A stretch of DNA of 64,000 nt from Gemmatimonadota bacterium (GTDB taxonomy: Bacteria > Gemmatimonadota > Gemmatimonadetes > Longimicrobiales > Gaopeijiaceae). Below are positions 1 through 64,000 of the stretch, in pieces. Positions within the stretch are counted from its first letter, which is position 1; each line of letters opens with the position of its first letter. The position numbers were made by a program, and so were the translations under genes. The stretch is taken from assembly GCA_028873595.1 (NCBI GenBank), contig JAPPOV010000037.1:62001-126000 (forward strand), given 5' to 3'. The notes below the pieces were generated by a model. That model was not told where the DNA came from, searched no databases, and saw only the letters and a program-made list of their open reading frames with translations.

Positions 1-2744
1 CCGGCAAGAGCTCACTCGCGCTCGACACCCTCTTTGCCGAGGGACAGCGCCGCTACGTCGAGTCCCTGTCGACGTACGCCAAGCAGTTCCTGGAGCGCAT
101 GGAGAAGCCTGATGTCGACTCCGTCGAGGGCCTCTCACCGGCTGTCGCGATCGAGCAGAAGAACCCGACCAAGTCGAGCCGATCGACGATTGGGACGGCC
201 ACCGAGGTGTACGACTATATGCGCCTGCTCTGGGCTCGGGTCGGCCGGACCCATTGCCCCGAGTGCGATCGACACGTGCTGCCCGACACGGTCTCATCGG
301 CGGTCGATCGAGTGTTGGAGCTCGGGGAGGGGGTGCGACTCCAGGTCGCCTTTCCTCTTCCGCGCAGTGAGGAGATCAAGCACGAACTCGTCGTGGCGAA
401 CCTCAGGGCGCTCGGCTTCGTTCGCCTCCTCGTGGACGGAGCGGCGGTCGACATTTCGGGCTCAGATGCCGACACGCCAGCAGGTCTTGGGCGAGACCTG
501 ACCGCGTCGGACGAGCTCCTCGTCGTGGTCGACCGGATCAGGACGGACCCGGACGACACCGACCGCCTGGCCGACTCTCTCGGCACGTGTTTCGTGGAGG
601 GCGAGGGGGAAGCCGTGGTACTGGTGGCCGATGCCGTGAGTCGGCCCGAGCGGCTCCTCTTCACCGAGAACTTCCGCTGCCCGGACCACCCTGACGTTGT
701 CTTCCTCGAGCCGACGCCTCAGCTCTTCTCATTCAACAATCCCTACGGCACCTGCTCGCTGTGCACCGGGTTTGGCGCGACGCTGGATTACGATCCCGAG
801 CTGATCATCCCCGTGCCCCAGCGCTCCCTCGCCGAGAACGCTGTGGACCCCTGGTCCGCGCCGCGATACAAGCGTGAGCGAGCGAAGCTCAAGGAGTTCG
901 GGACGAAGTGCGGTGTCTCGCTCTATTCCCCGTGGGAGGAGTTGCCGGAGACGTTCCGTGAGGAGGTGATGTTCGGGACGAAGGGCTTCAAGGGCGTGAT
1001 CCCTTTCCTCGTTTCACGGGAGAAAAAGCGGTACAAGCAGTACATCCGCGTCTGGCTTCGGAAGTACCAGGCGCCGAAGACGTGTCGCGAATGCGGTGGT
1101 GCGCGCATCCGCGCCGAAGGGCTGAACGTGCGCGTGTCCGGGCGCACGATCGCAGAGGTGTCCGAGCTTCCGCTGGAAGATCTCGCGCCGTGGCTGGATC
1201 GCCTCGAGTTGACCGAGATGGAGGAGCAGATTGCGGAGACGATCATGCGGGAACTGGCATCTCGGGTCGGCTTCCTCGTCGACGTCGGACTTGGATATCT
1301 GTCCTTGAGCCGCCAGATGCGGACACTCTCCGGAGGAGAGGCACAACGCATCAACCTGGCGAACTCGCTTGGCTCCGCTCTCGTAGACACACTCTACGTT
1401 CTCGACGAACCCACGGTCGGGCTTCATCCCCGAGACACCGGCGCGCTCCTCGATCTCCTGCAGCGCCTTCGGTCGGCGGGAAACACGGTTGTCGTCGTGG
1501 AGCACGATACGCAGGCGATTCGCGCCTCGGACCACATCGTGGAACTCGGGCCCGCGTCTGGCGAACACGGCGGGGAGATCGTCTTTCAGGGCGCCGCGGA
1601 GGAGCTGGAGGCGCAGGATACGGTGACCGGGCGCTATCTCTCGGGCCGCTCGCCGATCGAGGGTGCGGACGGACTCCGGCCAGTTGATGGCCCGTGCCTC
1701 GTCCTGCGGGGTGCCACCCAGCACAATCTTCAGGGGGTAGACGTGGAGATCCCCCTGGGGACGCTGACCGTCGTGACCGGAGTCTCAGGGTCCGGGAAGT
1801 CGACGCTGATCCACGATGTGCTGTACCGGGCCGCAGAGCGCGAGCTCGGTTCGGGTGAGACAAGTGCGAAAGAGCACCTGGGAGAGGTCGTCGGTGACTA
1901 CGAAGCGCTCGAGGGACTGACCCACGTCGACGAGGTCGTGCTCGTGGATCAGGCACCCATCGGGCGCACACCCCGTTCCAACCCGGTCACGTACATCAAG
2001 GCATGGGATGCGGTTCGGAAGCTCTTTGCCGCCGCACCCGTCTCCCGAGAGCGCGGTTATACGCCCGGCCACTTCAGCTTCAACGTTCAGGGTGGCCGTT
2101 GCGAGGAGTGCAAAGGTGCGGGCGCTGTGGAGGTCGAGATGATCTTCATGGCGGATGTGTACGTGCCGTGCGAGGCATGCGGCGGCCGACGGTACAAGCG
2201 AGAAGTCCTCGACGTGAAGGTGCGCGGCAAGACAATCGCCGAAGTCCTGGAACTCACCGTAGACGAAGCGATCCGTTTCTTCATTCGAGAGCGCAGGCTC
2301 GGAAAGACGCTGTGGCAGCTCCAGCAGGTCGGGCTCGGTTATCTGCGCCTCGGTCAGCCTGCGACGACCCTGTCCGGCGGAGAGTCCCAGCGGCTCAAGG
2401 TGGCGCGTGAGTTGGCGAGGGTGTCCGGAAAAAAGGGGAGAAAGCTCTACATCCTGGACGAGCCCACCACGGGGCTTGCCGGGGAGGACGTTCGCAAGCT
2501 CGTCGAGGTCCTGGGACGGCTGGTGGAGGCAGGCAATACCGTGCTCGTGATCGAGCACAACCTCGACATCATTCGGGTAGCCGACTGGGTGATCGATCTC
2601 GGTCCGGATGCGGGCGTACGTGGTGGACAGATCGTGGGCGTGGGCCGTCCGGAGACGATCGCGAGCATTCCGGAGAGTCACACGGGGCGCTACCTCGCCG
2701 AAGCAATGCGAGAGGCGGCGCGACAGAGCATTATGAGGACGTAG
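1..2744 (+). CDS. uvrA: UvrA excinuclease ABC subunit A (5' end missing)
   Basis: DNA-damage recognition ATPase of UvrABC nucleotide excision repair. The reading frame is already open at base 3 with the end of the first Walker A (GKSSLALDT), so only about 35 residues are missing. Both ABC halves are visible: signature LSGGEAQRINLA, second Walker A GVSGSGKST, second signature LSGGESQRLKVA, and two Walker B/LDEPT segments. The C-terminal zinc module (CEECKGAGAVEVEMIF... then CEACGG) is intact. The N-terminal zinc module reads CPDH where E. coli has CPIC, so one Cys is replaced by His, followed by a normal CSLC pair. Visible length (about 914 aa) fits the family. The segment around bases 990-1080 (RYKQYIRVWLRKY) differs from E. 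coli-type UvrA, so this may be a divergent paralogue class. Confidence 0.95.
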   Translation, partial: GKSSLALDTLFAEGQRRYVESLSTYAKQFLERMEKPDVDSVEGLSPAVAIEQKNPTKSSRSTIGTATEVYDYMRLLWARVGRTHCPECDRHVLPDTVSSAVDRVLELGEGVRLQVAFPLPRSEEIKHELVVANLRALGFVRLLVDGAAVDISGSDADTPAGLGRDLTASDELLVVVDRIRTDPDDTDRLADSLGTCFVEGEGEAVVLVADAVSRPERLLFTENFRCPDHPDVVFLEPTPQLFSFNNPYGTCSLCTGFGATLDYDPELIIPVPQRSLAENAVDPWSAPRYKRERAKLKEFGTKCGVSLYSPWEELPETFREEVMFGTKGFKGVIPFLVSREKKRYKQYIRVWLRKYQAPKTCRECGGARIRAEGLNVRVSGRTIAEVSELPLEDLAPWLDRLELTEMEEQIAETIMRELASRVGFLVDVGLGYLSLSRQMRTLSGGEAQRINLANSLGSALVDTLYVLDEPTVGLHPRDTGALLDLLQRLRSAGNTVVVVEHDTQAIRASDHIVELGPASGEHGGEIVFQGAAEELEAQDTVTGRYLSGRSPIEGADGLRPVDGPCLVLRGATQHNLQGVDVEIPLGTLTVVTGVSGSGKSTLIHDVLYRAAERELGSGETSAKEHLGEVVGDYEALEGLTHVDEVVLVDQAPIGRTPRSNPVTYIKAWDAVRKLFAAAPVSRERGYTPGHFSFNVQGGRCEECKGAGAVEVEMIFMADVYVPCEACGGRRYKREVLDVKVRGKTIAEVLELTVDEAIRFFIRERRLGKTLWQLQQVGLGYLRLGQPATTLSGGESQRLKVARELARVSGKKGRKLYILDEPTTGLAGEDVRKLVEVLGRLVEAGNTVLVIEHNLDIIRVADWVIDLGPDAGVRGGQIVGVGRPETIASIPESHTGRYLAEAMREAARQSIMRT

Positions 2745-2760
2745 AGATCGACCTGCGCAC

Positions 2761-3777
2761 ATGACTCCGCTTTCCCCCACCGTAAGTGTTCTGATGCCCG
2801 TACGCGACGGTGGCGAGCATCTTTTCGAAGCGATGGCATCCGTGGTCGCGCAGACGCTCGACGACTTCGAGGTCATCGCCGTCGATGACGGCTCGAGTGA
2901 CGATACGCGTGCTCAGCTCGAGCGTTGGTCGACACAGGACGATCGTGTCCGCGTCATTCCTTCCCCGCCGGTCGGCATCGTCGCCGCACTCGAAATCGCC
3001 CGCGGCGTGGCAAGAGGTCGATACCTCGCCCGCATGGACGCGGACGACATCGCGGACCCACGCCGACTCGAGGTCCAACATGCACTCCTCGAGAGCGACC
3101 AATCACTCGTGGGGTGTGGATGCGGTGTCCGTTACTTCCCCGCAGAGCTCGTGCGCGACGGTGCGCGGCGATACGAGGCGTGGCTCAATGCCGTACGATC
3201 CCCCGCGGACGTGGCACGAGCGGTCTGGGTCGAATGCCCGCTTGCGCACCCGACGTTCTTTCTTCGTTCGGATGTCGTGGATGGGGTGGGTGGGTATCAG
3301 GACCACGGCTGGCCGGAGGACTACGACCTGGTGCTCCGACTTCATGGGGCGGGCCACAGGCTCGCCAACGCTCCGGAGGTCCTGCACCGATGGAGAGAAG
3401 GGAGAGGTCGTCTTTCGCGTACGGATGCACGGTATGCTCCGGAGGCGTTCTTGCGCTGTCGCATCCACCATCTGCTCCAGGGTCCTCTGACGGGTGGCCG
3501 AGACGTCGTCGTGTGGGGGGCAGGACCGGTCGGAAAGGCGTTCGCTCGGGCCATTCAGGAGCGCGGCGCGAGAGTGGCTGCTTTCGTGGAGCTGGACCCC
3601 CGCAAGATCGGGCAGGAGATCCACGGAGCCCCGGTGCTTGCCACGGATGAAGCGCTTGAGATCCGCGGTCCGCTGCACGTTTCGGCCGTTGGTCAGAGTG
3701 GCGCGCGGGCCCGGATCGAGAGCCTGCTGGAGGGGGCTGGGATGGCACCCGGTGAACACTTCGTCGCCGTGGCGTGA
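2761..3777 (+). CDS. Family 2 glycosyltransferase fused to a PglD-like nucleotide-fold domain
   Basis: Probable sugar transferase of 338 aa. The N-terminal 230 residues are a GT-A (GT2) domain: start strand VSVLMPVRDG, a VDDGSSDD nucleotide-sugar motif near residue 41, and the metal-binding MDADD at residues 92-96. The last 90 residues form a separate Rossmann-like unit (VVWGAGPVGKAF near residue 250) like the N-terminal domain of PglD/NeuD-type sugar acyltransferases or related NAD-fold modules. It starts 16 bases after uvrA, so it is probably co-transcribed with it. Acceptor and donor sugars cannot be told from sequence. The fusion is seen directly; what the C-terminal domain does is unknown. 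Confidence 0.85.
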   Translation: MTPLSPTVSVLMPVRDGGEHLFEAMASVVAQTLDDFEVIAVDDGSSDDTRAQLERWSTQDDRVRVIPSPPVGIVAALEIARGVARGRYLARMDADDIADPRRLEVQHALLESDQSLVGCGCGVRYFPAELVRDGARRYEAWLNAVRSPADVARAVWVECPLAHPTFFLRSDVVDGVGGYQDHGWPEDYDLVLRLHGAGHRLANAPEVLHRWREGRGRLSRTDARYAPEAFLRCRIHHLLQGPLTGGRDVVVWGAGPVGKAFARAIQERGARVAAFVELDPRKIGQEIHGAPVLATDEALEIRGPLHVSAVGQSGARARIESLLEGAGMAPGEHFVAVA

Positions 3778-4036
3778 CGAGGTCGCGCTTCAGCACGAAC
3801 AAACCCTTGCAGTACAAGGCTTTTCCGAAGGTCAGCGATACCGGACAATCGCTTGGTTTGAGGCTCTTGAAGGGTTAGTTTTCGACGTCTCGGGAACCCT
3901 CCCTGGATACCCCTGAAAATGCCTCCGTACGTGCTGCGGACGGCTTTGACGAGGAGCGAGTGCTTGCCTCATTCCAGCGGCCCTGTGAACGGCCCCGAGC
4001 AAGCCCGCCCGAACGCCCGACAGGACGACCGCGTGT

Positions 4037-6634
4037 ATGAGTGACGAGCTCGAGCTTGGAGGTGGTGAAGGAGGCGGACAGACAGTGCTGTCGCGTCTCC
4101 TCGAAGACGAAATGAGGGAGTCGTTCATCGACTATTCGATGAGCGTCATCGTTCAGCGAGCCCTCCCGGACGTGCGAGACGGATTGAAGCCCGTCCATCG
4201 CCGTATTCTGTACGCGATGAGCCAGGCGGGCCTCAGCCCCGGCAGAGCCTACAAGAAGAGCGCGACGGTGGTCGGAGACGTGCTGGGTAAGTACCACCCG
4301 CACGGTGACTCCGCAGTGTACGACTCGATGGTCCGCATGGTGCAGGACTTCTCCCTGCGCTATCCGCTCGTGGATGGGCAGGGGAACTTCGGTTCGGTCG
4401 ACGGCGATTCCGCTGCTGCCTACCGATACACCGAAGCCCGCCTCATGCCGCTCGCAACCGAGTTGCTGGCGGATATCGAGAAGGAGACCGTCAACTACGC
4501 GGACAACTTCGACGGGAGTCACCAGGAACCCACGGTTCTTCCGGCGCGGGTGCCGAACCTTCTCATCAACGGTTCGTCGGGGATCGCGGTCGGCATGGCG
4601 ACGAACATCCCGCCCCACAACCTCCGGGAGGTGGTCGCGGCGACGACGGCGCTGATCGACAACCCTGATCTGTCCCAGGACGAGCTCGAGACCCTGGTGA
4701 CGGGACCGGATTTCCCGACCGGTGGCTTCATTTGTGGTCGAGACGGCATTCGGGACGCCTATCGCACCGGGCGGGGTCGGATCGTGATGCGGGCGCGCGC
4801 CACCATCGAGCCGATCGATGCGAACAGTGAGCGGATCGTGATCACCGAGATTCCGTTCATGGTCAACAAGTCGCGTTTGATCGAGCAGATCGCTCAGCTC
4901 GTGCGTGACAAGAAGCTCCCCGATATCCGTGACCTTCGTGACGAGTCCGATCGCGAAGGCATGCGTATCGTCGTCGAACTCAAGCGGGATGCCGTGCCGG
5001 AGATCGTGCTGAACCGCCTGTATCGGCACACGCAGATGCAGTCGACCTTCGGAACCATCCTGCTCGCGCTGGTAGACGGGGTGCCTAAGGTGATGTCGCT
5101 GCGCGAGACGCTGCAGCACTTCATCGACCATCGTCTCGAAGTAATCGTCCGGCGCAGTGAGTACGACCTCGAGCGCGCGCTCGAGCGGGAGCACATCCTC
5201 GAAGGTCTCAAGATCGCCGTCGACAACATCGACGAGGTCATCAAGATCATTCGTGGCTCGAAGGACACGCTGACTGCCTCCAGCCAGCTCCAGGAGGCGT
5301 TCGATCTGTCCGAGCGCCAGGCGAAGGCCATCCTCGACATGCGTCTCGCACGTCTCACAGGGCTCGAGATCGAAAAGCTCGAGGAAGAACTGACCGAGGT
5401 GCGAGCACTCATTGCCGAGCTGCGCCGTATTCTCGACTCCGAGGTGGTCCGTATGGGCATCCTGAAGGAGGAACTGGCCGAGGTCAGTGACAAATACGGG
5501 GACGAGCGTCGTTCCGAGATCACGCACGCGATCGGCTCGTTCAACGTCGAGGATCTGATCGTCGAGCAGGACATGGTCGTGACCGTGTCCCACGGGGGAT
5601 ACGTGAAGCGTCTGCCCGTGGACACCTACCGGGCGCAGCGCCGGGGCGGTCGCGGGCTGCGTGGGATGGATACCAAGGAAGAGGATTTCGTCGAACATCT
5701 CTTCGTCGCGTCCACGCATGATTACCTGATGATCTTCACCCGGCGCGGTCGATGCTACTGGAAGAAGGTCTGGGAGATTCCCGAGGGCAGCCGAGCGTCG
5801 CGTGGGAAACCGATCGTGAACCTCCTGAACCTCGGCTCGGACGAGAAGATCGCCGCGGTCGTGCCGGTTCGTGAGTTCAGTGAAGACCACTATCTGATGT
5901 TCGGAACGCGCCGTGGCATCGTGAAGAAGACTGCGCTGTCGGCGTACGGGAATGTCCGGTCTGTCGGCCTGAACGCGATCAACATCGCCGACGGCGATGA
6001 ATTGATCGAAGTCCGGGTCACGTCCGGTGGTGACGAAATCCTGCTCGCGAGTCGGAAAGGGATGGCCATCCGCTTCAACGAGTCGGACGCCCGTCCGATG
6101 GGTCGCGCGACCGGTGGCGTGAGAGGACTGAACCTGCGCGACGACGACGAGGTCGTCGGCATGGTGGTCGCCCGTGAGGATTCGACGGTTCTCGTCGTGT
6201 CCGAAAAGGGGTTGGGTAAGCGGACCCCCATCAGTGAATATCGCCTGCAGAAGCGCGGTGGTTTCGGTGTGATCAACCTCAAGGTCTCCGAAAAGACGGG
6301 TGAGGTTGTCACGGTCCGTGCCGTGTCCGAGAACGAGCAGCTGATGATCATCACGCGCAAGGGCGTCGTGAACCGGCAGCGAGTCGAAGAGATCCGTGTG
6401 ATCGGTCGGGCAACCCAGGGCGTTCGACTCGTGAGCCTCGACGATGGAGACGTGGTGATGGACGTGGCTCGTGTGATCATCGACGAAGAGAGCGGCGATG
6501 AATTGGAAGGGACGGAGGCGCCCGTCGGAGATGACGTTGCGGCGACGAGTCCCGAGGCCTCGAACACCGAGGCGAGCACGGTCGCGGATGCGACAGATGC
6601 GGACAGCAGCAGCCCGGGCGATGACGAATCGTGA
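4037..6634 (+). CDS. gyrA: DNA gyrase subunit A
   Basis: Breakage-reunion subunit of DNA gyrase, 865 aa. The N-terminal domain has the catalytic tyrosine in the motif [10 protein letters not shown] (Tyr131). The quinolone-determining stretch [13 protein letters not shown] keeps Ser92 and Asp96, the drug-sensitive residues. A GyrA box QRRGGRG (canonical QRRGGKG) near residue 535 separates it from ParC, and further blade repeats (for example QKRGGFG) follow. The C-terminus carries a roughly 50-residue acidic, low-complexity tail rich in Asp, Glu, Ser and Ala, as in some gyrases where such tails modulate wrapping. gyrB is not in the window. A 259-base region without a gene precedes it, with no clear promoter by eye. 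Confidence 0.97.
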
Positions 6635-7629
6635 GTGACGTCGTGCAGGGGCAGGGCCTGGTCGGGTTGACCGAGATCGAATCGGCAGCCCACAGGCTCG
6701 CGGGGATCATCGTCCCCACGCCCCTGATCCCGGCCGACGCCATATCGGAGATGGTCGGGGCTCAGGTCCGCTTGAAGTGCGAGAACCTTCAGCGGGCCGG
6801 CTCGTTCAAGATCCGAGGCGCCTACAACTTCGTCGCCCAGCTCTCCGACGATCGGGTGGCGAACGGCATTATCACCTATTCCTCCGGGAACCATGCGCAG
6901 GCGGTGGCGTTGGCGGGGAAGCTTCGAGGCGTGCGTGTGGTTGTCGTGATGCCGACCGACGCCCCCAAGGTCAAACGTGACGGGGCACAGCGTCTTGGGG
7001 CAGAGCTCGTCTTCGAGGGTACGACGTCCGTCGAGCGTAAGGGCCGCGCAGAGTTGATTGCCGAGCAGGAAGGGCTCGTGATCGTGCCCCCGTTCGACCA
7101 CCGCCACATCATTGCTGGTCAGGGTACGGTTGGCCTGGAGATCGCGCGCGAGTGGCACGATGTCGACCTGGTCCTCGCCCCCATTGGAGGCGGTGGCCTG
7201 GCGAGTGGAGTGGCAGCGGCCGTGAAGCGCATGTTTCCGTCGGCGAAGGTGATTGGGGTCGAACCGGAAGGCGCGGCCTCGATGCGACGGGCGCTTGACC
7301 ATGGATCGCCTGTACTCCTCAGCGACGTCGACACGATCGCCGATGGGCTCAAGCCTGTCATTGCAGGAGAGCTGACCTTCGAGCATGCGCGCGACTTGAT
7401 GGACGACGTCGTCACGGTGGACGACGCATCGATCAGGAAGGCGGCCGGGATTCTGGTTCATCGGCACAAGCTGGTGTCCGAGTTCAGCGGTGCGGCGACG
7501 ACGGCCGCGCTTCTCTCAGGTAAGGTGGACCACGGAGGGGGGCGGGTCGCTGCGGTGATTTCGGGTGGGAACCTGGGGACGCCAGCGGAGTGCGCGGATT
7601 GTCCCGCCGCGCCGTTCCGGGTCACCTGA
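6631..7629 (+). CDS. PLP-dependent threonine dehydratase-like enzyme
   Basis: Fold-type II PLP enzyme of 332 aa, probably threonine ammonia-lyase (threonine to 2-oxobutyrate) or a serine/threonine dehydratase or racemase of the same family. The Schiff-base lysine lies in [12 protein letters not shown], the substrate loop is [10 protein letters not shown], and the phosphate-binding glycine loop is GGGGLASG. There is no C-terminal ACT regulatory domain, so it resembles the catabolic (TdcB-like) rather than the isoleucine-inhibited IlvA form. It starts with GTG inside the gyrA stop codon (GTGA overlap), implying translational coupling. The C-terminus ends with a short CADC-containing extension of unknown meaning. 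Confidence 0.85.
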
Positions 7630-7675
7630 CCACCCGGCGAACTCTCTCCCTGTCCGACAAAGGCAAGCACCATCC

Positions 7676-8359
7676 ATGCGCCGAATCATTCTCTTCGACA
7701 TCGACGGAACGCTCCTGTGGGGTGGACCCGCCAAGAGTGCTTTCGTCGACGCGATGAACGAGACGTACGGAACGCCCGGGGACATCGAGAACGTCAGCTT
7801 TTCCGGGAAGACCGATCCCCAGATCGCTCGAGAACTCCTCGTGAATTCAGGGGTGCCGCACGACGAGATTTCACGTGGGCTCGAGGGGCTCTTTCGTCGG
7901 TACCTGGGCTACCTTGAGGCTCGCCTCCCCGAGGACCCCGTCACGGTGCTCCCGGGCGTCCCTGAGCTGCTGGATGCCCTCGCTGCGTATGATGATGTGG
8001 GCGTTGGGCTTCTGACGGGCAATGTGGCAGGGGGCGCGAAGCTCAAGTTGGCGTCGGGAGGTCTTTGGGGTCGTTTCGACTTCGGCAGTTATGGCTCCGA
8101 CCATGAGCATCGGGACGAACTTCCCCCGATCGCCGTGTCACGCGCACGAGAGTTGTGGGGTGAGGTCGTAACAGCCGACAAGGCGATCGTCGTTGGCGAC
8201 ACGCCCCGTGACGTCCAGTGCGGGAAGGCCGGCGGCACGAGGACGATGGCGGTGGCGACCGGGTCGTTTACGGCCGAAGAGTTGAGCGTCCATGACCCTG
8301 ATCACGTTCTCGAAGATTTCTCTTCTACGACGGCTGTCGTGGATCTCCTCCTTGGCTGA
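7676..8359 (+). CDS. HAD-family phosphatase (phosphoglycolate phosphatase-like)
   Basis: Haloacid dehalogenase-type hydrolase of 227 aa. Motif I is FDIDGTL (Asp8 nucleophile, Asp10 acid/base), a Thr-containing motif II is LLTGN, and motif IV is GDTPRDVQCGKAGG near residue 174. A helical cap lies between motif I and II, as in phosphoglycolate phosphatase and beta-phosphoglucomutase relatives. The ATG at 7676 was chosen because homologues begin right at the first beta strand; an in-frame upstream extension into the previous gene has no such support. The substrate is not determinable. Confidence 0.82.
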   Translation: MRRIILFDIDGTLLWGGPAKSAFVDAMNETYGTPGDIENVSFSGKTDPQIARELLVNSGVPHDEISRGLEGLFRRYLGYLEARLPEDPVTVLPGVPELLDALAAYDDVGVGLLTGNVAGGAKLKLASGGLWGRFDFGSYGSDHEHRDELPPIAVSRARELWGEVVTADKAIVVGDTPRDVQCGKAGGTRTMAVATGSFTAEELSVHDPDHVLEDFSSTTAVVDLLLG

Positions 8360-8433
8360 GACGTTCAACGAAGGGCTCGTCCAAGCCCGAGGTTCCTTGA
8401 TCGACCCTCCTGGGCGAAACATCTTCCTGTGCT

Positions 8434-8454
8434 CGAAGCTTGAGGAAAGCTTCG
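8434..8454. terminator. Short perfect hairpin between HAD and DsbA-like genes
   Basis: An 8-bp perfect inverted repeat CGAAGCTT/AAGCTTCG with a 5-base loop lies about 75 bases after the HAD stop and 62 bases before the next start. There is no T-run on either side, so it is only a possible terminator or processing site. Confidence 0.3.
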
Positions 8455-8516
8455 CATCCAAGGGTGCGGAGATCACTTGACCGGCCTGGATGCCGGGTCG
8501 TTCAAAGGAGTACAAC

Positions 8517-9266
8517 GTGTCCAGAGGTGAAGATCGGCGGGCTGCCCGCGAAACCCAGTCCGACATGAAGAAGTTCTACTACCTGTTCGGTGCCGTCATC
8601 GTGATCGGGATCGGGGTGGTGGCCTTCAACGTGGGAAACAGCGTGCTCAGCTCGGCCGCGACCGCGCCGATTGAGCTGGACCTGGCGGATGACGAGGCGC
8701 TCGTGGCACTCGCGCAGGGCGTGACGCTTGGCGACGATCAGGCCCCGGTGACGGTCGTGGAGTTCGGGGACTACCAGTGCCCTGGCTGCGGTGCGTTCGC
8801 ACTTTCGGTGAAGCCGCAGATCGAAGGGACGATGGTTGCGTCAGGTCAGGTGAAGTTCGTGTTCTACGACTTTCCGCTGATCTCGATTCATCCGAACGCG
8901 TTCCTTGCCGCACGCGCAGCTCGCTGTTCGGATGAGCAGGACGCGTACTGGGAGTACCATGAGACGTTGTTCCGGAACCAGGCTCGGTGGGCAACCGCGA
9001 CGATGCCGTCGAGTGCCTTCGAGGACTATGCGGAGGAAGTCGGCATGGACGGCGGCGCGTTCAGTGCCTGCCTCAACAGCGACAAGTACGCAGACGTCGT
9101 GACGGCCAACATGGAGTTGGGTGGCCGGATGGGCGTGAACGGCACGCCGACGGTGCTCGTGAACGCGAATGGAAACTTGCGACGAGTCAATTCCAACGAC
9201 TTCCAGAGCATCTCGGCGGCGATCGATGAGTTGATGGGAGCCGGAGGCGGCGCTAACCGACCGTGA
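8517..9266 (+). CDS. Membrane-anchored DsbA/thioredoxin-fold disulfide protein
   Basis: Envelope thiol-disulfide protein of 249 aa. It has a cytoplasmic N-terminus, one transmembrane segment at about residues 18-40, then a DsbA-type thioredoxin fold (Thioredoxin_4) with active site C88-P-G-C91 in the context GDYQCPGCGAF, and a cis-proline loop NGTPTVLV near residue 209. Start choice: GTG at 8517 preceded at 6 bases by an excellent AAAGGAG ribosome-binding site (8504-8510); an upstream ATG at 8490 lacks one. Probably oxidises or isomerises periplasmic disulfides; a partner DsbB is not seen here. It overlaps the next small gene by 4 bases. Confidence 0.85.
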   Translation: MSRGEDRRAARETQSDMKKFYYLFGAVIVIGIGVVAFNVGNSVLSSAATAPIELDLADDEALVALAQGVTLGDDQAPVTVVEFGDYQCPGCGAFALSVKPQIEGTMVASGQVKFVFYDFPLISIHPNAFLAARAARCSDEQDAYWEYHETLFRNQARWATATMPSSAFEDYAEEVGMDGGAFSACLNSDKYADVVTANMELGGRMGVNGTPTVLVNANGNLRRVNSNDFQSISAAIDELMGAGGGANRP

Positions 9267-9454
9267 GCAAGCTTGTGAAGGTCCGGCTACTCTTCGTCGA
9301 CGACGGGGACTATCACCACGAAACGGTCGAGATCCCCGCCGCCTCGATCGACGCACATGAGCGTCTGATTGACTGTCTGCGGGAAGATGATGCCGTTCAG
9401 AAGAAGGTTTTCGTCGATGTCGATCGCCTCGTCTCGGCATACCTCGACGACTGA
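9263..9454 (+). CDS. Small conserved-looking protein of unknown function
   Basis: A 63-residue acidic protein, not recognised. It begins with GTG inside the stop codon of the DsbA-like gene (GTGA overlap), the same coupling seen at other gene pairs here, which is the main reason to believe it is real. It has a beta-strand-rich start (KVRLLFVDDG) and an acidic end (VSAYLDD), no signal peptide, no transmembrane segment and no cysteine. Cytoplasmic; role unknown. Confidence 0.55.
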   Translation: MSKLVKVRLLFVDDGDYHHETVEIPAASIDAHERLIDCLREDDAVQKKVFVDVDRLVSAYLDD

Positions 9455-9465
9455 CTTGGATTGAA

Positions 9466-9500
9466 GACGTCTGAGCGGTGCGTTGCGCTGCTCAGGCGTC
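9466..9500. terminator. Candidate bidirectional terminator between convergent genes
   Basis: Inverted repeat with arms 9466-9476 and 9490-9500 (GACGTCTGAGC against GCTCAGGCGTC, one G-U-type pair) and a 13-base loop. It lies at the junction of the convergent small gene and DUF402 gene and contains the DUF402 stop codon. On the minus strand it is followed by TTCAATCC, a weak T-rich tail. Confidence 0.45.
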
Positions 9501-10028
9501 GCCCAGTACTTCGAGCGCGCGCTCCAGCGTCCATTCCTTAACGCACTGCGGTGGCCAGGTGCCCTGAGCGGCATCCGACAGAATCCGCTGCCCCTCGTCC
9601 CAGGCGCGGGTCGCCGTCGGTGGATCCATGAGCCCCTGCTCCCTGGCTTCCGAAAATTCGTCCTCGTCGAGCAGGACTGTGACGCCGGAGGGTGTCTGCC
9701 AGACGTCCAGGAAGAGGTCGGTCGTGTGCCAGATTGGCCCGTCGATCACCGGCGGCGTCAGGATGTTCGCGTACAGGCCGGTAAAGGTCCGGTCGGCGCG
9801 GTGGAATCGCCCGATGTCGTGCCAGACGTCGGGGAAGGTGAACCAGAGTGCGAGCGAGTCGCGTTCGAGTATGACCTCGGTGTCGTGATACATCGCCGTG
9901 TCCGTCTCGACCGGTTGAGAGAGCGTCACGATCACATCGTCTTCTTCATGGACGACGCGCTGCTCGTATATGCGTACACGGTTGGGAGGTCGCCTGTAGT
10001 GGATGGCGACCCGGGCGTTGGGGCTCAC
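9492..10028 (-). CDS. DUF402 family protein
   Basis: A 178-residue cytoplasmic protein matching the DUF402 fold by its order of motifs: a basic beta strand at the start, then FTFPDVWHDIGRFHR, GLYANILTPP, TTDLFLDVW and LLDEDEFSEA. Characterised DUF402 members include nucleoside tri/diphosphatases with acidic metal ligands such as the DLFLD and DEDEF segments visible here; that role is inferred from the family. The GTG start at 10028 overlaps the stop of the XdhC-like gene (GTGA). It is the last gene of the fadJ-mocA-xdhC operon. Confidence 0.8.
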   Translation of the reverse strand: MSPNARVAIHYRRPPNRVRIYEQRVVHEEDDVIVTLSQPVETDTAMYHDTEVILERDSLALWFTFPDVWHDIGRFHRADRTFTGLYANILTPPVIDGPIWHTTDLFLDVWQTPSGVTVLLDEDEFSEAREQGLMDPPTATRAWDEGQRILSDAAQGTWPPQCVKEWTLERALEVLGDA

Positions 10029-10387
10029 GGGGCCTTGTCGTCCGTCGCAGGTGTGTTCGTAACACCGACGACCTCCACGAAGATGTCCATGACGCCGCCG
10101 CATACGGCCGGACTCCACGTCGTGAAATCCTCTGTGAGGTCGACGTGGACCCGCTCGGCGACACCGGTTTCGAGCACACGATACGCAGACTCGATGACCT
10201 CGGCTTCGCCGCATCCACCACCGACTGTTCCGGTCAGTCCTGCGGATGGGTCGACGAGCATGCGTGCGCCGACCTTTCGGGGTGTCGAACCTCGCGTACC
10301 GACGATGGTCGCGAGCACGCACGCATGCCCTGCGCTGCGGGCGGCAGCGAGGGCTTCGGCCAGCGTCTTGTCGTCTTCGTGGGTCAT
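10025..10387 (-). CDS. XdhC/CoxI-type N-terminal domain protein
   Basis: A 120-residue stand-alone XdhC_CoxI domain: motif ATIVGTRGSTPRKVGARML, a glycine loop GTVGGGCGE, and a final cysteine segment AVCGGVMDIFVE. Family members bind molybdenum cofactor, protect it and help sulfurate it for insertion into xanthine dehydrogenase or CO dehydrogenase-type enzymes. In many bacteria this domain is fused to the Rossmann domain carried by the next gene upstream; here they are separate, overlapping by 4 bases, and presumably act as a complex. No molybdenum hydroxylase structural gene is in view. Confidence 0.85.
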   Translation of the reverse strand: MTHEDDKTLAEALAAARSAGHACVLATIVGTRGSTPRKVGARMLVDPSAGLTGTVGGGCGEAEVIESAYRVLETGVAERVHVDLTEDFTTWSPAVCGGVMDIFVEVVGVTNTPATDDKAP

Positions 10388-11268
10388 GGTTCGGTTTCGA
10401 CTCCGTGCGCCGCCGTGTCCTCGCCCCCGTCATCTGTGAAGAAGCGCTCCGCGACTCGTTCCACACCCCGGAGTGGCACGCCCGTGCCACCACGGTCCAG
10501 CATGACGAGCTCTGCCGCAACTGCGACAGCGATCTCTTCCGGAGTTTCCGCGCCGATATCGAGCCCGACGGGTGCGTGGATGCGTTTCAGAGAAGCTCGA
10601 TCGAACCCTTCGTCGAGAAGTTGGACATACGTGGCTCGCACGCGCCGCCGACTCCCGATCATGCCGATGTAGGCGGGAGACGGATCTGCACGCAGCGCAC
10701 GAATCAGGCACTCGAAGTCGTATTTGTGACCACGAGTGACGAGCAGCAGGAAGCTCCGCTCGTGGAGCACGACGTCCGCGAATGGGTCGGAAAAGTCCGC
10801 TCGGATCAGGCGATCTGCATCCGGAAAGCGCTCACGTGTCGCGAAGTCGGGACGGTCGTCCAGGACCGTTACGAGGTAGCCGAGCATGGCGCCCATATGA
10901 GCCATCGGCTGAGCCACGTGTCCGGCTCCGACCACGATGAGTTCCCGGATCGGTCGCCGGACCTCGACATAGAGCTCGATCTGACCTCTGGGCGCCTCGA
11001 TCGTGCGGATACCGTCGCGAGAGCGACGGTCGTCGAGGGCCGCATCCAGGTGGTGTACCGCTAAAGCATCGAGGGATGCGTCTCCCAGCGATCCTCGAGT
11101 TGTCGTGCCGTCGGACGGATGGCGTACAAGAGCCATCCGGGCTCCCGGCCGTATCCCGGCGGTGTCTGCTGCCCCGATGACGGTCGCGGCTGCTGCGCTG
11201 CCCCCGGCGGCGGACGCAGTCAGAAGGAGCTCGGATATCTCAGCTGCACCGAGCGGCACCGCCGTCAT
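10384..11268 (-). CDS. XdhC family protein with Rossmann domain
   Basis: 294 aa. The C-terminal half is the XdhC Rossmann domain, with nucleotide motif VVGAGHVAQPMA near residue 113, then TRGHKYDFECL, YIGMIGSRRR and the hallmark HAPVGLDIGAETPEEIAVAVAAE. The N-terminal 100 residues resemble a worn XdhC_CoxI domain (GARMALVRH... ELYVEV) but lack its cysteine and glycine motifs. Together with the 120-aa protein it probably forms the maturation chaperone for a molybdenum hydroxylase. It is translationally coupled on both sides (ATGA overlaps with the MocA-like and XdhC-like genes). Confidence 0.87.
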   Translation of the reverse strand: MTAVPLGAAEISELLLTASAAGGSAAAATVIGAADTAGIRPGARMALVRHPSDGTTTRGSLGDASLDALAVHHLDAALDDRRSRDGIRTIEAPRGQIELYVEVRRPIRELIVVGAGHVAQPMAHMGAMLGYLVTVLDDRPDFATRERFPDADRLIRADFSDPFADVVLHERSFLLLVTRGHKYDFECLIRALRADPSPAYIGMIGSRRRVRATYVQLLDEGFDRASLKRIHAPVGLDIGAETPEEIAVAVAAELVMLDRGGTGVPLRGVERVAERFFTDDGGEDTAAHGVETEP

Positions 11269-11963
11269 GTAGGTTGCTCCGACACAGAGGTCATGGGTCG
11301 GTCGGTGTACGGGGGCGTGCCTGCCTCGACTGCTGCGAAGATTTCGGGGGTATCGATATCCACGACAACTCGAGGATCACGCACCAGCTCGACCGAGGCC
11401 TGCGACAGATGCCGATGGACGACCGTGCGTGCGCCACCCTCCAGTGCCGGGTCCATGAGCTCTGCGAAGAGGGTACGGGTGAAGATCGCAGGATGGCCGC
11501 GCTTCTCATGCCGGACACCCTCCACGAAGTACTCGTGCACCGGGAGTGCGAGAGGAGGTGACTCGACTGCGACACGGTCTCGCAATTGCCGAACGATCTC
11601 GCCATCGACCAGGGGAAAGTCGACGGGTAGCCAGGCAATCGCATCGACGTCGTCGGTCAGCTGCTTGATCGCGAGTCGCATGGATGTGATTGGGCCCTCG
11701 CCGGGATCGTCGTTCACAAGCACCTGGGCGCCCGTCGCTCGAGCTGCGTCTTCGACTGCGGCGTCTCCGCGGCGGATGACGACAATAACGTCATGACACG
11801 CTCCGGCTCTCAGCGCGTCCACGGCGCGTTGCACGAATGTACGGCCCGCGAGCTCCATGGCCGCCTTGGGGCGTCCCATGCGGCGCGAAGCACCGGATGC
11901 CGGCACGACACCGACGATTTTCAGGTCGGAAGCGACGGACACGCGGGCATCAAGCACGGCCAT
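11265..11963 (-). CDS. MocA/MobA-like molybdenum cofactor nucleotidyltransferase
   Basis: A 232-aa NTP transferase of the MobA-like fold. The P-loop-like signature PASGASRRMGRPKAAM is near residue 20, and the metal-binding and substrate motifs include LVNDDPGEGPITS and LPVDFPLVDGE. It probably attaches CMP (MocA) or GMP to molybdopterin; the adjacent XdhC genes favour the cytidylyl form used by xanthine dehydrogenase-type enzymes, which is an inference. The start at 11963 (ATG) overlaps the end of fadJ by 14 bases; a more upstream start would run deep into fadJ. Confidence 0.83.
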   Translation of the reverse strand: MAVLDARVSVASDLKIVGVVPASGASRRMGRPKAAMELAGRTFVQRAVDALRAGACHDVIVVIRRGDAAVEDAARATGAQVLVNDDPGEGPITSMRLAIKQLTDDVDAIAWLPVDFPLVDGEIVRQLRDRVAVESPPLALPVHEYFVEGVRHEKRGHPAIFTRTLFAELMDPALEGGARTVVHRHLSQASVELVRDPRVVVDIDTPEIFAAVEAGTPPYTDRPMTSVSEQPT

Positions 11964-14145
11964 CGGGGAAGGCCGTGTACAGTGTTCGGTCTTCCGATGC
12001 GAGCTGGACCAGTGTCGGTGCGGGCGTGAAGCGCGGGCCACACTCGTCGGCCAGCTGTTCGAGTCGGTCGACGATCCCTCGCGGGTGCAGGGTGTCGGCG
12101 AAGCGGAGCAGGCCCCCGCGGAAGGGAGGGAAGCCGGTGCCCATGATCATGGCGAGGTCCACGTCGGCGGCGGAGGCAGCGATGCCGTCGCCGAGGATTC
12201 TGGCTGCCTCGTTGATCATGGCCAGAATCAGTCGACGTCGGACGAGCCGCTCTCCCTCGTCGCCAGCGATGGTTCCGGCTGGTGCGTTGCCTGGCGAGGG
12301 CACAGACGGAAGCTCCGCATAGATCGACGGGTCCACCCCTTTCTCCTTACCGCCTTCGTAGCGATAGAAGCCGAGCCCTCCCTTCTTACCGAGTCGGCCC
12401 GTTCGGCCCAGTTCCAGAAGCGCCGGTGCGGGTGTCAGTCGGTCGCCGAGTGCCGCGTGAAGCGACGCCCCCGCATGACCGGAGACGTCGATCCCGACTT
12501 CGTCTACAAGTCGCAGTGGCCCCATCGGCATGCCGAACCGCCTCGCGATTCGGTCGATCACCTCGATCGGTGCTCCATCGGAGAGCAGGAAACCGGCTTC
12601 GTTCAGGTAGGGACCCAGGATACGGTTCACGAGGAACCCGGGCCCGTCCCCCACCACGACCGGGACCTTTCCGAGATCCAGCGACAGCTTGTAGATCGTC
12701 GCTACGGCCTCGTTCGAGGTGCTGGGCGCTCGGATGACCTCGACCAGAGGCATCCGGTGAACGGGGTTGAAGAAGTGCATGCCGCAGAAGCGCTCGGGTC
12801 TGGACAGAGCGTTTGCCATCTCTTCGACTGAGAGAGAGGACGTATTCGTCGCGATGATGCACGCGTCAGATACGTGTGCCTCCAACTCCGTCAGGACTGC
12901 CTTCTTCACCTCGATCTTTTCGACGATGGCTTCGACCACGACATCAGAGCCGGAGAGCCCGTGGTATTCGACTCCCCCGGAGATTCGCTCCATGGCCTGA
13001 GTCGCTTCGCGGCGGGTCATGCGGCGCCGCTTCGTAGCCTTGTCGAAGAGGCCACGCGCATGCTGGAGTCCACCCGTGACCGCTTCGTGCTCGATATCCT
13101 TCATCCAGGATTCGATCCCGCGGGATGCCGCCAGCTGAGCGATGCCACCCCCCATGACGCCTGCGCCGAGCACTCCGACTTTCGCAACGGATTTCGGCTT
13201 CGCAGTTGAGTCGGCGGGAAGGCCGGTGCCTTTGCGCGACGCCTCACGCATGTGGAAGACGTGAACCAGGTTCTTGCACACGGGACCGACGAGGAGGGCC
13301 GCAGCCTCTCTCGCCTCGGCGGCGAGCCCTTCCTCGATGGATCCCCCCAGCGTTTGGCCCAGAACGTCGAGGATGGCGAGTGGGGCAGGGTAGTGGCCTC
13401 CGGTCTGCTGCAGAACCTTCTTTCGTGCTGTGCGCAGGACGATGGCGCGGCCCGGCGGCGTCCCGTCCAGGGCGCGTTGGAGGAGCGAGCGGCGGTGGGG
13501 ACGCGGCGCGCCCTTTTCACCGACCAGGCCAAGCGTGAACTCGCGGATCGCCTTTTCGAAGATCGGTGCGGGCAGGATTGCCGAGGCAAGCCCGACGCGC
13601 CGAGCCTTCGTCGGGCGCACCTTCTTTCCGGTCAGCAGCATATCGAGCGCGGCCTGCAGCCCGATCAGACGGGGCAACCGCGTCGTGCCACCCCACGCAG
13701 GGAGGATGCCGAGTTGAACCTCGGGCAAGCTCATGGTGGTACGTACCGAATCAGAGAGGACACGGTGGTCGCACGCGAGGGCCATCTCGACTCCACCGCC
13801 GACACAGACCCCGTGGATGGCCGCAACGGTAGGGACGGGCACGCGTGTGATGTCCGAAAAGATCGCCTGGCCGAGTCGGATCTGTTCCTCCGCGAGCGCA
13901 GGGTCCTCCGTGCGATCGATGACGTCGATGTCCGCGCCCGCTATGAATGAATTCGGCTTTCCGACGATCACGACGGCACGGACGCGAGCTTCACGAGCGG
14001 CGAGCTGGACTTCGTCGATTGTTTCGGCAAAGCGCTTCATGACCGGTTCCGAGAGGACGTTCATCGAACGGTCCGGGTCGTCAAACCTGATCCAGCCGAT
14101 CGCATCGTCGTCGATCTCGAAGGTGGGACTGAGGCTGGCGGTCAT
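11950..14145 (-). CDS. fadJ: Bifunctional enoyl-CoA hydratase/3-hydroxyacyl-CoA dehydrogenase (FadJ/FadB type)
   Basis: Alpha subunit of the fatty-acid beta-oxidation complex, 731 aa. Residues 1-200 are a crotonase domain with oxyanion loop SFIAGADIDV and catalytic segments GVCVGGGVEMALACDHRV and LPEVQLGILPAWGGTTRLPRL. From about residue 325 follows the NAD-binding dehydrogenase domain (VGVLGAGVMGGGIAQ), with the catalytic stretch GMHFFNPVHRMPLVEVI, then the C-terminal helical domain. It carries out hydration of enoyl-CoA and oxidation of 3-hydroxyacyl-CoA; a FadA/FadI thiolase partner is not in the window. First gene of a five-gene overlapping operon with molybdenum-cofactor accessory genes, an unexpected pairing. 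Confidence 0.93.
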   Translation of the reverse strand: MTASLSPTFEIDDDAIGWIRFDDPDRSMNVLSEPVMKRFAETIDEVQLAAREARVRAVVIVGKPNSFIAGADIDVIDRTEDPALAEEQIRLGQAIFSDITRVPVPTVAAIHGVCVGGGVEMALACDHRVLSDSVRTTMSLPEVQLGILPAWGGTTRLPRLIGLQAALDMLLTGKKVRPTKARRVGLASAILPAPIFEKAIREFTLGLVGEKGAPRPHRRSLLQRALDGTPPGRAIVLRTARKKVLQQTGGHYPAPLAILDVLGQTLGGSIEEGLAAEAREAAALLVGPVCKNLVHVFHMREASRKGTGLPADSTAKPKSVAKVGVLGAGVMGGGIAQLAASRGIESWMKDIEHEAVTGGLQHARGLFDKATKRRRMTRREATQAMERISGGVEYHGLSGSDVVVEAIVEKIEVKKAVLTELEAHVSDACIIATNTSSLSVEEMANALSRPERFCGMHFFNPVHRMPLVEVIRAPSTSNEAVATIYKLSLDLGKVPVVVGDGPGFLVNRILGPYLNEAGFLLSDGAPIEVIDRIARRFGMPMGPLRLVDEVGIDVSGHAGASLHAALGDRLTPAPALLELGRTGRLGKKGGLGFYRYEGGKEKGVDPSIYAELPSVPSPGNAPAGTIAGDEGERLVRRRLILAMINEAARILGDGIAASAADVDLAMIMGTGFPPFRGGLLRFADTLHPRGIVDRLEQLADECGPRFTPAPTLVQLASEDRTLYTAFPDGRA

Positions 14146-14232
14146 GTCGGCGAAGTGAAGGTGTCGGAGCGTGGTTGAGCCTGATCGAGCACGTGGGGAA
14201 CGTCCAAGGATACCGTGCGGAGGCTCAAAGGA

Positions 14233-14267
14233 AAGCCGTCCGGACGCGGTTGGCGTCCGGACGGCTT
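14233..14267. terminator. Strong rho-independent-type terminator
   Basis: Perfect 15-bp stem (arms 14233-14247 and 14253-14267, core GCCGTCCGGACGC) with a 5-base loop. It lies 39 bases past the lipoprotein stop on the minus strand, where the stem is followed by TTTCCTTT-like sequence (the right arm ends in TT). It separates the lipoprotein gene from fadJ, so fadJ needs its own promoter. Confidence 0.8.
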
Positions 14268-14305
14268 GGCGAGCTTCTCTGTATCAGTGCCGCATGGGCA
14301 TCCGG

Positions 14306-15085
14306 CTAGAGCGTGGGCCGTTCCTCGGCGTTCGAACGCGTGAGCGTCACGGTCAGGGGCTCACCGCCCTCGACGGTAATCGGGACGTTCCAATACAGCT
14401 CCGTGTAGGCCATCTCGTATCGAGCGTAGACCCAGTACTGGCCGGGCTTCACCTTGAGGCCACCGCGGGCGATCCCGTTGGCGTCGGTGGTGTCCACCAC
14501 CCAGTCGAGTCCGAGCGCACGCTGCTTCTCGGTGTACACCATCCCGATGTCCGCGAAGGCGTCGTCGGCCCAGTTGTCCTTGAGCACTCGGATCGAATCC
14601 GACGCGCGAATCGTACCTTGCTGGAGCTCGTTGAAGACCGCGAACGTCCGCTCCTGCTGCCGTTCGGCGGCAGCAAGCTGACCGTCCCATTCGTTGAACT
14701 CACGGAACAGCACGACGTAGTCACCGGACCCGCGGTTCAGCGTTTCGAGGACCTCACTGAGGGTCTGAAGCGTGTCCCGGATGGTTGCCCAACGCTGGGT
14801 CGCCGCATCCCACTCTGCCTGAGCGGCCTGGACTTCGGCGCGCTGCTCGAGGAGTTCCTGCGGCGCCTCCGGCTCGGGCGTGCCGTACGCAGTCGCCATC
14901 GAATCGAACAGGACGTCACGGTCGAACGGAATCAGCTGAACTTCGATGTCCGAGAGCGTGAGCTGCATGGTGCCGTCGCCTTCCGGGTTCGGAACGTCGA
15001 TCTCCATCGTCACCACAACCTCGGCCGGGCCGCAGGCGGCTGCGGCGAGGATGAGGCCGAGGGCGAACGGGAGGGTCCTTCTCAT
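14306..15085 (-). CDS. Lipoprotein of unknown function with coiled-coil region
   Basis: 259 aa. The N-terminus MRRTLPFALGLILAAAACGP is a lipoprotein signal with lipobox AAAC, so it is anchored in the envelope. A beta-rich segment follows (VVVTMEIDVPNPEGDG), then a helical, Gln/Glu/Ala-rich coiled coil at about residues 75-165, then a C-terminal beta domain resembling transthyretin-like or carboxypeptidase-regulatory folds (TDANGIARGGLKVKPGQYWVYARYE). The ATG at 15085 was chosen because it starts the signal peptide and has GGAG 8 bases upstream. Not recognised as a named family; a structural or surface role is only a guess. Confidence 0.8.
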   Translation of the reverse strand: MRRTLPFALGLILAAAACGPAEVVVTMEIDVPNPEGDGTMQLTLSDIEVQLIPFDRDVLFDSMATAYGTPEPEAPQELLEQRAEVQAAQAEWDAATQRWATIRDTLQTLSEVLETLNRGSGDYVVLFREFNEWDGQLAAAERQQERTFAVFNELQQGTIRASDSIRVLKDNWADDAFADIGMVYTEKQRALGLDWVVDTTDANGIARGGLKVKPGQYWVYARYEMAYTELYWNVPITVEGGEPLTVTLTRSNAEERPTL

Positions 15086-15144
15086 GAAACTGTCTCCGTC
15101 GGTCGTCAAACGTTGTACCTGAAGCCTTCGAAGCTAGTGTCCGC

Positions 15145-15194
15145 AAAAAGGCCGATCAACCTCGGAGGCCCGGCACTGTGTGTGGAAAGGCCTT
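15145..15194 (-). terminator. Possible weak terminator after M23 gene
   Basis: On the minus strand, 6-bp arms AAGGCC (15194-15189) and GGCCTT (15153-15148) enclose a long loop, and the second arm runs directly into T5 (15149-15145). The T-run is clear but the stem is poor. The same stretch also carries a possible promoter for the lipoprotein gene (TTGATC, 17 bases, TAGCTT). Confidence 0.3.
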
Positions 15195-15222
15195 CTGACG
15201 CCTGAATCGCTTGTGGCGTCGA

Positions 15223-16155
15223 TCAGTTCCGGATGTGGTCCGGCAAGATGAACCGGGAAGGATCCTTCGCCACACCGTTCACCTTCACCTCGTAGTGAAG
15301 GTTCGGCGATGTGGTGATGCCGGTGTCTCCGACCTGGGCGATCACCTGCCCACGCGTCACTTCATCTCCGACCTGCGCGATGAGCTTCGACGCGTGGCCG
15401 TAGAGGGTCGTGAATCCGAAGCCGTGATCGATCTCGACGGTCAGCCCGTAGCCGACGAGCCAGCCGGAGCGGATCACTCGGCCCTTGGCCGCGGCCATGA
15501 TCGGAGTGCCCATCGGCGCGGACACGTCGATCCCTTCATGCGGGAGCGGCCGGTTATGTACTGGGTGCATCCGAGATTGTGAGAAACGGCTCGAGAGCCA
15601 ACCCTGTGTCGGGAGGATTGAGGGTGTCGACTCCAGAAGGTCACGATGGTTACGGACAGAGTCCGTAGCCTCTGCGAGGCTCTCGGAGAGGAGTCGTGCA
15701 CGTCGTTCGAGTGCGCTCAGATCGTATCCGGTGGCGTGAATTCGCTTCGTGGTGATCGAATCGGTCGCCCACAGGGGAGACGATTCCGGAACACCGAGTC
15801 CGGGGCCACCGACACCCGCCTGCAAGACTTCCGGGTCGATGATCTCGAGTCCCGCGAGGTTTCTGAAGTGAGCGTCGTTTTCGGCCACCCGATCGAGTGT
15901 GTGTTCGAGGTCGGCGATTCTCGTCTGGAATTGGGCCAACTCGTCTTCGAGGGCGTTGTTCCGGACTTGGAGATTCTGCGCCTGCATGCGGTTGAAGGTG
16001 CCTGCTCCGATGAAGACGGCACTCACCACGAACATGATGCATGCGACAAGGCCCACGCCCGCTGCGAGCCTGAGCGTGCGCGAAGAAAGAGAGTATTGCT
16101 GGACCGGGTCGTCCTGTCCTCGCATGACGAGGAAGGTCCACCTGTCTCCGGTCAT
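15223..16155 (-). CDS. M23 family peptidoglycan endopeptidase, membrane-anchored
   Basis: 310 aa. A short cytoplasmic stretch, one transmembrane segment (about residues 28-50, LRLAAGVGLVACIMFVVSAV), a coiled coil at about 60-100 (NNALEDELAQFQTRIADLEHTL), a linker, and a C-terminal LytM/M23 domain. Zinc-site motifs are HEGIDVSAPMGTPI (His, Asp) and LHYEVKVNG (His), with YGHASKL between. The usual PHLH motif reads PNLH, so the first His of HxH, the general base in LytM, is Asn here. It may therefore be weakly active or act as an amidase activator like EnvC/NlpD. An AGGCGGA ribosome-binding site precedes ATG 16155. Confidence 0.88.
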   Translation of the reverse strand: MTGDRWTFLVMRGQDDPVQQYSLSSRTLRLAAGVGLVACIMFVVSAVFIGAGTFNRMQAQNLQVRNNALEDELAQFQTRIADLEHTLDRVAENDAHFRNLAGLEIIDPEVLQAGVGGPGLGVPESSPLWATDSITTKRIHATGYDLSALERRARLLSESLAEATDSVRNHRDLLESTPSILPTQGWLSSRFSQSRMHPVHNRPLPHEGIDVSAPMGTPIMAAAKGRVIRSGWLVGYGLTVEIDHGFGFTTLYGHASKLIAQVGDEVTRGQVIAQVGDTGITTSPNLHYEVKVNGVAKDPSRFILPDHIRN

Positions 16156-16325
16156 AGATCCGCCTGGGGTTCCGTTAAGGTGCGCGTATCGGAGGGCTCA
16201 GGGGGGGAGTGAGAGCCCTGAAATGTCAGGCTCGGCCGGGCAAGTTGACGGCCCTCGCACGGACCGTCAAGAAACCCCACCCGAATCCTTCAGTCGGCGG
16301 TACGGGGGCGGCGGCGAGCGTTCCC

Positions 16326-17888
16326 CTACTCGGCATCGGCCGTCCAGCCCGGGTCGACCCGGGGAAAAAGCGGGCTGCCCGGGGTCACGGTCTGACCTGC
16401 CAAGCCGACCGTGACAGCCTCATCGAGCGTGGGAACGCCTTCGAGGCCGAGCCGGTTGGCCAGCTCGTGCATCTTCTCCGGAGCGACCGGTTGGAAGAGC
16501 GCGCACAGTACCACGAGAACGCGAGCCAACGTCGCCAGTGTCTCGTCCAGGCTCGCTGCCTGATCGGCGTCTTTCGCCTGGGCCCACGGCTGCCGTTCCT
16601 CCACGTACACGTTGGCGGCTCGTGCGAGATCCATCGCGGCGGCGAACGCCTCGTGCACTTTCAGGTCATCCATCGACGCCCGGGCATCAGCGAGCGCCTG
16701 ATCGATCGCCGCGTTCAGCCCATCCGACTCTGCGTCGGGTACGACACCTTCACGGTATTTCGAGATCATCGAGATGGCCCGGCTGGCAAGATTCCCCAGC
16801 ACGTTCGAGAGCTCGTCGTATCGTGTCAGGAAGCGTTCCGGTGTATACGACGCGTCTCCACCGGTCGGCATTTCACGCATCAGGTACCAGCGAACTGCGT
16901 CGGTGCCGAAGGTCTCACGGAGCGCCAGAGGGTCGACGACGTTGCCCAGCGATTTCGACATTTTCGTGTCGCCCACGACCCACCAGCCGTGCGCAAGGAT
17001 CTGCCGCGGTATGGGCAGCCCCACGCCCATGAGCAGGGTCGGCCAATAGACGGAGTGGGTCGTCAGGATGTCCTTCCCCACGAGGTGCATGTCGGCCGGC
17101 CACCATGATGCCGTGACGTCATCGAACCCTTGCTGGTCAGTCGGCTGCGACGGGTCGATCGCCCCGGACGCGGTCAGATAATTGATCAGCGCATCGACCC
17201 ATACGTACGCAACATGATCGGTGTCGAAGGGCAGGTCGATTCCCCAGGAGAGCCGAGATTTCGGTCGCGAGATCGACAGGTCACCGAGCGGTTGCCGGAG
17301 GAATCCCAGGATCTCGTTCTTCCTCACCTCGGGAACGATCCATTCCGGATTGTCCTCGATCTGCTTGATGAGCGCGTCCTGCCATTCACTCATCTTGAAG
17401 AAGTAATTCTTCTCTTCGACGTAGGTGACCTCGCGGCCGCATACCTGACAGCAGCGGTCGTCACCGATGTCCTTCTCGGTCCAATAGCGCTCATCAGAGA
17501 CGCAATACCAGCCCGAGTAGGTCCCTTCGTAGATCTGATCACGTTCCCACAGGCGCTGGAGGAAGGCTGTGACCACCGCCTTATGCTCATCCTCCGTCGT
17601 ACGAATGAAGCGGTCGTACGAGATGCTGAGTGTCTTCCACGCCTCTTCGAAGCGCTCCGCCATCAGATCACAGAGCTCGATGGGCTCGACCCCGCGCTTT
17701 TCAGCCTCGTCCTGGATCTTCTGCCCGTGTTCGTCCGTCCCGGTCAGGAAGAAGACGTCCTTGCCGTCCTGCCGCTGGAAGCGTGCGAGTACGTCGGTCA
17801 GAATGGTCGTGTACGCATGCCCGATGTGCGGCTCGCCCGACGCGTAGTAGATCGGCGTGGTGAAGAACCGTCTCTCCGTTCCGCTCAA
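16326..17888 (-). CDS. metG: Methionyl-tRNA synthetase
   Basis: Class I aminoacyl-tRNA synthetase charging tRNA-Met, 520 aa. HIGH-type motif PHIGHAYTT at residues 20-28, KMSKSLGN near 308, and a single CxxC zinc knuckle CCQVCGREV around residue 142. The length and absence of a C-terminal EMAP/OB domain indicate the short, monomeric bacterial class. Start ATG 17888 overlaps the ricT stop by 4 bases (ATGA), so the two are translationally coupled; this gene pairing is common in bacteria. Two short inverted repeats (16193-16219, 16245-16270) follow downstream without T-runs. Confidence 0.97.
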   Translation of the reverse strand: MSGTERRFFTTPIYYASGEPHIGHAYTTILTDVLARFQRQDGKDVFFLTGTDEHGQKIQDEAEKRGVEPIELCDLMAERFEEAWKTLSISYDRFIRTTEDEHKAVVTAFLQRLWERDQIYEGTYSGWYCVSDERYWTEKDIGDDRCCQVCGREVTYVEEKNYFFKMSEWQDALIKQIEDNPEWIVPEVRKNEILGFLRQPLGDLSISRPKSRLSWGIDLPFDTDHVAYVWVDALINYLTASGAIDPSQPTDQQGFDDVTASWWPADMHLVGKDILTTHSVYWPTLLMGVGLPIPRQILAHGWWVVGDTKMSKSLGNVVDPLALRETFGTDAVRWYLMREMPTGGDASYTPERFLTRYDELSNVLGNLASRAISMISKYREGVVPDAESDGLNAAIDQALADARASMDDLKVHEAFAAAMDLARAANVYVEERQPWAQAKDADQAASLDETLATLARVLVVLCALFQPVAPEKMHELANRLGLEGVPTLDEAVTVGLAGQTVTPGSPLFPRVDPGWTADAE

Positions 17889-18751
17889 CTCCTGCTCCCG
17901 TCTTTCTCGCGGCGGCGCCCCACGGGGGAGCCGACTTCCTGTTTCAGGTCGGCCAGCGGGACTGTTCGGCGCTCGCCTTCCGTGCTTCGCAACGTCACCA
18001 GATCGTGCCAGATGTCGACCTCCACGACCCGCTCCTCACCGAGTGAGGTCTTGATGGTGCGTCCCTCGCGTGGGAAGCGGCGGCGGGCTTCGACGTACGT
18101 CTTGTGTTCGTACATCAAGCAGCACATGAGACGCCCGCAGCAGCCGGAGATCTGCGCAGGATTCAGCGAGAGCTTCTGATCTTTTGCCAGTTGTAGCGAT
18201 ACCGGTTTCAACTCGGGGAGCCACGTCGAGCAGCAGAGCTCCCGGCCACAGCGGCCGATCCCTCCCAGGAGAGCTGCCTCGTCTCGAACACCGATCTGTC
18301 TCAGCTCGATGCGAGCTCGGAAGGTACGCGCGAGATCCCGTACCAGCTGTCGAAAGTCGACACGCTTTTCAGCCGTGAAGTAGATGATCAGCTTGTTGCG
18401 GTCGAACTGCCACTCGGCCTCGGTGACCTTCATCTTGAGGCCGTGCTTTCCTACGAGCCTCTTGGTCTCGGAGCGAACTCGGTGCTCGTCATTACGCAGC
18501 ACGGCCCGGCGATCAAGCTCGTCCTCGCTCGCGAGTCTCACGACGGAATGGTCAGGTGCGGGGGTCGCGCAGCCGCCGTTCGAAGACGAACACTTCCGCT
18601 CTGCGATCACCCCGACCGCGGACACCTCCCCGAGATCCTCGCCCCGGTCCGCCTCTACGATGACGTGCTGGCCAGGACGCAGGTCGATCCCCCTGTAGGT
18701 GAAGTATTCCTTGCGGGTTCCTTTGAATCGGATCTCGGCGAAGCCAGCCAT
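17885..18751 (-). CDS. ricT: PSP1-domain protein RicT (YaaT)
   Basis: 288-aa PSP1 protein. Family hallmarks are a helix-strand core (FRQLVRDLARTFRARIELRQIGVRDEA... with GGIGRCGRELCC) and a second cysteine cluster (ISGCCGRLMCCL). In Bacillus subtilis RicT (YaaT) works with RicA and RicF in an Fe-S-containing complex that affects RNase Y-dependent mRNA processing; the conserved cysteines are present here. An additional C-terminal beta segment (about residues 215-265) and a basic tail follow. In this lineage the role is inferred. It lies between accA and metG on the same strand, 13 bases from accA. Confidence 0.9.
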   Translation of the reverse strand: MAGFAEIRFKGTRKEYFTYRGIDLRPGQHVIVEADRGEDLGEVSAVGVIAERKCSSSNGGCATPAPDHSVVRLASEDELDRRAVLRNDEHRVRSETKRLVGKHGLKMKVTEAEWQFDRNKLIIYFTAEKRVDFRQLVRDLARTFRARIELRQIGVRDEAALLGGIGRCGRELCCSTWLPELKPVSLQLAKDQKLSLNPAQISGCCGRLMCCLMYEHKTYVEARRRFPREGRTIKTSLGEERVVEVDIWHDLVTLRSTEGERRTVPLADLKQEVGSPVGRRREKDGSRS

Positions 18752-18764
18752 GTGCGGTGCGACC

Positions 18765-19715
18765 TCAGCTGTCGCGCCAGGCGCCGATGGCCTCGTACTT
18801 CGCCCAGCGCTGCGCCAGAAGCTTCTTGACGGTCAGCTTTTCGAGTTCGGATACCGTCCGGTCGAGGGCCTCTTGCAGCACGTCTGCCGCGGCATCCCAG
18901 TCTTCGTGGGCTCCGCCGCGAGGTTCGGGTACGATTTCGTCGCAGATGCCGATTGCGTGAAGATCCTTCGCGGTCAGCTTCAGCGCGTTCGCAGCCTTCT
19001 CCTTATGCTCCGCTGAACGCCAGAGGATGGCAGCACATCCCTCGGGAGAGATCACAGAGTAGATCGAGTGCTCGAGCATCAGGATGCGGTCGGTCACCCC
19101 GATCCCGAGTGCGCCTCCCGACATGCCTTCACCGATGACCACGGAGACGATCGGGACCTTCAGGCGGGACATCTCGCGCAGGTTGAAGGCGATGGCTTCG
19201 CCAATCCCGCGTTCCTCCGATCCCAAGCCGGGGTAAGCGCCGGGGGTGTCGATGAAGCTGATGACGGGGCGCCCGAACTTCTCGGCCTGCTGCATGAGGC
19301 GTAGCGCTTTCCGGTAGCCTTCGGGGTGCGGCATCCCGAAATTGCGTCGGAGGTTCTCCTTCATGTCGCGGCCTTTCTGCTGGCCGATGATCATGACGGA
19401 GCGTCCGCCAAGGCGTGCCCACCCTCCGACGATGGCCTCGTCGTCGCGATACCCGCGGTCGCCGTGCAGTTCGACCCAGTCGGTGAATACACGTGCGACG
19501 TAATCGAGGGTATACGGCCGCTGCGAATGACGCGCGACTTGAACCTGCTCCATGGGAGTCAGGTTGGCGTAGGTCTTTTCCTTGAGGTCCTGGAGCTTGC
19601 TCCGGAGGACCGTCACTTCGTCGGACACGTCGATCCCTCGCCTGTCGGCAAGGTCCAGAAGCTTGTCAATCTGTTCCTGGATCTCGACGATGTCGCGCTC
19701 AAAATCTAAATGCAC
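18765..19715 (-). CDS. accA: Acetyl-CoA carboxylase carboxyltransferase subunit alpha
   Basis: 316 aa, transfers the carboxyl group from carboxybiotin to acetyl-CoA, the first step of fatty-acid synthesis. Typical features are an N-terminal helical hairpin (IVEIQEQIDKLLDLAD), the PYTLDYV segment, the GRSVMIIGQQKGRDMKEN stretch, the PEGYRKALRLMQQAEKFGRP motif and the oxyanion-forming GEGMSGGALGIG. The start is GTG at 19715. accD and the biotin carboxylase genes are not in the window. The 144 bases upstream, before the broken response regulator, hold no recognisable gene. Confidence 0.96.
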   Translation of the reverse strand: MHLDFERDIVEIQEQIDKLLDLADRRGIDVSDEVTVLRSKLQDLKEKTYANLTPMEQVQVARHSQRPYTLDYVARVFTDWVELHGDRGYRDDEAIVGGWARLGGRSVMIIGQQKGRDMKENLRRNFGMPHPEGYRKALRLMQQAEKFGRPVISFIDTPGAYPGLGSEERGIGEAIAFNLREMSRLKVPIVSVVIGEGMSGGALGIGVTDRILMLEHSIYSVISPEGCAAILWRSAEHKEKAANALKLTAKDLHAIGICDEIVPEPRGGAHEDWDAAADVLQEALDRTVSELEKLTVKKLLAQRWAKYEAIGAWRDS

Positions 19716-19859
19716 GGCAATCGCCAGCGTTTTTCGGATATGGCCTCAGAAACATCCTGGGGGGCGATAACCTCGCCGCTCTGAACCGTCTTCCGCAAGC
19801 GATTCCGGGAGGCGGTGGGCCACTGCTCGGTCGTCGTAGCCGGGCGAGGTGAGCCGAGA

Positions 19860-20848
19860 CTAGTCCCGGCTCACTTCCTGGAAGGCTTCGACCTCGGTGA
19901 AGCCCTCGAAGCGACCCCAGTAGCGTGCGTATGCCTGGGCCGTACGTGGCCGAAGGTCGACGCGTGGGGCCCCGACGGACTGATACGCGGCCAGCGCCTC
20001 CATCTTCATGACCATCTGCTCCCGGATGTCCACGAAGCGTTTGGGCTGGAACTCAACGCCGGTCGTCGCGGTCTCGTATGCGTATACGTGGGGATGTCGC
20101 TCGTCGCTTCGACCCCCATGAGTGACGCCTCCCGCCGCGAGACGTCACGATCGTTCGGAGCCGGCAGGTACACCGTCGTCGGGCGCAATTCGTGCAGGGT
20201 TTGCTCGATCAGGTCTCTCTGTGCGTCGCGGTCCCCAAACAGCGCTCGGTCCATGCGGCGCTCGATTCCCAGGATGTCGGCGGCGAGCGAGGCTGCTTTG
20301 AGCTCTTCGTGTGTGGCGGCTTCCGGGTCGTTCAGGACCGGCACGACCACGACGACTTCGTGCTCCGCAACCGATTTCATCAAGACCCCACCGCACCCCA
20401 TCTCCGCATCACCGAGGCGACCCTCGATCACCACGACGATCTCATCGAGGTCCAGGTCGGCGCTCGATCGTTGATCACGCTCGACCATGCCGACGACACG
20501 GGTGACGAATTCGTCCCGGTTGAGCGGCTTGATGATGACCTGATCGGCCCCTGCCCGCAGCGCCTGTTCTTCGTACTGAGCTTGTTCGTACCCTGTCGTC
20601 ACCAGGATCGGGGTATCCACCGAGTGTTTGCGGGCGGTGCGGATGACGGCGAAGCCATCGGCGCCAGGGACGTTGAGATCAGTGATGATCAGGTCCCAGT
20701 GCTCATTCTTCAGCAGCGTGAGCGCCTGGTCTCCGTCCTGAACGTGTGTGACCTGATAGCCCGACATCGTGTTGAGCATCGCCTTCACCAATAGGGCCTG
20801 GTCGAAGGCGTCCTCGATGTAGAGAACTCGGAAGCTCGGCTGGTTCAA
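19860..20848 (-). pseudogene. Response-regulator receiver fused to PIG-L-like domain, frameshifted
   Basis: Residues 1-125 are a CheY-like receiver (phosphoacceptor Asp in IITDLNVPG, Thr in ILVTTGYE, Lys in IIKPLN). From about residue 135 a PIG-L/LmbE-like domain follows. The unbroken frame ends at 20006 with a nonsense tail after SDIPTYTHTRP, but from about base 20085 another frame reads YAYETATTGVEFQPKRFVDI and continues to a TAG at 19860-19862, matching the usual PIG-L C-terminus. A two-base insertion (TATACG for TACG) or one-base loss near 20081-20090 explains it. The zinc motif AHPDDE is replaced by GRLGDA, so the domain may be non-catalytic even if whole. The apparent start is TTG at 20848 with no clear ribosome-binding site. 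Confidence 0.75.
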
Positions 20849-20945
20849 GATCGCGCGTGGGTCGGAGGGCAGGAGGTGGCGCGGGAGGCAAGAAGGTAGA
20901 CGAACGCTGGAGCGCAGACGACGTCCGCTCGCGGACTCGCCAACG

Positions 20946-22154
20946 TCAGCGGGCCTTGCGAGGGGGCTCGGGAACGAAGAACCAGACGATCAGGCCCATG
21001 ATCAGAACGGAAGCCGCCGCCAGCGCGGTGTTCGATCCATACCCGATGTCCGCGTACAGTGGTCCGGCGATGGCCCCTCCGAGGGCGAACCCGATCTGTC
21101 CCAGAGCCACAGTCAGACTCATCAGTGACCCACGCCGCTCATCCGATACCAGGGCGGTCAGCAGGGCCGAGAACGGGCTGATGCGCATCGCGACCAGCAC
21201 CATCGTGGCGAAGAAGAAGACGTACGCAGGTACGGGCCCGGTCACGGCGCGTGTGGTCAAGACCATCAGGATCGACAGGCCGACGCAAGACATCAGGATC
21301 ATGCCTTTCCGACCTATGCGATCCGAAAGCTTCCCGGCATTAGGCCCGGTGAGGACGTTGGCGACACCTCCGACGACGAACATGAGCGCGATCTGGTCTC
21401 CCGTCAGGCCGACTGAGCGCTCGAGCCAGGTGGGCAGGTAGATGACGAAGATCGAGACGCCGAGGAACATCATGAAGAATGCCGCCGATGCCCATGCGAT
21501 CTCAGGCCGTCTCAACATCGCGAGATAGTCCGATGCCGCCTTGCCGACGGACAGTCGGTCCTGACTTCGACGTACGTCGGGTTGCGGGACCTGAAAGAAG
21601 AGGAGGAGTACCGTGAGGGTCATTGTCACGGCAAAGAGGTAGAAGGGTGAGCGGAAGCCCCAGCGCGCTGCCATGAAGATGCCCAGCGGGATCCCAAAGA
21701 TCTGACCGAAGGCCGATCCACTCATGACCCATCCGGTCGCCCAGCCCCTGCGCTCGTAAGGGAAGTAGTCCCCGATGTAGGAGACTGCGGCTCCACTGAG
21801 CATCCCTCCCGCGCAGCCGGCAAAGATTCGAACGGTGATGAACGAGTAGTACCCCGTGACGAAGCCATGAAGGCAGAGCGCGACAGCCATCGACGTGCAG
21901 CCGAGCAGCAGGATCTGGCGACGTCCGATCTTGTCCGAGACCGGACCGGCCAGAATCGCGAAGATCCCGACCATGACCGAATAGACGGACACCAGCGTGC
22001 CGAGGAGGGCATCTGCGATGTCGAGCTCGTCTCCGATCCGGGGTAGGATCGGGGACAGGATCATCGTCTGACTGGCTGACGAAAAGACGAGCAGCCAGAG
22101 TGTGAAGACGATGAGGTAGGGCTCGAGGCGAGTTGGTTCGCCGGAAGCTTTCAA
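20946..22154 (-). CDS. MFS transporter
   Basis: 402-aa, about 12-helix major facilitator protein of the inner membrane. The loop-2/3 signature GPVSDKIGRRQILLLGC is at about residue 70, with a related repeat GKLSDRIGRKGMILMSC in the second half. General resemblance to drug or metabolite efflux (DHA1-type) proteins; substrate unknown. Translation appears to start with TTG at 22154 inside the stop codon of the SDR gene (TTGA overlap), so its expression depends on that gene. Confidence 0.85.
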   Translation of the reverse strand: MKASGEPTRLEPYLIVFTLWLLVFSSASQTMILSPILPRIGDELDIADALLGTLVSVYSVMVGIFAILAGPVSDKIGRRQILLLGCTSMAVALCLHGFVTGYYSFITVRIFAGCAGGMLSGAAVSYIGDYFPYERRGWATGWVMSGSAFGQIFGIPLGIFMAARWGFRSPFYLFAVTMTLTVLLLFFQVPQPDVRRSQDRLSVGKAASDYLAMLRRPEIAWASAAFFMMFLGVSIFVIYLPTWLERSVGLTGDQIALMFVVGGVANVLTGPNAGKLSDRIGRKGMILMSCVGLSILMVLTTRAVTGPVPAYVFFFATMVLVAMRISPFSALLTALVSDERRGSLMSLTVALGQIGFALGGAIAGPLYADIGYGSNTALAAASVLIMGLIVWFFVPEPPRKAR

Positions 22155-22927
22155 CCGCCTTTCCGGTCCATGTAGCCCGGGTAGCGCTGAACGGTCGGCA
22201 TCATGACCAGGTTGAAGATATCGACGTGAGGGGGCGTGTTCGCGACGTACAGCACCGCGTCGGCGATGTCGTCCGCTGTGAGCGGGACCGTATCGGAGTA
22301 CACCGACTTCGCGCGTTCTGTGTCACCATCGAAACGGACCTCACTGAACTCCGTCTCCGCGAGTCCGGGATCCACGCTCGAAACACGGATGTTCGTTCCG
22401 AGCAAGTCGATGTTCATCGCTTCGCTCAGCGCCCGTACCGCGAACTTCGTCGCGTTGTAGACGGCGCCCTTCGGGTAGACCCAGCGCCCGGCAATCGAGC
22501 CGATGTTGATCACGTGCCCACTGTCGCGCGCGATCATGTGGGGCAAGACCGCGCGGGTCACGTAGAGGAGCCCCTTCACGTTCGTGTCGATCATCTCGTC
22601 CCAATGATCGAGGTTGCCCTCCTGAACCGTGTCGAGACCTTTTGCCTTCCCGGCGTTGTTGATCAGCACGTCGGGCACGAGTCCCTCACCCACCAGATCC
22701 TCCACATACGTCGAAACCGCGTCGCGATCGGTCACGTCGACCGCGGCGGTATGCGTTTCGATGCCGTGGGCAGTCGTAAGCTCGGACGCCAGAGTCTGGA
22801 TTCGATCCAGCCTCCGGGCGGAGAGCAGGACATGGGCGCCCTGGGCCGCGAAGTGTCGGGCGCACGCTTCGCCGATTCCGGCGGAAGCACCCGTGATCAG
22901 GACGCGTTTGTCAGCGAGTCTGTTCAT
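22151..22927 (-). CDS. SDR oxidoreductase, YdfG-like
   Basis: 258-aa classical short-chain dehydrogenase. NADP-binding TGASAGIGEA near residue 14, with SARRLDR after strand 2 suggesting NADP preference, then NNAG and active-site Ser (IGSIAG) with YNATK. The C-terminal part (VDPGLAETEFSEVRF, PLTADDIADAVLYV, PPHVDI) closely follows the E. coli YdfG family, which oxidises L-allo-threonine, serine and 3-hydroxy acids such as 3-hydroxypropionate. Substrate assignment is by family only. It is co-transcribed with the MFS gene that follows and divergent from the UMF1-type transporter. Confidence 0.88.
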   Translation of the reverse strand: MNRLADKRVLITGASAGIGEACARHFAAQGAHVLLSARRLDRIQTLASELTTAHGIETHTAAVDVTDRDAVSTYVEDLVGEGLVPDVLINNAGKAKGLDTVQEGNLDHWDEMIDTNVKGLLYVTRAVLPHMIARDSGHVINIGSIAGRWVYPKGAVYNATKFAVRALSEAMNIDLLGTNIRVSSVDPGLAETEFSEVRFDGDTERAKSVYSDTVPLTADDIADAVLYVANTPPHVDIFNLVMMPTVQRYPGYMDRKGG

Positions 22928-23055
22928 GCCGAGTGATATGTCGGAGTGAGAAGCCGGCTCAGATTCGCCTGGCCGGGGCGGTCAGGCAACGGGCGGTCCT
23001 TACGTTGAGGCTATGGTGGCACTACCGTGGCGTCGAATCCATCAGGGAGTCCTGC

Positions 23056-24279
23056 ATGAACAAGCGACAGGTCGGCGCGTGGGCGTTGTTCGACTTTGCG
23101 AACTCGGTGTACCCCGCAGTCATCGTGTCCGTCGTCTTCCAGATCTACTTCATCGAAGCGATCGTCGGGAACGAAGCGGGGGAAGGGGACGCCTGGTGGG
23201 GGCGCGCGGTTTCGCTCTCGGCACTGATCGTGGCCTTGAGTGCGCCGGTTCTCGGAGCCGTCGCGGACCGCGCCGGTGTCCGAAAGCGTTTCATGGCGCT
23301 CTGTGTAGCGATGTGTATCACCGGCGTGGTGCTCTTCACGACCCTCGAACCCGGGATGGTCCTCTACGGCTTCGTCGTCTTTCTGATTGCCAACGTGGGC
23401 TTCGAGGCCTGTCTGATCTTCTACAATGCCTATCTGCCGGACATCGTTCCGCCGGAAAAGCAGGGGTGGGTATCAGGTTTGGGCTTCGGCGTGGGATACG
23501 CCGGATCCGCGCTCGGGCTGGTGATGGTGTTGCCCTTCGCGACGACCAACATCCAGGTCGTTTGGGTCATGGTCGCGAGCATGTTCCTGGTCTTTTCCAT
23601 GCCAACCTTTCTCTATCTGCCCAAGGACGAAGCGGGGTCCATGTCGGTGCCCCAGGCAGCGATCTGGGGCCTGACCAGCTTTCGAGAACTCTGGGGCGAG
23701 GTCATGGCCCAGAAGGAGCTTCGGCGATACCTGCTGGCCTACTTCTTCTATATCGATGGCGTGCTCACGGCGATCTACATGTCCAGCACCCTCGCGTCGA
23801 ACACGTTCGGATACGAGCAGGCGGAACTCATTTATCTGTATCTGGCGATCCAGATCGCCGCCCTCATCGGTGCCTTCCTGCTTGCCAAGCCCACGGACCG
23901 AGTCGGCCCGAAGAAGGTCGTCACGGGTGTGCTCGGTCTCTGGATCACCATCGCAATCGCGATCTTCTTTATCGAATCGAAGGCCGCTTTTGCCGTGGTC
24001 GGTCTGCTGGCGGGCTTCGGGCTCGGGTCGATTCAGGCGGCCAGTCGCGCATTCATGGCGAGTCTGATCCCGGATGGGCGGGAGTCGGAGATGTTCGGTT
24101 TCTATGCGCTGTGCGGGAAGTCGTCATCCGTGATCGGACCACTGATCTTCGGTCAAGTCGCGCTTATGACGGGAGGCAATCAGAAGCTCTCCGTCATGTC
24201 GATCAGTGTTCTGTTCGTGTTCGGCGCCATTCTGTTGCAGCGCGTGAAGGACCCGAAGGCCGCGCCGGTGGCGGCGTGA
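23056..24279 (+). CDS. UMF1-type MFS transporter
   Basis: 407-aa inner-membrane protein with about 12 helices. The opening QVGAWALFDFANSVYPAVI is the signature of the UMF1/Atg22-like MFS family, and GAVADRAGVRKRFMALC is the cytoplasmic-loop motif. Substrates of bacterial members are mostly unknown. Start ATG 23056 has AGGGAG six bases upstream; an in-frame start at 22933 would add a non-membrane, non-homologous leader and was rejected. It is followed 4 bases later by the GT39-like gene, probably in one operon. Confidence 0.88.
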   Translation: MNKRQVGAWALFDFANSVYPAVIVSVVFQIYFIEAIVGNEAGEGDAWWGRAVSLSALIVALSAPVLGAVADRAGVRKRFMALCVAMCITGVVLFTTLEPGMVLYGFVVFLIANVGFEACLIFYNAYLPDIVPPEKQGWVSGLGFGVGYAGSALGLVMVLPFATTNIQVVWVMVASMFLVFSMPTFLYLPKDEAGSMSVPQAAIWGLTSFRELWGEVMAQKELRRYLLAYFFYIDGVLTAIYMSSTLASNTFGYEQAELIYLYLAIQIAALIGAFLLAKPTDRVGPKKVVTGVLGLWITIAIAIFFIESKAAFAVVGLLAGFGLGSIQAASRAFMASLIPDGRESEMFGFYALCGKSSSVIGPLIFGQVALMTGGNQKLSVMSISVLFVFGAILLQRVKDPKAAPVAA

Positions 24280-24283
24280 CATA

Positions 24284-25978
24284 ATGCTTCGATCCGGCTC
24301 GAGGCACCGGATCGCACTCTTCGCCATCCTGGCCATCTCACTGGCGGCAGGCGCACTCACCCGAGCTGCTTCTCTGCGTCAGTCGGCCACGTTCGACGAG
24401 ATCATTCTGGTCTCTGGAGGTGCACGGGGTGTGGCCCACGGTCGCTGGGACATGGTGACCGATCAGCCGCCGTTGATGATGTGGCTCTACGGGTGGGCGG
24501 TCATGTCCTCGGAGCCCGAACTGCCCCCCGAAGAGCGTACGTGGGGTTTCAACCAGCGGTGGGATTACGCGAGAGCGCTCTTCTTCGAGGGCAGCAACGA
24601 TCCTGAAGTGTTGCTGCCGAGGCCCCGGCTCGTTGCGACTGCGATGGCTGCGGCGCTGGTTCTGGCGGCCGGGCTTTTCGGACTGTGGATTGCTGGTCCT
24701 GTGGCGGGGGTGCTCGCCGCACTCCTGACTGCGCTGGTGCCGGATGTCCTCGGGCACGGTGGGGTGGCGTACAACGACCTTCCGCTGGCGCTCGCCTTTC
24801 TTATTTCTGTGTGGGCCTTCGACGCCTCGGTCCGGATACCAGGCTGGCGCACGGGAGGGCTCGCCGGTGTCGTGCTCGCCTGCGCGTTCGGTATGAAGAT
24901 GAGTGCGCTCGCGCTTCTTCCGATTGCCGTACTCCTCCTCACAATGGAGGGAGCCTCACGTTGGAGGGATCTGGAATGGCGTCGGAGCATCATGATGACG
25001 GTCGGCGCGTGTGTGGCGGCTGCGTATCTGGTGCTCGTCATTCTCTACAGCGGAGACCTCACTCTGTCTCTGCTGCGCTTCAACTTCTGGCGAACGGTGC
25101 TGCATACGACGGGTGGTCACCCCGCACCCGCGTTCTTGCTCGGGGCCGTTAGTGAGGGCGGCTGGTGGTACTACTTTCCCGTGGCCTTCCTGTTGAAGAC
25201 ATCTGCGGGTCTGCACCTCGCCCTGGGTGCGGGGACGGCGCTTCTGGGGGCGCGGTTCGTGGCCATGGTTCGGAAGGACCGGGCGGCCGCGCTGTCGAGG
25301 TTGCTCGAGTGGCGAGGTCGAGCGCCTCTGGTCGGAGCGCTGGTCTTCGGTGCCTTCCTCGTTCGGTCCGATCTCAACGCCGGCTTTCGCTACGCGCTCC
25401 CCGCTGTCCCGCTCCTGTGCGTGCTTGCCGCGGTCAGTCTGGGGCGAAGCTGGGTTCCGAGGGCGGCCGGCACGGGGGCGACTCGGGTGGGAGAAGCCTA
25501 CGGGATGCCTCGCTACGTACTCGTTCGGGGGATCGCAGCGGTCGCCGTCGCACTTTCCGTATTCTCGGTGCTTACCGCCCATCCGTGGTACTTGTCGTAC
25601 TCCAGCGTATGGGCGGGTGGCCGAGACAACGCCTGGCAGGTCATGTCCGATTCGAACGTGGATTGGGGTCAGGGCCTCCAGGAACTCCGACTCTTCATGG
25701 AGGAAGAGGGAGTCCAGAGTGTCCGCCTCTCCTATTTCGGAAGTGCGCGTCCTGCCGCGTATGGCATCGAATACGTGGCGCTACCCAGCTTCTTTCGGCT
25801 CGGTCAGCCGCGAACCGAGGGCGCGGAGGCGAGGCCCCGTTTCACGGTGATTTCGGCGACAAATCTTCAGGGTTTGTATCTGCAGGGGCGCGACCCGTTC
25901 GCGTCGTACCGTGAGCGCGAACCGTACAGGGTGCTCGGGCACGCTCTGCTGGTCTTCGACGAGTACGCCGAAGGCTGA
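24284..25978 (+). CDS. Polytopic GT39/PMT-like glycosyltransferase
   Basis: 564-aa integral membrane protein with about 10-12 hydrophobic segments. The first periplasmic loop contains the acidic FDEIILVSGGARG and TDQPPLMMWLYG motifs expected of lipid-linked-sugar transferases (ArnT/PMT fold, catalytic Asp/Glu). The C-terminal periplasmic part carries MSDSNVDWGQGLQELRLFM, characteristic of a bacterial subgroup often called phospholipid carrier-dependent glycosyltransferase. It would move a sugar from a polyprenyl phosphate to protein, lipid or polysaccharide outside the inner membrane; donor and acceptor are unknown. Confidence 0.82.
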   Translation: MLRSGSRHRIALFAILAISLAAGALTRAASLRQSATFDEIILVSGGARGVAHGRWDMVTDQPPLMMWLYGWAVMSSEPELPPEERTWGFNQRWDYARALFFEGSNDPEVLLPRPRLVATAMAAALVLAAGLFGLWIAGPVAGVLAALLTALVPDVLGHGGVAYNDLPLALAFLISVWAFDASVRIPGWRTGGLAGVVLACAFGMKMSALALLPIAVLLLTMEGASRWRDLEWRRSIMMTVGACVAAAYLVLVILYSGDLTLSLLRFNFWRTVLHTTGGHPAPAFLLGAVSEGGWWYYFPVAFLLKTSAGLHLALGAGTALLGARFVAMVRKDRAAALSRLLEWRGRAPLVGALVFGAFLVRSDLNAGFRYALPAVPLLCVLAAVSLGRSWVPRAAGTGATRVGEAYGMPRYVLVRGIAAVAVALSVFSVLTAHPWYLSYSSVWAGGRDNAWQVMSDSNVDWGQGLQELRLFMEEEGVQSVRLSYFGSARPAAYGIEYVALPSFFRLGQPRTEGAEARPRFTVISATNLQGLYLQGRDPFASYREREPYRVLGHALLVFDEYAEG

Positions 25979-26024
25979 TTCCCGCGGTTTTCGGGGCAAT
26001 GACGCGCTCGCGGAACCCGAGCGT

Positions 26025-27371
26025 CTAGGGGAGCCCGCCCTCGTCGATGGCCAGCAGGGTGTCGAGCAGGACATTCGTGCCGTTGACGATATCCGCAGCC
26101 TCCGTGCGTTCCTCCGGAGCGTGGCTGATCCCTCGAATGGAGGGCACGAAGATCATTCCGACTGGGCAGAGCAGGGCGATGCTCTGGGCGTCGTGCCCCG
26201 CACCGGACGGCATCCGCATCGACGACAGGCCCCGACGGTCCGCGCTCCTTTCGACCATGTCCCGGATACGAAGATCGGTCGGCGCGGCTCGGCTGACGTA
26301 GAAGGGTGCGAACGAGAAACTCACCCCACTCGCCTCACCGATGTCTCTGGCGCGCGCACGGATTACGTCGAACGTGCGCTCGATACCCTCCATGGAGAGA
26401 TCTCGGATCTCCAGCGTCATTCGTACTCGACCCGGGATGACGTTCGGTGCGCCGGGCTCCGCCTCGAGGCGTCCTACCGTCGCCACCTGGCGGCCCGGTG
26501 TGTCACGAGCGACACGGTGTGCGGCGGTGACGAAGCGGGCCGCTCCGACCATGGCGTCTCGACGACGGTCCATGGGTGTCGTTCCGGCGTGATTCGTCAT
26601 TCCGTCGACGACCACGTTCCAGCGCATGATCCCGACGATCCCTTCGACCACGCCAATGTCGACGCCGTCTTCGTCGAGCACTGCACCCTGCTCCACGTGC
26701 AGTTCGAGGAAGGCTGTGAGAGAGTCGGGGGCCCGGCGAGCATCCGCCAACCGGTCCGGATCGCCGCCCAGACGTCGAAGCCCTTCGCCAATCGTATAGC
26801 CGGACGCAGTCTCGATCGCGAGCTCGAAGGGCGCGACTTCTCCGACCAGCGCGCGACTTCCTGTCTTGCCCCCCTCTTCATTGGTGAAGTACACGATCTC
26901 AAGCGGATGCCGTGTGGTGTGGCCTGCGTCGGCCAGGACGGCCGCGACCTCCATCGCCCCCATCGATCCGACTTGCCCGTCGTAGTTGCCACCACCCGGG
27001 ACCGAGTCGACGTGCGATCCGAACATGATCGGGTTCAGCGACGCGTCGGCCCCGGCTTTGCGGGCAACGAGGTTGCCGACAAGGTCCCGTTCTACGGAAA
27101 AGCCTGTCTCGCGCAGATGTTCGGTGCACCATTCCAGCGCCTCGATATTCGCGTCGCTGAACGCCACCCGGTCGATGCCTCCGGCATCGTTTGCGCCGAA
27201 CGTCGCCAGCGTGCGTATTCGCTCCATGAGGCGCTGAGGGTTTGCCGCGAAGTTCTGCCCGAGTCGGGTGTGAGGCGTTATGGCGTCGAGCTTTCCCGGG
27301 GTGATCCCGCTGAACCATGCGCCTCCGGCCCCCAAAGACGTGAGGCGCGTGAAGTGTCGTCGGTTCATCAT
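26025..27371 (-). CDS. Tat-exported M20-type amidohydrolase (hydantoinase/carbamoylase family)
   Basis: 448 aa. The N-terminus MMNRRHFTRLTSLGAGGAW is a twin-arginine signal. The body is a Zn-dependent M20 amidase of the N-carbamoyl-L-amino acid hydrolase/allantoate amidohydrolase group: metal-site motifs GSHVDSVPGGGNYDGQVG and TNEEGGKTGSRAL, HVEQGAVLD, the dimerisation-domain GMTNHAGTTPMDRR, and SGAGHDAQSIA. It probably cleaves carbamoyl or ureido compounds in the periplasm. A good -10 box lies 7 bases before the start (27379-27384), so the transcript may be leaderless. It is divergent from the RidA lipoprotein gene. Confidence 0.87.
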   Translation of the reverse strand: MMNRRHFTRLTSLGAGGAWFSGITPGKLDAITPHTRLGQNFAANPQRLMERIRTLATFGANDAGGIDRVAFSDANIEALEWCTEHLRETGFSVERDLVGNLVARKAGADASLNPIMFGSHVDSVPGGGNYDGQVGSMGAMEVAAVLADAGHTTRHPLEIVYFTNEEGGKTGSRALVGEVAPFELAIETASGYTIGEGLRRLGGDPDRLADARRAPDSLTAFLELHVEQGAVLDEDGVDIGVVEGIVGIMRWNVVVDGMTNHAGTTPMDRRRDAMVGAARFVTAAHRVARDTPGRQVATVGRLEAEPGAPNVIPGRVRMTLEIRDLSMEGIERTFDVIRARARDIGEASGVSFSFAPFYVSRAAPTDLRIRDMVERSADRRGLSSMRMPSGAGHDAQSIALLCPVGMIFVPSIRGISHAPEERTEAADIVNGTNVLLDTLLAIDEGGLP

Positions 27372-27378
27372 GGCTCGG

Positions 27379-27384
27379 ACTATA
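27379..27384 (-). promoter_or_regulatory. -10 box TATAGT of the M20 amidohydrolase gene
   Basis: TATAGT on the minus strand ends 7 bases before the ATG at 27371, which places the expected transcription start at or next to the A of the start codon. No good -35 hexamer is visible at 16-18 bases. Confidence 0.45.
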
Positions 27385-27446
27385 GCGTGGTCCGGTACTC
27401 GCCACGACCTTGCCGTATCCTTTCGCGAACATTCAGGAGACAGGAC

Positions 27447-27950
27447 ATGCGGTTTCGAACAGGCCTCACCGCGCTGCTGGCGCTCGGTCTTCTCGCTGCA
27501 GGTTGCACCATCGAGCCGCGTACCGACCGAGAATCCGAACAGTCCCAGGCACCGAACCGCCGAGAGATCATACAGCCGGAAGGGGTCGCGAGTCTGCCGG
27601 TGTTTTCGCTCGCGGTGCGTTCGGGTGATTTGATCTTTCTGTCCGGCCAACTCGGGGCCGTTCCCGGCGAGTCGCCGCCCCGAGTCGTGGAAGGCGGGAT
27701 CGAGGCCGAAACGCACCAGACGATGGAGAACATCATCGCAGTACTCGACGCAGCCGGCGCCACGCTTGAGGACCTGTTGAAGTGCACCGTCTTTCTCGCG
27801 GATATCGCCGACTATGAGGCGATGAACGCCGTGTATGCGGAGTACTTCCCATCCGACCCACCTGCTCGGGCGGCGCTCGCCGGGAGCGGTCTGGCGCTCG
27901 GTGCTCTGGTCGAGTTGGACTGCATCGCGGTCGCGCCCGCGGGAGGCTGA
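27447..27950 (+). CDS. Lipidated RidA/YjgF family protein
   Basis: 167 aa. A lipoprotein signal (MRFRTGLTALLALGLLAAGC, lipobox LAAGC) precedes a Pro/Gln-rich linker and a complete RidA domain: FLSGQLGAV near residue 72, KCTVFLADIADYEAMNAVY, and PPARAALAG containing the Arg required for imine/enamine deamination. RidA proteins normally act in the cytoplasm on reactive 2-aminoacrylate; this one would sit on the periplasmic face, which is unusual. Start ATG 27447 follows an AGGAGACAGG ribosome-binding region. It converges with the SDR gene 10 bases downstream. Confidence 0.85.
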   Translation: MRFRTGLTALLALGLLAAGCTIEPRTDRESEQSQAPNRREIIQPEGVASLPVFSLAVRSGDLIFLSGQLGAVPGESPPRVVEGGIEAETHQTMENIIAVLDAAGATLEDLLKCTVFLADIADYEAMNAVYAEYFPSDPPARAALAGSGLALGALVELDCIAVAPAGG

Positions 27951-27960
27951 GGAGGGGCCA

Positions 27961-28728
27961 TCACCCCAGGGGAAACCCTCCGTCCACAGGGATGACCACG
28001 CCCGTGGTCGAGCGAAGTGAGGTCACTGCAGCGAGGACGGCGTCCGCACAGTCCTGTGGTGTTGCGAGTCGGCCGAGTGGTGTCCGCGCGATCATCAAGT
28101 CGCGACGCTCCGGCGCCCAGTCACGTGTGAGCTCGGTGTCGACCAGTCCGGGCGCGACCGAGTAGACCCGGATCTTTGGAGCAAGGGCACGGGCGAGTGA
28201 TGCAGTCATGTTGTCCAGCGCGGCCTTCGATGCGCAGTACGCGACGTTGCTGCCGTTCGCCATGCGGGCAGCGACCGAAGAGATGTTCACCACCACTCCG
28301 CCGTTGTCGGCGTCCAGGAGCGCCCGCAAGACTCGTATGGTTGCGAATGGCCCTCTGACATTCGTCTGCATGATCTGATCGAAGAGGTCGTCGTCGAGCC
28401 GGTCCAGATCGTCGTGCGCGATGACGCGTGTGACCGCTGCGTTGTTCACCAGGACGTCCAGACGTCCTTCGTTGTGCGCGATCGACTCGCCGAGCTCAAC
28501 CAGTGCGTTCGAGTCGTCCGCCGACGCCTGCACGATGCGGTGCCCGTCGCCCGGAAGAGCTCGGCGAACCTCGTTCGCACCCTCGGCGCTGTCCCGGTGC
28601 GTCATCACGAGTCGCGCACCCGCGTGGGCCAATGTCGTGGCGATGGCCGCGCCGATGCCGCGACTCGCTCCCGTGACGAGCGCGACTTGTCCGCTGAGGG
28701 GGCGGAGGCGATCCGTGTGAGTCTCCAT
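27961..28728 (-). CDS. SDR oxidoreductase (FabG-like)
   Basis: 255-aa classical SDR. Cofactor motif TGASRGIGAAIA near residue 18, then NNAAV, the catalytic Ser region ISSVAARM, YCASKAA, and a C-terminal PVDGGF. Such proteins reduce or oxidise 3-oxo/3-hydroxyacyl or sugar substrates; which one is unknown. The ATG at 28728 precedes the Rossmann strand by a short, plausible leader, and the longer in-frame extension to 28860 lacks similarity. It is divergent from the sugar operon (180 bases between starts) and might belong to it functionally. Confidence 0.84.
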   Translation of the reverse strand: METHTDRLRPLSGQVALVTGASRGIGAAIATTLAHAGARLVMTHRDSAEGANEVRRALPGDGHRIVQASADDSNALVELGESIAHNEGRLDVLVNNAAVTRVIAHDDLDRLDDDLFDQIMQTNVRGPFATIRVLRALLDADNGGVVVNISSVAARMANGSNVAYCASKAALDNMTASLARALAPKIRVYSVAPGLVDTELTRDWAPERRDLMIARTPLGRLATPQDCADAVLAAVTSLRSTTGVVIPVDGGFPLG

Positions 28729-28877
28729 GGTAGGGCGAAACCTGTAGAAGTGAGCCGGATGTCCGTAACCTACACTCGATCCCGAGGTTCGCGCGTTCGT
28801 GTTCATGTGGAGACGCGATGAGGAGCGGGCGAGCATTTCGGGCTGGATTAGCGAAACCACGCCCCATGCCTAGTTTG

Positions 28878-28902
28878 TCCCGATCTCATTTCCAGATCGG
28901 GA
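28878..28902 (+). promoter_or_regulatory. Hairpin masking the ribosome-binding site of the sugar operon
   Basis: Perfect 9-bp inverted repeat TCCCGATCT/AGATCGGGA (28878-28886 and 28894-28902) with a 7-base loop. The right arm contains the first part of the GGGAGGG ribosome-binding sequence (28899-28905) of the Gfo/Idh gene starting at 28909. In mRNA this would partly hide the site; the same repeat in DNA could instead be an operator. No T-run follows, so termination is unlikely. Confidence 0.5.
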
Positions 28903-28908
28903 GGGCTC

Positions 28909-30396
28909 GTGAGGGACGTCAGCCGTCGGGATTTCGTCTCGACTTCTACGAAGGTGGCGCTCGGAGGCATGATCGTGCCCAGGCATGTCCTGGGTGGGCC
29001 TGGCTATCAGGCGCCGAGTGACACGTTGAATGTCGCCATCGTCGGTGCAGGTGGCATGGGTGCCGACAATGCGCAGGAGCTTGGGACCGAGAACATCGTG
29101 GCCGTATGTGACGTCGATCTCGAACTGGTTGCGAACAAGGCTCTGGAGCGGATGACGGACGGGGACGGCAATCCCCGGGAGAAGGGCCACCGCTGGGCTG
29201 AGCAATTCGAGCAGGCTGTGAAGTACACGCGTTTTGACGAGATGCTGGAGAGGCAGTCCGACATCGATGCCGTGCTGATCGCTACGCCGGATCATACGCA
29301 TGCGGTCATCGCGGCCGCTGCCATGAAGGAAGGAAAGCACGTATACGTGCAGAAGCCGCTCACCTGGTCCGTACACGAGGCCCGTGCGCTACAAGAGATC
29401 GCTGCTTCGACCGGCGTCGTGACCCAGATGGGAAATCAGGGGCACTCTTCCGACGAGGCCCGGCTGATCAACGAGTGGGTGCAGGCCGGTGTGATCGGCA
29501 ACGTGCGCGAGGTCCACGTCTGGACCAATCGCCCGATCTGGGGGCAGGGTTTGAGACGACCGACCGCCATGCCGTCTGACTTCGACCCGAACGCTGCAGA
29601 CAGATCGTGGTGGCCCGGTTCTCTTGCTGAGGCGCATTCGTGGGGGCTCGCGGGTGATTTTTCGGTGCCGCCCCATCTCGACTGGAGCCAATACCTGGGT
29701 CCATGCGTACGCGATGTACCCTATCATCCCATCTACCACCCCTTCCACTGGCGTGGCTGGGTCGACTTCGGCGTGGGGGCACTCGGTGACATGGGGGCTC
29801 ACCTGATCGATCACCCATTCTGGGCGTTGGACCTCGGGTACCCGGACACGATCGAGGCGACGTCGACCCCGTGGGGCGGCGCGAGCGACAACCCGGTGTC
29901 TTACCCGATGGCGACCAAGGTGCACTACGAATTCCCTCGTCGCGGGCTCATGCCACCGGTCTCGCTGCACTGGTATGACGGTGGACTCATGCCTCAGCGA
30001 CCGGAGCTTCTGCCAGCCGATGTCGAGCTGGAGCGTGAGGGTGGCGTGATCTTCGTCGGAGAGCGGGGGCTGCTCATGCACGAGACGTACGGTCGCAACC
30101 CGCGCCTTTTCCCAGAGGCGCTGCATGAAGAGGCGGATGCGGTACCGCAGAGCTACGACCGCATCGACGATAGCCATGAGATGAACTGGGCGAACGCCTG
30201 CAAGCAGGCCCGCGATGCGAGTTGCCCGTTTTCCTACGCAGCGCCGCTTACGGAAGTGATGTTGCTCGGGCTGGTCGCGCTGCGCGCCGGACAGGGTATG
30301 AAGATTGAGTACGACGCCGCTGCGATGCGGGTGACCAACTCGGAGGAGGCCACGCGCTTCCTCACACGGGAGTACCGCCAAGGATGGAGCCTCTGA
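28909..30396 (+). CDS. Tat-exported Gfo/Idh/MocA family dehydrogenase
   Basis: 495 aa. A twin-arginine leader ([17 protein letters not shown]) precedes the NAD(P)-binding Rossmann domain ([15 protein letters not shown] near residue 43, [19 protein letters not shown]) with the catalytic-type Lys-Pro pair in YVQKPLTW, and a long C-terminal substrate domain with insertions ([22 protein letters not shown]). Exported Gfo/Idh proteins often hold their cofactor tightly and oxidise or epimerise sugars or glycosides, frequently at C3. GTG start with a GGGAGGG site. First gene of a nine-kilobase operon whose other members (DUF1080, GMC, isomerases) fit glycoside 3-oxidation; the exact substrate is unknown. 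Confidence 0.87.
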
Positions 30397-31145
30397 TGGA
30401 TCAATGGATTCGCGCGATCTGTGTCGCACTGATGCTCGTGGTCTCGGGAGCGTGTGCGTCCGGGCAGACGGACGCCTCTGATGCGGAGGTGGCCGGAGCG
30501 GACCGGGATGGGCCCACGCACAACACGCTCACCCCTGCAGAGACGACGGAGGGGTGGTCCCTGCTCTTCGATGGAGTGTCGCTGGATGGGTGGCGTGCCT
30601 ATGACAGCCCCGAATTGCCGGGTGGCTGGGATGTCGTGGACGGCATGTTGTCCAGGACGGGGCCCGGGGGGGATCTCATGTCGGATCGCACCTTCCGGAA
30701 CTTCGAGTTGACACTCGAATGGCGAGTGGAAGAGCGCGGCAACAGTGGCATCTTCTACTTGGCGGCACAGGGTGAGGAGAACATCTACCACAGTGCTCCG
30801 GAGATGCAGGTACTCGATGACGCACGACATCCAGATGGGCAGAGCGAGCTGACGAGTGCCGGTGCCAACTACGGCCTGCATCCTGCTCCGCGTGGTGTCG
30901 TGCACCCGGCAGGCGAGTGGAACCACATCCGGATCCGCGTCGAGAACGATCGGGTCGAGCACTGGCTCAATGGGGAGAAGATCGTCGACTATGTCATCCG
31001 CTCTCGCGAGTGGGCGGAGCTGGTCGCCGCCAGCAAGTTCAATCAGTGGCCCGCATACGGACAGGCGGAAGAAGGACATATCGGTCTACAGGACCACGGT
31101 GACCCCGTGTGGTATCGCAACATCAAGATCAGGGAGCTCGGTTGA
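30396..31145 (+). CDS. DUF1080 (3-keto-disaccharide hydrolase/lyase-like) lipoprotein
   Basis: 249 aa. The hydrophobic leader with lipobox SGAC near residue 20 marks an envelope lipoprotein. After a Thr/Asp-rich linker comes one DUF1080 (3-keto-disaccharide hydrolase) jelly-roll domain: WSLLFDGVSLDGWR, FELTLEWRVEERGNSGIFY, PEMQVLDD, EWNHIRIRVENDRVEHWLNG and HIGLQDHG. Family members split 3-keto-glycosides formed by a preceding dehydrogenase. The ATG at 30396 overlaps the stop of the previous gene; an ATG at 30384, in frame, is the alternative. Next to Gfo/Idh and sugar isomerase genes, this is strong context for glycoside 3-oxidation chemistry. Confidence 0.88.
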   Translation: MDQWIRAICVALMLVVSGACASGQTDASDAEVAGADRDGPTHNTLTPAETTEGWSLLFDGVSLDGWRAYDSPELPGGWDVVDGMLSRTGPGGDLMSDRTFRNFELTLEWRVEERGNSGIFYLAAQGEENIYHSAPEMQVLDDARHPDGQSELTSAGANYGLHPAPRGVVHPAGEWNHIRIRVENDRVEHWLNGEKIVDYVIRSREWAELVAASKFNQWPAYGQAEEGHIGLQDHGDPVWYRNIKIRELG

Positions 31146-31957
31146 TGGATCGGCGTTCCTTCATAGCCGCACTGTCTGCGGCACCGTTTGCGGCTCGACT
31201 CGAAACCCGTCCCCGCCTCGAACGTCCTGGTGTGCAGCTCTACACGGTCCGCGATGCTATGGCCGAGGACGTGGATGGCACCCTCGCTACCCTGGCCGAG
31301 ATCGGGTACCGGGAAGTCGAGATGGCTGGCACGTACGGGATGACGCCGGCTGCCTTCCGCCGCAGTCTCGACGCCGCAGGCCTTCGAGCGGTCTCGGGTC
31401 ATGTGGACTATCCGCGGCAGCGAGGCGATGTGCGCCGCGCGCTCGACGCGGCCGTGGAACTGGGGCATGAGCTGCTCGTGGTACCCTGGCTACCCGAGGA
31501 TCTGAGAACTGCCGATGGGTATCGGTCCGTCGCCGAGCGACTCAATCGCTTCGGAGAAGCTGCCCGGGGGGTGGGACTTCGATTCGGGTACCACAATCAT
31601 GCGTTCGAGTTCGAGGAGACCGATGGTTTGACCCCGATGGCCGTGCTTCTGGATGAGACGAGCCCATCACTTGTGGACTGGCAGATGGACATCTTCTGGA
31701 CGGTCCACGGTGGGCACCTCCCCATGACCTGGCTCGAGCGATATCCCGGCCGGGTCACGAGCGTCCACATCAAGGATCGTACGGCGGGTGGCGACATGGT
31801 CTCCGTAGGCGACGGGGTCATCGATTTCGGGCGAATACTGGCTGCAGCCGAGATGCAGGGGCTGCGCTATGGCTTCGTAGAGCACGACAACCCGGAGGAT
31901 TCGATCGAGAGTGTGCGGCGGAGCTTCGACAGCCTGATGGAAGGAGGGGCACCGTGA
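31145..31957 (+). CDS. Tat-exported sugar isomerase/epimerase-like TIM barrel
   Basis: 270 aa. The leader MDRRSFIAALSAAPFAA is a short twin-arginine signal. The rest is an AP-endonuclease-2/xylose-isomerase-like TIM barrel with PGVQLYTVRD, ALAEIGYREVEMAG-type strands, YHNHAFEF (metal-binding His/Glu), DWQMDIFW, and SVHIKDR. Related proteins isomerise or dehydrate keto-sugars. It starts with ATG on the last base of the DUF1080 stop codon. Export together with the dehydrogenase and the DUF1080 protein suggests that all three act on the same periplasmic substrate. Confidence 0.85.
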   Translation: MDRRSFIAALSAAPFAARLETRPRLERPGVQLYTVRDAMAEDVDGTLATLAEIGYREVEMAGTYGMTPAAFRRSLDAAGLRAVSGHVDYPRQRGDVRRALDAAVELGHELLVVPWLPEDLRTADGYRSVAERLNRFGEAARGVGLRFGYHNHAFEFEETDGLTPMAVLLDETSPSLVDWQMDIFWTVHGGHLPMTWLERYPGRVTSVHIKDRTAGGDMVSVGDGVIDFGRILAAAEMQGLRYGFVEHDNPEDSIESVRRSFDSLMEGGAP

Positions 31958-33741
31958 GGAGGAAGGCCCAGGACGAGTATGACGTCATCATCGTCGGGTC
32001 TGGCGCAGCGGGGGGTATGTGCGCCTACGTGCTCGCGTGCTCCGGCGTGAAGGTTCTCATGTTGGAAGCCGGCCGGGATTACGACCCGGTGACGGAGACG
32101 CCCATGTTCCAGCTTCCGAAGGACGCGCCGTTGCGCGCGGCGGGAACACCGGAGAAGCCGTTCGGCTTCTACGACGCCACGGTAGATGGGGGGTGGCGGG
32201 TACCGGGCGAGCCGTACTCGAGCGCGGACGGCACCGACTTCATGTGGTGGCGAGCGCGCATGCTTGGTGGCCGCACGAACCACTGGGGTCGTATCTCGCT
32301 GCGAATGGGCGAGTACGACTACAAGCCGTATTCGCGTGACGGCCTCGGCTTCGATTGGCCGATGAGCTACGAGGACGTGGACCCGTACTACGACAAGACC
32401 GAGATGCTCATCGGTGTTTACGGTTCGAATGAAGGCCTGGAAAATACGCCGAATTCCTCGCCGGGCGTACTGCAGCCTCCGCCAGCTCCGCGAGCGACCG
32501 AGCTCCTGACGCAGAAGGTATGTGAGGACGAACTCGACATTCCCGTTATTCCGGCTCATCTGGCGATCATGACGCAGCGCCAGCAAGCAGACCGCCTGTC
32601 TCGAGAGCTCTGGCCGGACAACCCACTGGCTCAGCGTGTCACGGCAGAATCGATGCGCTCACGAGCCGCGTGCTTCTACGCTACGCCGTGTGGGCGGGGA
32701 TGTTCGATCAAGGCCAACTTCCAGTCTCCGACCGTCCTTCTGCCTCCGGCCCTGGCCACAGGTAACCTCGACATCATCACCGATGCGATGGTACGCGAGG
32801 TCACGGTCGATGGTCGCGGGCGCGCGAATGGTGTGCACTACATCGACAAGACCACGCGCCTCGACGAGCACGTCAGCGCAAGGGTCGTGATCCTGGCGGC
32901 GAGTGCGTGCGAGTCCGCGCGTATCATGCTGAACTCGAAGAGTTCGTCGTTTCCGGACGGAATCGGCAATGGAAGCGGTCTTGTCGGTAAGTATGTAATG
33001 GATACGGTCGGTGCGGGTGTGTCCGGACAGATCCCCGCACTCGAGAACTGCCCACCCCACAACACGGATGGGGCCTCCGGCATGCATCTATACATGCCGT
33101 GGTGGCTGTACCAGGAGCAGGCTCGTGGCCAACTCGATTTTGCTCGCGGGTACCACATCGAGTTCGGAGGTGGCCGGCGGATGCCTGGATATGGGGCATT
33201 CAATGGGGTCGAGCCGCTGACCGAAGGCTCCTACGGGCAGGCGTTCAAGGATGACTGCCGACGCTACTACGGCTCGTTCATGTACTTCGACGGGCGCGGC
33301 GAGATGATCCCCAACGAGGATTGCTACTGCGAGATCAATCCCGATGAGGTGGATCAGTGGGGGATACCCACGCTGAGGTTCCACTGGGAGTGGTCCGAGC
33401 ACGAGCTCAATCAGGCGCGACACATGCAGCACACGTTCCGCGACATCATCGAAGCGATGGGCGGACGGGTGTTGAGCACGGTGCACGACGATGGTGCGCG
33501 CGCCATCGCGCGACCGGGCCAAATCATCCATGAGGTGGGCGGTGTGATCATGGGTGACGACGCGACTCGCTCGGTGCTCAACGAGTACTGCCAGTCCTGG
33601 GAGGTGGACAACCTCTTCGTGACAGACGGAGGTTGTTTCGTGTCGAACGCGGACAAGAACCCGACCCTGTCGATCATGGCGATCGCGTGGCGAGCGTCCG
33701 AGTACATTGTCGAGCAACTCGGACAGGGGAGCATCGGATGA
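31954..33741 (+). CDS. GMC-family FAD oxidoreductase (glucoside/gluconate dehydrogenase large-subunit type)
   Basis: 595 aa. N-terminal FAD-binding VIIVGSGAAGGMCAYVL and LEAG, substrate-domain motif GGRTNHWGRISLR, a cysteine cluster (ACFYATPCGRGCSIK) typical of this GMC subgroup, and the C-terminal LFVTDGGCFVSNADKNPTLSIMA segment with the active-site His/Asn region. It has no signal of its own; in membrane-bound sugar dehydrogenases of this class (for example the lactose/glucoside 3-dehydrogenase LacA type) the subunit-3 partner, encoded next and carrying a Tat leader, takes it across. The GTG start overlaps the previous stop. A cytochrome subunit is not present here. Confidence 0.9.
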   Translation: MRRKAQDEYDVIIVGSGAAGGMCAYVLACSGVKVLMLEAGRDYDPVTETPMFQLPKDAPLRAAGTPEKPFGFYDATVDGGWRVPGEPYSSADGTDFMWWRARMLGGRTNHWGRISLRMGEYDYKPYSRDGLGFDWPMSYEDVDPYYDKTEMLIGVYGSNEGLENTPNSSPGVLQPPPAPRATELLTQKVCEDELDIPVIPAHLAIMTQRQQADRLSRELWPDNPLAQRVTAESMRSRAACFYATPCGRGCSIKANFQSPTVLLPPALATGNLDIITDAMVREVTVDGRGRANGVHYIDKTTRLDEHVSARVVILAASACESARIMLNSKSSSFPDGIGNGSGLVGKYVMDTVGAGVSGQIPALENCPPHNTDGASGMHLYMPWWLYQEQARGQLDFARGYHIEFGGGRRMPGYGAFNGVEPLTEGSYGQAFKDDCRRYYGSFMYFDGRGEMIPNEDCYCEINPDEVDQWGIPTLRFHWEWSEHELNQARHMQHTFRDIIEAMGGRVLSTVHDDGARAIARPGQIIHEVGGVIMGDDATRSVLNEYCQSWEVDNLFVTDGGCFVSNADKNPTLSIMAIAWRASEYIVEQLGQGSIG

Positions 33742-34436
33742 GTGGAAAGAAGCTTCCGATTCTGAGGCAAGAGGACGTAGACGGATTTCTGCCCATGGAC
33801 CGTCGGCAGGCGCTCAAGGTCATGGCGATTGCGGCCGCGGCACCTACCGTGGCGTCATGCACGCCGGAGGCCGGATCGGATCTCGCTGAACTCCCGGCGC
33901 CAGCGAGTAACCCCAAGGCCGCAGGCACGGCATGGGATCCAGACCTCGTGTCTCCGACAGTTCCGTGGGAGCGCTCGCTTACGGCCGACGAATTGGAATC
34001 CCTGGCGGCGCTATGTGACGTCATCATCCCTGCAGATGATCGATCTTCGTCGGCGAGTCAGGTTGGGGCCCATGACTTCATCGACGAATGGGTCAGTGCT
34101 CCCTACGACGGAAATGCGAACGATCAGGTGCTGGTGCGCGGTGGCCTCGTATGGCTCGACCGCGAAGCGGCACAGCGTTTTGGTGACGGGGTGCGCTTCA
34201 GAGGGCTGAGCCCCGAACAGCAGCATGCGATCTGCGACGATATCTGCTACGCACCCAATGCACCGGACGGATACGAAGCTGCAGCCCGGTTCTTCGATCG
34301 TGTCCGCGATCTGACGTCGACGGCTTTCTGGACGACGCAGGTTGGCATGGACGATTTGGAGTACGTCGGCAACGTCCCACTTGCACAGTGGGATCCACCG
34401 CCACCCGAAGTCCTGCGACACCTGGGGCTCGCATAA
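33738..34436 (+). CDS. Gluconate 2-dehydrogenase subunit 3-like Tat partner
   Basis: 232 aa. MDRRQALKVMAIAAAAPTVASC near residues 15-36 combines a twin-arginine motif with a lipobox-like Cys. The mature part is the subunit-3 (hitch-hiker) fold: LESLAALCDVIIPADD, a conserved DFIDEWVS segment and FFDRVRDLTSTAFWTT. It is expected to bind the GMC flavoprotein, carry it through the Tat pore and hold it at the membrane. The ATG overlaps the GMC stop by 4 bases, matching the obligate pairing known for these subunits. Confidence 0.87.
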   Translation: MSGKKLPILRQEDVDGFLPMDRRQALKVMAIAAAAPTVASCTPEAGSDLAELPAPASNPKAAGTAWDPDLVSPTVPWERSLTADELESLAALCDVIIPADDRSSSASQVGAHDFIDEWVSAPYDGNANDQVLVRGGLVWLDREAAQRFGDGVRFRGLSPEQQHAICDDICYAPNAPDGYEAAARFFDRVRDLTSTAFWTTQVGMDDLEYVGNVPLAQWDPPPPEVLRHLGLA

Positions 34437-34505
34437 CGCACTTGAAGTACGAGGATCCGAGCCAGTCCTGGAACTCGGTCCTGATCACACCAGCATCGAT
34501 ACGTC

Positions 34506-35969
34506 ATGACAGAAACGGCAACGGAACGCGTCAACGCTGATCGTCTTTTTCTGGGGAGCTGTGTAGCGCTCATCGCCACGTCGGTTGCATTCGCGACGGT
34601 GGGGGCGGTGATGCTCGCACTCAAGCGGGAGTTCGTGCTCACCAATGAGGAGGTGGGCTGGATCGGGGGTGCGGCGCTTTGGGGCTTTGCGGTCTCTCAG
34701 CTCGCGTTCGCTCCGCTCGCTGATTCCCTGGGGATGAAGACGCTGCTGCGCTTCTCCTTCCTGGGTCATCTCCTGGGCTCAGTTACGATGATCTTTGCGA
34801 GTGGTTTCACGACCCTCTTCGTCGGCGCACTGATCATCGCCATGGCGAACGGTCTGGTCGAAGCTGCGTGTAACCCGCTTGTCGCCGCACTCTTTCCGGA
34901 CAACAAGACCGTCAAGCTGAACCAGTTCCACGTATGGTTTCCCGGTGGGGTGGTCCTTGGAGGCCTCGCCGCGTTCGCCCTCGATGCGGTCGGCATCACG
35001 GGCTGGCAGATCAAGATCGGGCTCATCCTCGTTCCCACGCTCGCGTATGGAGCCTTGCTCCTGAGGGAGACGTTTCCACCCACCGAAGGGGTGGAGGCCG
35101 GAGTGAGCATGGGGGAGATGTTCAGCGCCGCATTCACGACCCCATTGATGTGGGTGATGCTGATCGCCATGGCGATGACTGCGTCGGTGGAACTCGGTCC
35201 GAATCGCTGGGTGCCCGCGGTACTCGAGGCGGGGGGTGTGGCAGGGATCCTCGTCCTTGTCTGGATCAACGGGTTGATGGCGATCATGCGTTATCGCGCG
35301 GGAGATGTCGTGCATCGGGCGTCGCCGACCGGGCTGCTTCTTGCGTCTGCGGTGATTTCCGGAGTAGGGCTCCTTGCCCTCAGCTACGCCAGCGGCATCG
35401 CAATGACCTTCATGGCTGCGACGATCTTCGCACTGGGGGTTTGCTATTTCTGGCCCACAATGCTTGGTGTCGTGTCTGAGCGCGTACCTCGTTCGGGTGC
35501 GCTCGGCCTCGGACTGATGGGTACGGTCGGGATGGCCACGGTAGGGCTGATTACGTCACCCCAGATGGGTGCGATCGCGGACAGGTACGCTCATGCTGAG
35601 CTCCCTGTGGCGGAGACCGTACAGCTCTTTCAGCGGGCAGAACGCACACTGGCCACACGTACCGATTCGGATTCTCAGGCCGCCGCGGAGGCAATTTCGG
35701 TCGTGGCCCGGGCATGGCAGGCAGAGGACGTGCTGCCCTCTCCAGAGACCGCGAATGCGTTGCGAACGCTGATCGCGTCGGACGTGGATGCCGCACTCGT
35801 CAGTGAGGCTCAGGCGATCCTCGGTCCGGCCGACAACTACGGGGGGAAGATCTCGTTCCGCTGGGTCGTGCCACTGTGCGGCGTGCTGACACTTGTATTC
35901 GCTGGGCTCTACATGCGTGACCGAAGGGCCGGGGGATACCGGGTGGAGAGTATCGGGGCCAGCGCGTGA
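34506..35969 (+). CDS. MFS transporter of the sugar operon
   Basis: 487 aa, about 12 membrane segments, resembling FucP/NarK-like sugar facilitators: FVLTNEEVGWIGGAALWGFA at the start, NGLVEAACNPLVAALFPDNKT in the first half, and an FWPTMLGVVSERVP segment in the second. A roughly 80-residue hydrophilic insertion (about residues 365-450, rich in Ala, Glu and Thr) lies before the last helix and is unusual. Its place between the exported enzymes and the cytoplasmic Gfo/isomerase pair suggests that it imports their product. The 69-base gap before it is the only real spacing in the operon. Confidence 0.85.
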   Translation: MTETATERVNADRLFLGSCVALIATSVAFATVGAVMLALKREFVLTNEEVGWIGGAALWGFAVSQLAFAPLADSLGMKTLLRFSFLGHLLGSVTMIFASGFTTLFVGALIIAMANGLVEAACNPLVAALFPDNKTVKLNQFHVWFPGGVVLGGLAAFALDAVGITGWQIKIGLILVPTLAYGALLLRETFPPTEGVEAGVSMGEMFSAAFTTPLMWVMLIAMAMTASVELGPNRWVPAVLEAGGVAGILVLVWINGLMAIMRYRAGDVVHRASPTGLLLASAVISGVGLLALSYASGIAMTFMAATIFALGVCYFWPTMLGVVSERVPRSGALGLGLMGTVGMATVGLITSPQMGAIADRYAHAELPVAETVQLFQRAERTLATRTDSDSQAAAEAISVVARAWQAEDVLPSPETANALRTLIASDVDAALVSEAQAILGPADNYGGKISFRWVVPLCGVLTLVFAGLYMRDRRAGGYRVESIGASA

Positions 35970-37156
35970 GACCGATCCGATATGGGATGGTTGGAGGAGG
36001 CCCCGGTGCGTTTATCGGGGCGGTCCACCGAATGGCCGCTGCACTCGACGGATCCTACGAGCTCGTGGCCGGTGCATTTTCGTCCGACGTTTCGAAGTCC
36101 CGTCAGACGGGGGAGGAACTCGCGCTCGACCCTGGCCGGGTCTATGAGACGTTCAGGGACATGGCGTCCGCAGAAGCCTCGCGAGACGACGGGATCGACG
36201 TCGCAGTCATCGTTACACCCAACCACCTGCACTATCCCGCAGCCCGCGCGTTCCTGGAGGCGGGTATCCACGTCATCTGTGACAAGCCGTTGGTGACGAC
36301 TACGGACGACGCAGATGCATTGTGTGCCCTGGCGTCGCAGAGGGGTCTCGTTTTTGCGGTGACGTACAACTACACCGGGTACCCGATGGTGAAAGAGGCC
36401 CGGGATCGTATCAGGGCCGGGGAACTGGGGGAGCTTCGAAAGGTTGTCGTAGAGTACTCACAGGGGTGGCTTCGCACCCTGCTGGAGGCAGAAGGCCAAA
36501 AACAGGCCGAGTGGCGCGGCGACCCGAATCGTGCGGGTTTGTCGTCCGCACTCGGCGACATCGGTACGCATGCGTACAACCTTCTGCACTACGTGACGGG
36601 ACTGGAGGCGCGGCGACTCTTCGCTGACCTGGGGACCGTAGTGGAAGGACGCGCTATGGAAGACGACGCGACCGTGCTTCTGGATCTGGATGGTGATGTT
36701 CGCGGAGTGATGATCGTCTCACAGATCGCGACCGGGGAGCGCAACCATCTGCGTCTGAGGGTCTACGGTTCGGAGAAAGCGCTCGATTGGTGTCAGGAGG
36801 ATCCCAACCGCTTGCGGATTCTGGCACCCGACGGAGCTGAGACGGTGCTGTTCCGCGGCGGTGAAGTGGGTGGCGCAGCCGATGCCGCGACCCGACTCCC
36901 TGGAGGGCACCCGGAAGGCTTCATCGAAGCATTCGCGAATATCTATCGAGGCGCGGCCGAAGCCATTCGACGAAACTCCAGCACGTTCGGTGGGTGCAGC
37001 GACCCAGGTGAGGGTGATCCCAGAGCCGTCGACTTTCCAACGGTAGAGGACGGCATGCTCGGCGTATACTTCGTGCACCGTGCGATCCAGAGCAGTTTGG
37101 CCGAGCGCTGGATCGACATGAACGACGGATCGGCCAAACCGGATACGACGGCATGA
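35966..37156 (+). CDS. Cytoplasmic Gfo/Idh/MocA family oxidoreductase
   Basis: 396 aa with no signal peptide. Rossmann motif [19 protein letters not shown] near residue 7, [17 protein letters not shown], the catalytic CDKPLV Lys-Pro, and the substrate helix [21 protein letters not shown] with conserved Asp and His. It probably reduces or oxidises a keto-sugar or inositol-type intermediate brought in by the preceding MFS protein. The GTG start overlaps the MFS stop by 4 bases, and the stop overlaps the next gene. It is the cytoplasmic counterpart of the exported dehydrogenase at the start of the operon. Confidence 0.9.
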
Positions 37157-38181
37157 GCATCTGGAGTGATCGAGCCGGGCACCCACGCCCTGTCACCCTC
37201 TTCACCGGGCAGTGGGCGGATCTCCCACTCGCGGATCTCGCAGAAAAAGCCGCGGCCTGGGGCTACGACGGCCTCGAGCTGGCGTGTTGGGGAGATCACT
37301 TCGATGTGAGACGTGCGGCTTCGGAGTCCGATTATTGTGTTGAGCGGCGCGAGCTGCTGAACTCATACGGCCTCGACGTCTATGCGGTCAGCAACCACCT
37401 CGTCGGGCAGGCGGTTTGTGACCGGATCGATGAGCGGCACCGGTCGATCCTCCCCGAGCACGTATGGGGTGATGGAGATGGGGAGGGTGTGCGTAGCCGC
37501 GCCGCGAAGGAAATGGAGTTGACGGCTCGCGCCGCAGCGAACCTGGGTGTTCCGGTCGTGAACGGGTTTACCGGAAGCTCCATATGGCCACTCTTGTACT
37601 CGTTCCCTCCGGTTCCGGAAGCCTGGGTCGAGGAAGGGTTTGCCGACTTTGCTCGGAGGTGGAATCCCATTCTGGATGTCTTCGACGAGGTCGGCGTTCG
37701 CTTCGCGCTCGAGGTACATCCGACCGAGATCGCCTTCGACCACGTGACTGCGGAACGAGCGCTTGACGCCCTGGGGCATCGTGATGCGTTCGGGTTCAAC
37801 TACGACCCCAGTCATCTGGCGTATCAGGGTGTCGACTGCGTGGACTTCATTCACCGTTTTGGCGACCGGATCTATCACGCACACATGAAGGATGTGTGGT
37901 GGGCCGACAGGCCGGGCCCCTCAGGCGTGTTCGGCGGTCACCTGCCGTTCGGCCATCGAGACCGCAACTGGGACTTTCGAAGCCTCGGGCGCGGTCACGT
38001 TCCGTTCGAGGAGGTGGTTCGAGCACTGACCCGAGCAGGATACGAAGGTCCGATGTCCGTGGAATGGGAAGATTCAGGCATGGACCGAGAGCATGGCGCG
38101 GAGGAGGCATGCGCCTTCGTGCGCGCATTGGATTTTCCGGCCTCCGACACAGCGTTTGACGCAGCCTTCTCCGAGGAGTAG
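37153..38181 (+). CDS. Sugar phosphate isomerase/epimerase (TIM barrel)
   Basis: 342-aa cytoplasmic AP-endonuclease-2-like barrel. Metal-site strands are visible as [11 protein letters not shown] (Glu), [10 protein letters not shown] (Asp/His), [10 protein letters not shown] (His) and [12 protein letters not shown] (Glu). Length and motifs fit the group that includes sugar-acid or inosose isomerases and 3-keto-sugar processing enzymes. It overlaps the Gfo/Idh gene by 4 bases and closes the operon. Specific substrate unknown. Confidence 0.88.
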
Positions 38182-38204
38182 CACCCCGCCGGACGGTCGC
38201 CGCG

Positions 38205-39137
38205 TCAGTTTGCGTCGTCGGGAACGCGCAGGCTGTCGCGGAAGTCCGAGAAGGAAGGCGGACTGACGATGCCGGCATCGCGCCAACGTTCCCTGTGCGC
38301 GTCTGCTCCAGCTCCTCCGATGACGACCTTCACGCTCAGCGGAAGACGTCGACGGATCTCCAGAACTTCCTGAACACCCGTCGCATCCAGTCGAGGATGT
38401 ACTGCCGAGAGTGCGACCATGCGAGCGCCTAACTTGTCAGCTGCCCGGGCAATCTCGGAGGCGGGGAGATCCGGACCCATGAACCGGACGCGCCAACCTT
38501 CATACGCGGCGACAACTCCGGCGAGGAGTGCGCCGAACTCGTGCCGCTGTCCCGCGGGCGTCCCAGTGAGCGCCAGAGGAGCGTTCGTGTCCTTTTGGTT
38601 TGTCGACGACATCCACTCGAGAAAGCGCCGAATGGCAACCGAGGCAATGTGCTCGGTGCTCGGTCCGAGTCGACCAGCTTGCCAGCCGCGTCCAATCTCC
38701 TGGAGAAGCGGAACCATGAGCCCCTCGACGAGCTCGTGCGGGCGCAGTTCGACCGCGCAGCGCATGAAGAACTGTTCGAGATCGTCCGTCCGCATCTGAT
38801 CGATGAGGTCCAGCGCCGTCTTTACGCGCTCCACGTCCGGAGCGACGAAATCCCCGATCGGGTGAATCGGGGTCTCGCGATCCTCGTCGATCAAGGCTTC
38901 GAGCTGGGGCAGATCCAGTTCCGCGATCAAACCGATGCTTCGTCCGCCATCGACCGCCGTTGCGAGCAGCTGAAGACGCCGGATGTCATCGTCCGAGTAG
39001 AGGCGTTGACCACCCTCACTGCGACGCGGCGTCACCACACCGTATCGGCGCTCCCAAGCCCGCAGCACGGGTGTGGAAAGGCCGGTCCGCTGCGCGACGA
39101 CTCGAATCGGGTGCCGGGACTCAGTTGATTCAGGCAT
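38205..39137 (-). CDS. MerR-family regulator with B12-binding photoreceptor domain (CarH/LitR-like)
   Basis: 310 aa. Residues 9-75 are a MerR winged helix (RVVAQRTGLSTPVLRAWERRYG, then TPRRSEGGQRLYSDDDIRRL). Residues 100-175 form a four-helix cap carrying the W-x9-EH pattern (Trp152, Glu162, His163) that contacts adenosylcobalamin in CarH, and His199 in GQRHEFG matches the lower axial His. The Rossmann-like cobalamin fold continues to about residue 285. CarH/LitR proteins repress DNA in the dark with adenosylcobalamin and let go in light. All four diagnostic residues are present, so light sensing is likely but untested. Convergent with the sugar operon; its own promoter overlaps repeated boxes. 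Confidence 0.88.
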   Translation of the reverse strand: MPESTESRHPIRVVAQRTGLSTPVLRAWERRYGVVTPRRSEGGQRLYSDDDIRRLQLLATAVDGGRSIGLIAELDLPQLEALIDEDRETPIHPIGDFVAPDVERVKTALDLIDQMRTDDLEQFFMRCAVELRPHELVEGLMVPLLQEIGRGWQAGRLGPSTEHIASVAIRRFLEWMSSTNQKDTNAPLALTGTPAGQRHEFGALLAGVVAAYEGWRVRFMGPDLPASEIARAADKLGARMVALSAVHPRLDATGVQEVLEIRRRLPLSVKVVIGGAGADAHRERWRDAGIVSPPSFSDFRDSLRVPDDAN

Positions 39138-39142
39138 GCATC

Positions 39143-39171
39143 ATTCTACCCACATGTCCAATATATGTCAA
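39143..39171 (-). promoter_or_regulatory. Near-consensus sigma-70 promoter of the MerR/B12 regulator, leaderless
   Basis: On the minus strand, TTGACA (39171-39166), a 17-base spacer and TAGAAT (39148-39143). Only 5 bases separate the -10 box from the ATG at 39137, so transcription should begin at the start codon and no ribosome-binding site can exist. Confidence 0.7.
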
Positions 39172-39218
39172 ATAGAAGAGGTGAACAGATAGTTGACAGT
39201 AGGCGCTAGGATTTGACT
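39153..39218. promoter_or_regulatory. Repeated TTGACA-like boxes, candidate operator of the B12 regulator
   Basis: The AT-rich gap holds ATGTCCA and ATGTCAA as direct repeats about 11 bases apart (39154-39160 and 39165-39171), and the inverted forms TTGACAG (39193-39199) and TTGACTA (39213-39219). The first pair overlaps the regulator's promoter. This arrangement of near-identical boxes spaced by about one helical turn fits oligomeric MerR/CarH operators; binding is inferred. Confidence 0.45.
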
Positions 39219-39234
39219 ATCAATTATACAAAAC

Positions 39235-39453
39235 ATGAACATTATGGTGTTCCATGTTGATGAGTGTGTGCGACTGTTGCCACCGCTGCACGTGCCCCGG
39301 CGAATGTCGGCGTTTCAGGACGCCGAGTTCGTCGCCGTGCCGAGTCAGCAGGCGAATGTCGTCTCTACGGACATCGAGGCGTCCAGCGGCATCATGCACG
39401 TCATCGATCGGGTGATTCTGCCGGAGATGCAGGCTCTCCGAACTGCTCTCTGA
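39235..39453 (+). pseudogene. Remnant of a fasciclin (FAS1) domain gene
   Basis: A 72-residue open frame whose last 35 residues read ANVVSTDIEASSGIMHVID followed by RVILP, which is the hallmark C-terminal strand-helix of FAS1 domains (normally ...DIxASNGVIHVIDxVLLP). The preceding 35 residues do not look like the rest of a FAS1 domain, and a whole domain needs about 130 residues with a secretion signal. So this is most likely the 3' scar of a deleted fasciclin gene that once stood directly downstream of the CarH-type operator. It could instead be a short expressed peptide, but no ribosome-binding site is evident before ATG 39235. Confidence 0.6.
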
Positions 39454-39522
39454 TGAGAGAAGTGATGGATGCAGGGTAGTACGCGTGCCCCCCGGAGCCT
39501 GACTACTCCGGACGCACGTTGC

Positions 39523-39993
39523 TCACTGGCTGCTGTGCTCGATGATACCCGCCGCGGCCAGCACGGCCTGAAGAGAGTCGGTGAGCACGTTGTGCTCCTC
39601 GATCGTCGTGCGACATGCGGTCTCTGCTGTGCGGAGGCGATGCTCTCGCCCCTCCCAAACGCCGACGGAGTCATTGTACTCGTCGAAGACCGACAGATAG
39701 GCGTCATAATTCTGCACCGGGACCCCGCGGTCCGGGACGGTTTCATAGCCGTCGACGACTCGTTTGAGTGAGTCGATCGCAACGCCGAGTTCGAGGAGGG
39801 CGGCCTGGCTGGTCTGAAGCGACCCACGACACCGGTCTGCTGCGACACGGGAGCGATAGATCTCTTCTCGAAGGCCGTTGATCCGGTCCTCGGTGTGCTG
39901 GCGTTCGAGGATCCGATCGACACTCAAGAAGACGAGGGATCCCGCAACGATGACCGTCACGATCGCCAGCCCATTTCGAATCATGGGATTCAT
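39523..39993 (-). CDS. Small membrane-anchored coiled-coil protein of unknown function
   Basis: 156 aa. One N-terminal transmembrane helix (GLAIVTVIVAGSLVFLSVD, about residues 8-26), then an almost wholly helical, charged periplasmic part predicted to form coiled coils, with Cys at the ARC/ETAC positions. The start ATG at 39993 lies 2 bases after the multicopper oxidase stop, so the two are co-transcribed. No family recognised; a structural or partner role to the oxidase is only a guess. Confidence 0.65.
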   Translation of the reverse strand: MNPMIRNGLAIVTVIVAGSLVFLSVDRILERQHTEDRINGLREEIYRSRVAADRCRGSLQTSQAALLELGVAIDSLKRVVDGYETVPDRGVPVQNYDAYLSVFDEYNDSVGVWEGREHRLRTAETACRTTIEEHNVLTDSLQAVLAAAGIIEHSSQ

Positions 39994-39995
39994 GG

Positions 39996-41675
39996 TCAGT
40001 TCTCGGTTACCGTAAAGCCGAACATCATGCCGGCGTGGAGGTGCTCGGCAATGTGGCAGTGGATCATCCACTCGCCTGGGTTGGACATCTCGACGAGAAC
40101 GTCCATCGTGGACCCGACGGGTACGATGGCCGTGTCCTTCCACACCAGGTTCCGGTTCTCCACGTCGTCCATCGACAGCACGAGGAAGCGCTGCCCGTGG
40201 ATGTGGATCGGGTGGTTCATCGGATGGAAGGAATCCGGCGTGTTGTGGATGCGGATCTTGACGACGTCGCCCACGGTGAAGTCCCAGTCGATCTCACCGT
40301 TCTGGGCTCCCGTTGCGACGTCTTCGAGAATCCAGGTGACCTCTTCACCCGTCGACAGCCAGTTCATCATCGGCATGGCGTCGTTCCATTCCATGGGGGC
40401 GACGTACAACGTGTCGGCTTCCATGGAGAGAACGATCGACGGGTGCAGTCCCTGCACGCGCACGGTCGTTACGAGCTCGTGGTCCGCAGGCCGGCCGAAG
40501 TGCGGTCGGAAGGATTCGATGTCCACGACAACGTCTTCATGCTCACGAAGCGTGTCGAAGGCCTCACTCACCGCAGCTTCAGCCGCATCGTCGGACACGG
40601 TCACAATCGACAGCGTGTCCACCCGGGGGTAGAACTGACCCCGGAAGTGATTGACCGCCTGGATCGTATTCGCGATGACCACTTCGCCTGGCTCGTCGAA
40701 GCGCACGTCCACGACGTAGCGTTCGGCAGGGGCGATGACGACCGAGCCGACCCACTGCTCGCGTTCGAAGCGACTCACGTCCGAGGCGACGATCTTCAGC
40801 TTCGCGCCACCGAAGGTGACGTTGAAGGTGCGAGAGTTCGCGACGTTCGTCAGGTAGAATCGAACGACTTCACCGCGTTTGACTTCGAGACGATGGTCCG
40901 TTTCTCCATTGACCATCATCACATTGCCGAAACGACCCATAAGTGCGTGGGTGGGGGACTCTTCACCCCATGGCAGAGCGCCCTGATCGTCCATCAGAAT
41001 GTCGTCGAGGACGAAAACTTCTTCCCGGTGCGCTGGACCGTAGTAATCCGGGTCGGGAGATGTGACGAGGAGGTTTCCGAACAGGCCGAGGTCCTGCTGC
41101 ACGTCCTCGCGAACGTGCGGGTGATACCAATACATACCTGCATCCGGCACGTTGACTTCGTACAGGAAGCTCTCTCCTTGCTGGATCGCTTCCTGGGTCA
41201 CGCCCGGCACACCGTCGAATTGATTCTCGATCCGGATGCCATGCCAGTGGATCGTCGTCGGCATCTGGATTTCGTTCGTCACACGCACCATCACGGTGGC
41301 GTCCCTGGGAGCCTGGATGAGCGGACCGGGATATTGCCCGTTGTAGCCGAACATGATCATCTCGTGCCCATTGATCGTTCGCCGGACCATCGAGACCGAG
41401 ATGTCGAGCGTGTCCATGTCCGCCAGGGGCACGAGTTCGGACGGACGCGCCTCTGGCAACATCGCCGGATCCATGCCCATGCCGGGCATGAAGGGATCGA
41501 CGACCGGGAGCGCTCCCTCGAGGCCGGGAAGCATCGGCATGTTCATGTCCATGGGAACCATGCGCCAACCGCCACCCATGGTCATGCCGTGCATTTCGTG
41601 CTGTGCGCTTGAGGTGCCGGGGAGGGACAGGCTCGCCAGTATGGCCAAGCCGGCTGCAGTTCGAGCCCGGATCAT
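39996..41675 (-). CDS. Secreted multicopper oxidase, Met-rich N-terminus
   Basis: 559 aa with a Sec signal (GLAILASLSLPGTSSAQ). Residues 25-75 are very rich in Met and His (HEMHGMTMGG, MDMNMPMLPG, MPGMGMDPAM), typical of copper-handling proteins. All copper motifs are present: HWHG, WYHPH, HPMNHPIHIHG, and HCHIAEHLHAGMM with the type 1 Cys-style region's axial Met, so types 1, 2 and 3 copper sites look complete. It probably oxidises Cu(I), other metals or phenols in the periplasm, like CueO/CopA-type oxidases. The upstream gene (41728-42300) and downstream helical protein share its operon. Confidence 0.93.
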   Translation of the reverse strand: MIRARTAAGLAILASLSLPGTSSAQHEMHGMTMGGGWRMVPMDMNMPMLPGLEGALPVVDPFMPGMGMDPAMLPEARPSELVPLADMDTLDISVSMVRRTINGHEMIMFGYNGQYPGPLIQAPRDATVMVRVTNEIQMPTTIHWHGIRIENQFDGVPGVTQEAIQQGESFLYEVNVPDAGMYWYHPHVREDVQQDLGLFGNLLVTSPDPDYYGPAHREEVFVLDDILMDDQGALPWGEESPTHALMGRFGNVMMVNGETDHRLEVKRGEVVRFYLTNVANSRTFNVTFGGAKLKIVASDVSRFEREQWVGSVVIAPAERYVVDVRFDEPGEVVIANTIQAVNHFRGQFYPRVDTLSIVTVSDDAAEAAVSEAFDTLREHEDVVVDIESFRPHFGRPADHELVTTVRVQGLHPSIVLSMEADTLYVAPMEWNDAMPMMNWLSTGEEVTWILEDVATGAQNGEIDWDFTVGDVVKIRIHNTPDSFHPMNHPIHIHGQRFLVLSMDDVENRNLVWKDTAIVPVGSTMDVLVEMSNPGEWMIHCHIAEHLHAGMMFGFTVTEN

Positions 41676-41727
41676 GTGTCGTCTAGAGCGATGAAGGAGT
41701 GCGTGTGCTGCACGAGCAGCGAGAGCG

Positions 41728-42300
41728 CTAATTGCCGTATCCGTAGGCCGCGCAGTTCTCCTGCTGGAGCGCCCCGTGACCGACCATGGTGTGCATCATG
41801 CCGCTGCGGGACATCCCGCGCATGACGATGGGCCCCGTCCACAGTGCCTGGCTCGGGTCGTCTGCGGGCTCGAGCGTAATGACCACGATGTACTTGTTCC
41901 AGTCGACGCGGCCCGAGGCCTGGAGGTGTTCATCCAGGGCGCCGATGCGCTCGATTCGGTCGATCTCGGGCGTCGTGACCCAGGCGACCAGTTGGCCGTG
42001 GCGTGGCACCCTCATGCGGTCAAGCGAGACCTGGAGATCGTATGCGTAGCTGCCGTCGGCGGCGAGTTGTACCGAAAACGGCGAGTTGGCCGACACCGAA
42101 GCCTCCACCGTGCCCGTCGCGAGTCCGGTACCGGGAATGTTCTTCGTGGTGACCAGTTCGAACGCGTAATACGGCGGCCCTTCGGTGCACATGACGGCGG
42201 TCGATCTGGCCTTGGTCAGCACGCGCGTCTCGTCGTGGAGCGTCGGGTCGACGGGATCAGGGGCGCCGATTAGTGCCAAAAGGGCTAGAATCGGAATCAT
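41728..42300 (-). CDS. Secreted protein of unknown function in the copper-oxidase operon
   Basis: 190 aa. It begins with a short hydrophobic leader (MIPILALLALIGAP), probably a weak signal peptide, followed by a beta-rich domain with AFELVTTKNIPGTGLATGTVE and DRMRVPRHGQLVAWVTTPE. The C-terminal part is rich in Met, Gly and His (MRGMSRSGMMHTMVGHGAL) and ends with Cys, Tyr and Gly residues, suggesting metal contact. It is immediately upstream of the multicopper oxidase. No named family recognised; a role in copper delivery or sensing is plausible but inferred from composition and context only. Confidence 0.7.
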   Translation of the reverse strand: MIPILALLALIGAPDPVDPTLHDETRVLTKARSTAVMCTEGPPYYAFELVTTKNIPGTGLATGTVEASVSANSPFSVQLAADGSYAYDLQVSLDRMRVPRHGQLVAWVTTPEIDRIERIGALDEHLQASGRVDWNKYIVVITLEPADDPSQALWTGPIVMRGMSRSGMMHTMVGHGALQQENCAAYGYGN

Positions 42301-42305
42301 GTTCG

Positions 42306-42334
42306 AGCGTACATCTCGGGTTCGGTCTCGACAA
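42306..42334 (-). promoter_or_regulatory. Candidate leaderless promoter of the copper-oxidase operon
   Basis: Minus strand TTGTCG (42334-42329), 17-base spacer, TACGCT (42311-42306), then 5 bases to the ATG at 42300. The hexamers are only moderate matches, but the geometry equals that of the MerR/B12 promoter. Confidence 0.4.
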
Positions 42335-42366
42335 GGCGTGAAGAAGCCTACCACCGAGGAGGAACA

Positions 42367-42786
42367 ATGGTCCGAACCGTTATCGGCACGGTAGCCGGGC
42401 TCGCGGTCTTGGGTGTGGTCGTCACGCTGCTGCAGCGCGGGTCCTCGGTGATGTACCCGCTCCCACCCGGACTGGACCCGATGAATCCAGACGATGCGGC
42501 GGCGTTTGCCGAGCACGTCGCAACGATGCCCATTGGGGCGTGGCTCATGACGATGCTCTCCGAGGTCTCGGGTGCGGCGTGCGGTGCTCTGGTCGCGGGC
42601 TTCATCTCACGCGATGCGGTACGGGGTTCGTCAGGGGCGGTGGTGGGCCTGGCAACCCTCGGAAGCGTCATGAACTGGGTCGCGTTTCCTCACCCGATGT
42701 TGTTCATCGTCGCGCAGCTCGTCCTGTATCCGGTCGCTCTCGTCTCCGTGTGGACGTTTCTCGCTGGTCGATCCTCCGAAGCGTAG
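42367..42786 (+). CDS. Small integral membrane protein
   Basis: 139 aa with about four hydrophobic helices (VIGTVAGLAVLGVVVTLL; LMTMLSEVSGAACGALVAGFI; AVVGLATLGSVMNWV; MLFIVAQLVLYPVALVSVWTFL), in line with a small inner-membrane protein of unknown family. A strong GAGGAGGAAC ribosome-binding site precedes ATG 42367. It is divergent from the copper-oxidase operon, with only 66 bases between starts. Function unknown. Confidence 0.75.
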   Translation: MVRTVIGTVAGLAVLGVVVTLLQRGSSVMYPLPPGLDPMNPDDAAAFAEHVATMPIGAWLMTMLSEVSGAACGALVAGFISRDAVRGSSGAVVGLATLGSVMNWVAFPHPMLFIVAQLVLYPVALVSVWTFLAGRSSEA

Positions 42787-42918
42787 GCGTTCCTCGCGAT
42801 CGTGGTTCGAGTGACGCGAAGAGAGGTTGCGGTCGCACGCGGGTTGCGGTCTTCCAGATCAACTGAGGATTGGCCGCTGCACTGGTTGAGCCACGAACAT
42901 GTCGGGTGGAGACGTGAA

Positions 42919-42951
42919 ACGACCCGGACTTCAGCAGGAAGCCCGGGTCGT
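42919..42951 (-). terminator. Terminator hairpin after the LVIVD-repeat gene
   Basis: Arms ACGACCCGG (42919-42927) and CCGGGTCGT (42943-42951) pair perfectly, and inside them CTTC/GAAG adds 4 bp after one mismatch, with a 5-base loop. On the minus strand the stem runs into TTTCACG. It lies 48 bases past the stop at 42999. Confidence 0.65.
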
Positions 42952-42998
42952 CACGCACCTTTGTATCGGACGATCAACGCCAGCCGCTGAAGACCGGT

Positions 42999-44354
42999 CT
43001 AGCGGTCTTCCTCGCTCACGGGTCGCTTCACAACCGGGTTCTCCCAGTCCTGCGCGGATGAGATGTTCGGCTGTCCCCAATGTTCACCGTTCCAGCCCTG
43101 GAAGCCGTCCATCCTGAAGGTCCAGAATCCGGTCGACATGTCGCTGATGACGATCAGGCCGTCTTCGTTTCGGACGTCGACACCGAATGCGCCGTTGAAC
43201 ATGGCAGGGCGGCCCTCGACGGTCGGGCCGATGTAGGTGTCGTAATAACCGACGGTGACCGGGTTGTGCGGGTCCTGCAGGTTGAAGATCTGCAACCCAT
43301 CAAGGTAGCCGGAGACGAAGACGTACGGCCAGCGGACCTCATGGTTATGGACGAGGTTGCGCCAATCTGCGGTAAATGCCGAGATCGGTGAGCGGACGTT
43401 CATGGTCTGGCCTTCGAGCGCAGGCTGCAGATCGAAGATCCGCAGCGGCGCATACTGATACTCGGTCTCGGCGATCACGTACCGGCCGTCCGGGCTCGGC
43501 GTGAACGTGTGGCCGTAGCTGACACCGCTGACCCCGGTCAGCGTGATGCGCAGCTCGGGTGCTTCCAGGTTCGTAACGTCGTAGATGTAGTACCCGCCGG
43601 TTCCGCCACCATAGAAACGATCCTCACCCGTGTCGGGGTGGTAGCCGACGTAGAAGTCGTGGTAGCCACGACCGCTGCCACGTCCCATCGGGGATTCCGG
43701 GATCGGCACCATACCAACGCGAGCGTTCTCCAGGTCGCCTTCTACGATCATACCCAGGTCGAAGACGAGGGCCCCCGGTGCGTTGGCCGTGGTGAAGAGG
43801 TACACCCGGTCGTTCTGGTGCTTGTAGATGAAGATGTTATGGAACCCGCCTGGCATCTCCGGCTCACGGATACGTGCGACTTCGCGGACCGTTGACGCGT
43901 CAGGCAGACCCGTCACGTCGAGGATCACCGCTCCGAGGTCCGTATTCGGGCCGCCCTGGCCGAACTGGAGGGACTGCACCAGGTAGTAGCGGTCGTCCCA
44001 CTTGAAATGCTTCACGTCCATGCCACCGGTGCGCTGGTGGAGATCCTGATTCTCGATTCTCCACTCGTAGAGGAGCTCGGGGTTCTCCGGATCTTCCAGG
44101 CTGATGATGTCGGTGCCCTTCGGCCCCTCCCAACCGTAGACCATGCGGGAGATGTACGCGAAGGGACGGTCCATCTCCTGTTCGAGGTCCATGTCGGCCA
44201 CAGAAAGCTGCGGACCGAGAGGTAGATGTCCGAGCACCTCGATGTTGTCGCTCCCGCGGTTCAGTGGGCTCCACGGGACCTGCTGGGCCGCCAGCGGCGC
44301 GGCAACGGTGAGCGCCAGAGTTGCGAGGAGTGGTGTACGCGCGTTCTTCATCAT
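42999..44354 (-). CDS. Secreted LVIVD-repeat beta-propeller protein
   Basis: 451 aa with a Sec signal (MMKNARTPLLATLALTVAAPLAAQ). The mature protein is made of propeller blades with the LVIVD-type cores, for example GTDIISLEDPENPELLYEW, GAVILDVTGLPDAS, GYYIYDVTNLEAPELR and GLQIFNLQDPHNPVTVGYY, plus conserved His/Trp segments (GGFHNIFIYKHQ, WRNLVHNHEVRWPYVFVSG). Such proteins are common in secretomes of this lineage; ligand or enzymatic role unknown. A GAAGAGGTCG ribosome-binding site lies just before ATG 44354. Flanked by hairpin terminators on both sides, so probably a single-gene unit. Confidence 0.85.
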   Translation of the reverse strand: MMKNARTPLLATLALTVAAPLAAQQVPWSPLNRGSDNIEVLGHLPLGPQLSVADMDLEQEMDRPFAYISRMVYGWEGPKGTDIISLEDPENPELLYEWRIENQDLHQRTGGMDVKHFKWDDRYYLVQSLQFGQGGPNTDLGAVILDVTGLPDASTVREVARIREPEMPGGFHNIFIYKHQNDRVYLFTTANAPGALVFDLGMIVEGDLENARVGMVPIPESPMGRGSGRGYHDFYVGYHPDTGEDRFYGGGTGGYYIYDVTNLEAPELRITLTGVSGVSYGHTFTPSPDGRYVIAETEYQYAPLRIFDLQPALEGQTMNVRSPISAFTADWRNLVHNHEVRWPYVFVSGYLDGLQIFNLQDPHNPVTVGYYDTYIGPTVEGRPAMFNGAFGVDVRNEDGLIVISDMSTGFWTFRMDGFQGWNGEHWGQPNISSAQDWENPVVKRPVSEEDR

Positions 44355-44496
44355 CGACCTCTTCGGGGTGCCAGGTGTGAATGGGTCTAAGGTGGGGCTG
44401 GTCTACCGGGGGCGGCAACCTGGAAGGGTGATGTCCACCACAGTACGCGGAGTGTAGGTTCGAAATCCCCCCTCGGCCCCCCCGGTCGGAGCACGA

Positions 44497-44527
44497 AGCG
44501 GCCCGCACCGTATGGGTGCAGGCCGCT
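44497..44527 (-). terminator. Terminator hairpin after the VPS10 propeller gene
   Basis: Arms AGCGGCC-c-GCACC (44497-44509) and GGTGC-a-GGCCGCT (44515-44527) give 12 paired bases with one mismatch and a 5-base loop, 41 bases after the stop at 44568. On the minus strand it is followed by TCGTGCTCC, not a clean T-run. Confidence 0.6.
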
Positions 44528-44567
44528 CGAGCATCATGCGTCGGACATGGCGCAGCCACGGAAGCGC

Positions 44568-47288
44568 TTATCTGCGCTCCTGCCACCATTCGTCCTGGAG
44601 GATCGTCACCTCCTGCTCCATCTCCATGCCGTCGACGGAGAGCACGACCCGGTACGTTCCCGGTGCCGCGTCGCTGATCGCGAAGCGCGTTGTGTCACCC
44701 CGCTGACGACCGCGGAATCCTCCGCCCTGGCTCTGACGCTGTGCGCGAATGCGTTCCTGCTCCTCGGCACTCCGCTCGATCTTCTTGAGCATGTCCCACT
44801 GCACGACGTTGATGCCCGCCGTCGCCTCATGTTCGAGCTCGGAGATGGCGAGTTGCCCCTGGTACACGGTCAGGGTCACCTCGGCGGGGTCCTGCAGGTA
44901 GAAGAAAAGGGATGCTCCGGGCTCTTCACTCTCCCCTTCGAAGTTCGAGAAGGAATAGTTGGTCCGGTCGTGGGCGACCCAACGGATCTCCGGCTCGGGG
45001 GTGAAGAAGAAGGCGTCCTCCGCCATGACCGCAGAGGTGAGCTCGGCGAGCGGTGCGATATCGGCGATGTAGACGCCCCGGCCGTGCGTCGCGACGACCA
45101 GGTCGTTGTCCCGTTCCTGGATCTTCATATCATGCACAGGGCTCGTAGGCATGTCGAGCTTCATGCTGGTCCAGCTGGCGCCGCCGGTGTTCGACACCCA
45201 CACCTGGAACTCGGTGCCGAGGAAGAGCAGGTCCGGGTTCTGGTGGTGCTCACGGATCACGTTGATCGGTCCGTTCGGCAGGTTCGCCGAGATGTCGGAC
45301 CACGTTGCTCCGAAGTCCGTCGTCTTGTAGACGAACGGCCTGAAGTCGTCGCGGCGGTACCCGGTGTAGGAGACGTACGCCGTGCCAAGATCGTGGTGTG
45401 ACGCCTCCACTCGGCTGACCCAGTACTCCGGGTTGTTCGGGATGTTGTCATTCAAGAGCGTCCACGTGTCACCGCCATCCTGCGTCACCTGTACGTTGCC
45501 GTCGTCGGTTCCGACCCAGATGACGCCCGCCTTGAGTGGTGATTCGTCGATTGTGGTGATCGTACCGTACTGGATGTTGCCGTCACCCCCACGTCCGGTC
45601 GTCTGTGTTGCCGGATCGTCCTTCGTCAGGTCCGGACTGATGACGTCCCAGGACTCACCGCGGAACTCGGAGCGGAGGAGCATGTTGCCTGCGTGGAACA
45701 CGACATTGCAGTCGTGCGGTGAGATGAGGATCGGCGAGTTCCAGTTCCAACGCATGTCGGGGTCGTCGTGGCGGATTCCCTTGGTCTCTCCGGTCAGCAG
45801 ATCCGTGCGACGGATCGGACCAAATTGGGACTCGTTGTAGAGGTAGCGGTTCTCGCACCATTCGATCTCGTTGTACATGCCATCGCCGCCCCCGACGCGC
45901 TCCCACTGCTCGAAGTAGACGGGGCCGCCGGCAGGGTTCGTGTGGTACGCCATGTGTGAACCATTGTCCTGCAGCCCGCCCATGACACGGTAGGGCCGCG
46001 AGTTGTCGACGCCGACCGCGTAGAACTGGGCGAGCGACTGGAAGTCCGGGTGATACCAGTGTTCACCGCCGTCGTACGAGATCCCCATCCCGTGGTCGTA
46101 GCCCAGGATGATGTGGCGGGAATCGTCCGGGTTGATCCACAGAGCGTGGTCGTCGCCACCGAAGCCGTACGGACGACGCTCCCATGTCTCGCCTCCGTTG
46201 TATGTGCCCCATGATGCGGCGGACAGTACGTGGACGATATCGGAGTCGTTGGGGTCGATGATGATCTGGCCGTAGTAATACGCGGGTGCACCACCGATCG
46301 ACTGTCCATCCGGGCTCACCTTGTCCCACGTGAGGCCCGCGTCATCCGAACGGTAGACCTCGCCGCCGATCATGCCGCGCGACGACATGTGACTGAGGAG
46401 TTCCTGACGTCGCTCCTCGTCCGACATGCTTTCCTTGTTTGCGTTCTCGATCGTGACGTAGAGAACGTTCGGGTCGCGTTCGTACACATCGACCCCGATC
46501 CGGCCGAGCATTCCTTCCGGAAGACCCTGACCGATCTGGATCCAGTTCTCCCCGCCGTCGGTCGTCTTGAAGAGTCGGCTGCCGGGACCGCCGAGATCGA
46601 AGGTCCAGGGCAGGCGCACCTTGTCGTACGTCGCCGCGTACAGCGTGTTCGGCTCCGTCGGGTCCATGACCACGTCGACCACGCCGATGTCACGACCTTC
46701 GGAGCGATGGTTCAACACCCGTTCCCAGCTGCGCCCACCGTCCGTCGTCTTGTACAGACCTCGCTCTCCTCCTTCCGAATAGAGTGGGCCGAGAGAGGCG
46801 ACGTACACGATGTCCGGATTGGTCGGATGAACGACAATCCTGCCGATGTGCTGTGACATCGGCAGGCCGATGTTCGTCCATGTCTCGCCGGCGTCCATCG
46901 ACTTGTAGACACCGTTGCCCCAGTACGACGAGCGGGAGTTGTTCGCTTCGCCCGAGCCGAGGTAGAGGACGTTCGAGTTCGACGGGGCAACCGCGACGGC
47001 ACCGATCGAGAAGATGTCGGGCTGCTCGTCGAACAGGACGTCGAACGTGATCCCGCGGTTCGTCGTCTTCCAAAGGTGACCGGATGCGGTCGCGATGTAG
47101 AAGGTGTGTGGGTCGTCGCTCGGTACGGCGATGTCGACGAATCGACCGCTTTGGCGGGTCGGCCCCAGCTCACGGTATTCGAGATTGGCAAGGGTCGCTT
47201 CCGTGAGCGATTGAGCGCTGACGGGCTGGGCCGTAATGGCCAGGCTGGCGAGTGTCGCCGCGGCGAACGCGCAGTGGGGGAAGGACAT
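44568..47288 (-). CDS. VPS10/sortilin-type BNR-repeat exo-enzyme-like secreted protein
   Basis: 906 aa with a Sec signal (CAFAAATLASLAITAQPVSA). The body is a large ten-blade-type beta-propeller with many BNR/Asp-box repeats (SMDAGETWTNIG, TTDGGRSWERV, TTDGGENWIQIG, SDDAGLTWDKVS, TQDGGDTWTLLN, TTDFGATWSD), matching the sortilin/VPS10 glycosyl-hydrolase-like family abundant in Gemmatimonadota and Bacteroidota. A C-terminal region (about residues 780-906) contains an Arg/Gln/Gly-rich stretch and a final Ig-like beta domain. Substrate unknown; likely polysaccharide- or protein-binding. Start ATG 47288 gives the signal peptide and has GGAG 9 bases upstream. Confidence 0.9.
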   Translation of the reverse strand: MSFPHCAFAAATLASLAITAQPVSAQSLTEATLANLEYRELGPTRQSGRFVDIAVPSDDPHTFYIATASGHLWKTTNRGITFDVLFDEQPDIFSIGAVAVAPSNSNVLYLGSGEANNSRSSYWGNGVYKSMDAGETWTNIGLPMSQHIGRIVVHPTNPDIVYVASLGPLYSEGGERGLYKTTDGGRSWERVLNHRSEGRDIGVVDVVMDPTEPNTLYAATYDKVRLPWTFDLGGPGSRLFKTTDGGENWIQIGQGLPEGMLGRIGVDVYERDPNVLYVTIENANKESMSDEERRQELLSHMSSRGMIGGEVYRSDDAGLTWDKVSPDGQSIGGAPAYYYGQIIIDPNDSDIVHVLSAASWGTYNGGETWERRPYGFGGDDHALWINPDDSRHIILGYDHGMGISYDGGEHWYHPDFQSLAQFYAVGVDNSRPYRVMGGLQDNGSHMAYHTNPAGGPVYFEQWERVGGGDGMYNEIEWCENRYLYNESQFGPIRRTDLLTGETKGIRHDDPDMRWNWNSPILISPHDCNVVFHAGNMLLRSEFRGESWDVISPDLTKDDPATQTTGRGGDGNIQYGTITTIDESPLKAGVIWVGTDDGNVQVTQDGGDTWTLLNDNIPNNPEYWVSRVEASHHDLGTAYVSYTGYRRDDFRPFVYKTTDFGATWSDISANLPNGPINVIREHHQNPDLLFLGTEFQVWVSNTGGASWTSMKLDMPTSPVHDMKIQERDNDLVVATHGRGVYIADIAPLAELTSAVMAEDAFFFTPEPEIRWVAHDRTNYSFSNFEGESEEPGASLFFYLQDPAEVTLTVYQGQLAISELEHEATAGINVVQWDMLKKIERSAEEQERIRAQRQSQGGGFRGRQRGDTTRFAISDAAPGTYRVVLSVDGMEMEQEVTILQDEWWQERR

Positions 47289-47464
47289 GCGATGTAACTC
47301 CGTGTGGGACCTGAGTATTCGGTGGGTTCCCGGACTCGTGGGCGTCGAGTTCAAGACCCCTGGAAGCGTTGTAGCGCTGAGGAAGATGGAGGCTAGAGGA
47401 CAGGGCGTGGGCGGGCAATGCGCCCTGCTCCGGCGGTGAGACGCCCCGGGTCGACCAGCCGGCT

Positions 47465-47493
47465 TTGACACGGATCCCGTCGCTGCCGACACT
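47465..47493 (+). promoter_or_regulatory. Candidate leaderless promoter of the methyltransferase gene
   Basis: Perfect -35 TTGACA (47465-47470), 17-base spacer, GACACT (47488-47493, 3 of 6), then 6 bases to ATG 47500. No ribosome-binding sequence precedes the ATG. Confidence 0.45.
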
Positions 47494-47499
47494 GCGCTC

Positions 47500-48183
47500 A
47501 TGTCTCATTCCGTGCGCACACATCTCCAGTTGGAGATCGACGACTACGACGCGAAGATCCGTTGCTGGATTCCCGGATACGAGATCATGATCCGGACCGC
47601 GGCCGAGGCCGTCGCGGAGATCAGTCCGGACCTCGTCATCGATATCGGCTCGGGAACGGGAGCCCTGGCGGAAGCTATTCTCGAACGCGATTCAGTCGGG
47701 ACCGTGCAACTGCTCGACATCGACCCCGAGATGCTGGAGCGTGGAGCGAGTCGGGTCGCCCGATTTGGCGCCCGGGCCCGGCCGGCTCTCAAGTCTTATG
47801 ACGATGCGTTCGAATCATGCGATGCTTTTTCGGCCTCGCTCTCGCTACACCATATCCCCACACTCGGTGGGAAGACGGCTCTCTTCCGGCGCGCGTTCGA
47901 AGCGCTCCGTCCGGGCGGTGTCCTTGTAAACGGGGATATCAACATGCCCGCCGACCCCGACGAGGCTCGCCCGCTTTACTCGCTCTGGGCCGCGCACCAG
48001 ATGGAGAACGGCATCCCGGAGGAACAGGCCTGGGCGCATTTCGACGTCTGGGCGGGCGAGGACACGTACCTCCCGCTCGAGGACGAGCTCGCTGCGCTTC
48101 GAGCCGTTGGCTTCGACGCGGCCCGGGTGTGGAACGAAGGTCCAGTCGGCGTGGTGGTGGCCCGAAAGCCGTCTCCCCTCTAG
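47500..48183 (+). CDS. Class I SAM-dependent methyltransferase
   Basis: 227-aa cytoplasmic protein with the SAM-binding motif I VIDIGSGTGALAEAI near residue 46, acidic residue LLDIDPEM at the end of strand 2, motif II around SYDDAFESCDAFSASLSLHHI, and motif III LRPGGVLVNGD. The type is a generic Methyltransf_25-like enzyme, so the methyl acceptor cannot be inferred. It is divergent from the VPS10 gene (211 bases between starts) and convergent with the asparaginase gene. It lacks a ribosome-binding site and has a promoter 6 bases before the ATG. Confidence 0.85.
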   Translation: MSHSVRTHLQLEIDDYDAKIRCWIPGYEIMIRTAAEAVAEISPDLVIDIGSGTGALAEAILERDSVGTVQLLDIDPEMLERGASRVARFGARARPALKSYDDAFESCDAFSASLSLHHIPTLGGKTALFRRAFEALRPGGVLVNGDINMPADPDEARPLYSLWAAHQMENGIPEEQAWAHFDVWAGEDTYLPLEDELAALRAVGFDAARVWNEGPVGVVVARKPSPL

Positions 48184-48201
48184 TCTACTGACCCGACGTC
48201 C

Positions 48202-49449
48202 TCAACCCCTCGGAGATCCCTCGAGCAGACCCTCGAGCGGCTCTTCCCGTGCGCCGTTCTCGTCGCATACGCAGAACATCGACTCACCGGAGCCGTACAT
48301 GGCGACACCTGCGTATTCGCCTGCCTTGTTCAAGATGAAAAAGCGGACGTCGAAGTTCGGGAGTCCACGCTCATTCAGAAGTCGACTCTCCACTGTGTTC
48401 TGCTGAATCCTCTGCAGGGCGGCCATTCCGGCATCCTTCGGAGACATGCCTCGCCGCATGTTCTCGACGATGAGAAATGACGCACAACTGTACAGGTTCG
48501 CTTCTCCTCGTCCGGTGGACCCGGCTGCCCCGACGTCGTTGTCGACATACTGGCCAGCACCGAGGATCGGGGAGTCTCCGGCTCGACCGGGGATTTTCCA
48601 TGACAGGCCGCTTGTCGTGGTGACACCACAGATGTCCCCGTTGGCGTTGACGGCTTCGAGGCTCGTCGTGCCCCAGAACGAGTCCGGGTCGATGAGGCCG
48701 TCGTCGACCATGGAAAGGCCGGCTGCGAGGGCCGCGTCCTGGAATCGCTGAAGCCGAGCTTCGTGCTCGAGATCACGTAGCCAGTCGTTGCCCCTGCCAC
48801 GCCGACGTCGGATCGTATCGGGGTCGGTGTTCTCCCCGGAACGGCTCTGACCGCTGATCCGCTCTTCGGGATCGAGCCAGTGGCCTGGGTCGATTCGACG
48901 TTTCCACTCGATCCACAGCGCGCGGGATCGGTCGGTGTTCAGGTCGTCTTCGATCGTGAAGCCGAGTTGCCGCGCAAACTCACGTGCGCCTGCACCCACG
49001 ATGAGATGGTGGTCGGTGAGCTCGGCTACCGCTTTCGCAACGAGCGATGGAGTGCGTACCCCTTCGATCCCGGCGACGCCGCCGGCCCATCGATTCGGGC
49101 CGTGCATCAGGCACGAATCCAGCTGGACGACACCATCGGCGTTGGGAAGCCCCCCGAAACCGATTCCACGCTCGTCCGGATCGAGCTCGGGTATGTTCAC
49201 ACCGGAGACGATCGCGTCGAGTACGTCCTCACCCTCGGTGATCCCCCGATACGCACGTTCGATCGCACTCTCCGGGCCACCGTTCTTGTACCGAATGCTG
49301 CTCACGTCGGCGACACATAGAGGACGGGCCCTTCGAATGTGGACGGCTGGCGCACCTGCAGGAGAGGTTTCCACTGCGCCCAGAGCGGACGGGCTTGCCG
49401 CGGCGGCAACGCCTGCGGCCGTGGTGCGTACGAAGTCTCGTCGATCCAT
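48202..49449 (-). CDS. Tat-exported Ntn-hydrolase asparaginase / isoaspartyl peptidase
   Basis: 415 aa with leader MDRRDFVRTTAAGVAAAASP (twin arginine). The remainder is an N-terminal-nucleophile hydrolase of the L-asparaginase 2/glycosylasparaginase family: NGGPESAIERAYRGITEG-like start, LPNADGVVQLDSCLMHG, the autocleavage site FWGTTSLEAVNANGD (Gly-Thr as in isoaspartyl dipeptidase rather than Asp-Thr), GLSWKIPGRAGDSPILGAG and STGRGE. It should self-cleave and the new N-terminal Thr hydrolyses beta-aspartyl, Asn or GlcNAc-Asn links in the periplasm. Divergent from the carboxypeptidase-regulatory-like gene. Confidence 0.9.
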   Translation of the reverse strand: MDRRDFVRTTAAGVAAAASPSALGAVETSPAGAPAVHIRRARPLCVADVSSIRYKNGGPESAIERAYRGITEGEDVLDAIVSGVNIPELDPDERGIGFGGLPNADGVVQLDSCLMHGPNRWAGGVAGIEGVRTPSLVAKAVAELTDHHLIVGAGAREFARQLGFTIEDDLNTDRSRALWIEWKRRIDPGHWLDPEERISGQSRSGENTDPDTIRRRRGRGNDWLRDLEHEARLQRFQDAALAAGLSMVDDGLIDPDSFWGTTSLEAVNANGDICGVTTTSGLSWKIPGRAGDSPILGAGQYVDNDVGAAGSTGRGEANLYSCASFLIVENMRRGMSPKDAGMAALQRIQQNTVESRLLNERGLPNFDVRFFILNKAGEYAGVAMYGSGESMFCVCDENGAREEPLEGLLEGSPRG

Positions 49450-49518
49450 ATTCAGGTAGCCTTGGTCAGGTCCAGGGTGAGGAGCGACACGATAGCACGG
49501 TCACCATGCAGTCGCATC

Positions 49519-51198
49519 ATGAGCGAGCTCGGTGTGAGCGCTCTTACGGTCGCCCTGATCATTGGGTTGCCCTCGCCTACGTATGCACAGACGGTGCGGG
49601 GACGCGCACTGGACGCCCAGACCGAGGCTCCGCTCACCGGGGTTCTGATCTCGTTACTCGATGAGAGCGGCGAGCGTGTGCGCGCGGTACTTACGGACGA
49701 GGACGGCCGGTTCGATATGGCGGTGGCCCAGTTCGGACGGCACCGTCTCCGTGCCGAGCGCATTGGGTTGGCGACCACCACCTCTGATGCCTTCATGGTG
49801 TTCTCGACCGATCCAGTCGAGCAGCGGGTGCTCATGGGCGCGCGTGCCGTCGAGATCGCTGGGCTCGTCGTAGACTCCCGGGTGAAGCAATGTCGGCTGG
49901 ACGCGGAGCGAGCCGTGCAGATCCAGCGATGGTGGCAGGATGTGCGGACCGCACTCGACGTCAGTTCGGTCATCACGGGGCAGGGGCTGGCCCAATTCAG
50001 AGTCGAACGATTCGAGCGGGAGTGGGACGCGGACCTGAACCGGGTCGTGTCGAGCAACGCGCGGCAGGAGATGAGCGTCTCGTCTCGGCCCTTCGTCTCT
50101 GCCGATGCAGAGTATCTGTCGAGTGGGGGCTTCGTGCAGGGAGATCTCTTCGTCGGGCAGCGGGAGTATTACGCCCCGGACGCGGACGTGCTTCTGTCCG
50201 ATGTCTTTCTGAGTGATCACTGCTTCTCGATCACCGCTCATGACGAAGACCGCTTGGTGGGACTGTCATTCGAGCCCAATCGAATCGGAGACATCGCCGA
50301 CATCGAAGGCACGCTGTGGGTCGATACGACCACCGCCGAACTGAAGAGTCTCGATTTCAGGTATGCGAACATGACCTCTGTGCCCGAGAACGAATCGGGT
50401 GGGCACGTGTCGTTCGAGTACATGCAGACAGGCGCCTGGATCGTTCGTGACTGGTTCATCCGAATGCCGCGCCTGGGACTCAGGGACGGGGATGAGCTCG
50501 AGTTGCTTGGCTATGTGGATGTGGGTGGCCGGGTCAGTCTGCTCGAGGCAGTGGCGGTGGATCACGATCTCCTCGGCGAGGTCGGAGCGATCCGGGGAAC
50601 CGTGTACGACTCGATCCGCGGACGTGGCATGGTCGACGCGACCGTCGCGATCCTGGGAACACGGTTCCAGGCGCGTACGGACCCGAATGGCGAGTTCATC
50701 CTGACGAATGTTCCGGTGGGAGAGCATCAGGTCACGTTCTTCCACGATGATCCCGCTGCATGGGGTCTCGGGTCTCCGTTCGTCACGGTCGAGGTGAACG
50801 CGAACCGAAGCTCGAGCATTGACCTGGCGTTGCCGAGCTTCCGTCAGACGGCACGTGTCGTGTGTATGGGAAGCGGAGCTGCTGCGGAGACGGTACTCCT
50901 CGGGCACCTGGTCGATGAGTCCGGGACCGGACTGGGCAACGTAAAGGTCGTGCTCGAGTGGCGAGAGACTCGGCGTGAGGGCCACGAGTTCGACGAGGCG
51001 CACGAGGTTCGAACCGGGGTGGACGGGCGATTCGTGGCGTGCACGATTCCGGCGGACACACCGATCACAGTGAGTCTGCTTTTCGAAGACGTCCCCGTTC
51101 AGGGGGTCATCATGACGCGCCCCGTGTTCGGTTTCGAGGTCACGGCACCGCCTGCAGACATCGTGTACCGTCGAATGATGATCCCGGGTGTTGGCTGA
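49519..51198 (+). CDS. Secreted protein with carboxypeptidase-regulatory-like repeats
   Basis: 559 aa with a signal peptide (SALTVALIIGLPSPTYAQ). At least three transthyretin-like/CarboxypepD_reg modules are visible: VRGRALDAQTEAPLTGVLISLLDE (about residue 22), IRGTVYDSIRGRGMVDATVAIL (about 360) and LLGHLVDESGTGLGNVKVVLEW (about 460), each followed by a DGRF/NGEF turn. Between the first and second lies a long domain of about 270 residues with no recognised family. Such proteins are often outer-membrane or surface exposed. No TonB-barrel C-terminus follows. Start ATG 49519 gives the signal peptide. Confidence 0.78.
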   Translation: MSELGVSALTVALIIGLPSPTYAQTVRGRALDAQTEAPLTGVLISLLDESGERVRAVLTDEDGRFDMAVAQFGRHRLRAERIGLATTTSDAFMVFSTDPVEQRVLMGARAVEIAGLVVDSRVKQCRLDAERAVQIQRWWQDVRTALDVSSVITGQGLAQFRVERFEREWDADLNRVVSSNARQEMSVSSRPFVSADAEYLSSGGFVQGDLFVGQREYYAPDADVLLSDVFLSDHCFSITAHDEDRLVGLSFEPNRIGDIADIEGTLWVDTTTAELKSLDFRYANMTSVPENESGGHVSFEYMQTGAWIVRDWFIRMPRLGLRDGDELELLGYVDVGGRVSLLEAVAVDHDLLGEVGAIRGTVYDSIRGRGMVDATVAILGTRFQARTDPNGEFILTNVPVGEHQVTFFHDDPAAWGLGSPFVTVEVNANRSSSIDLALPSFRQTARVVCMGSGAAAETVLLGHLVDESGTGLGNVKVVLEWRETRREGHEFDEAHEVRTGVDGRFVACTIPADTPITVSLLFEDVPVQGVIMTRPVFGFEVTAPPADIVYRRMMIPGVG

Positions 51199-51207
51199 CC
51201 GCGGCCG

Positions 51208-52494
51208 TTACGAAGTCACCGGCCTGCGCATCGGCTGACGTTTCATGTAGACGAGCGTACGCCACGTCCATTCGAGTGGCCCGAAGAGGAAATGGCGCAG
51301 CCATAGCGGTGACAACCAGAGCTGGAATGCCCACACGGCGAGCACGATCGCGGCTTGTCCCGTGCGCTCCACGGAACCGAAGAGGCCCAGGCCGTGACCG
51401 TAGAAGATGGTCGTGCAGATGACGGTCTGCATGATGTAGTTCGTGAACGCCATGCGTCCGGCCGCCGATAGTCTGGCCGTGAAATTCGGGGCGATTCGGA
51501 AACGGATCGCGAGCATCGCGGCTCCGATCCATCCGAGCGCGATCGGGATACTGCCCCAGTAGTTGAAGAGGCTTCCGGCGAAGAGGTAGTCGGGCGCGGC
51601 CCACCCGGTGGTGAGATTGCGGCGAACACCCAGCAGGACGAGTGGAACCCCGACGACGACGCCAGCGGCGATCATGCGTCGGTAGACGCGAGTGTCGGCG
51701 CGTCCACTCATGACACCGAGCTTGAAGAGTGCCATCCCGAGTAGCATCAGCCCGCTTACACGCCAAAGGGCCCATACGGCGAACGTACTCGTCTCCGCAT
51801 CCAGGGCCTGCACGTGGCGCAACTGCATCTGCTCGAACCAGCCACCACGGTAGTGATCGAGCTCGTGCTGGAGTGTCTGCGCATCGGCCAGTAGTTCGGC
51901 CCGATCCTCCTCCGGCCACGACGGCTCCGACAGACTGCCTGCCGCCAGGATGAGCGAGCCAATCGTCCACGACACGATCGCGAGGGTGATGAGCTGACGA
52001 GGACGTGCGTTCCGGAAGAGGTACAGGCCGGTTCCGCAGAGAGCGTACCAGACCAGCACGTCCCCGTACCAGAGAAGATGCGCGTGGAGTAGACCGAAGA
52101 CGAGCAGCCATCCCATGCGTCGAAGGTGCAGCCCGGTTGCCTTGTCACCCCGTGCGGCCCTGCGCTCGGACATGAGGATGATCCCGGCTCCGAAGAGCAT
52201 GGAGAACATTGCCATGAACTTCAGGTCGGCGAAAAGGTGGGTCGCGATCCACCAACCGAGGTTCAGCCCGGTCAGGTCGCCCCAGGCCGTTGGGTCCAGG
52301 TATGCCGTTGCGGGCATGGAGAACGACCCGATGTTCATCGTCAGGATGCCGAGTACGGCGAATCCCCGGAGCACGTCGAGCGACTCGACACGCTCCCGTT
52401 CGGTTACAGGCCCCTCGGGAGTGGTCTGTCGCACCCGTGGTGCCGTGGTGCCTTCGGTTCCGTGCGCGTCAGGTCCCGCGTTGGACGATGTCAT
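51208..52494 (-). CDS. DUF418 family integral membrane protein
   Basis: 428 aa with about 9-10 transmembrane segments. The start ERERVESLDVLRGFAVLGILTMNI and the later GRMAFTNYIMQTVICTTIFYG segment with conserved Arg/Asn are the hallmarks of DUF418 (acyltransferase-3-like topology). Function unproven. It is 7 bases downstream of the amidase gene on the minus strand, the last gene of a string that may start at the CoA ligase. Confidence 0.85.
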   Translation of the reverse strand: MTSSNAGPDAHGTEGTTAPRVRQTTPEGPVTERERVESLDVLRGFAVLGILTMNIGSFSMPATAYLDPTAWGDLTGLNLGWWIATHLFADLKFMAMFSMLFGAGIILMSERRAARGDKATGLHLRRMGWLLVFGLLHAHLLWYGDVLVWYALCGTGLYLFRNARPRQLITLAIVSWTIGSLILAAGSLSEPSWPEEDRAELLADAQTLQHELDHYRGGWFEQMQLRHVQALDAETSTFAVWALWRVSGLMLLGMALFKLGVMSGRADTRVYRRMIAAGVVVGVPLVLLGVRRNLTTGWAAPDYLFAGSLFNYWGSIPIALGWIGAAMLAIRFRIAPNFTARLSAAGRMAFTNYIMQTVICTTIFYGHGLGLFGSVERTGQAAIVLAVWAFQLWLSPLWLRHFLFGPLEWTWRTLVYMKRQPMRRPVTS

Positions 52495-52501
52495 GTCCGG
52501 G

Positions 52502-54070
52502 TCAATTCGTCAGAGGTGGCGTCGTCGGTGGAGGCTTGCGGTGCATCGTCGCCTGCTCGAACGCGTACGCGATCTGGATCAGCGTGGGTTCGGACCATGC
52601 GTCGCCGAGAACCTGAAGGCCGGCCGGCAACGTCCCATCTCGAACGAAACCCATCGGAACTGTGAGTGCCGGAAATCCGGTCGGCGGTGCGGGGTACTGG
52701 CTGTTGTCCCCGTGGGGCGTAGACATGTCACCCACGAGACGTGGTGGATTGCTCCAGCTGGGGTAGATGAGTGCCTGGACCTCGTATTCGGCCATCGCAG
52801 CGCGTAGCCCTTCCCGGAACCGCTCCTCTCGGGCTCTTCCCTGGATGCACTGCTCGTTCGTATCTGGCGTGCCTTCGAAGCTGAGGAATCGCTCGACGGT
52901 GGGGAGAACGGTTCGGTAGACCCGGCCGCTGTTCGCGATCTCCTGCAGGGTGCTCACGGGAGGGTTCGGTATGTCCGCGAGGTAGCTCTCGATGTCGTAG
53001 CGGAAACGGGAGCACCCGGTACCCCGTCGCAGCTCATCGAGCCCCTGGATATGGAAGTCCCGCACGACGGTCGCGCCGAGGCGTTCCAACACGGCGAACG
53101 TCTCCGCGAATCGCATGAGAATTTCCGGGTCTGCGGACTCCTTGTACGCGATCTGTCCGACGACCCCGATCCGAATGCCGCTGAGATGGGTGTCCAGATA
53201 CTCCATGTACGACTCGGCCCGCCGCTCGTCGGCTTCCGAGGTCACGGGATCTTCGGGGTCCGATCCCGCGATGACATCGAAGACACGCACGGCGTCCTCC
53301 ACGGTCCGGCCCATGGGTCCACCGATGTCCCGATGGGCGTACAGTGGCATGATGCCGTCGCGGCTCGTGAGTCCTTGAGTAGACCGGATGCCGACCAGTG
53401 CGTTATGACTCGACGGGCCACGGATCGAATTGCCGGTGTCGGTTCCGAGGCCGATGAGCCCCATGTTTGCCGTCACGGCCGCGGCGGTGCCGCCGCTCGA
53501 GCCGGCCGTCACGCGATTCAGCGCGTAAGGGTTGAAGGTCCAGCCCGGCAGCATCGACCCTACCGTCTCCAGCGCTGTAAACGCGAACTCGGCGAGGTTC
53601 GATTTGGCGAGCACGATCGCGCCGGCCTCTCGAATTCTTCGCACCTGGTACGCGTCGTTGGCGGCCATTGAGCCCGCCAGGGATGCCGACCCCCCGGTCG
53701 TGGGCATGTCGTGCGTGTCGTAGTTGTCTTTCACGATGAACGGGATGCCGTGCAGCGGCCCGGTCAGCTCACCGGTGCGCCGTAGTTCACGATCCAGCGA
53801 GTCCGCTCGGGCGAGGGCTCGTGGGTTCGTCATGATGATCGCGTTGATCGTGGGGCCGTTCCGATCGTAGGCGTCGATACGGGCCAGGTATGCCTGGACG
53901 AGCTGCCTGGACGTCAGCGTGCGGGCCAACATCGCCTCGTGAGCATCGGCGATCGTCAGCTCCATCAGTTCCACGCTGCCGACGCTCTGGCCGGCGGCCA
54001 TGGAGGGGAGCATGAGGAGCACGGCCAGGGTCGGGATGCGCCCGAGGCGCGGCATGTCGAAATGGTTCAT
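52502..54070 (-). CDS. Secreted amidase (amidase signature family)
   Basis: 522 aa with a signal sequence ([19 protein letters not shown]). Amidase-signature Ser-cisSer-Lys triad: [19 protein letters not shown] (Lys), [15 protein letters not shown] (cis-Ser) and [21 protein letters not shown] (nucleophile Ser). It hydrolyses C-N amide bonds of an unknown small substrate, apparently in the periplasm. ATG 54070 overlaps the uracil-DNA glycosylase stop by 4 bases, a surprising pairing of a repair enzyme and an exported hydrolase. Confidence 0.9.
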
Positions 54071-54768
54071 GGCGCCAACGTATCTGTCTCTTTGCCGGCG
54101 AGCACCCGGGCCCGTGACCAGATCGCGTCGAACATCTCCTCGGTCAACCTGCCGGTGAAGGTGTTCTGCTGACTCGGATGGTACGAGCACAGCAGAATCG
54201 GGCCGTCGTCGATCGGGACCTCCACGCCGTGCCCGAAGCGGACCCGGGGGCGTGGTACCGAAAGGCCGCGGTCGGACAACACACGAAGGACCTGCACGTA
54301 TCCGAAGCTTCCGAGTACGACCATCACCCGCACGCTCGCCAGAAGGTCGAGCTCCTCGTGGAGCCACGGTGCGCACTGATCTCGCTCTTCTGGGGTCGGC
54401 TTGTTGGCAGGTGGGGCGCATCGGACGGCCGCCGTAACCAGGACGTCCTTCAGCTCGAGCCCGTCGTCGCGATCCGTGGATGTGGGCTGATTGGCTAAAC
54501 CTGCCTTGTGAAGGGCGCGGTAGAGCCAGTCTCCCGAGCGATCACCCGTGAACATCCGGCCCGTACGGTTCGCGCCGTGCGCAGCAGGTGCCAGCCCGAC
54601 GACCAGCACTCGAGCGTTGGGGTCGCCGAACGCAGGTACGGGGTGACCCCAGTAGGTGTCACCGCGGAAGGCCGCACGCTTTTCGACAGCGACCTGCTCG
54701 CGCCACGCGACAAGCCGCGGACATTGGTGGCACTCTGTGATCCGTGCCTGCAGCGCGTCGAAGCTCAC
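54067..54768 (-). CDS. Family 5 uracil-DNA glycosylase (UdgB-like)
   Basis: 233 aa. Fe-S cysteines are placed as C13-x2-C16 (CHQCPRL), then RCAPP and QCAPWL. The active-site block [31 protein letters not shown] is the family-5 (UdgB) form, which lacks the polar residue of families 1 and 4. The [15 protein letters not shown] motif is the C-terminal DNA-contact loop. It removes uracil and deaminated bases from DNA. Start is GTG at 54768, overlapping the stop of a short uncharacterised reading frame upstream. Confidence 0.92.
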
Positions 54769-54915
54769 ACGGGACCTTCCAGTACATGTGCCGCGCCGAT
54801 CGCATCCATCAGGATCATGGAAATCACGTCTCCAGTGGCGGGATCCGCTGCACTCCCGGTCGTGCTCCCGAGCTCGACACAGTCAGGACCGTGAAACCGA
54901 GGCGCCGGCCGCGCT

Positions 54916-56448
54916 TCAATCCTCGCCCCGAGCCAACCGTCCGCGATCCACTTTGCCCAGGTGCGTTCGCGGGAGATCGCCCAGGAAGTGGACCGACCGA
55001 GGGTACTTGTATGGTTCGAGGCGCTGCTTCGACCACTCCTGCAGTTCCCTGGCGAGGGAGTCGCCTGTTTCCACACGGTCCTCTGCCACGATGAAGGCGC
55101 TCGGCTTCACCAGACCGTCCGATGTGGGAATGCCGACGACCGCCGCCTCCCGTACGGCTTCGTGCTCCAGAAGGCAGTTTTCCAACTCCTTTGGAGACAG
55201 CCATTTTCCGCTCACCTTGAGCATGTCGTCAGAGCGGCCGGCGTACGTGACATATCCGTCGTTGTCGAAGCTGATCATGTCACCGGATATGAACCAGCCA
55301 TCCTGAAACGCCGAGGCAGTCTTCTCCTCGTCGCGCCAGTAACCGAGGGCGAGGGAGTCTCCGCGCACGCGCATCGTTCCGACTTCGCCGGCTCCCACGG
55401 GCACTCCGTCGGCAGTGCAGGCCAGTACCTCGAAACCATCGACGACCCGACCGAGTGTCCCCGGCTTCACGTCGCTCGGACGGTTAGAAATGAAGATGTG
55501 CCACATCTCTGCGGTTCCAAGACCGTCCAGGAGCGGGACTCCGAAGAGCTTGTCCCAGCGTCGGTGTAACTCGACGGGCAACGCCTCGCCGGCCGACGTT
55601 GCGATCCGGAGTGACGACACATCACGTGATGAGGCTCCGGGATGGTTCACCAGGTTGTTCACCATCGTCGGCACGTTCACGAGAACGGTCGGCCGGTACC
55701 GCTCGATAGCATCGAAAAGAGCGTCGGCGGTGCAGCGCTCGGGGAAGAGTGCGGCCGTCGCGCCGACGGAGAACGGGAAGAACAGGTTCGTCCCCGTGGC
55801 ATACCCGAAGTAGAGTTTCGGTACGGAAAGTGTGATGTCCTCCGGGCCGATACCGAGTGTGCGCTGGCCGTACAGAAGTGTCGTGTTCTTGAACGATCCG
55901 TGCGTCTGCACCACACCCTTGGGGTGTCCCGTTGTGCCTCCACTGAAGAGGAAGACGGCCGCGTCGCCCGGCTTGCTGCCATGCACAGGTACATCAGCGT
56001 CGAGCGCGTCGAGACGCTCCTCGAATTCCGGGGAGACAACGGTCAACTCCGGCGCCTGGGAAACGGCGCTGGCGGCCTTGCGGAACGCGGTATGCGAATC
56101 CACGCCAACGAAGGCTGCTCGGGGTTCGGTGTAGCGGAAGAAGTATTCGACCTGCTCGACGGGCAGGTGTGGATTCACCATGACGACGACGGCACCGATT
56201 CGGAGCGTTCCGAATAGTGCTGCGACGTACGCCTCCCCATCGGGAAGAGCGATCAGGACACGATCGCCCGGCTGAACTCCCGCATCCAGCATGAGCCGAG
56301 CGTATCTGCCGGACGCATCGAAGACGTCCTGATACGTACTCGCCCCTCGCTCGGTGAGCAGGGCCTGGCGCTCACCGTCGCCGTCGTGGATTCGGTCGCC
56401 GAGGAATTCGTCGAAGATGTTGAGCGGAGCCTGCGCGGGTTCAGTCAT
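54916..56448 (-). CDS. Benzoate/2-aminobenzoate-CoA ligase family enzyme
   Basis: 510-aa ANL-superfamily adenylating enzyme: P-loop FSGGTTGHPKGVVQTH, aromatic-pocket segment KLYFGYATGTNLFFPFSVGAT characteristic of benzoate-CoA ligases, LLDGLGTAEMWHIFISNR, hinge YAGRSDDMLKVSGKWLSPKE, and the catalytic lysine in THLGKVDRG. It forms aryl-CoA thioesters from acid, ATP and CoA. Anthranilate is the most likely substrate because the divergent operon encodes a 2-aminobenzoyl-CoA monooxygenase/reductase and tryptophan-to-anthranilate genes. The divergent start lies only 60 bases from the creatininase-family gene. Confidence 0.88.
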   Translation of the reverse strand: MTEPAQAPLNIFDEFLGDRIHDGDGERQALLTERGASTYQDVFDASGRYARLMLDAGVQPGDRVLIALPDGEAYVAALFGTLRIGAVVVMVNPHLPVEQVEYFFRYTEPRAAFVGVDSHTAFRKAASAVSQAPELTVVSPEFEERLDALDADVPVHGSKPGDAAVFLFSGGTTGHPKGVVQTHGSFKNTTLLYGQRTLGIGPEDITLSVPKLYFGYATGTNLFFPFSVGATAALFPERCTADALFDAIERYRPTVLVNVPTMVNNLVNHPGASSRDVSSLRIATSAGEALPVELHRRWDKLFGVPLLDGLGTAEMWHIFISNRPSDVKPGTLGRVVDGFEVLACTADGVPVGAGEVGTMRVRGDSLALGYWRDEEKTASAFQDGWFISGDMISFDNDGYVTYAGRSDDMLKVSGKWLSPKELENCLLEHEAVREAAVVGIPTSDGLVKPSAFIVAEDRVETGDSLARELQEWSKQRLEPYKYPRSVHFLGDLPRTHLGKVDRGRLARGED

Positions 56449-56508
56449 GGCGTGACGATAGGCTCACGCTAGAATGGAGGTCAATCGCCGCCCTGACCCT
56501 GGAGTCCG
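56449..56508. promoter_or_regulatory. Divergent promoter region of the anthranilate/kynurenine genes
   Basis: 60-base intergenic region. Minus strand: TTGACC (56484-56479), 18-base spacer, TATCGT (56460-56455), 6 bases to the ligase ATG, giving a leaderless geometry. Plus strand: TAGAAT (56470-56475) is a good -10 for the kynurenine operon, but no -35 is clear; a GGAG ribosome-binding site is at 56500-56503. The two -10/-35 elements interleave, so expression is probably coordinated. Confidence 0.5.
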
Positions 56509-57258
56509 ATGGCCGTACACCGTTTCGCCGACCTTACGTGGGAAGAGGTCCGCGACCTCGATCGCACGTCAGCCGTGGCGGTCCTGCCGGTGGGAGCGGT
56601 TGAGGCGCATGGGCCGCATCTTCCGCTCGGGACCGACGTCGTGATCGCGGAAGGAATGGCGCGGGTGTGCGCAGAAGGGCTCTCCGAAGCTGGGCGTACA
56701 GGTCTGATCCTGCCGCCGCTGTGGTACACTGCGGCCGGGTTCGCCGGTAACTTTCCCGGCACGATCGGTGTGGACGGAGCGATCGTCTCCGGGCTGATCA
56801 TCCAGATCGCGACTTCGCTAAGGGAGCAAGAGATCCGCACGTTGGCTATCGCGAATGCTCACCTCGACCCTGCCCATCTGACCTCGCTTCGGCATGCGTC
56901 CGATGGGGCTCCCGAGGGCGCTCGTATCGTATTTCTCGACCTCACTCGACGCAGGGTGGCGGAGCAACTGACTCCGGAGTTTCAGACCGGCGCGTGTCAC
57001 GCAGGCCGGTTTGAGGGGAGCATTGTCATGGCCGAGCGTCCGGATCTTTATCGTGCCGAGATCGCGGCAGATCTCGAACCCAACCCTTCGTCGCTTTCGA
57101 CGGCGATCGGGGAGGGACACGAGACGTTCGAGCAGGCTGGAGGCCCGCGCGCCTACTTCGGTTGGCCCTCGGAGGCTACGGCCGAGGAAGGACGGACGAC
57201 CGTGCGAACGCTGGGACACCTTCTGGCCGAAGCCATCCTCGATGGAGAGGTGCAGTGA
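56509..57258 (+). CDS. Creatininase-family metal hydrolase, candidate kynurenine formamidase
   Basis: 249 aa. The creatininase fold metal ligands are visible: PVGAVEAHGPHLPLGTD (Glu32, His34, Asp43), AIANAHLDPAHL (His118, Asp120 where creatininase has His-x-Glu) and CHAGRFEGS (His164, Glu169). The family hydrolyses cyclic or linear amides. In this operon tryptophan dioxygenase makes N-formylkynurenine and the kynureninase-like enzyme needs kynurenine, but no KynB-type or alpha/beta-hydrolase formamidase is seen, so this protein is the best candidate for deformylation. That function is inferred from context only; another amide or lactam in the lower pathway is possible. Confidence 0.8.
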   Translation: MAVHRFADLTWEEVRDLDRTSAVAVLPVGAVEAHGPHLPLGTDVVIAEGMARVCAEGLSEAGRTGLILPPLWYTAAGFAGNFPGTIGVDGAIVSGLIIQIATSLREQEIRTLAIANAHLDPAHLTSLRHASDGAPEGARIVFLDLTRRRVAEQLTPEFQTGACHAGRFEGSIVMAERPDLYRAEIAADLEPNPSSLSTAIGEGHETFEQAGGPRAYFGWPSEATAEEGRTTVRTLGHLLAEAILDGEVQ

Positions 57259-58031
57259 GCGAACTCGCCGGCTATAGCGCCGTGATCACGGGGGGAGGTC
57301 GGGGCATCGGTGCCGCGGCGGCGGTCGCGCTCGCAGAGGCCGGTGCCACGGTTTCCGTCGCCTCCCGCAATGAGGGTCAGGTGGTCGACGTCGCTGCCGA
57401 GCTCAGACAGCAAGGACACGAAGCGTTCGCCTTCCGATGCGACGTGACCGAGCCGTACCAGGTGCGGGATCTCGCGTTGTCGGCAATCGAGGCGATGGGA
57501 CGGATCGATATCCTCGTGAACAATGCCGGTACGGCGACGTCCAACCCGATCACTCGCATCACAGACGCCGAGTGGCATCACATCATGGATGTGAATGCGA
57601 CGGGCACATTCCTCTGCACGCAGGCAGTGTGGGCCGGTATGTCCGAACGGCGCTGGGGGCGGATCATCAACGTGGCGTCGGTCGCAGGCCTCGGCGGCGG
57701 CAAGTACATCTCTGCCTACACCGCCGCCAAGCATGCCGTTGTAGGCTTCACGAGAGCCATGGCCGAAGAAGCGGTCGGTACGGGCATCACGGTCAACGCG
57801 GTTTGCCCGGGATACGTCGATACTCCGCTCACGGACGAAACAATCGCGCGCATCATGCACCATACGGGTACGTCGAAGCACGAGGCTCTTGCGTCATTGC
57901 TCGAACAGGCCGGTCAACCCCGACTCATCCGGGCCGCCGAGGTTGCTCAGGCGATTGTAGGGCTGTGCCACGTCGGTGTGCCTGCGCCGAATGGTGAATT
58001 GGTGGTGCTCGACGGCCTGGGGTCGCAGTGA
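57255..58031 (+). CDS. SDR dehydrogenase of the anthranilyl-CoA pathway
   Basis: 258-aa classical SDR: VITGGGRGIGAAAAVALAEAG near residue 10, NNAGTAT, INVASVAG (Ser), YTAAKHA (Tyr-x3-Lys), PGYVDTPLTDET. It resembles 3-hydroxyacyl-CoA or FabG-type dehydrogenases. It probably oxidises or reduces a cyclic keto/hydroxy acyl-CoA formed from 2-amino-5-oxocyclohexenecarboxyl-CoA. The GTG start overlaps the stop of the creatininase-like gene by 4 bases. Confidence 0.88.
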   Translation: MSELAGYSAVITGGGRGIGAAAAVALAEAGATVSVASRNEGQVVDVAAELRQQGHEAFAFRCDVTEPYQVRDLALSAIEAMGRIDILVNNAGTATSNPITRITDAEWHHIMDVNATGTFLCTQAVWAGMSERRWGRIINVASVAGLGGGKYISAYTAAKHAVVGFTRAMAEEAVGTGITVNAVCPGYVDTPLTDETIARIMHHTGTSKHEALASLLEQAGQPRLIRAAEVAQAIVGLCHVGVPAPNGELVVLDGLGSQ

Positions 58032-58441
58032 TGAACGAGGCGAAGGGTTGGGAGGGGATCAACCCTGACGAGCTCGGTCCGCCGAAAGGTTGGACGAACG
58101 GAATGCTCGCGCCCGCCGGTGGGCGGATTCTCCTGGTGGCGGGACAGGATGCCGCCACGGCGGAGGGGATTGTGGAGGAAGAAGACTTCGTCCGGCAGTT
58201 CGACCTGGCTCTGGCCAAGACGTTGGTGGTGGTTCGCAACGCCGGCGGTGACCCTACGTCAATTGGACGTATGACGGTCTTCGTCACGGACCTCGATGCC
58301 TACCGCGAGAGCCGGAAGGCGATCGGAGAGGTATGGCGGGCGCGTATGGGTCGGCATTACCCGGCGATGGCTCTCGTTGAAGTGTCTCGCCTGGTCGATC
58401 CACTTGGTAAGGTTGAAATCGAAGCCACGGCGGTGATCTGA
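58031..58441 (+). CDS. RidA-family protein lacking the usual catalytic Arg
   Basis: 136 aa RidA/YjgF fold (LLVAGQDAATAEG, DFVRQFDLALAKTLVVVRNAGG, MTVFVTDLDAYRESRKAI, VEIEATAVI). The Arg that binds substrate carboxylate in imine deaminases (PARxx) is replaced by Met in HYPAMALVEV, as in a separate RidA subgroup. In this operon a RidA protein would be a natural candidate for removing the amino group of an enamine or imine intermediate from 2-aminobenzoyl-CoA. Whether it is still a deaminase without the Arg is open. ATG 58031 (alternative GTG 58028) overlaps the SDR stop. Confidence 0.83.
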   Translation: MNEAKGWEGINPDELGPPKGWTNGMLAPAGGRILLVAGQDAATAEGIVEEEDFVRQFDLALAKTLVVVRNAGGDPTSIGRMTVFVTDLDAYRESRKAIGEVWRARMGRHYPAMALVEVSRLVDPLGKVEIEATAVI

Positions 58442-59238
58442 TGTTCGATCCGGATTCGTTCGATTACGTGCTCGACACGGAGACTGGCGTGGCGACGGTC
58501 ACGCTCAATCGCCCGGAGCGTCTGAATGCTTTGACCTTCGAGGTGTATGACGAGCTGCGCCGTGCATTCTACGCCTTGAGTGATGAAGACGACGTGCGTG
58601 TCGTCATCATCACCGGCACTGGGCGCGGCTTCTGCACAGGTGGTGACGTAGAGGACATCATCGGTCGACTCTTCGAGCGTGACATGCGAGGGCTGCTCGA
58701 GTTCACCCGCATGACGTGTGACCTGATTCTCGCCATGCGGCGGTGCCGCAAACCTGTGATCGGTGCTCTCAATGGAACCGTGGCTGGTGCTGGAGCAGTG
58801 ATCGCTACGGCGTGCGACATGCGGATAGCCGCCGAGTCGGCGAAGATCGCGTATCTCTTTACGCGCGTCGGGCTCTCCGGGGCTGACATGGGTGCGGCGT
58901 GGATGCTCCCACGGATCGTCGGCCTGGGGAAGGCCAGCGAACTTCTCATGACGGGTGACTTCATCAGTGCCGGGGAAGCGCACCGGATCGGTCTGTACAA
59001 CCGCGTGGTTGTCGACGGAGAGGCACTGAGTGCGGCGACCGAATTGGCCTGCAAGCTCGCTCAGGGGCCGTCTTTCGCTCTCGAGATCACGAAGGACTCT
59101 CTGAACCGCGAGGCCAGTATGGACCTCGCGAGTGCCCTTGAGGCGGAGGCTCAAATCCAGGCGGCGCTCATGCTGCACCCGGACTTCCGCGAGTCCTACG
59201 ACGCCTTCGTCGAGAAACGCGACCCGAACTTTCTCTAA
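58441..59238 (+). CDS. Enoyl-CoA hydratase/isomerase family protein
   Basis: 265-aa crotonase: VTLNRPERLNALTFEVYDELR, oxyanion-hole FCTGGDVEDIIGRL and NGTVAGAGAVIATACDMRIA, VGLSGADMGAAWMLPRIVG around the catalytic region, ending with AFVEKRDPNF. In aerobic anthranilyl-CoA breakdown such an enzyme would hydrate or hydrolytically open a cyclic enoyl-CoA; which step is inferred. The Glu usually found in the second active-site position is Asp or absent (SGADMGAAW), a possible sign of a ring-cleaving or otherwise specialised member. The ATG overlaps the RidA stop by one base. Confidence 0.88.
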   Translation: MFDPDSFDYVLDTETGVATVTLNRPERLNALTFEVYDELRRAFYALSDEDDVRVVIITGTGRGFCTGGDVEDIIGRLFERDMRGLLEFTRMTCDLILAMRRCRKPVIGALNGTVAGAGAVIATACDMRIAAESAKIAYLFTRVGLSGADMGAAWMLPRIVGLGKASELLMTGDFISAGEAHRIGLYNRVVVDGEALSAATELACKLAQGPSFALEITKDSLNREASMDLASALEAEAQIQAALMLHPDFRESYDAFVEKRDPNFL

Positions 59239-59259
59239 CTCAGCCCGGAGGCGGTCCCG

Positions 59260-60420
59260 ATGTCCGATACCCACACCGTCCGAGCGTTCCTTGAAGCGCG
59301 CCATCACCCCTGGGCTTCCGAGATGACGGCCTTCGCGTCGCGGGTGCTGCTTGAACGCCCTGAACCCGACACGGACGACGCGGCACGGACGGACGCTCGC
59401 GAACTTCTCGGCCTGATGGGAGAGGCCGGCCTGTACGCCCCCATCGGCGATCGTGATCTGCGTGGTTCGTGTCTGGCCCGTGAAGCGATTGCGTCGGCAT
59501 CCCCGCTGGCGGATGCGGTGTGGGCCCTTCAGGGGCTGGGAATCACTCCGCTGCTGCTGGCCGGTACCGAGGAGCAGCGTGCGAAATGGGCTGAGCCCGC
59601 ACTCGCCGGAAAGCTGATGGGTGGATTCGCCATCACCGAGCCCGAATCCGGATCGGATGTTGCGTCGATGAGGACCCGGGCGGAGCTGCATGATGACGAA
59701 TGGGTCATCGATGGGCACAAGTGGTACATCAGCAATGCCGGGATCGCAGATTTCTATATCGTCTTCGCATCTACCGACCCGGACCAGGGAAGCCGGGGCA
59801 TGAGCGCATTCGTCGTACCCGCCGACACCGAGGGCCTCCGCTTCGCGGGCGCTCAGGTGATGAGTGCACCGCATCCTCTGGGCGAGCTCGTCTTTGAGGA
59901 GTGCCGAGTGCCTGTCGACCACATGGTGGGTATTGAAGGACGAGGCTTCATGCTTGCGATGGCGACGCTCGACCAGCTGCGACCGACCGTAGGCGCGGCC
60001 GCATGCGGAATGGCTGAGCGCGCTCTGCGTGAGGCGTTGAGTCATGCGGTGGAGCGTGAGCAGTTCGGTAAACCGATTGCAGAGTTTCAGCTCATCCAGG
60101 AGAAGCTCGGTCGGATGGCGATGGAGCTGACGGCGTCCCGCATGCTCGTCTACAGAGCAGCGTACGAGAAAGACCTGGGTCAGGATCGCATCACGGTTGA
60201 GGCCGCCATGGCAAAGGCGTACGCGACCGAGGCGGCCCAGCGGATTATCGACGAAGCGGTTCAGATCCTGGGCGGACGCGGTGTCATGGCGGAGCACATC
60301 GTTGATCGTCTGTACCGCTCCGTGCGTTCGTTGCGGATCTACGAAGGCACCACTGAAATCCAACACTTGATTATCGCCGGTCGCATGGTTGCCGATGCCC
60401 GTGCCATGCTCGAGGAATAG
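59260..60420 (+). CDS. Acyl-CoA dehydrogenase
   Basis: 386-aa FAD enzyme with the full acyl-CoA dehydrogenase layout: GGFAITEPESGSDVASMRT, KWYISNAGIADFYIVFA, VEREQFGKPIAEFQLIQEKLGRMA, QILGGRGVMAEH and the catalytic Glu in RIYEGTTEIQ. It would introduce or remove a double bond in a ring or linear acyl-CoA of the anthranilate pathway; electrons go to ETF, whose genes are not here. A GGAGG ribosome-binding site lies before ATG 59260. Confidence 0.93.
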   Translation: MSDTHTVRAFLEARHHPWASEMTAFASRVLLERPEPDTDDAARTDARELLGLMGEAGLYAPIGDRDLRGSCLAREAIASASPLADAVWALQGLGITPLLLAGTEEQRAKWAEPALAGKLMGGFAITEPESGSDVASMRTRAELHDDEWVIDGHKWYISNAGIADFYIVFASTDPDQGSRGMSAFVVPADTEGLRFAGAQVMSAPHPLGELVFEECRVPVDHMVGIEGRGFMLAMATLDQLRPTVGAAACGMAERALREALSHAVEREQFGKPIAEFQLIQEKLGRMAMELTASRMLVYRAAYEKDLGQDRITVEAAMAKAYATEAAQRIIDEAVQILGGRGVMAEHIVDRLYRSVRSLRIYEGTTEIQHLIIAGRMVADARAMLEE

Positions 60421-60424
60421 CCAG

Positions 60425-62755
60425 TTGAAGATCCTCATCGTCGGAGGTGGCCCGTCTGGCCTCTACTTCGGCATTCTCATGAAGCGAGCCGATTCGACGA
60501 ATGAGGTGGTCGTACTGGAACGGAACCGTCCCGATGAGACCTTCGGGTTCGGTGTCGTGTTCAGCGACAAGACCATCGCCGAGGTCGAGAGCGCAGACCC
60601 GGAGACGTATCGCGCGATCACGGACCACTTCGTGCACTGGGACGATATCGACGTGCACTATGGCGGGGAGATGGTGCGGTCGTCCGGGCATGGCTTTTCC
60701 GGACTGAGTCGGCAGACCTTGCTCACCGTGCTTCAGGATCAGGCGACCGCGCTCGGGATCGAGATCCACTTCGAGTGTGAATTCGCGGGGCTCGAGTCGG
60801 GTGGCTCGGTCTCGGCTGCCAGGGCCGACGGCACGGTGAGCACCGTATCCGTCGACCCGGCCGACTACGACTTGGTTCTCGGCTCCGATGGTGTGAACTC
60901 GACGTTGCGAGAGACGTGGGCGGAACACTTCCAGCCGACGTTCGACTACCGCCCCAACCGGTTCGTGTGGCTCGGTACCACGAAGCCATTCCCCGCGTTC
61001 ACGTTCTATTTTCGTGAGAACGAGCACGGACTCTGGCGTGTGCACGCGTACCAGTATGAGCCTGGTCGATCGACCTTCATCGTCGAATGCACGGAAGAGG
61101 CGTGGCTTGCGGCCAAGCTGGATCAGGCATCGGAGGAAGAGACGCTCGCCTACTGTGCCGATGTGTTCGCCGACGAGCTCGACGGCCATGAGCTGATCCC
61201 GAATCGCTCGGTCTGGCGGAGCTTTCCCACGATCCGGTGCGCCAACTGGCACCATGGGAACGTCGTGCTGCTCGGGGACGCGGTACACACCGCGCACTTC
61301 TCGATCGGATCGGGGACCCGGCTGGGCATGCTCGATGGCATTGCGCTCCATGATGCGTTGGTGTCGTCGGAATCGATTTCGGAGGCTCTGGAGAGCTACG
61401 CGCGCGATCGGCGCCCGCCCGTCGAATCGCTGCAGCGTGCGGCGCAGGCAAGTCTCGAGTGGTTTGAGGCGACTGAGCGCTACATGGACATGGATCCGAC
61501 GCAGTTCGCGTTCACTCTGCTGACGCGGAGTTTGCGCATCACGCATGAGGATCTACGTGTCCGCGACCCGGCATTCCTGGAGCGCGTCGACGATTTCGTC
61601 GCCCAGGAAGCCGAGCGACAGTCCGGGTGGTCCGTGCCTCGCGCTCCTGCTCCTCCGCCCATGTTCACACCCTTCAGGCTTCGGGACATGGTCGTGCCGA
61701 ACCGCGTAGTCGTCTCCCCCATGTGCCAGTACACGGCGGAGGACGGCTTGGTAGGTGACTGGCATCTTCAGCACCTGGGTAGTCGAGCGGTAGGTGGCGC
61801 CGGCCTGGTGTTCGCCGAGATGACCGATGTGTCTGCGGAGGCGCGAATCTCTCCTGGATGCGCTGGCCTCTATCGCCCTGAACACGTCGATGCGTGGCGC
61901 CGGATCGTGGATTTCGTGCATGGTCAGACTCCCGCGAAGATTGCGATCCAGCTTGGCCATGCCGGCCGGAAGGGCTCGACGAAGAACATCTGGGATGGTG
62001 ACACTCAGCCCCTGGACGACGGCAACTGGGACCTCGTGTCCGCGTCGCCGATTCCGTATTTCCCCGAGCGGAGCCAGACGCCTCGGGAGATGACGCGTGC
62101 CGACATGGATGCTGTGGTTGCGGATTACGTCCGCGCTACCGGATACGCCGCGGATGCGGGCTTCGACCTTCTCGAAGTGCATATGGCGCATGGGTATCTT
62201 CTTGCGTCGTTCCTCTCACCGCTGACGAACGAACGCCTCGACGAGTACGGCGGTTCACTCGAGAACCGGATGCGCTTCCCCCTCGAAGTCTTCGACGCGT
62301 GCCGTGCCAACTGGCCTGACGAGAAGCCGATGAGTGTTCGGGTGAGTGCCGTGGACTGGGCGCCCGGTGGCGTAGAGCCGGCTGACACGGTTGCGATCGC
62401 CAGGATGCTGAAGGACCACGACTGTGATGTCGTCGATGTGTCGTCAGGGCAGACCGTGCCGTTCCAGAGGCCGATCTACGGGCGACTCTACCAGACGCCC
62501 TTCGCCGACCAGGTCCGGCACGAAGTGGGGATTTCGACGATGGCCGTCGGCAACATCTCGTCATGGATGGACGTCAACACGATCGTGGCCGCGGGACGAG
62601 CCGATCTCTGCCTCATCGCGCGAGCCCACCTCTTCGACCCGTACTGGACGCGACACGCAGCGTATATGCTGGGGTATGAACTTCCGTGGCCGAATCAGTA
62701 CCAGTCGGTTCAGAGGTACACTCCGCGCTTCGAATTTCACTTCGGGGGTGAGTGA
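60425..62755 (+). CDS. 2-Aminobenzoyl-CoA monooxygenase/reductase (two-domain flavoprotein)
   Basis: 776 aa. Residues 1-400 are a class A FAD monooxygenase (GGGPSGLYFGILMKR at the start, DYDLVLGSDGVNS, LLGDAVHTAHFSIGSGTRLG). From about residue 412 an Old Yellow Enzyme domain follows (FTPFRLRDMVVPNRVVVSPM, HLGSRAVGGAGLV, QLGHAGRKGS, LEVHMAHGYLLASFLSPLTN). This fusion is the hallmark of 2-aminobenzoyl-CoA (and salicylyl-CoA) monooxygenase/reductases, which hydroxylate the aryl-CoA ring at C5 and then reduce it. A TTG start at 60425 with GAGGA 8 bases upstream fits better than ATG 60389 inside the previous gene. Downstream genes (SDR, hydratase, dehydrogenase) fit the remaining steps. Confidence 0.93.
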   Translation: MKILIVGGGPSGLYFGILMKRADSTNEVVVLERNRPDETFGFGVVFSDKTIAEVESADPETYRAITDHFVHWDDIDVHYGGEMVRSSGHGFSGLSRQTLLTVLQDQATALGIEIHFECEFAGLESGGSVSAARADGTVSTVSVDPADYDLVLGSDGVNSTLRETWAEHFQPTFDYRPNRFVWLGTTKPFPAFTFYFRENEHGLWRVHAYQYEPGRSTFIVECTEEAWLAAKLDQASEEETLAYCADVFADELDGHELIPNRSVWRSFPTIRCANWHHGNVVLLGDAVHTAHFSIGSGTRLGMLDGIALHDALVSSESISEALESYARDRRPPVESLQRAAQASLEWFEATERYMDMDPTQFAFTLLTRSLRITHEDLRVRDPAFLERVDDFVAQEAERQSGWSVPRAPAPPPMFTPFRLRDMVVPNRVVVSPMCQYTAEDGLVGDWHLQHLGSRAVGGAGLVFAEMTDVSAEARISPGCAGLYRPEHVDAWRRIVDFVHGQTPAKIAIQLGHAGRKGSTKNIWDGDTQPLDDGNWDLVSASPIPYFPERSQTPREMTRADMDAVVADYVRATGYAADAGFDLLEVHMAHGYLLASFLSPLTNERLDEYGGSLENRMRFPLEVFDACRANWPDEKPMSVRVSAVDWAPGGVEPADTVAIARMLKDHDCDVVDVSSGQTVPFQRPIYGRLYQTPFADQVRHEVGISTMAVGNISSWMDVNTIVAAGRADLCLIARAHLFDPYWTRHAAYMLGYELPWPNQYQSVQRYTPRFEFHFGGE

Positions 62756-62861
62756 GAGACCGTGGACATCCCGACCAGGCGTGCCCTCGCACGAGTTGCC
62801 GTTCGATGAGGATGACCGATTCAATGGCCTCTGCCCGGCCGCGCACACAAAGAGGAGCACC

Positions 62862-63647
62862 ATGTCCGAGGCTGTGACATACGGGACGTACCTGAAGATC
62901 GAAGAGCTGCTGGCACTCCAACAGCCGCGAGACGACGTTGAGCACGACGAAATGCTCTTCATCGTGATCCATCAGGTGTACGAGCTCTGGTTCAAGGTGG
63001 TTCTGCACGAACTGGACTACTGCGCGCAGCTTCTTCACGAAGGTGCCGCTCGGCGCGCGCAACACACGCTCAAGCGTGTCTTGACGATCCTCAAAGTGCT
63101 CGTGTCGCAACTGGACGTATTGGAGACCATGACGCCGACCGAGTTCCTGACCTTTCGGGAGCGGTTGGACAGTGCCAGTGGCTTTCAGAGTGACCAGTTC
63201 CGGGCGCTCGAGTTCGCACTCGGTCGGAAGCAGCGTGCTTCCGTGGAGCGATTTTCCGAGGGTTCTCGTGCACGCGTATCGTTGCAGGAGCGTTGGGATG
63301 CACCGACACTCTGGGATGCGGTGCTGAAGTACCTCTCGACTCAGGGGTACGATCTGCCTGAGACGCAGCTCGAGCGGGATGTTACGGCGCCCATAGAGCC
63401 TTCAGAGGAAGTCCAGGCGGTGTTGGTGAAGGTGTATCGTGACGACCCCGGGAATGCCGATTTGTGCGAGCGACTCGTGGACCTCGACGAGGGGATTCAG
63501 GAGTGGCGTTACCGGCACGTGAAGATGGTCGAGCGCACGATTGGATTGAAGAAGGGGACCGGTGGATCCGCAGGGTCCGGATATCTCCACACGACCCTGA
63601 ACCGTCCGCTCTTCCCGGATCTGTGGGAGATCCGGGCTCAGCTGTGA
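62862..63647 (+). CDS. kynA: Tryptophan 2,3-dioxygenase
   Basis: 261-aa heme enzyme opening the indole ring of L-tryptophan to N-formylkynurenine. Substrate-site FIVIHQVYELWFK (His37), ETMTPTEFLTFRERLDSASGFQS (Arg and Ser for the carboxylate and amino group), heme-ligand His219 in WRYRHVKMVERTIG, and the C-terminal GSAGSGYL loop. Start ATG 62862 has AGAGGAG directly before it; the 106 bases after the monooxygenase gene are the largest gap in this operon. The kynureninase-like gene follows after 13 bases. Confidence 0.96.
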   Translation: MSEAVTYGTYLKIEELLALQQPRDDVEHDEMLFIVIHQVYELWFKVVLHELDYCAQLLHEGAARRAQHTLKRVLTILKVLVSQLDVLETMTPTEFLTFRERLDSASGFQSDQFRALEFALGRKQRASVERFSEGSRARVSLQERWDAPTLWDAVLKYLSTQGYDLPETQLERDVTAPIEPSEEVQAVLVKVYRDDPGNADLCERLVDLDEGIQEWRYRHVKMVERTIGLKKGTGGSAGSGYLHTTLNRPLFPDLWEIRAQL

Positions 63648-63660
63648 TGGAGCCGGGTTC

Positions 63661-64000
63661 ATGACGAGTGCCGATTCCGAGCACCCGACACCACTCGCCG
63701 CACACTACACCCATTTCGATGTCGCGAACCGGCTTCTGCTGACGGGACATTCGCATCAGGCGTGGCCTGACGTCGCCTTCGAGGGGCAAAAGCAAGCCTG
63801 GCTGGATGCAGCGGCCATGGCCGATGGGAAGTGGGACGCCGTCTACGAGAAGGTGACCCGGGTCGTATCGGGATACCGGATGCTCATGGGCGGGTGCACG
63901 GGCGACATGACGCTGGAGACGAATACGCACTCCCTCGTGATCCGCTTCCTGTCCGCGCTTCCGTTGCGGGAGCGCCCACGGGTCGTCACCACGGATGGAG
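63661..64000 (+). CDS. kynU: Kynureninase-like PLP enzyme, cut by the window end
   Basis: Only the first 113 residues are present; the frame stays open to base 64000. The start HYTHFDVANRLLLTGHSHQAWP with GDMTLETNTHSLVIRFLSAL and PRVVTTDG is the N-terminal part of fold-type I class V aminotransferase-like proteins, where kynureninase keeps the substrate-binding loop and the PLP phosphate-binding Thr. Directly after tryptophan 2,3-dioxygenase and upstream of the anthranilate pathway, kynureninase (kynurenine to anthranilate and alanine) is the likely role. The catalytic Lys lies beyond the window, so this rests on context plus the N-terminal motifs. Confidence 0.75.
   Translation, partial: MTSADSEHPTPLAAHYTHFDVANRLLLTGHSHQAWPDVAFEGQKQAWLDAAAMADGKWDAVYEKVTRVVSGYRMLMGGCTGDMTLETNTHSLVIRFLSALPLRERPRVVTTDG

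Follow-up and report, generated by a model that had tools for sequence, protein, structure and literature searches.

The window, a 64,000-nucleotide stretch of genomic DNA from a Gemmatimonadota bacterium, carries a carH-type gene whose upstream region faces the remains of a divergent gene for a FAS1 (fasciclin) protein. The AT-rich gap recorded in the preliminary description has, over 39138-39235, a GC content of 36.7%, compared with 63.1% for the whole window. The features of the locus are as follows, with amino acid positions referring to the carH product.

38205..39137, minus strand: carH-type gene, encoding 310 aa with a MerR HTH and two cobalamin domains
aa 11-74: MerR HTH (MerR_1, PF13411; Pfam, 54 bits)
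aa 110-174: four-helix cobalamin domain (B12-binding_2; Pfam), which holds W152, E162 and H163
aa 190-290: Rossmann cobalamin domain (B12-binding; Pfam), which holds H199
39143..39171, minus strand: carH promoter, TTGACA-17-TAGAAT, with its -10 end 5 nt from the ATG; predicted to be leaderless
39155..39171, minus strand: predicted operator pair TTGACA-TATAT-TGGACA, which includes the carH -35
39182..39198, plus strand: predicted operator pair TGAACA-GATAG-TTGACA, oriented toward FAS1, whose -35 is probably the TTGACA of this pair
39225..39241, plus strand: predicted third operator pair TATACA-AAACA-TGAACA, at a position kept in several genus members
39235..39453, plus strand: FAS1 pseudogene, divergent from carH, with its middle deleted, its frame broken and its stop codon lost

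The residues previously picked out as those of a B12-dependent light sensor, W152, E162 and H163 in a W-x9-EH arrangement together with H199, lie at exactly these positions in the 310-aa translation. The MerR HTH displays the RxWERRY recognition helix (RAWERRY, aa 26-32), and the protein contains all four motifs, GxxW (G149-W152), EH (E162-H163), GxxH (G196-H199) and GxxxP (G221-P225), of the experimentally validated signature of light-responsive cobalamin domains (PMC11796333). Within an alignment of 25 homologues W152, E162, H199, G221 and P225 are invariant, and H163 is nearly so. The closest solved structures are those of Thermus CarH/LitR (3whp, E 1.5e-29; 5c8d, E 2.1e-29), and TtCarH is also the top structural match of an AlphaFold model of the 310-aa protein built from 25 homologues (pLDDT 87.9). 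The B12 motif D/E-x-H-x2-G-x41-S-x-T/V-x22-27-GG is represented by H199, G202, S244, V246 and G274-G275, all correctly spaced, with Gln197 at the D/E site. This residue and Gln153, which occupies the position of TtCarH His132 (the residue after the Trp) and varies among relatives, are two deviations that count against the CarH reading. Also counted against it is the score for the NCBI equivalog NF052513 (TransRegCarH), which at 126.8 bits does not reach the cut-off of 400, a naming threshold for one narrow equivalog rather than a functional feature. The equivalence of His132 and Gln153 follows TtCarH numbering, the key residues of which are consistent with the HMMER alignment. A PduO-type adenosyltransferase gene was found in the same genome, and thus AdoCbl can be made from cobalamin.

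His132 is the upper ligand of the TtCarH light state, and the H132A variant hardly disassembles in the light, remaining mostly tetrameric (PMC10442372). It could be argued, from the replacement of this residue by Gln153 and from the example of Myxococcus CarA, which binds B12 yet is B12-independent (PMC9304148), that the protein represses FAS1 in the manner of CarH and binds B12 but is insensitive to light, acting either like CarA or as a sensor of AdoCbl level. It should be emphasized, however, that the Trp of W-x9-EH, missing in CarA, is present here, and that the residue at the His132 position varies among validated photoreceptors: CtMerR and SasPcob, with Arg and Gln, respectively, respond to light without the His (PMC11796333). 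The light-insensitive repressor is thus an unlikely explanation. Both CtMerR and SasPcob resemble the window protein in having the four-motif signature without the bis-His ligand, and SasPcob shares its Gln, although SasPcob is a photocobilin that also binds biliverdin and is not a MerR regulator (PMC11796333). As Gln replaces the His, the light state of a photoreceptor of the CarH type at this locus would not be bis-His, and the route would be that of the validated photoreceptors without this residue.

The TTGACA-17-TAGAAT promoter that had been placed 5 bases from the ATG was confirmed on the minus strand, where it runs from 39171 to 39143. It matches the consensus at 11 of 12 positions and is the sole such site in the surrounding 600 bp (0.3 expected). 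When a mechanical promoter rule was applied to 18 carH upstream regions, the window included, the -10 ended 5-8 nt before an in-frame ATG in 15; the exceptions are L054 (10 nt), L047 (weak) and L035, which was mis-picked by the rule and has 5 nt by eye. Because this spacing is retained in so many of the regions, the leaderless arrangement appears to be a conserved feature, and the leaderless start proposed previously gains support from the relatives. No Rfam match to a riboswitch or other RNA was found within 34000-43000.

The preliminary description reported ATGTC(C/A)A direct repeats over this promoter and two inverted copies further out. The repeats are real and do overlap the promoter, but they are better defined as CarH-type 11-bp tandem TnnACA boxes, and the supposed inverted copies are actually four boxes that make up two pairs on the facing strand. 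Thermus CarH and the CarH of a second species, CarH-Bm, bind promoter-overlapping tandem 11-bp repeats, nnnnTnnACAn (PMC9304148). The pair at 39155-39171 on the minus strand contains the carH -35, consistent with the earlier view that an operator covers the promoter of carH itself. Such boxes are far beyond chance: the 18 carH upstream regions contain 30 same-strand TnnACA pairs at 11-bp spacing against 0.1 expected (the mean of 300 shuffles, the maximum being 2 pairs), and in a further set of named loci, wider in scope, 43 of 79 carH upstreams had a pair versus 4 of 1,465 control windows.

The 72-aa ORF opposite carH is a relic of the FAS1 pseudogene. The remnant, as had been noted, matches the fasciclin family (PF02469), and the match extends over profile positions 98-123 only (E 6.8e-5), so that the domain is incomplete. 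The pseudogene keeps the 5' part and a C-terminal 81 bp (39352-39432), which shares 81-83% identity with its two nearest intact counterparts. The suggestion that carH had lost a former target gene here is supported by this decay and by the presence of an intact divergent FAS1 gene in relatives. At the G012 locus, which is 88% identical, the FAS1 gene is wholly gone, and in the genus member G007 only a C-terminal FAS1 relic remains beside one of the carH genes (L089:5798-5983), so that the partner has been lost more than once.

The gene divergent from carH encodes, in most members of the genus and in several further genera, a secreted protein of ~160 aa with one FAS1 domain. Among the best 80 named carH matches there is a FAS1 gene at 12 loci, and all 13 FAS1 matches in these 80 loci are upstream of carH on the opposite strand; the paired loci derive from Gemmatimonadota, one Acidobacteriota and four gammaproteobacterial MAGs. 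Across 59 related genomes, 26 of 58 FAS1 genes are located <=3 kb from a carH, against about 0.13 expected, and FAS1 is present in 30 of the 40 genomes with carH versus 2 of the 19 without (p = 3e-6, a value that overstates the linkage as related genomes and loci are non-independent events). The assignment to the fasciclin family is firm for the intact genes, with Pfam PF02469 scores of 136 bits for the L064 gene and 220 bits for a copy on contig C51 of the window's own genome, and with a fold match to solved FAS1. The usual neighbour of carH in these bacteria, and on genomic evidence its most likely target, would thus be a secreted FAS1 gene, not a pigment gene. Two order-level relatives, G043 and G055 (loci L051 and L052), have two carH genes, one heading a crtI/lycopene-cyclase operon and the other beside FAS1 genes.

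A scan of the genome for operator boxes, as had been suggested, was carried out on the 3.2-Mb MAG with the pattern TnnACA-N5-TnnACA and, as control, the reversed pattern; it returned 21 operator pairs versus 15 for the control. More than one pair occurs at only two places, this locus (three) and C51:127009-127054 (two), which hold 5 of the 21. The C51 pairs are immediately upstream of the genome's only intact FAS1 gene, which encodes a two-domain protein. Fourteen of the other 16 pairs are inside long ORFs and were rejected as trans targets, since they look like chance occurrences when set beside the 15 of the reversed control; no ORF covers the pair at C15:28424, but there is no convincing target close to it. 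At C35:59486 (L203:1424-1560) a TnnACA(11)TnnACA(12)TnnACA triple lies between a DoxX_2 gene and a gene for an FAD amine oxidoreductase. The triple recurs in seven of nine genus members examined, an eighth (L218) has one exact pair, and the site is absent in G001, where identity to carH reaches 40% at best. This divergon is likely to be a further target. Thus, where the preliminary description left the targets unknown, the FAS1 family can now be named, with the C51 gene sharing the predicted operators, and the DoxX/FAD-oxidoreductase divergon can be added as a probable member.

These data also bear on the possibility that FAS1 is a frequent co-moved neighbour rather than a target, with carH regulating only itself and unknown genes. 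The spread of the pairing across phyla does suggest carH-FAS1 co-transfer, and most non-adjacent FAS1 genes are without an operator: in relatives pairs were found at only 4 of 19, a figure that counts against the FAS1-regulon reading and led us to reject general trans control of FAS1 paralogues. The operator pairs on the FAS1 side, however, have a fixed geometry, and two pairs occupy the promoter of the intact FAS1 gene that stands elsewhere in this genome, which makes mere co-movement quite improbable.

No carotenoid or photolyase gene adjoins carH, as stated previously; the carotenoid genes map to a different contig (C9), and PF00875 is absent genome-wide, for which reason a photolyase was rejected as a target. 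No 11-bp pair was found within 14 kb around the crt cluster on C9. Control of carotenoid synthesis by this CarH was rejected, as the cluster lacks pairs and comes with a non-MerR B12 regulator of its own. That regulator, encoded before the carotenoid genes (L034:5897-6844), joins a BldC/excisionase-type HTH to a CarH-type cobalamin domain with all four light-signature motifs (GQEW, EH, GNRH and GPDVP), making this HTH_17-B12 protein a candidate non-MerR B12 photoreceptor; similar cobalamin-domain proteins occur in many relatives. Although the existence of this second cobalamin-domain regulator allows that another MerR or B12 protein binds the operators instead of CarH, its HTH is of a different type, its own neighbourhood is without such pairs, carH promoters of dozens of species have the pairs, and the DoxX/FAD site is found in genus members with a carH orthologue and is missing from G001, whose only carH is a distant one, so that this explanation is highly improbable.

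The product of the gene at 38205-39137 is therefore probably a photoreceptor-repressor of class I LitR/CarH whose regulon centres on FAS1, a reading based on sequence comparison from which we infer AdoCbl binding, a response to light and the function of FAS1. In the dark, an AdoCbl-bound oligomer on the tandem repeats would cover the -35 region and block RNA polymerase at both carH and FAS1. Green or blue light would break the Co-C bond of AdoCbl, causing the oligomer to leave the DNA, and its release would induce carH (autoregulation), FAS1 (the C51 copy) and probably also the DoxX_2/FAD-oxidoreductase divergon. The secreted FAS1 surface protein may then protect against photo-oxidative stress by aggregation, shading or ligand binding.

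Compared with Thermus thermophilus CarH/LitR (5c8d, 3whp), the window protein has the same domain order, W-x9-EH pattern and lower-ligand His, and the same 11-bp TnnACA operators over the -35 in an autoregulatory position. It differs in the Gln that replaces His132, in a FAS1 partner instead of crt or photolyase genes, and in an upstream region with two operator faces, three pairs and a predicted leaderless promoter. The known role of CarH is to switch carotenoid genes. Myxobacterial CarH/CarA share with the window protein the cobalamin domain and 11-bp promoter repeats, and the window protein retains the Trp as CarH does (PMC9304148), but the myxobacterial targets are carotenoid genes.

The proposed role of FAS1 in photo-oxidative stress rests on analogy. 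The R. sphaeroides fasciclin RSP_1409 is induced by photo-oxidative stress (PMC7074977), and an Azospirillum FAS1 under RpoE-ChrR has been connected with photo-oxidative stress and flocculation, according to work cited in PMC10949492. Both resemble the present case in tying a bacterial FAS1 to this stress, and differ from it in being under sigma-factor control with no adjoining CarH. AstaP, a carotenoid-binding FAS1 of microalgae (PMC10147662), likewise has the FAS1 fold (8c18, 22iy), is secreted and is inducible by photo-oxidative stress in algae; it matches the FAS1 partner with a profile E of 2.5e-21 and, in structure, at 31-35% identity. SynAstaP, a cyanobacterial homologue induced by high light, does not bind zeaxanthin, and as no discriminating residue rule for carotenoid binding by FAS1 is given in that study, sequence cannot predict binding (PMC10147662). 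It is conceivable, if somewhat doubtful, that CarH-FAS1 is a widespread light-response module apart from carotenogenesis, in which the exported FAS1 binds carotenoid as a bacterial AstaP analogue or triggers shading aggregates. Such a module would, if real, be a direct circuit from photoreceptor to extracellular photoprotection.

No link of CarH/LitR or a B12 regulator to fasciclin was found in the open literature, subscription papers lying outside the search; CarH itself is already known, and the FAS1-centred CarH module is new as far as that literature shows. To our knowledge, bacterial fasciclins have been seen in photo-oxidative stress with no dedicated photoreceptor named. This study extends the known range of CarH partners by offering comparative evidence, over three phyla, that points to a secreted fasciclin as another standing partner. 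The pairing provides a simple and testable explanation for many orphan CarH genes of uncultured bacteria, and the predicted operators and the His132-less CarH are new material for mechanistic and optogenetic work.

Convergent with carH, the plus strand of the window at 34506-38181 bears, in one row, genes for an MFS transporter, a GFO/IDH/MocA oxidoreductase and an AP_endonuc_2-type TIM barrel. The row is conserved beside carH in genus members and resembles a module for sugar oxidation without a link to the light sensor.
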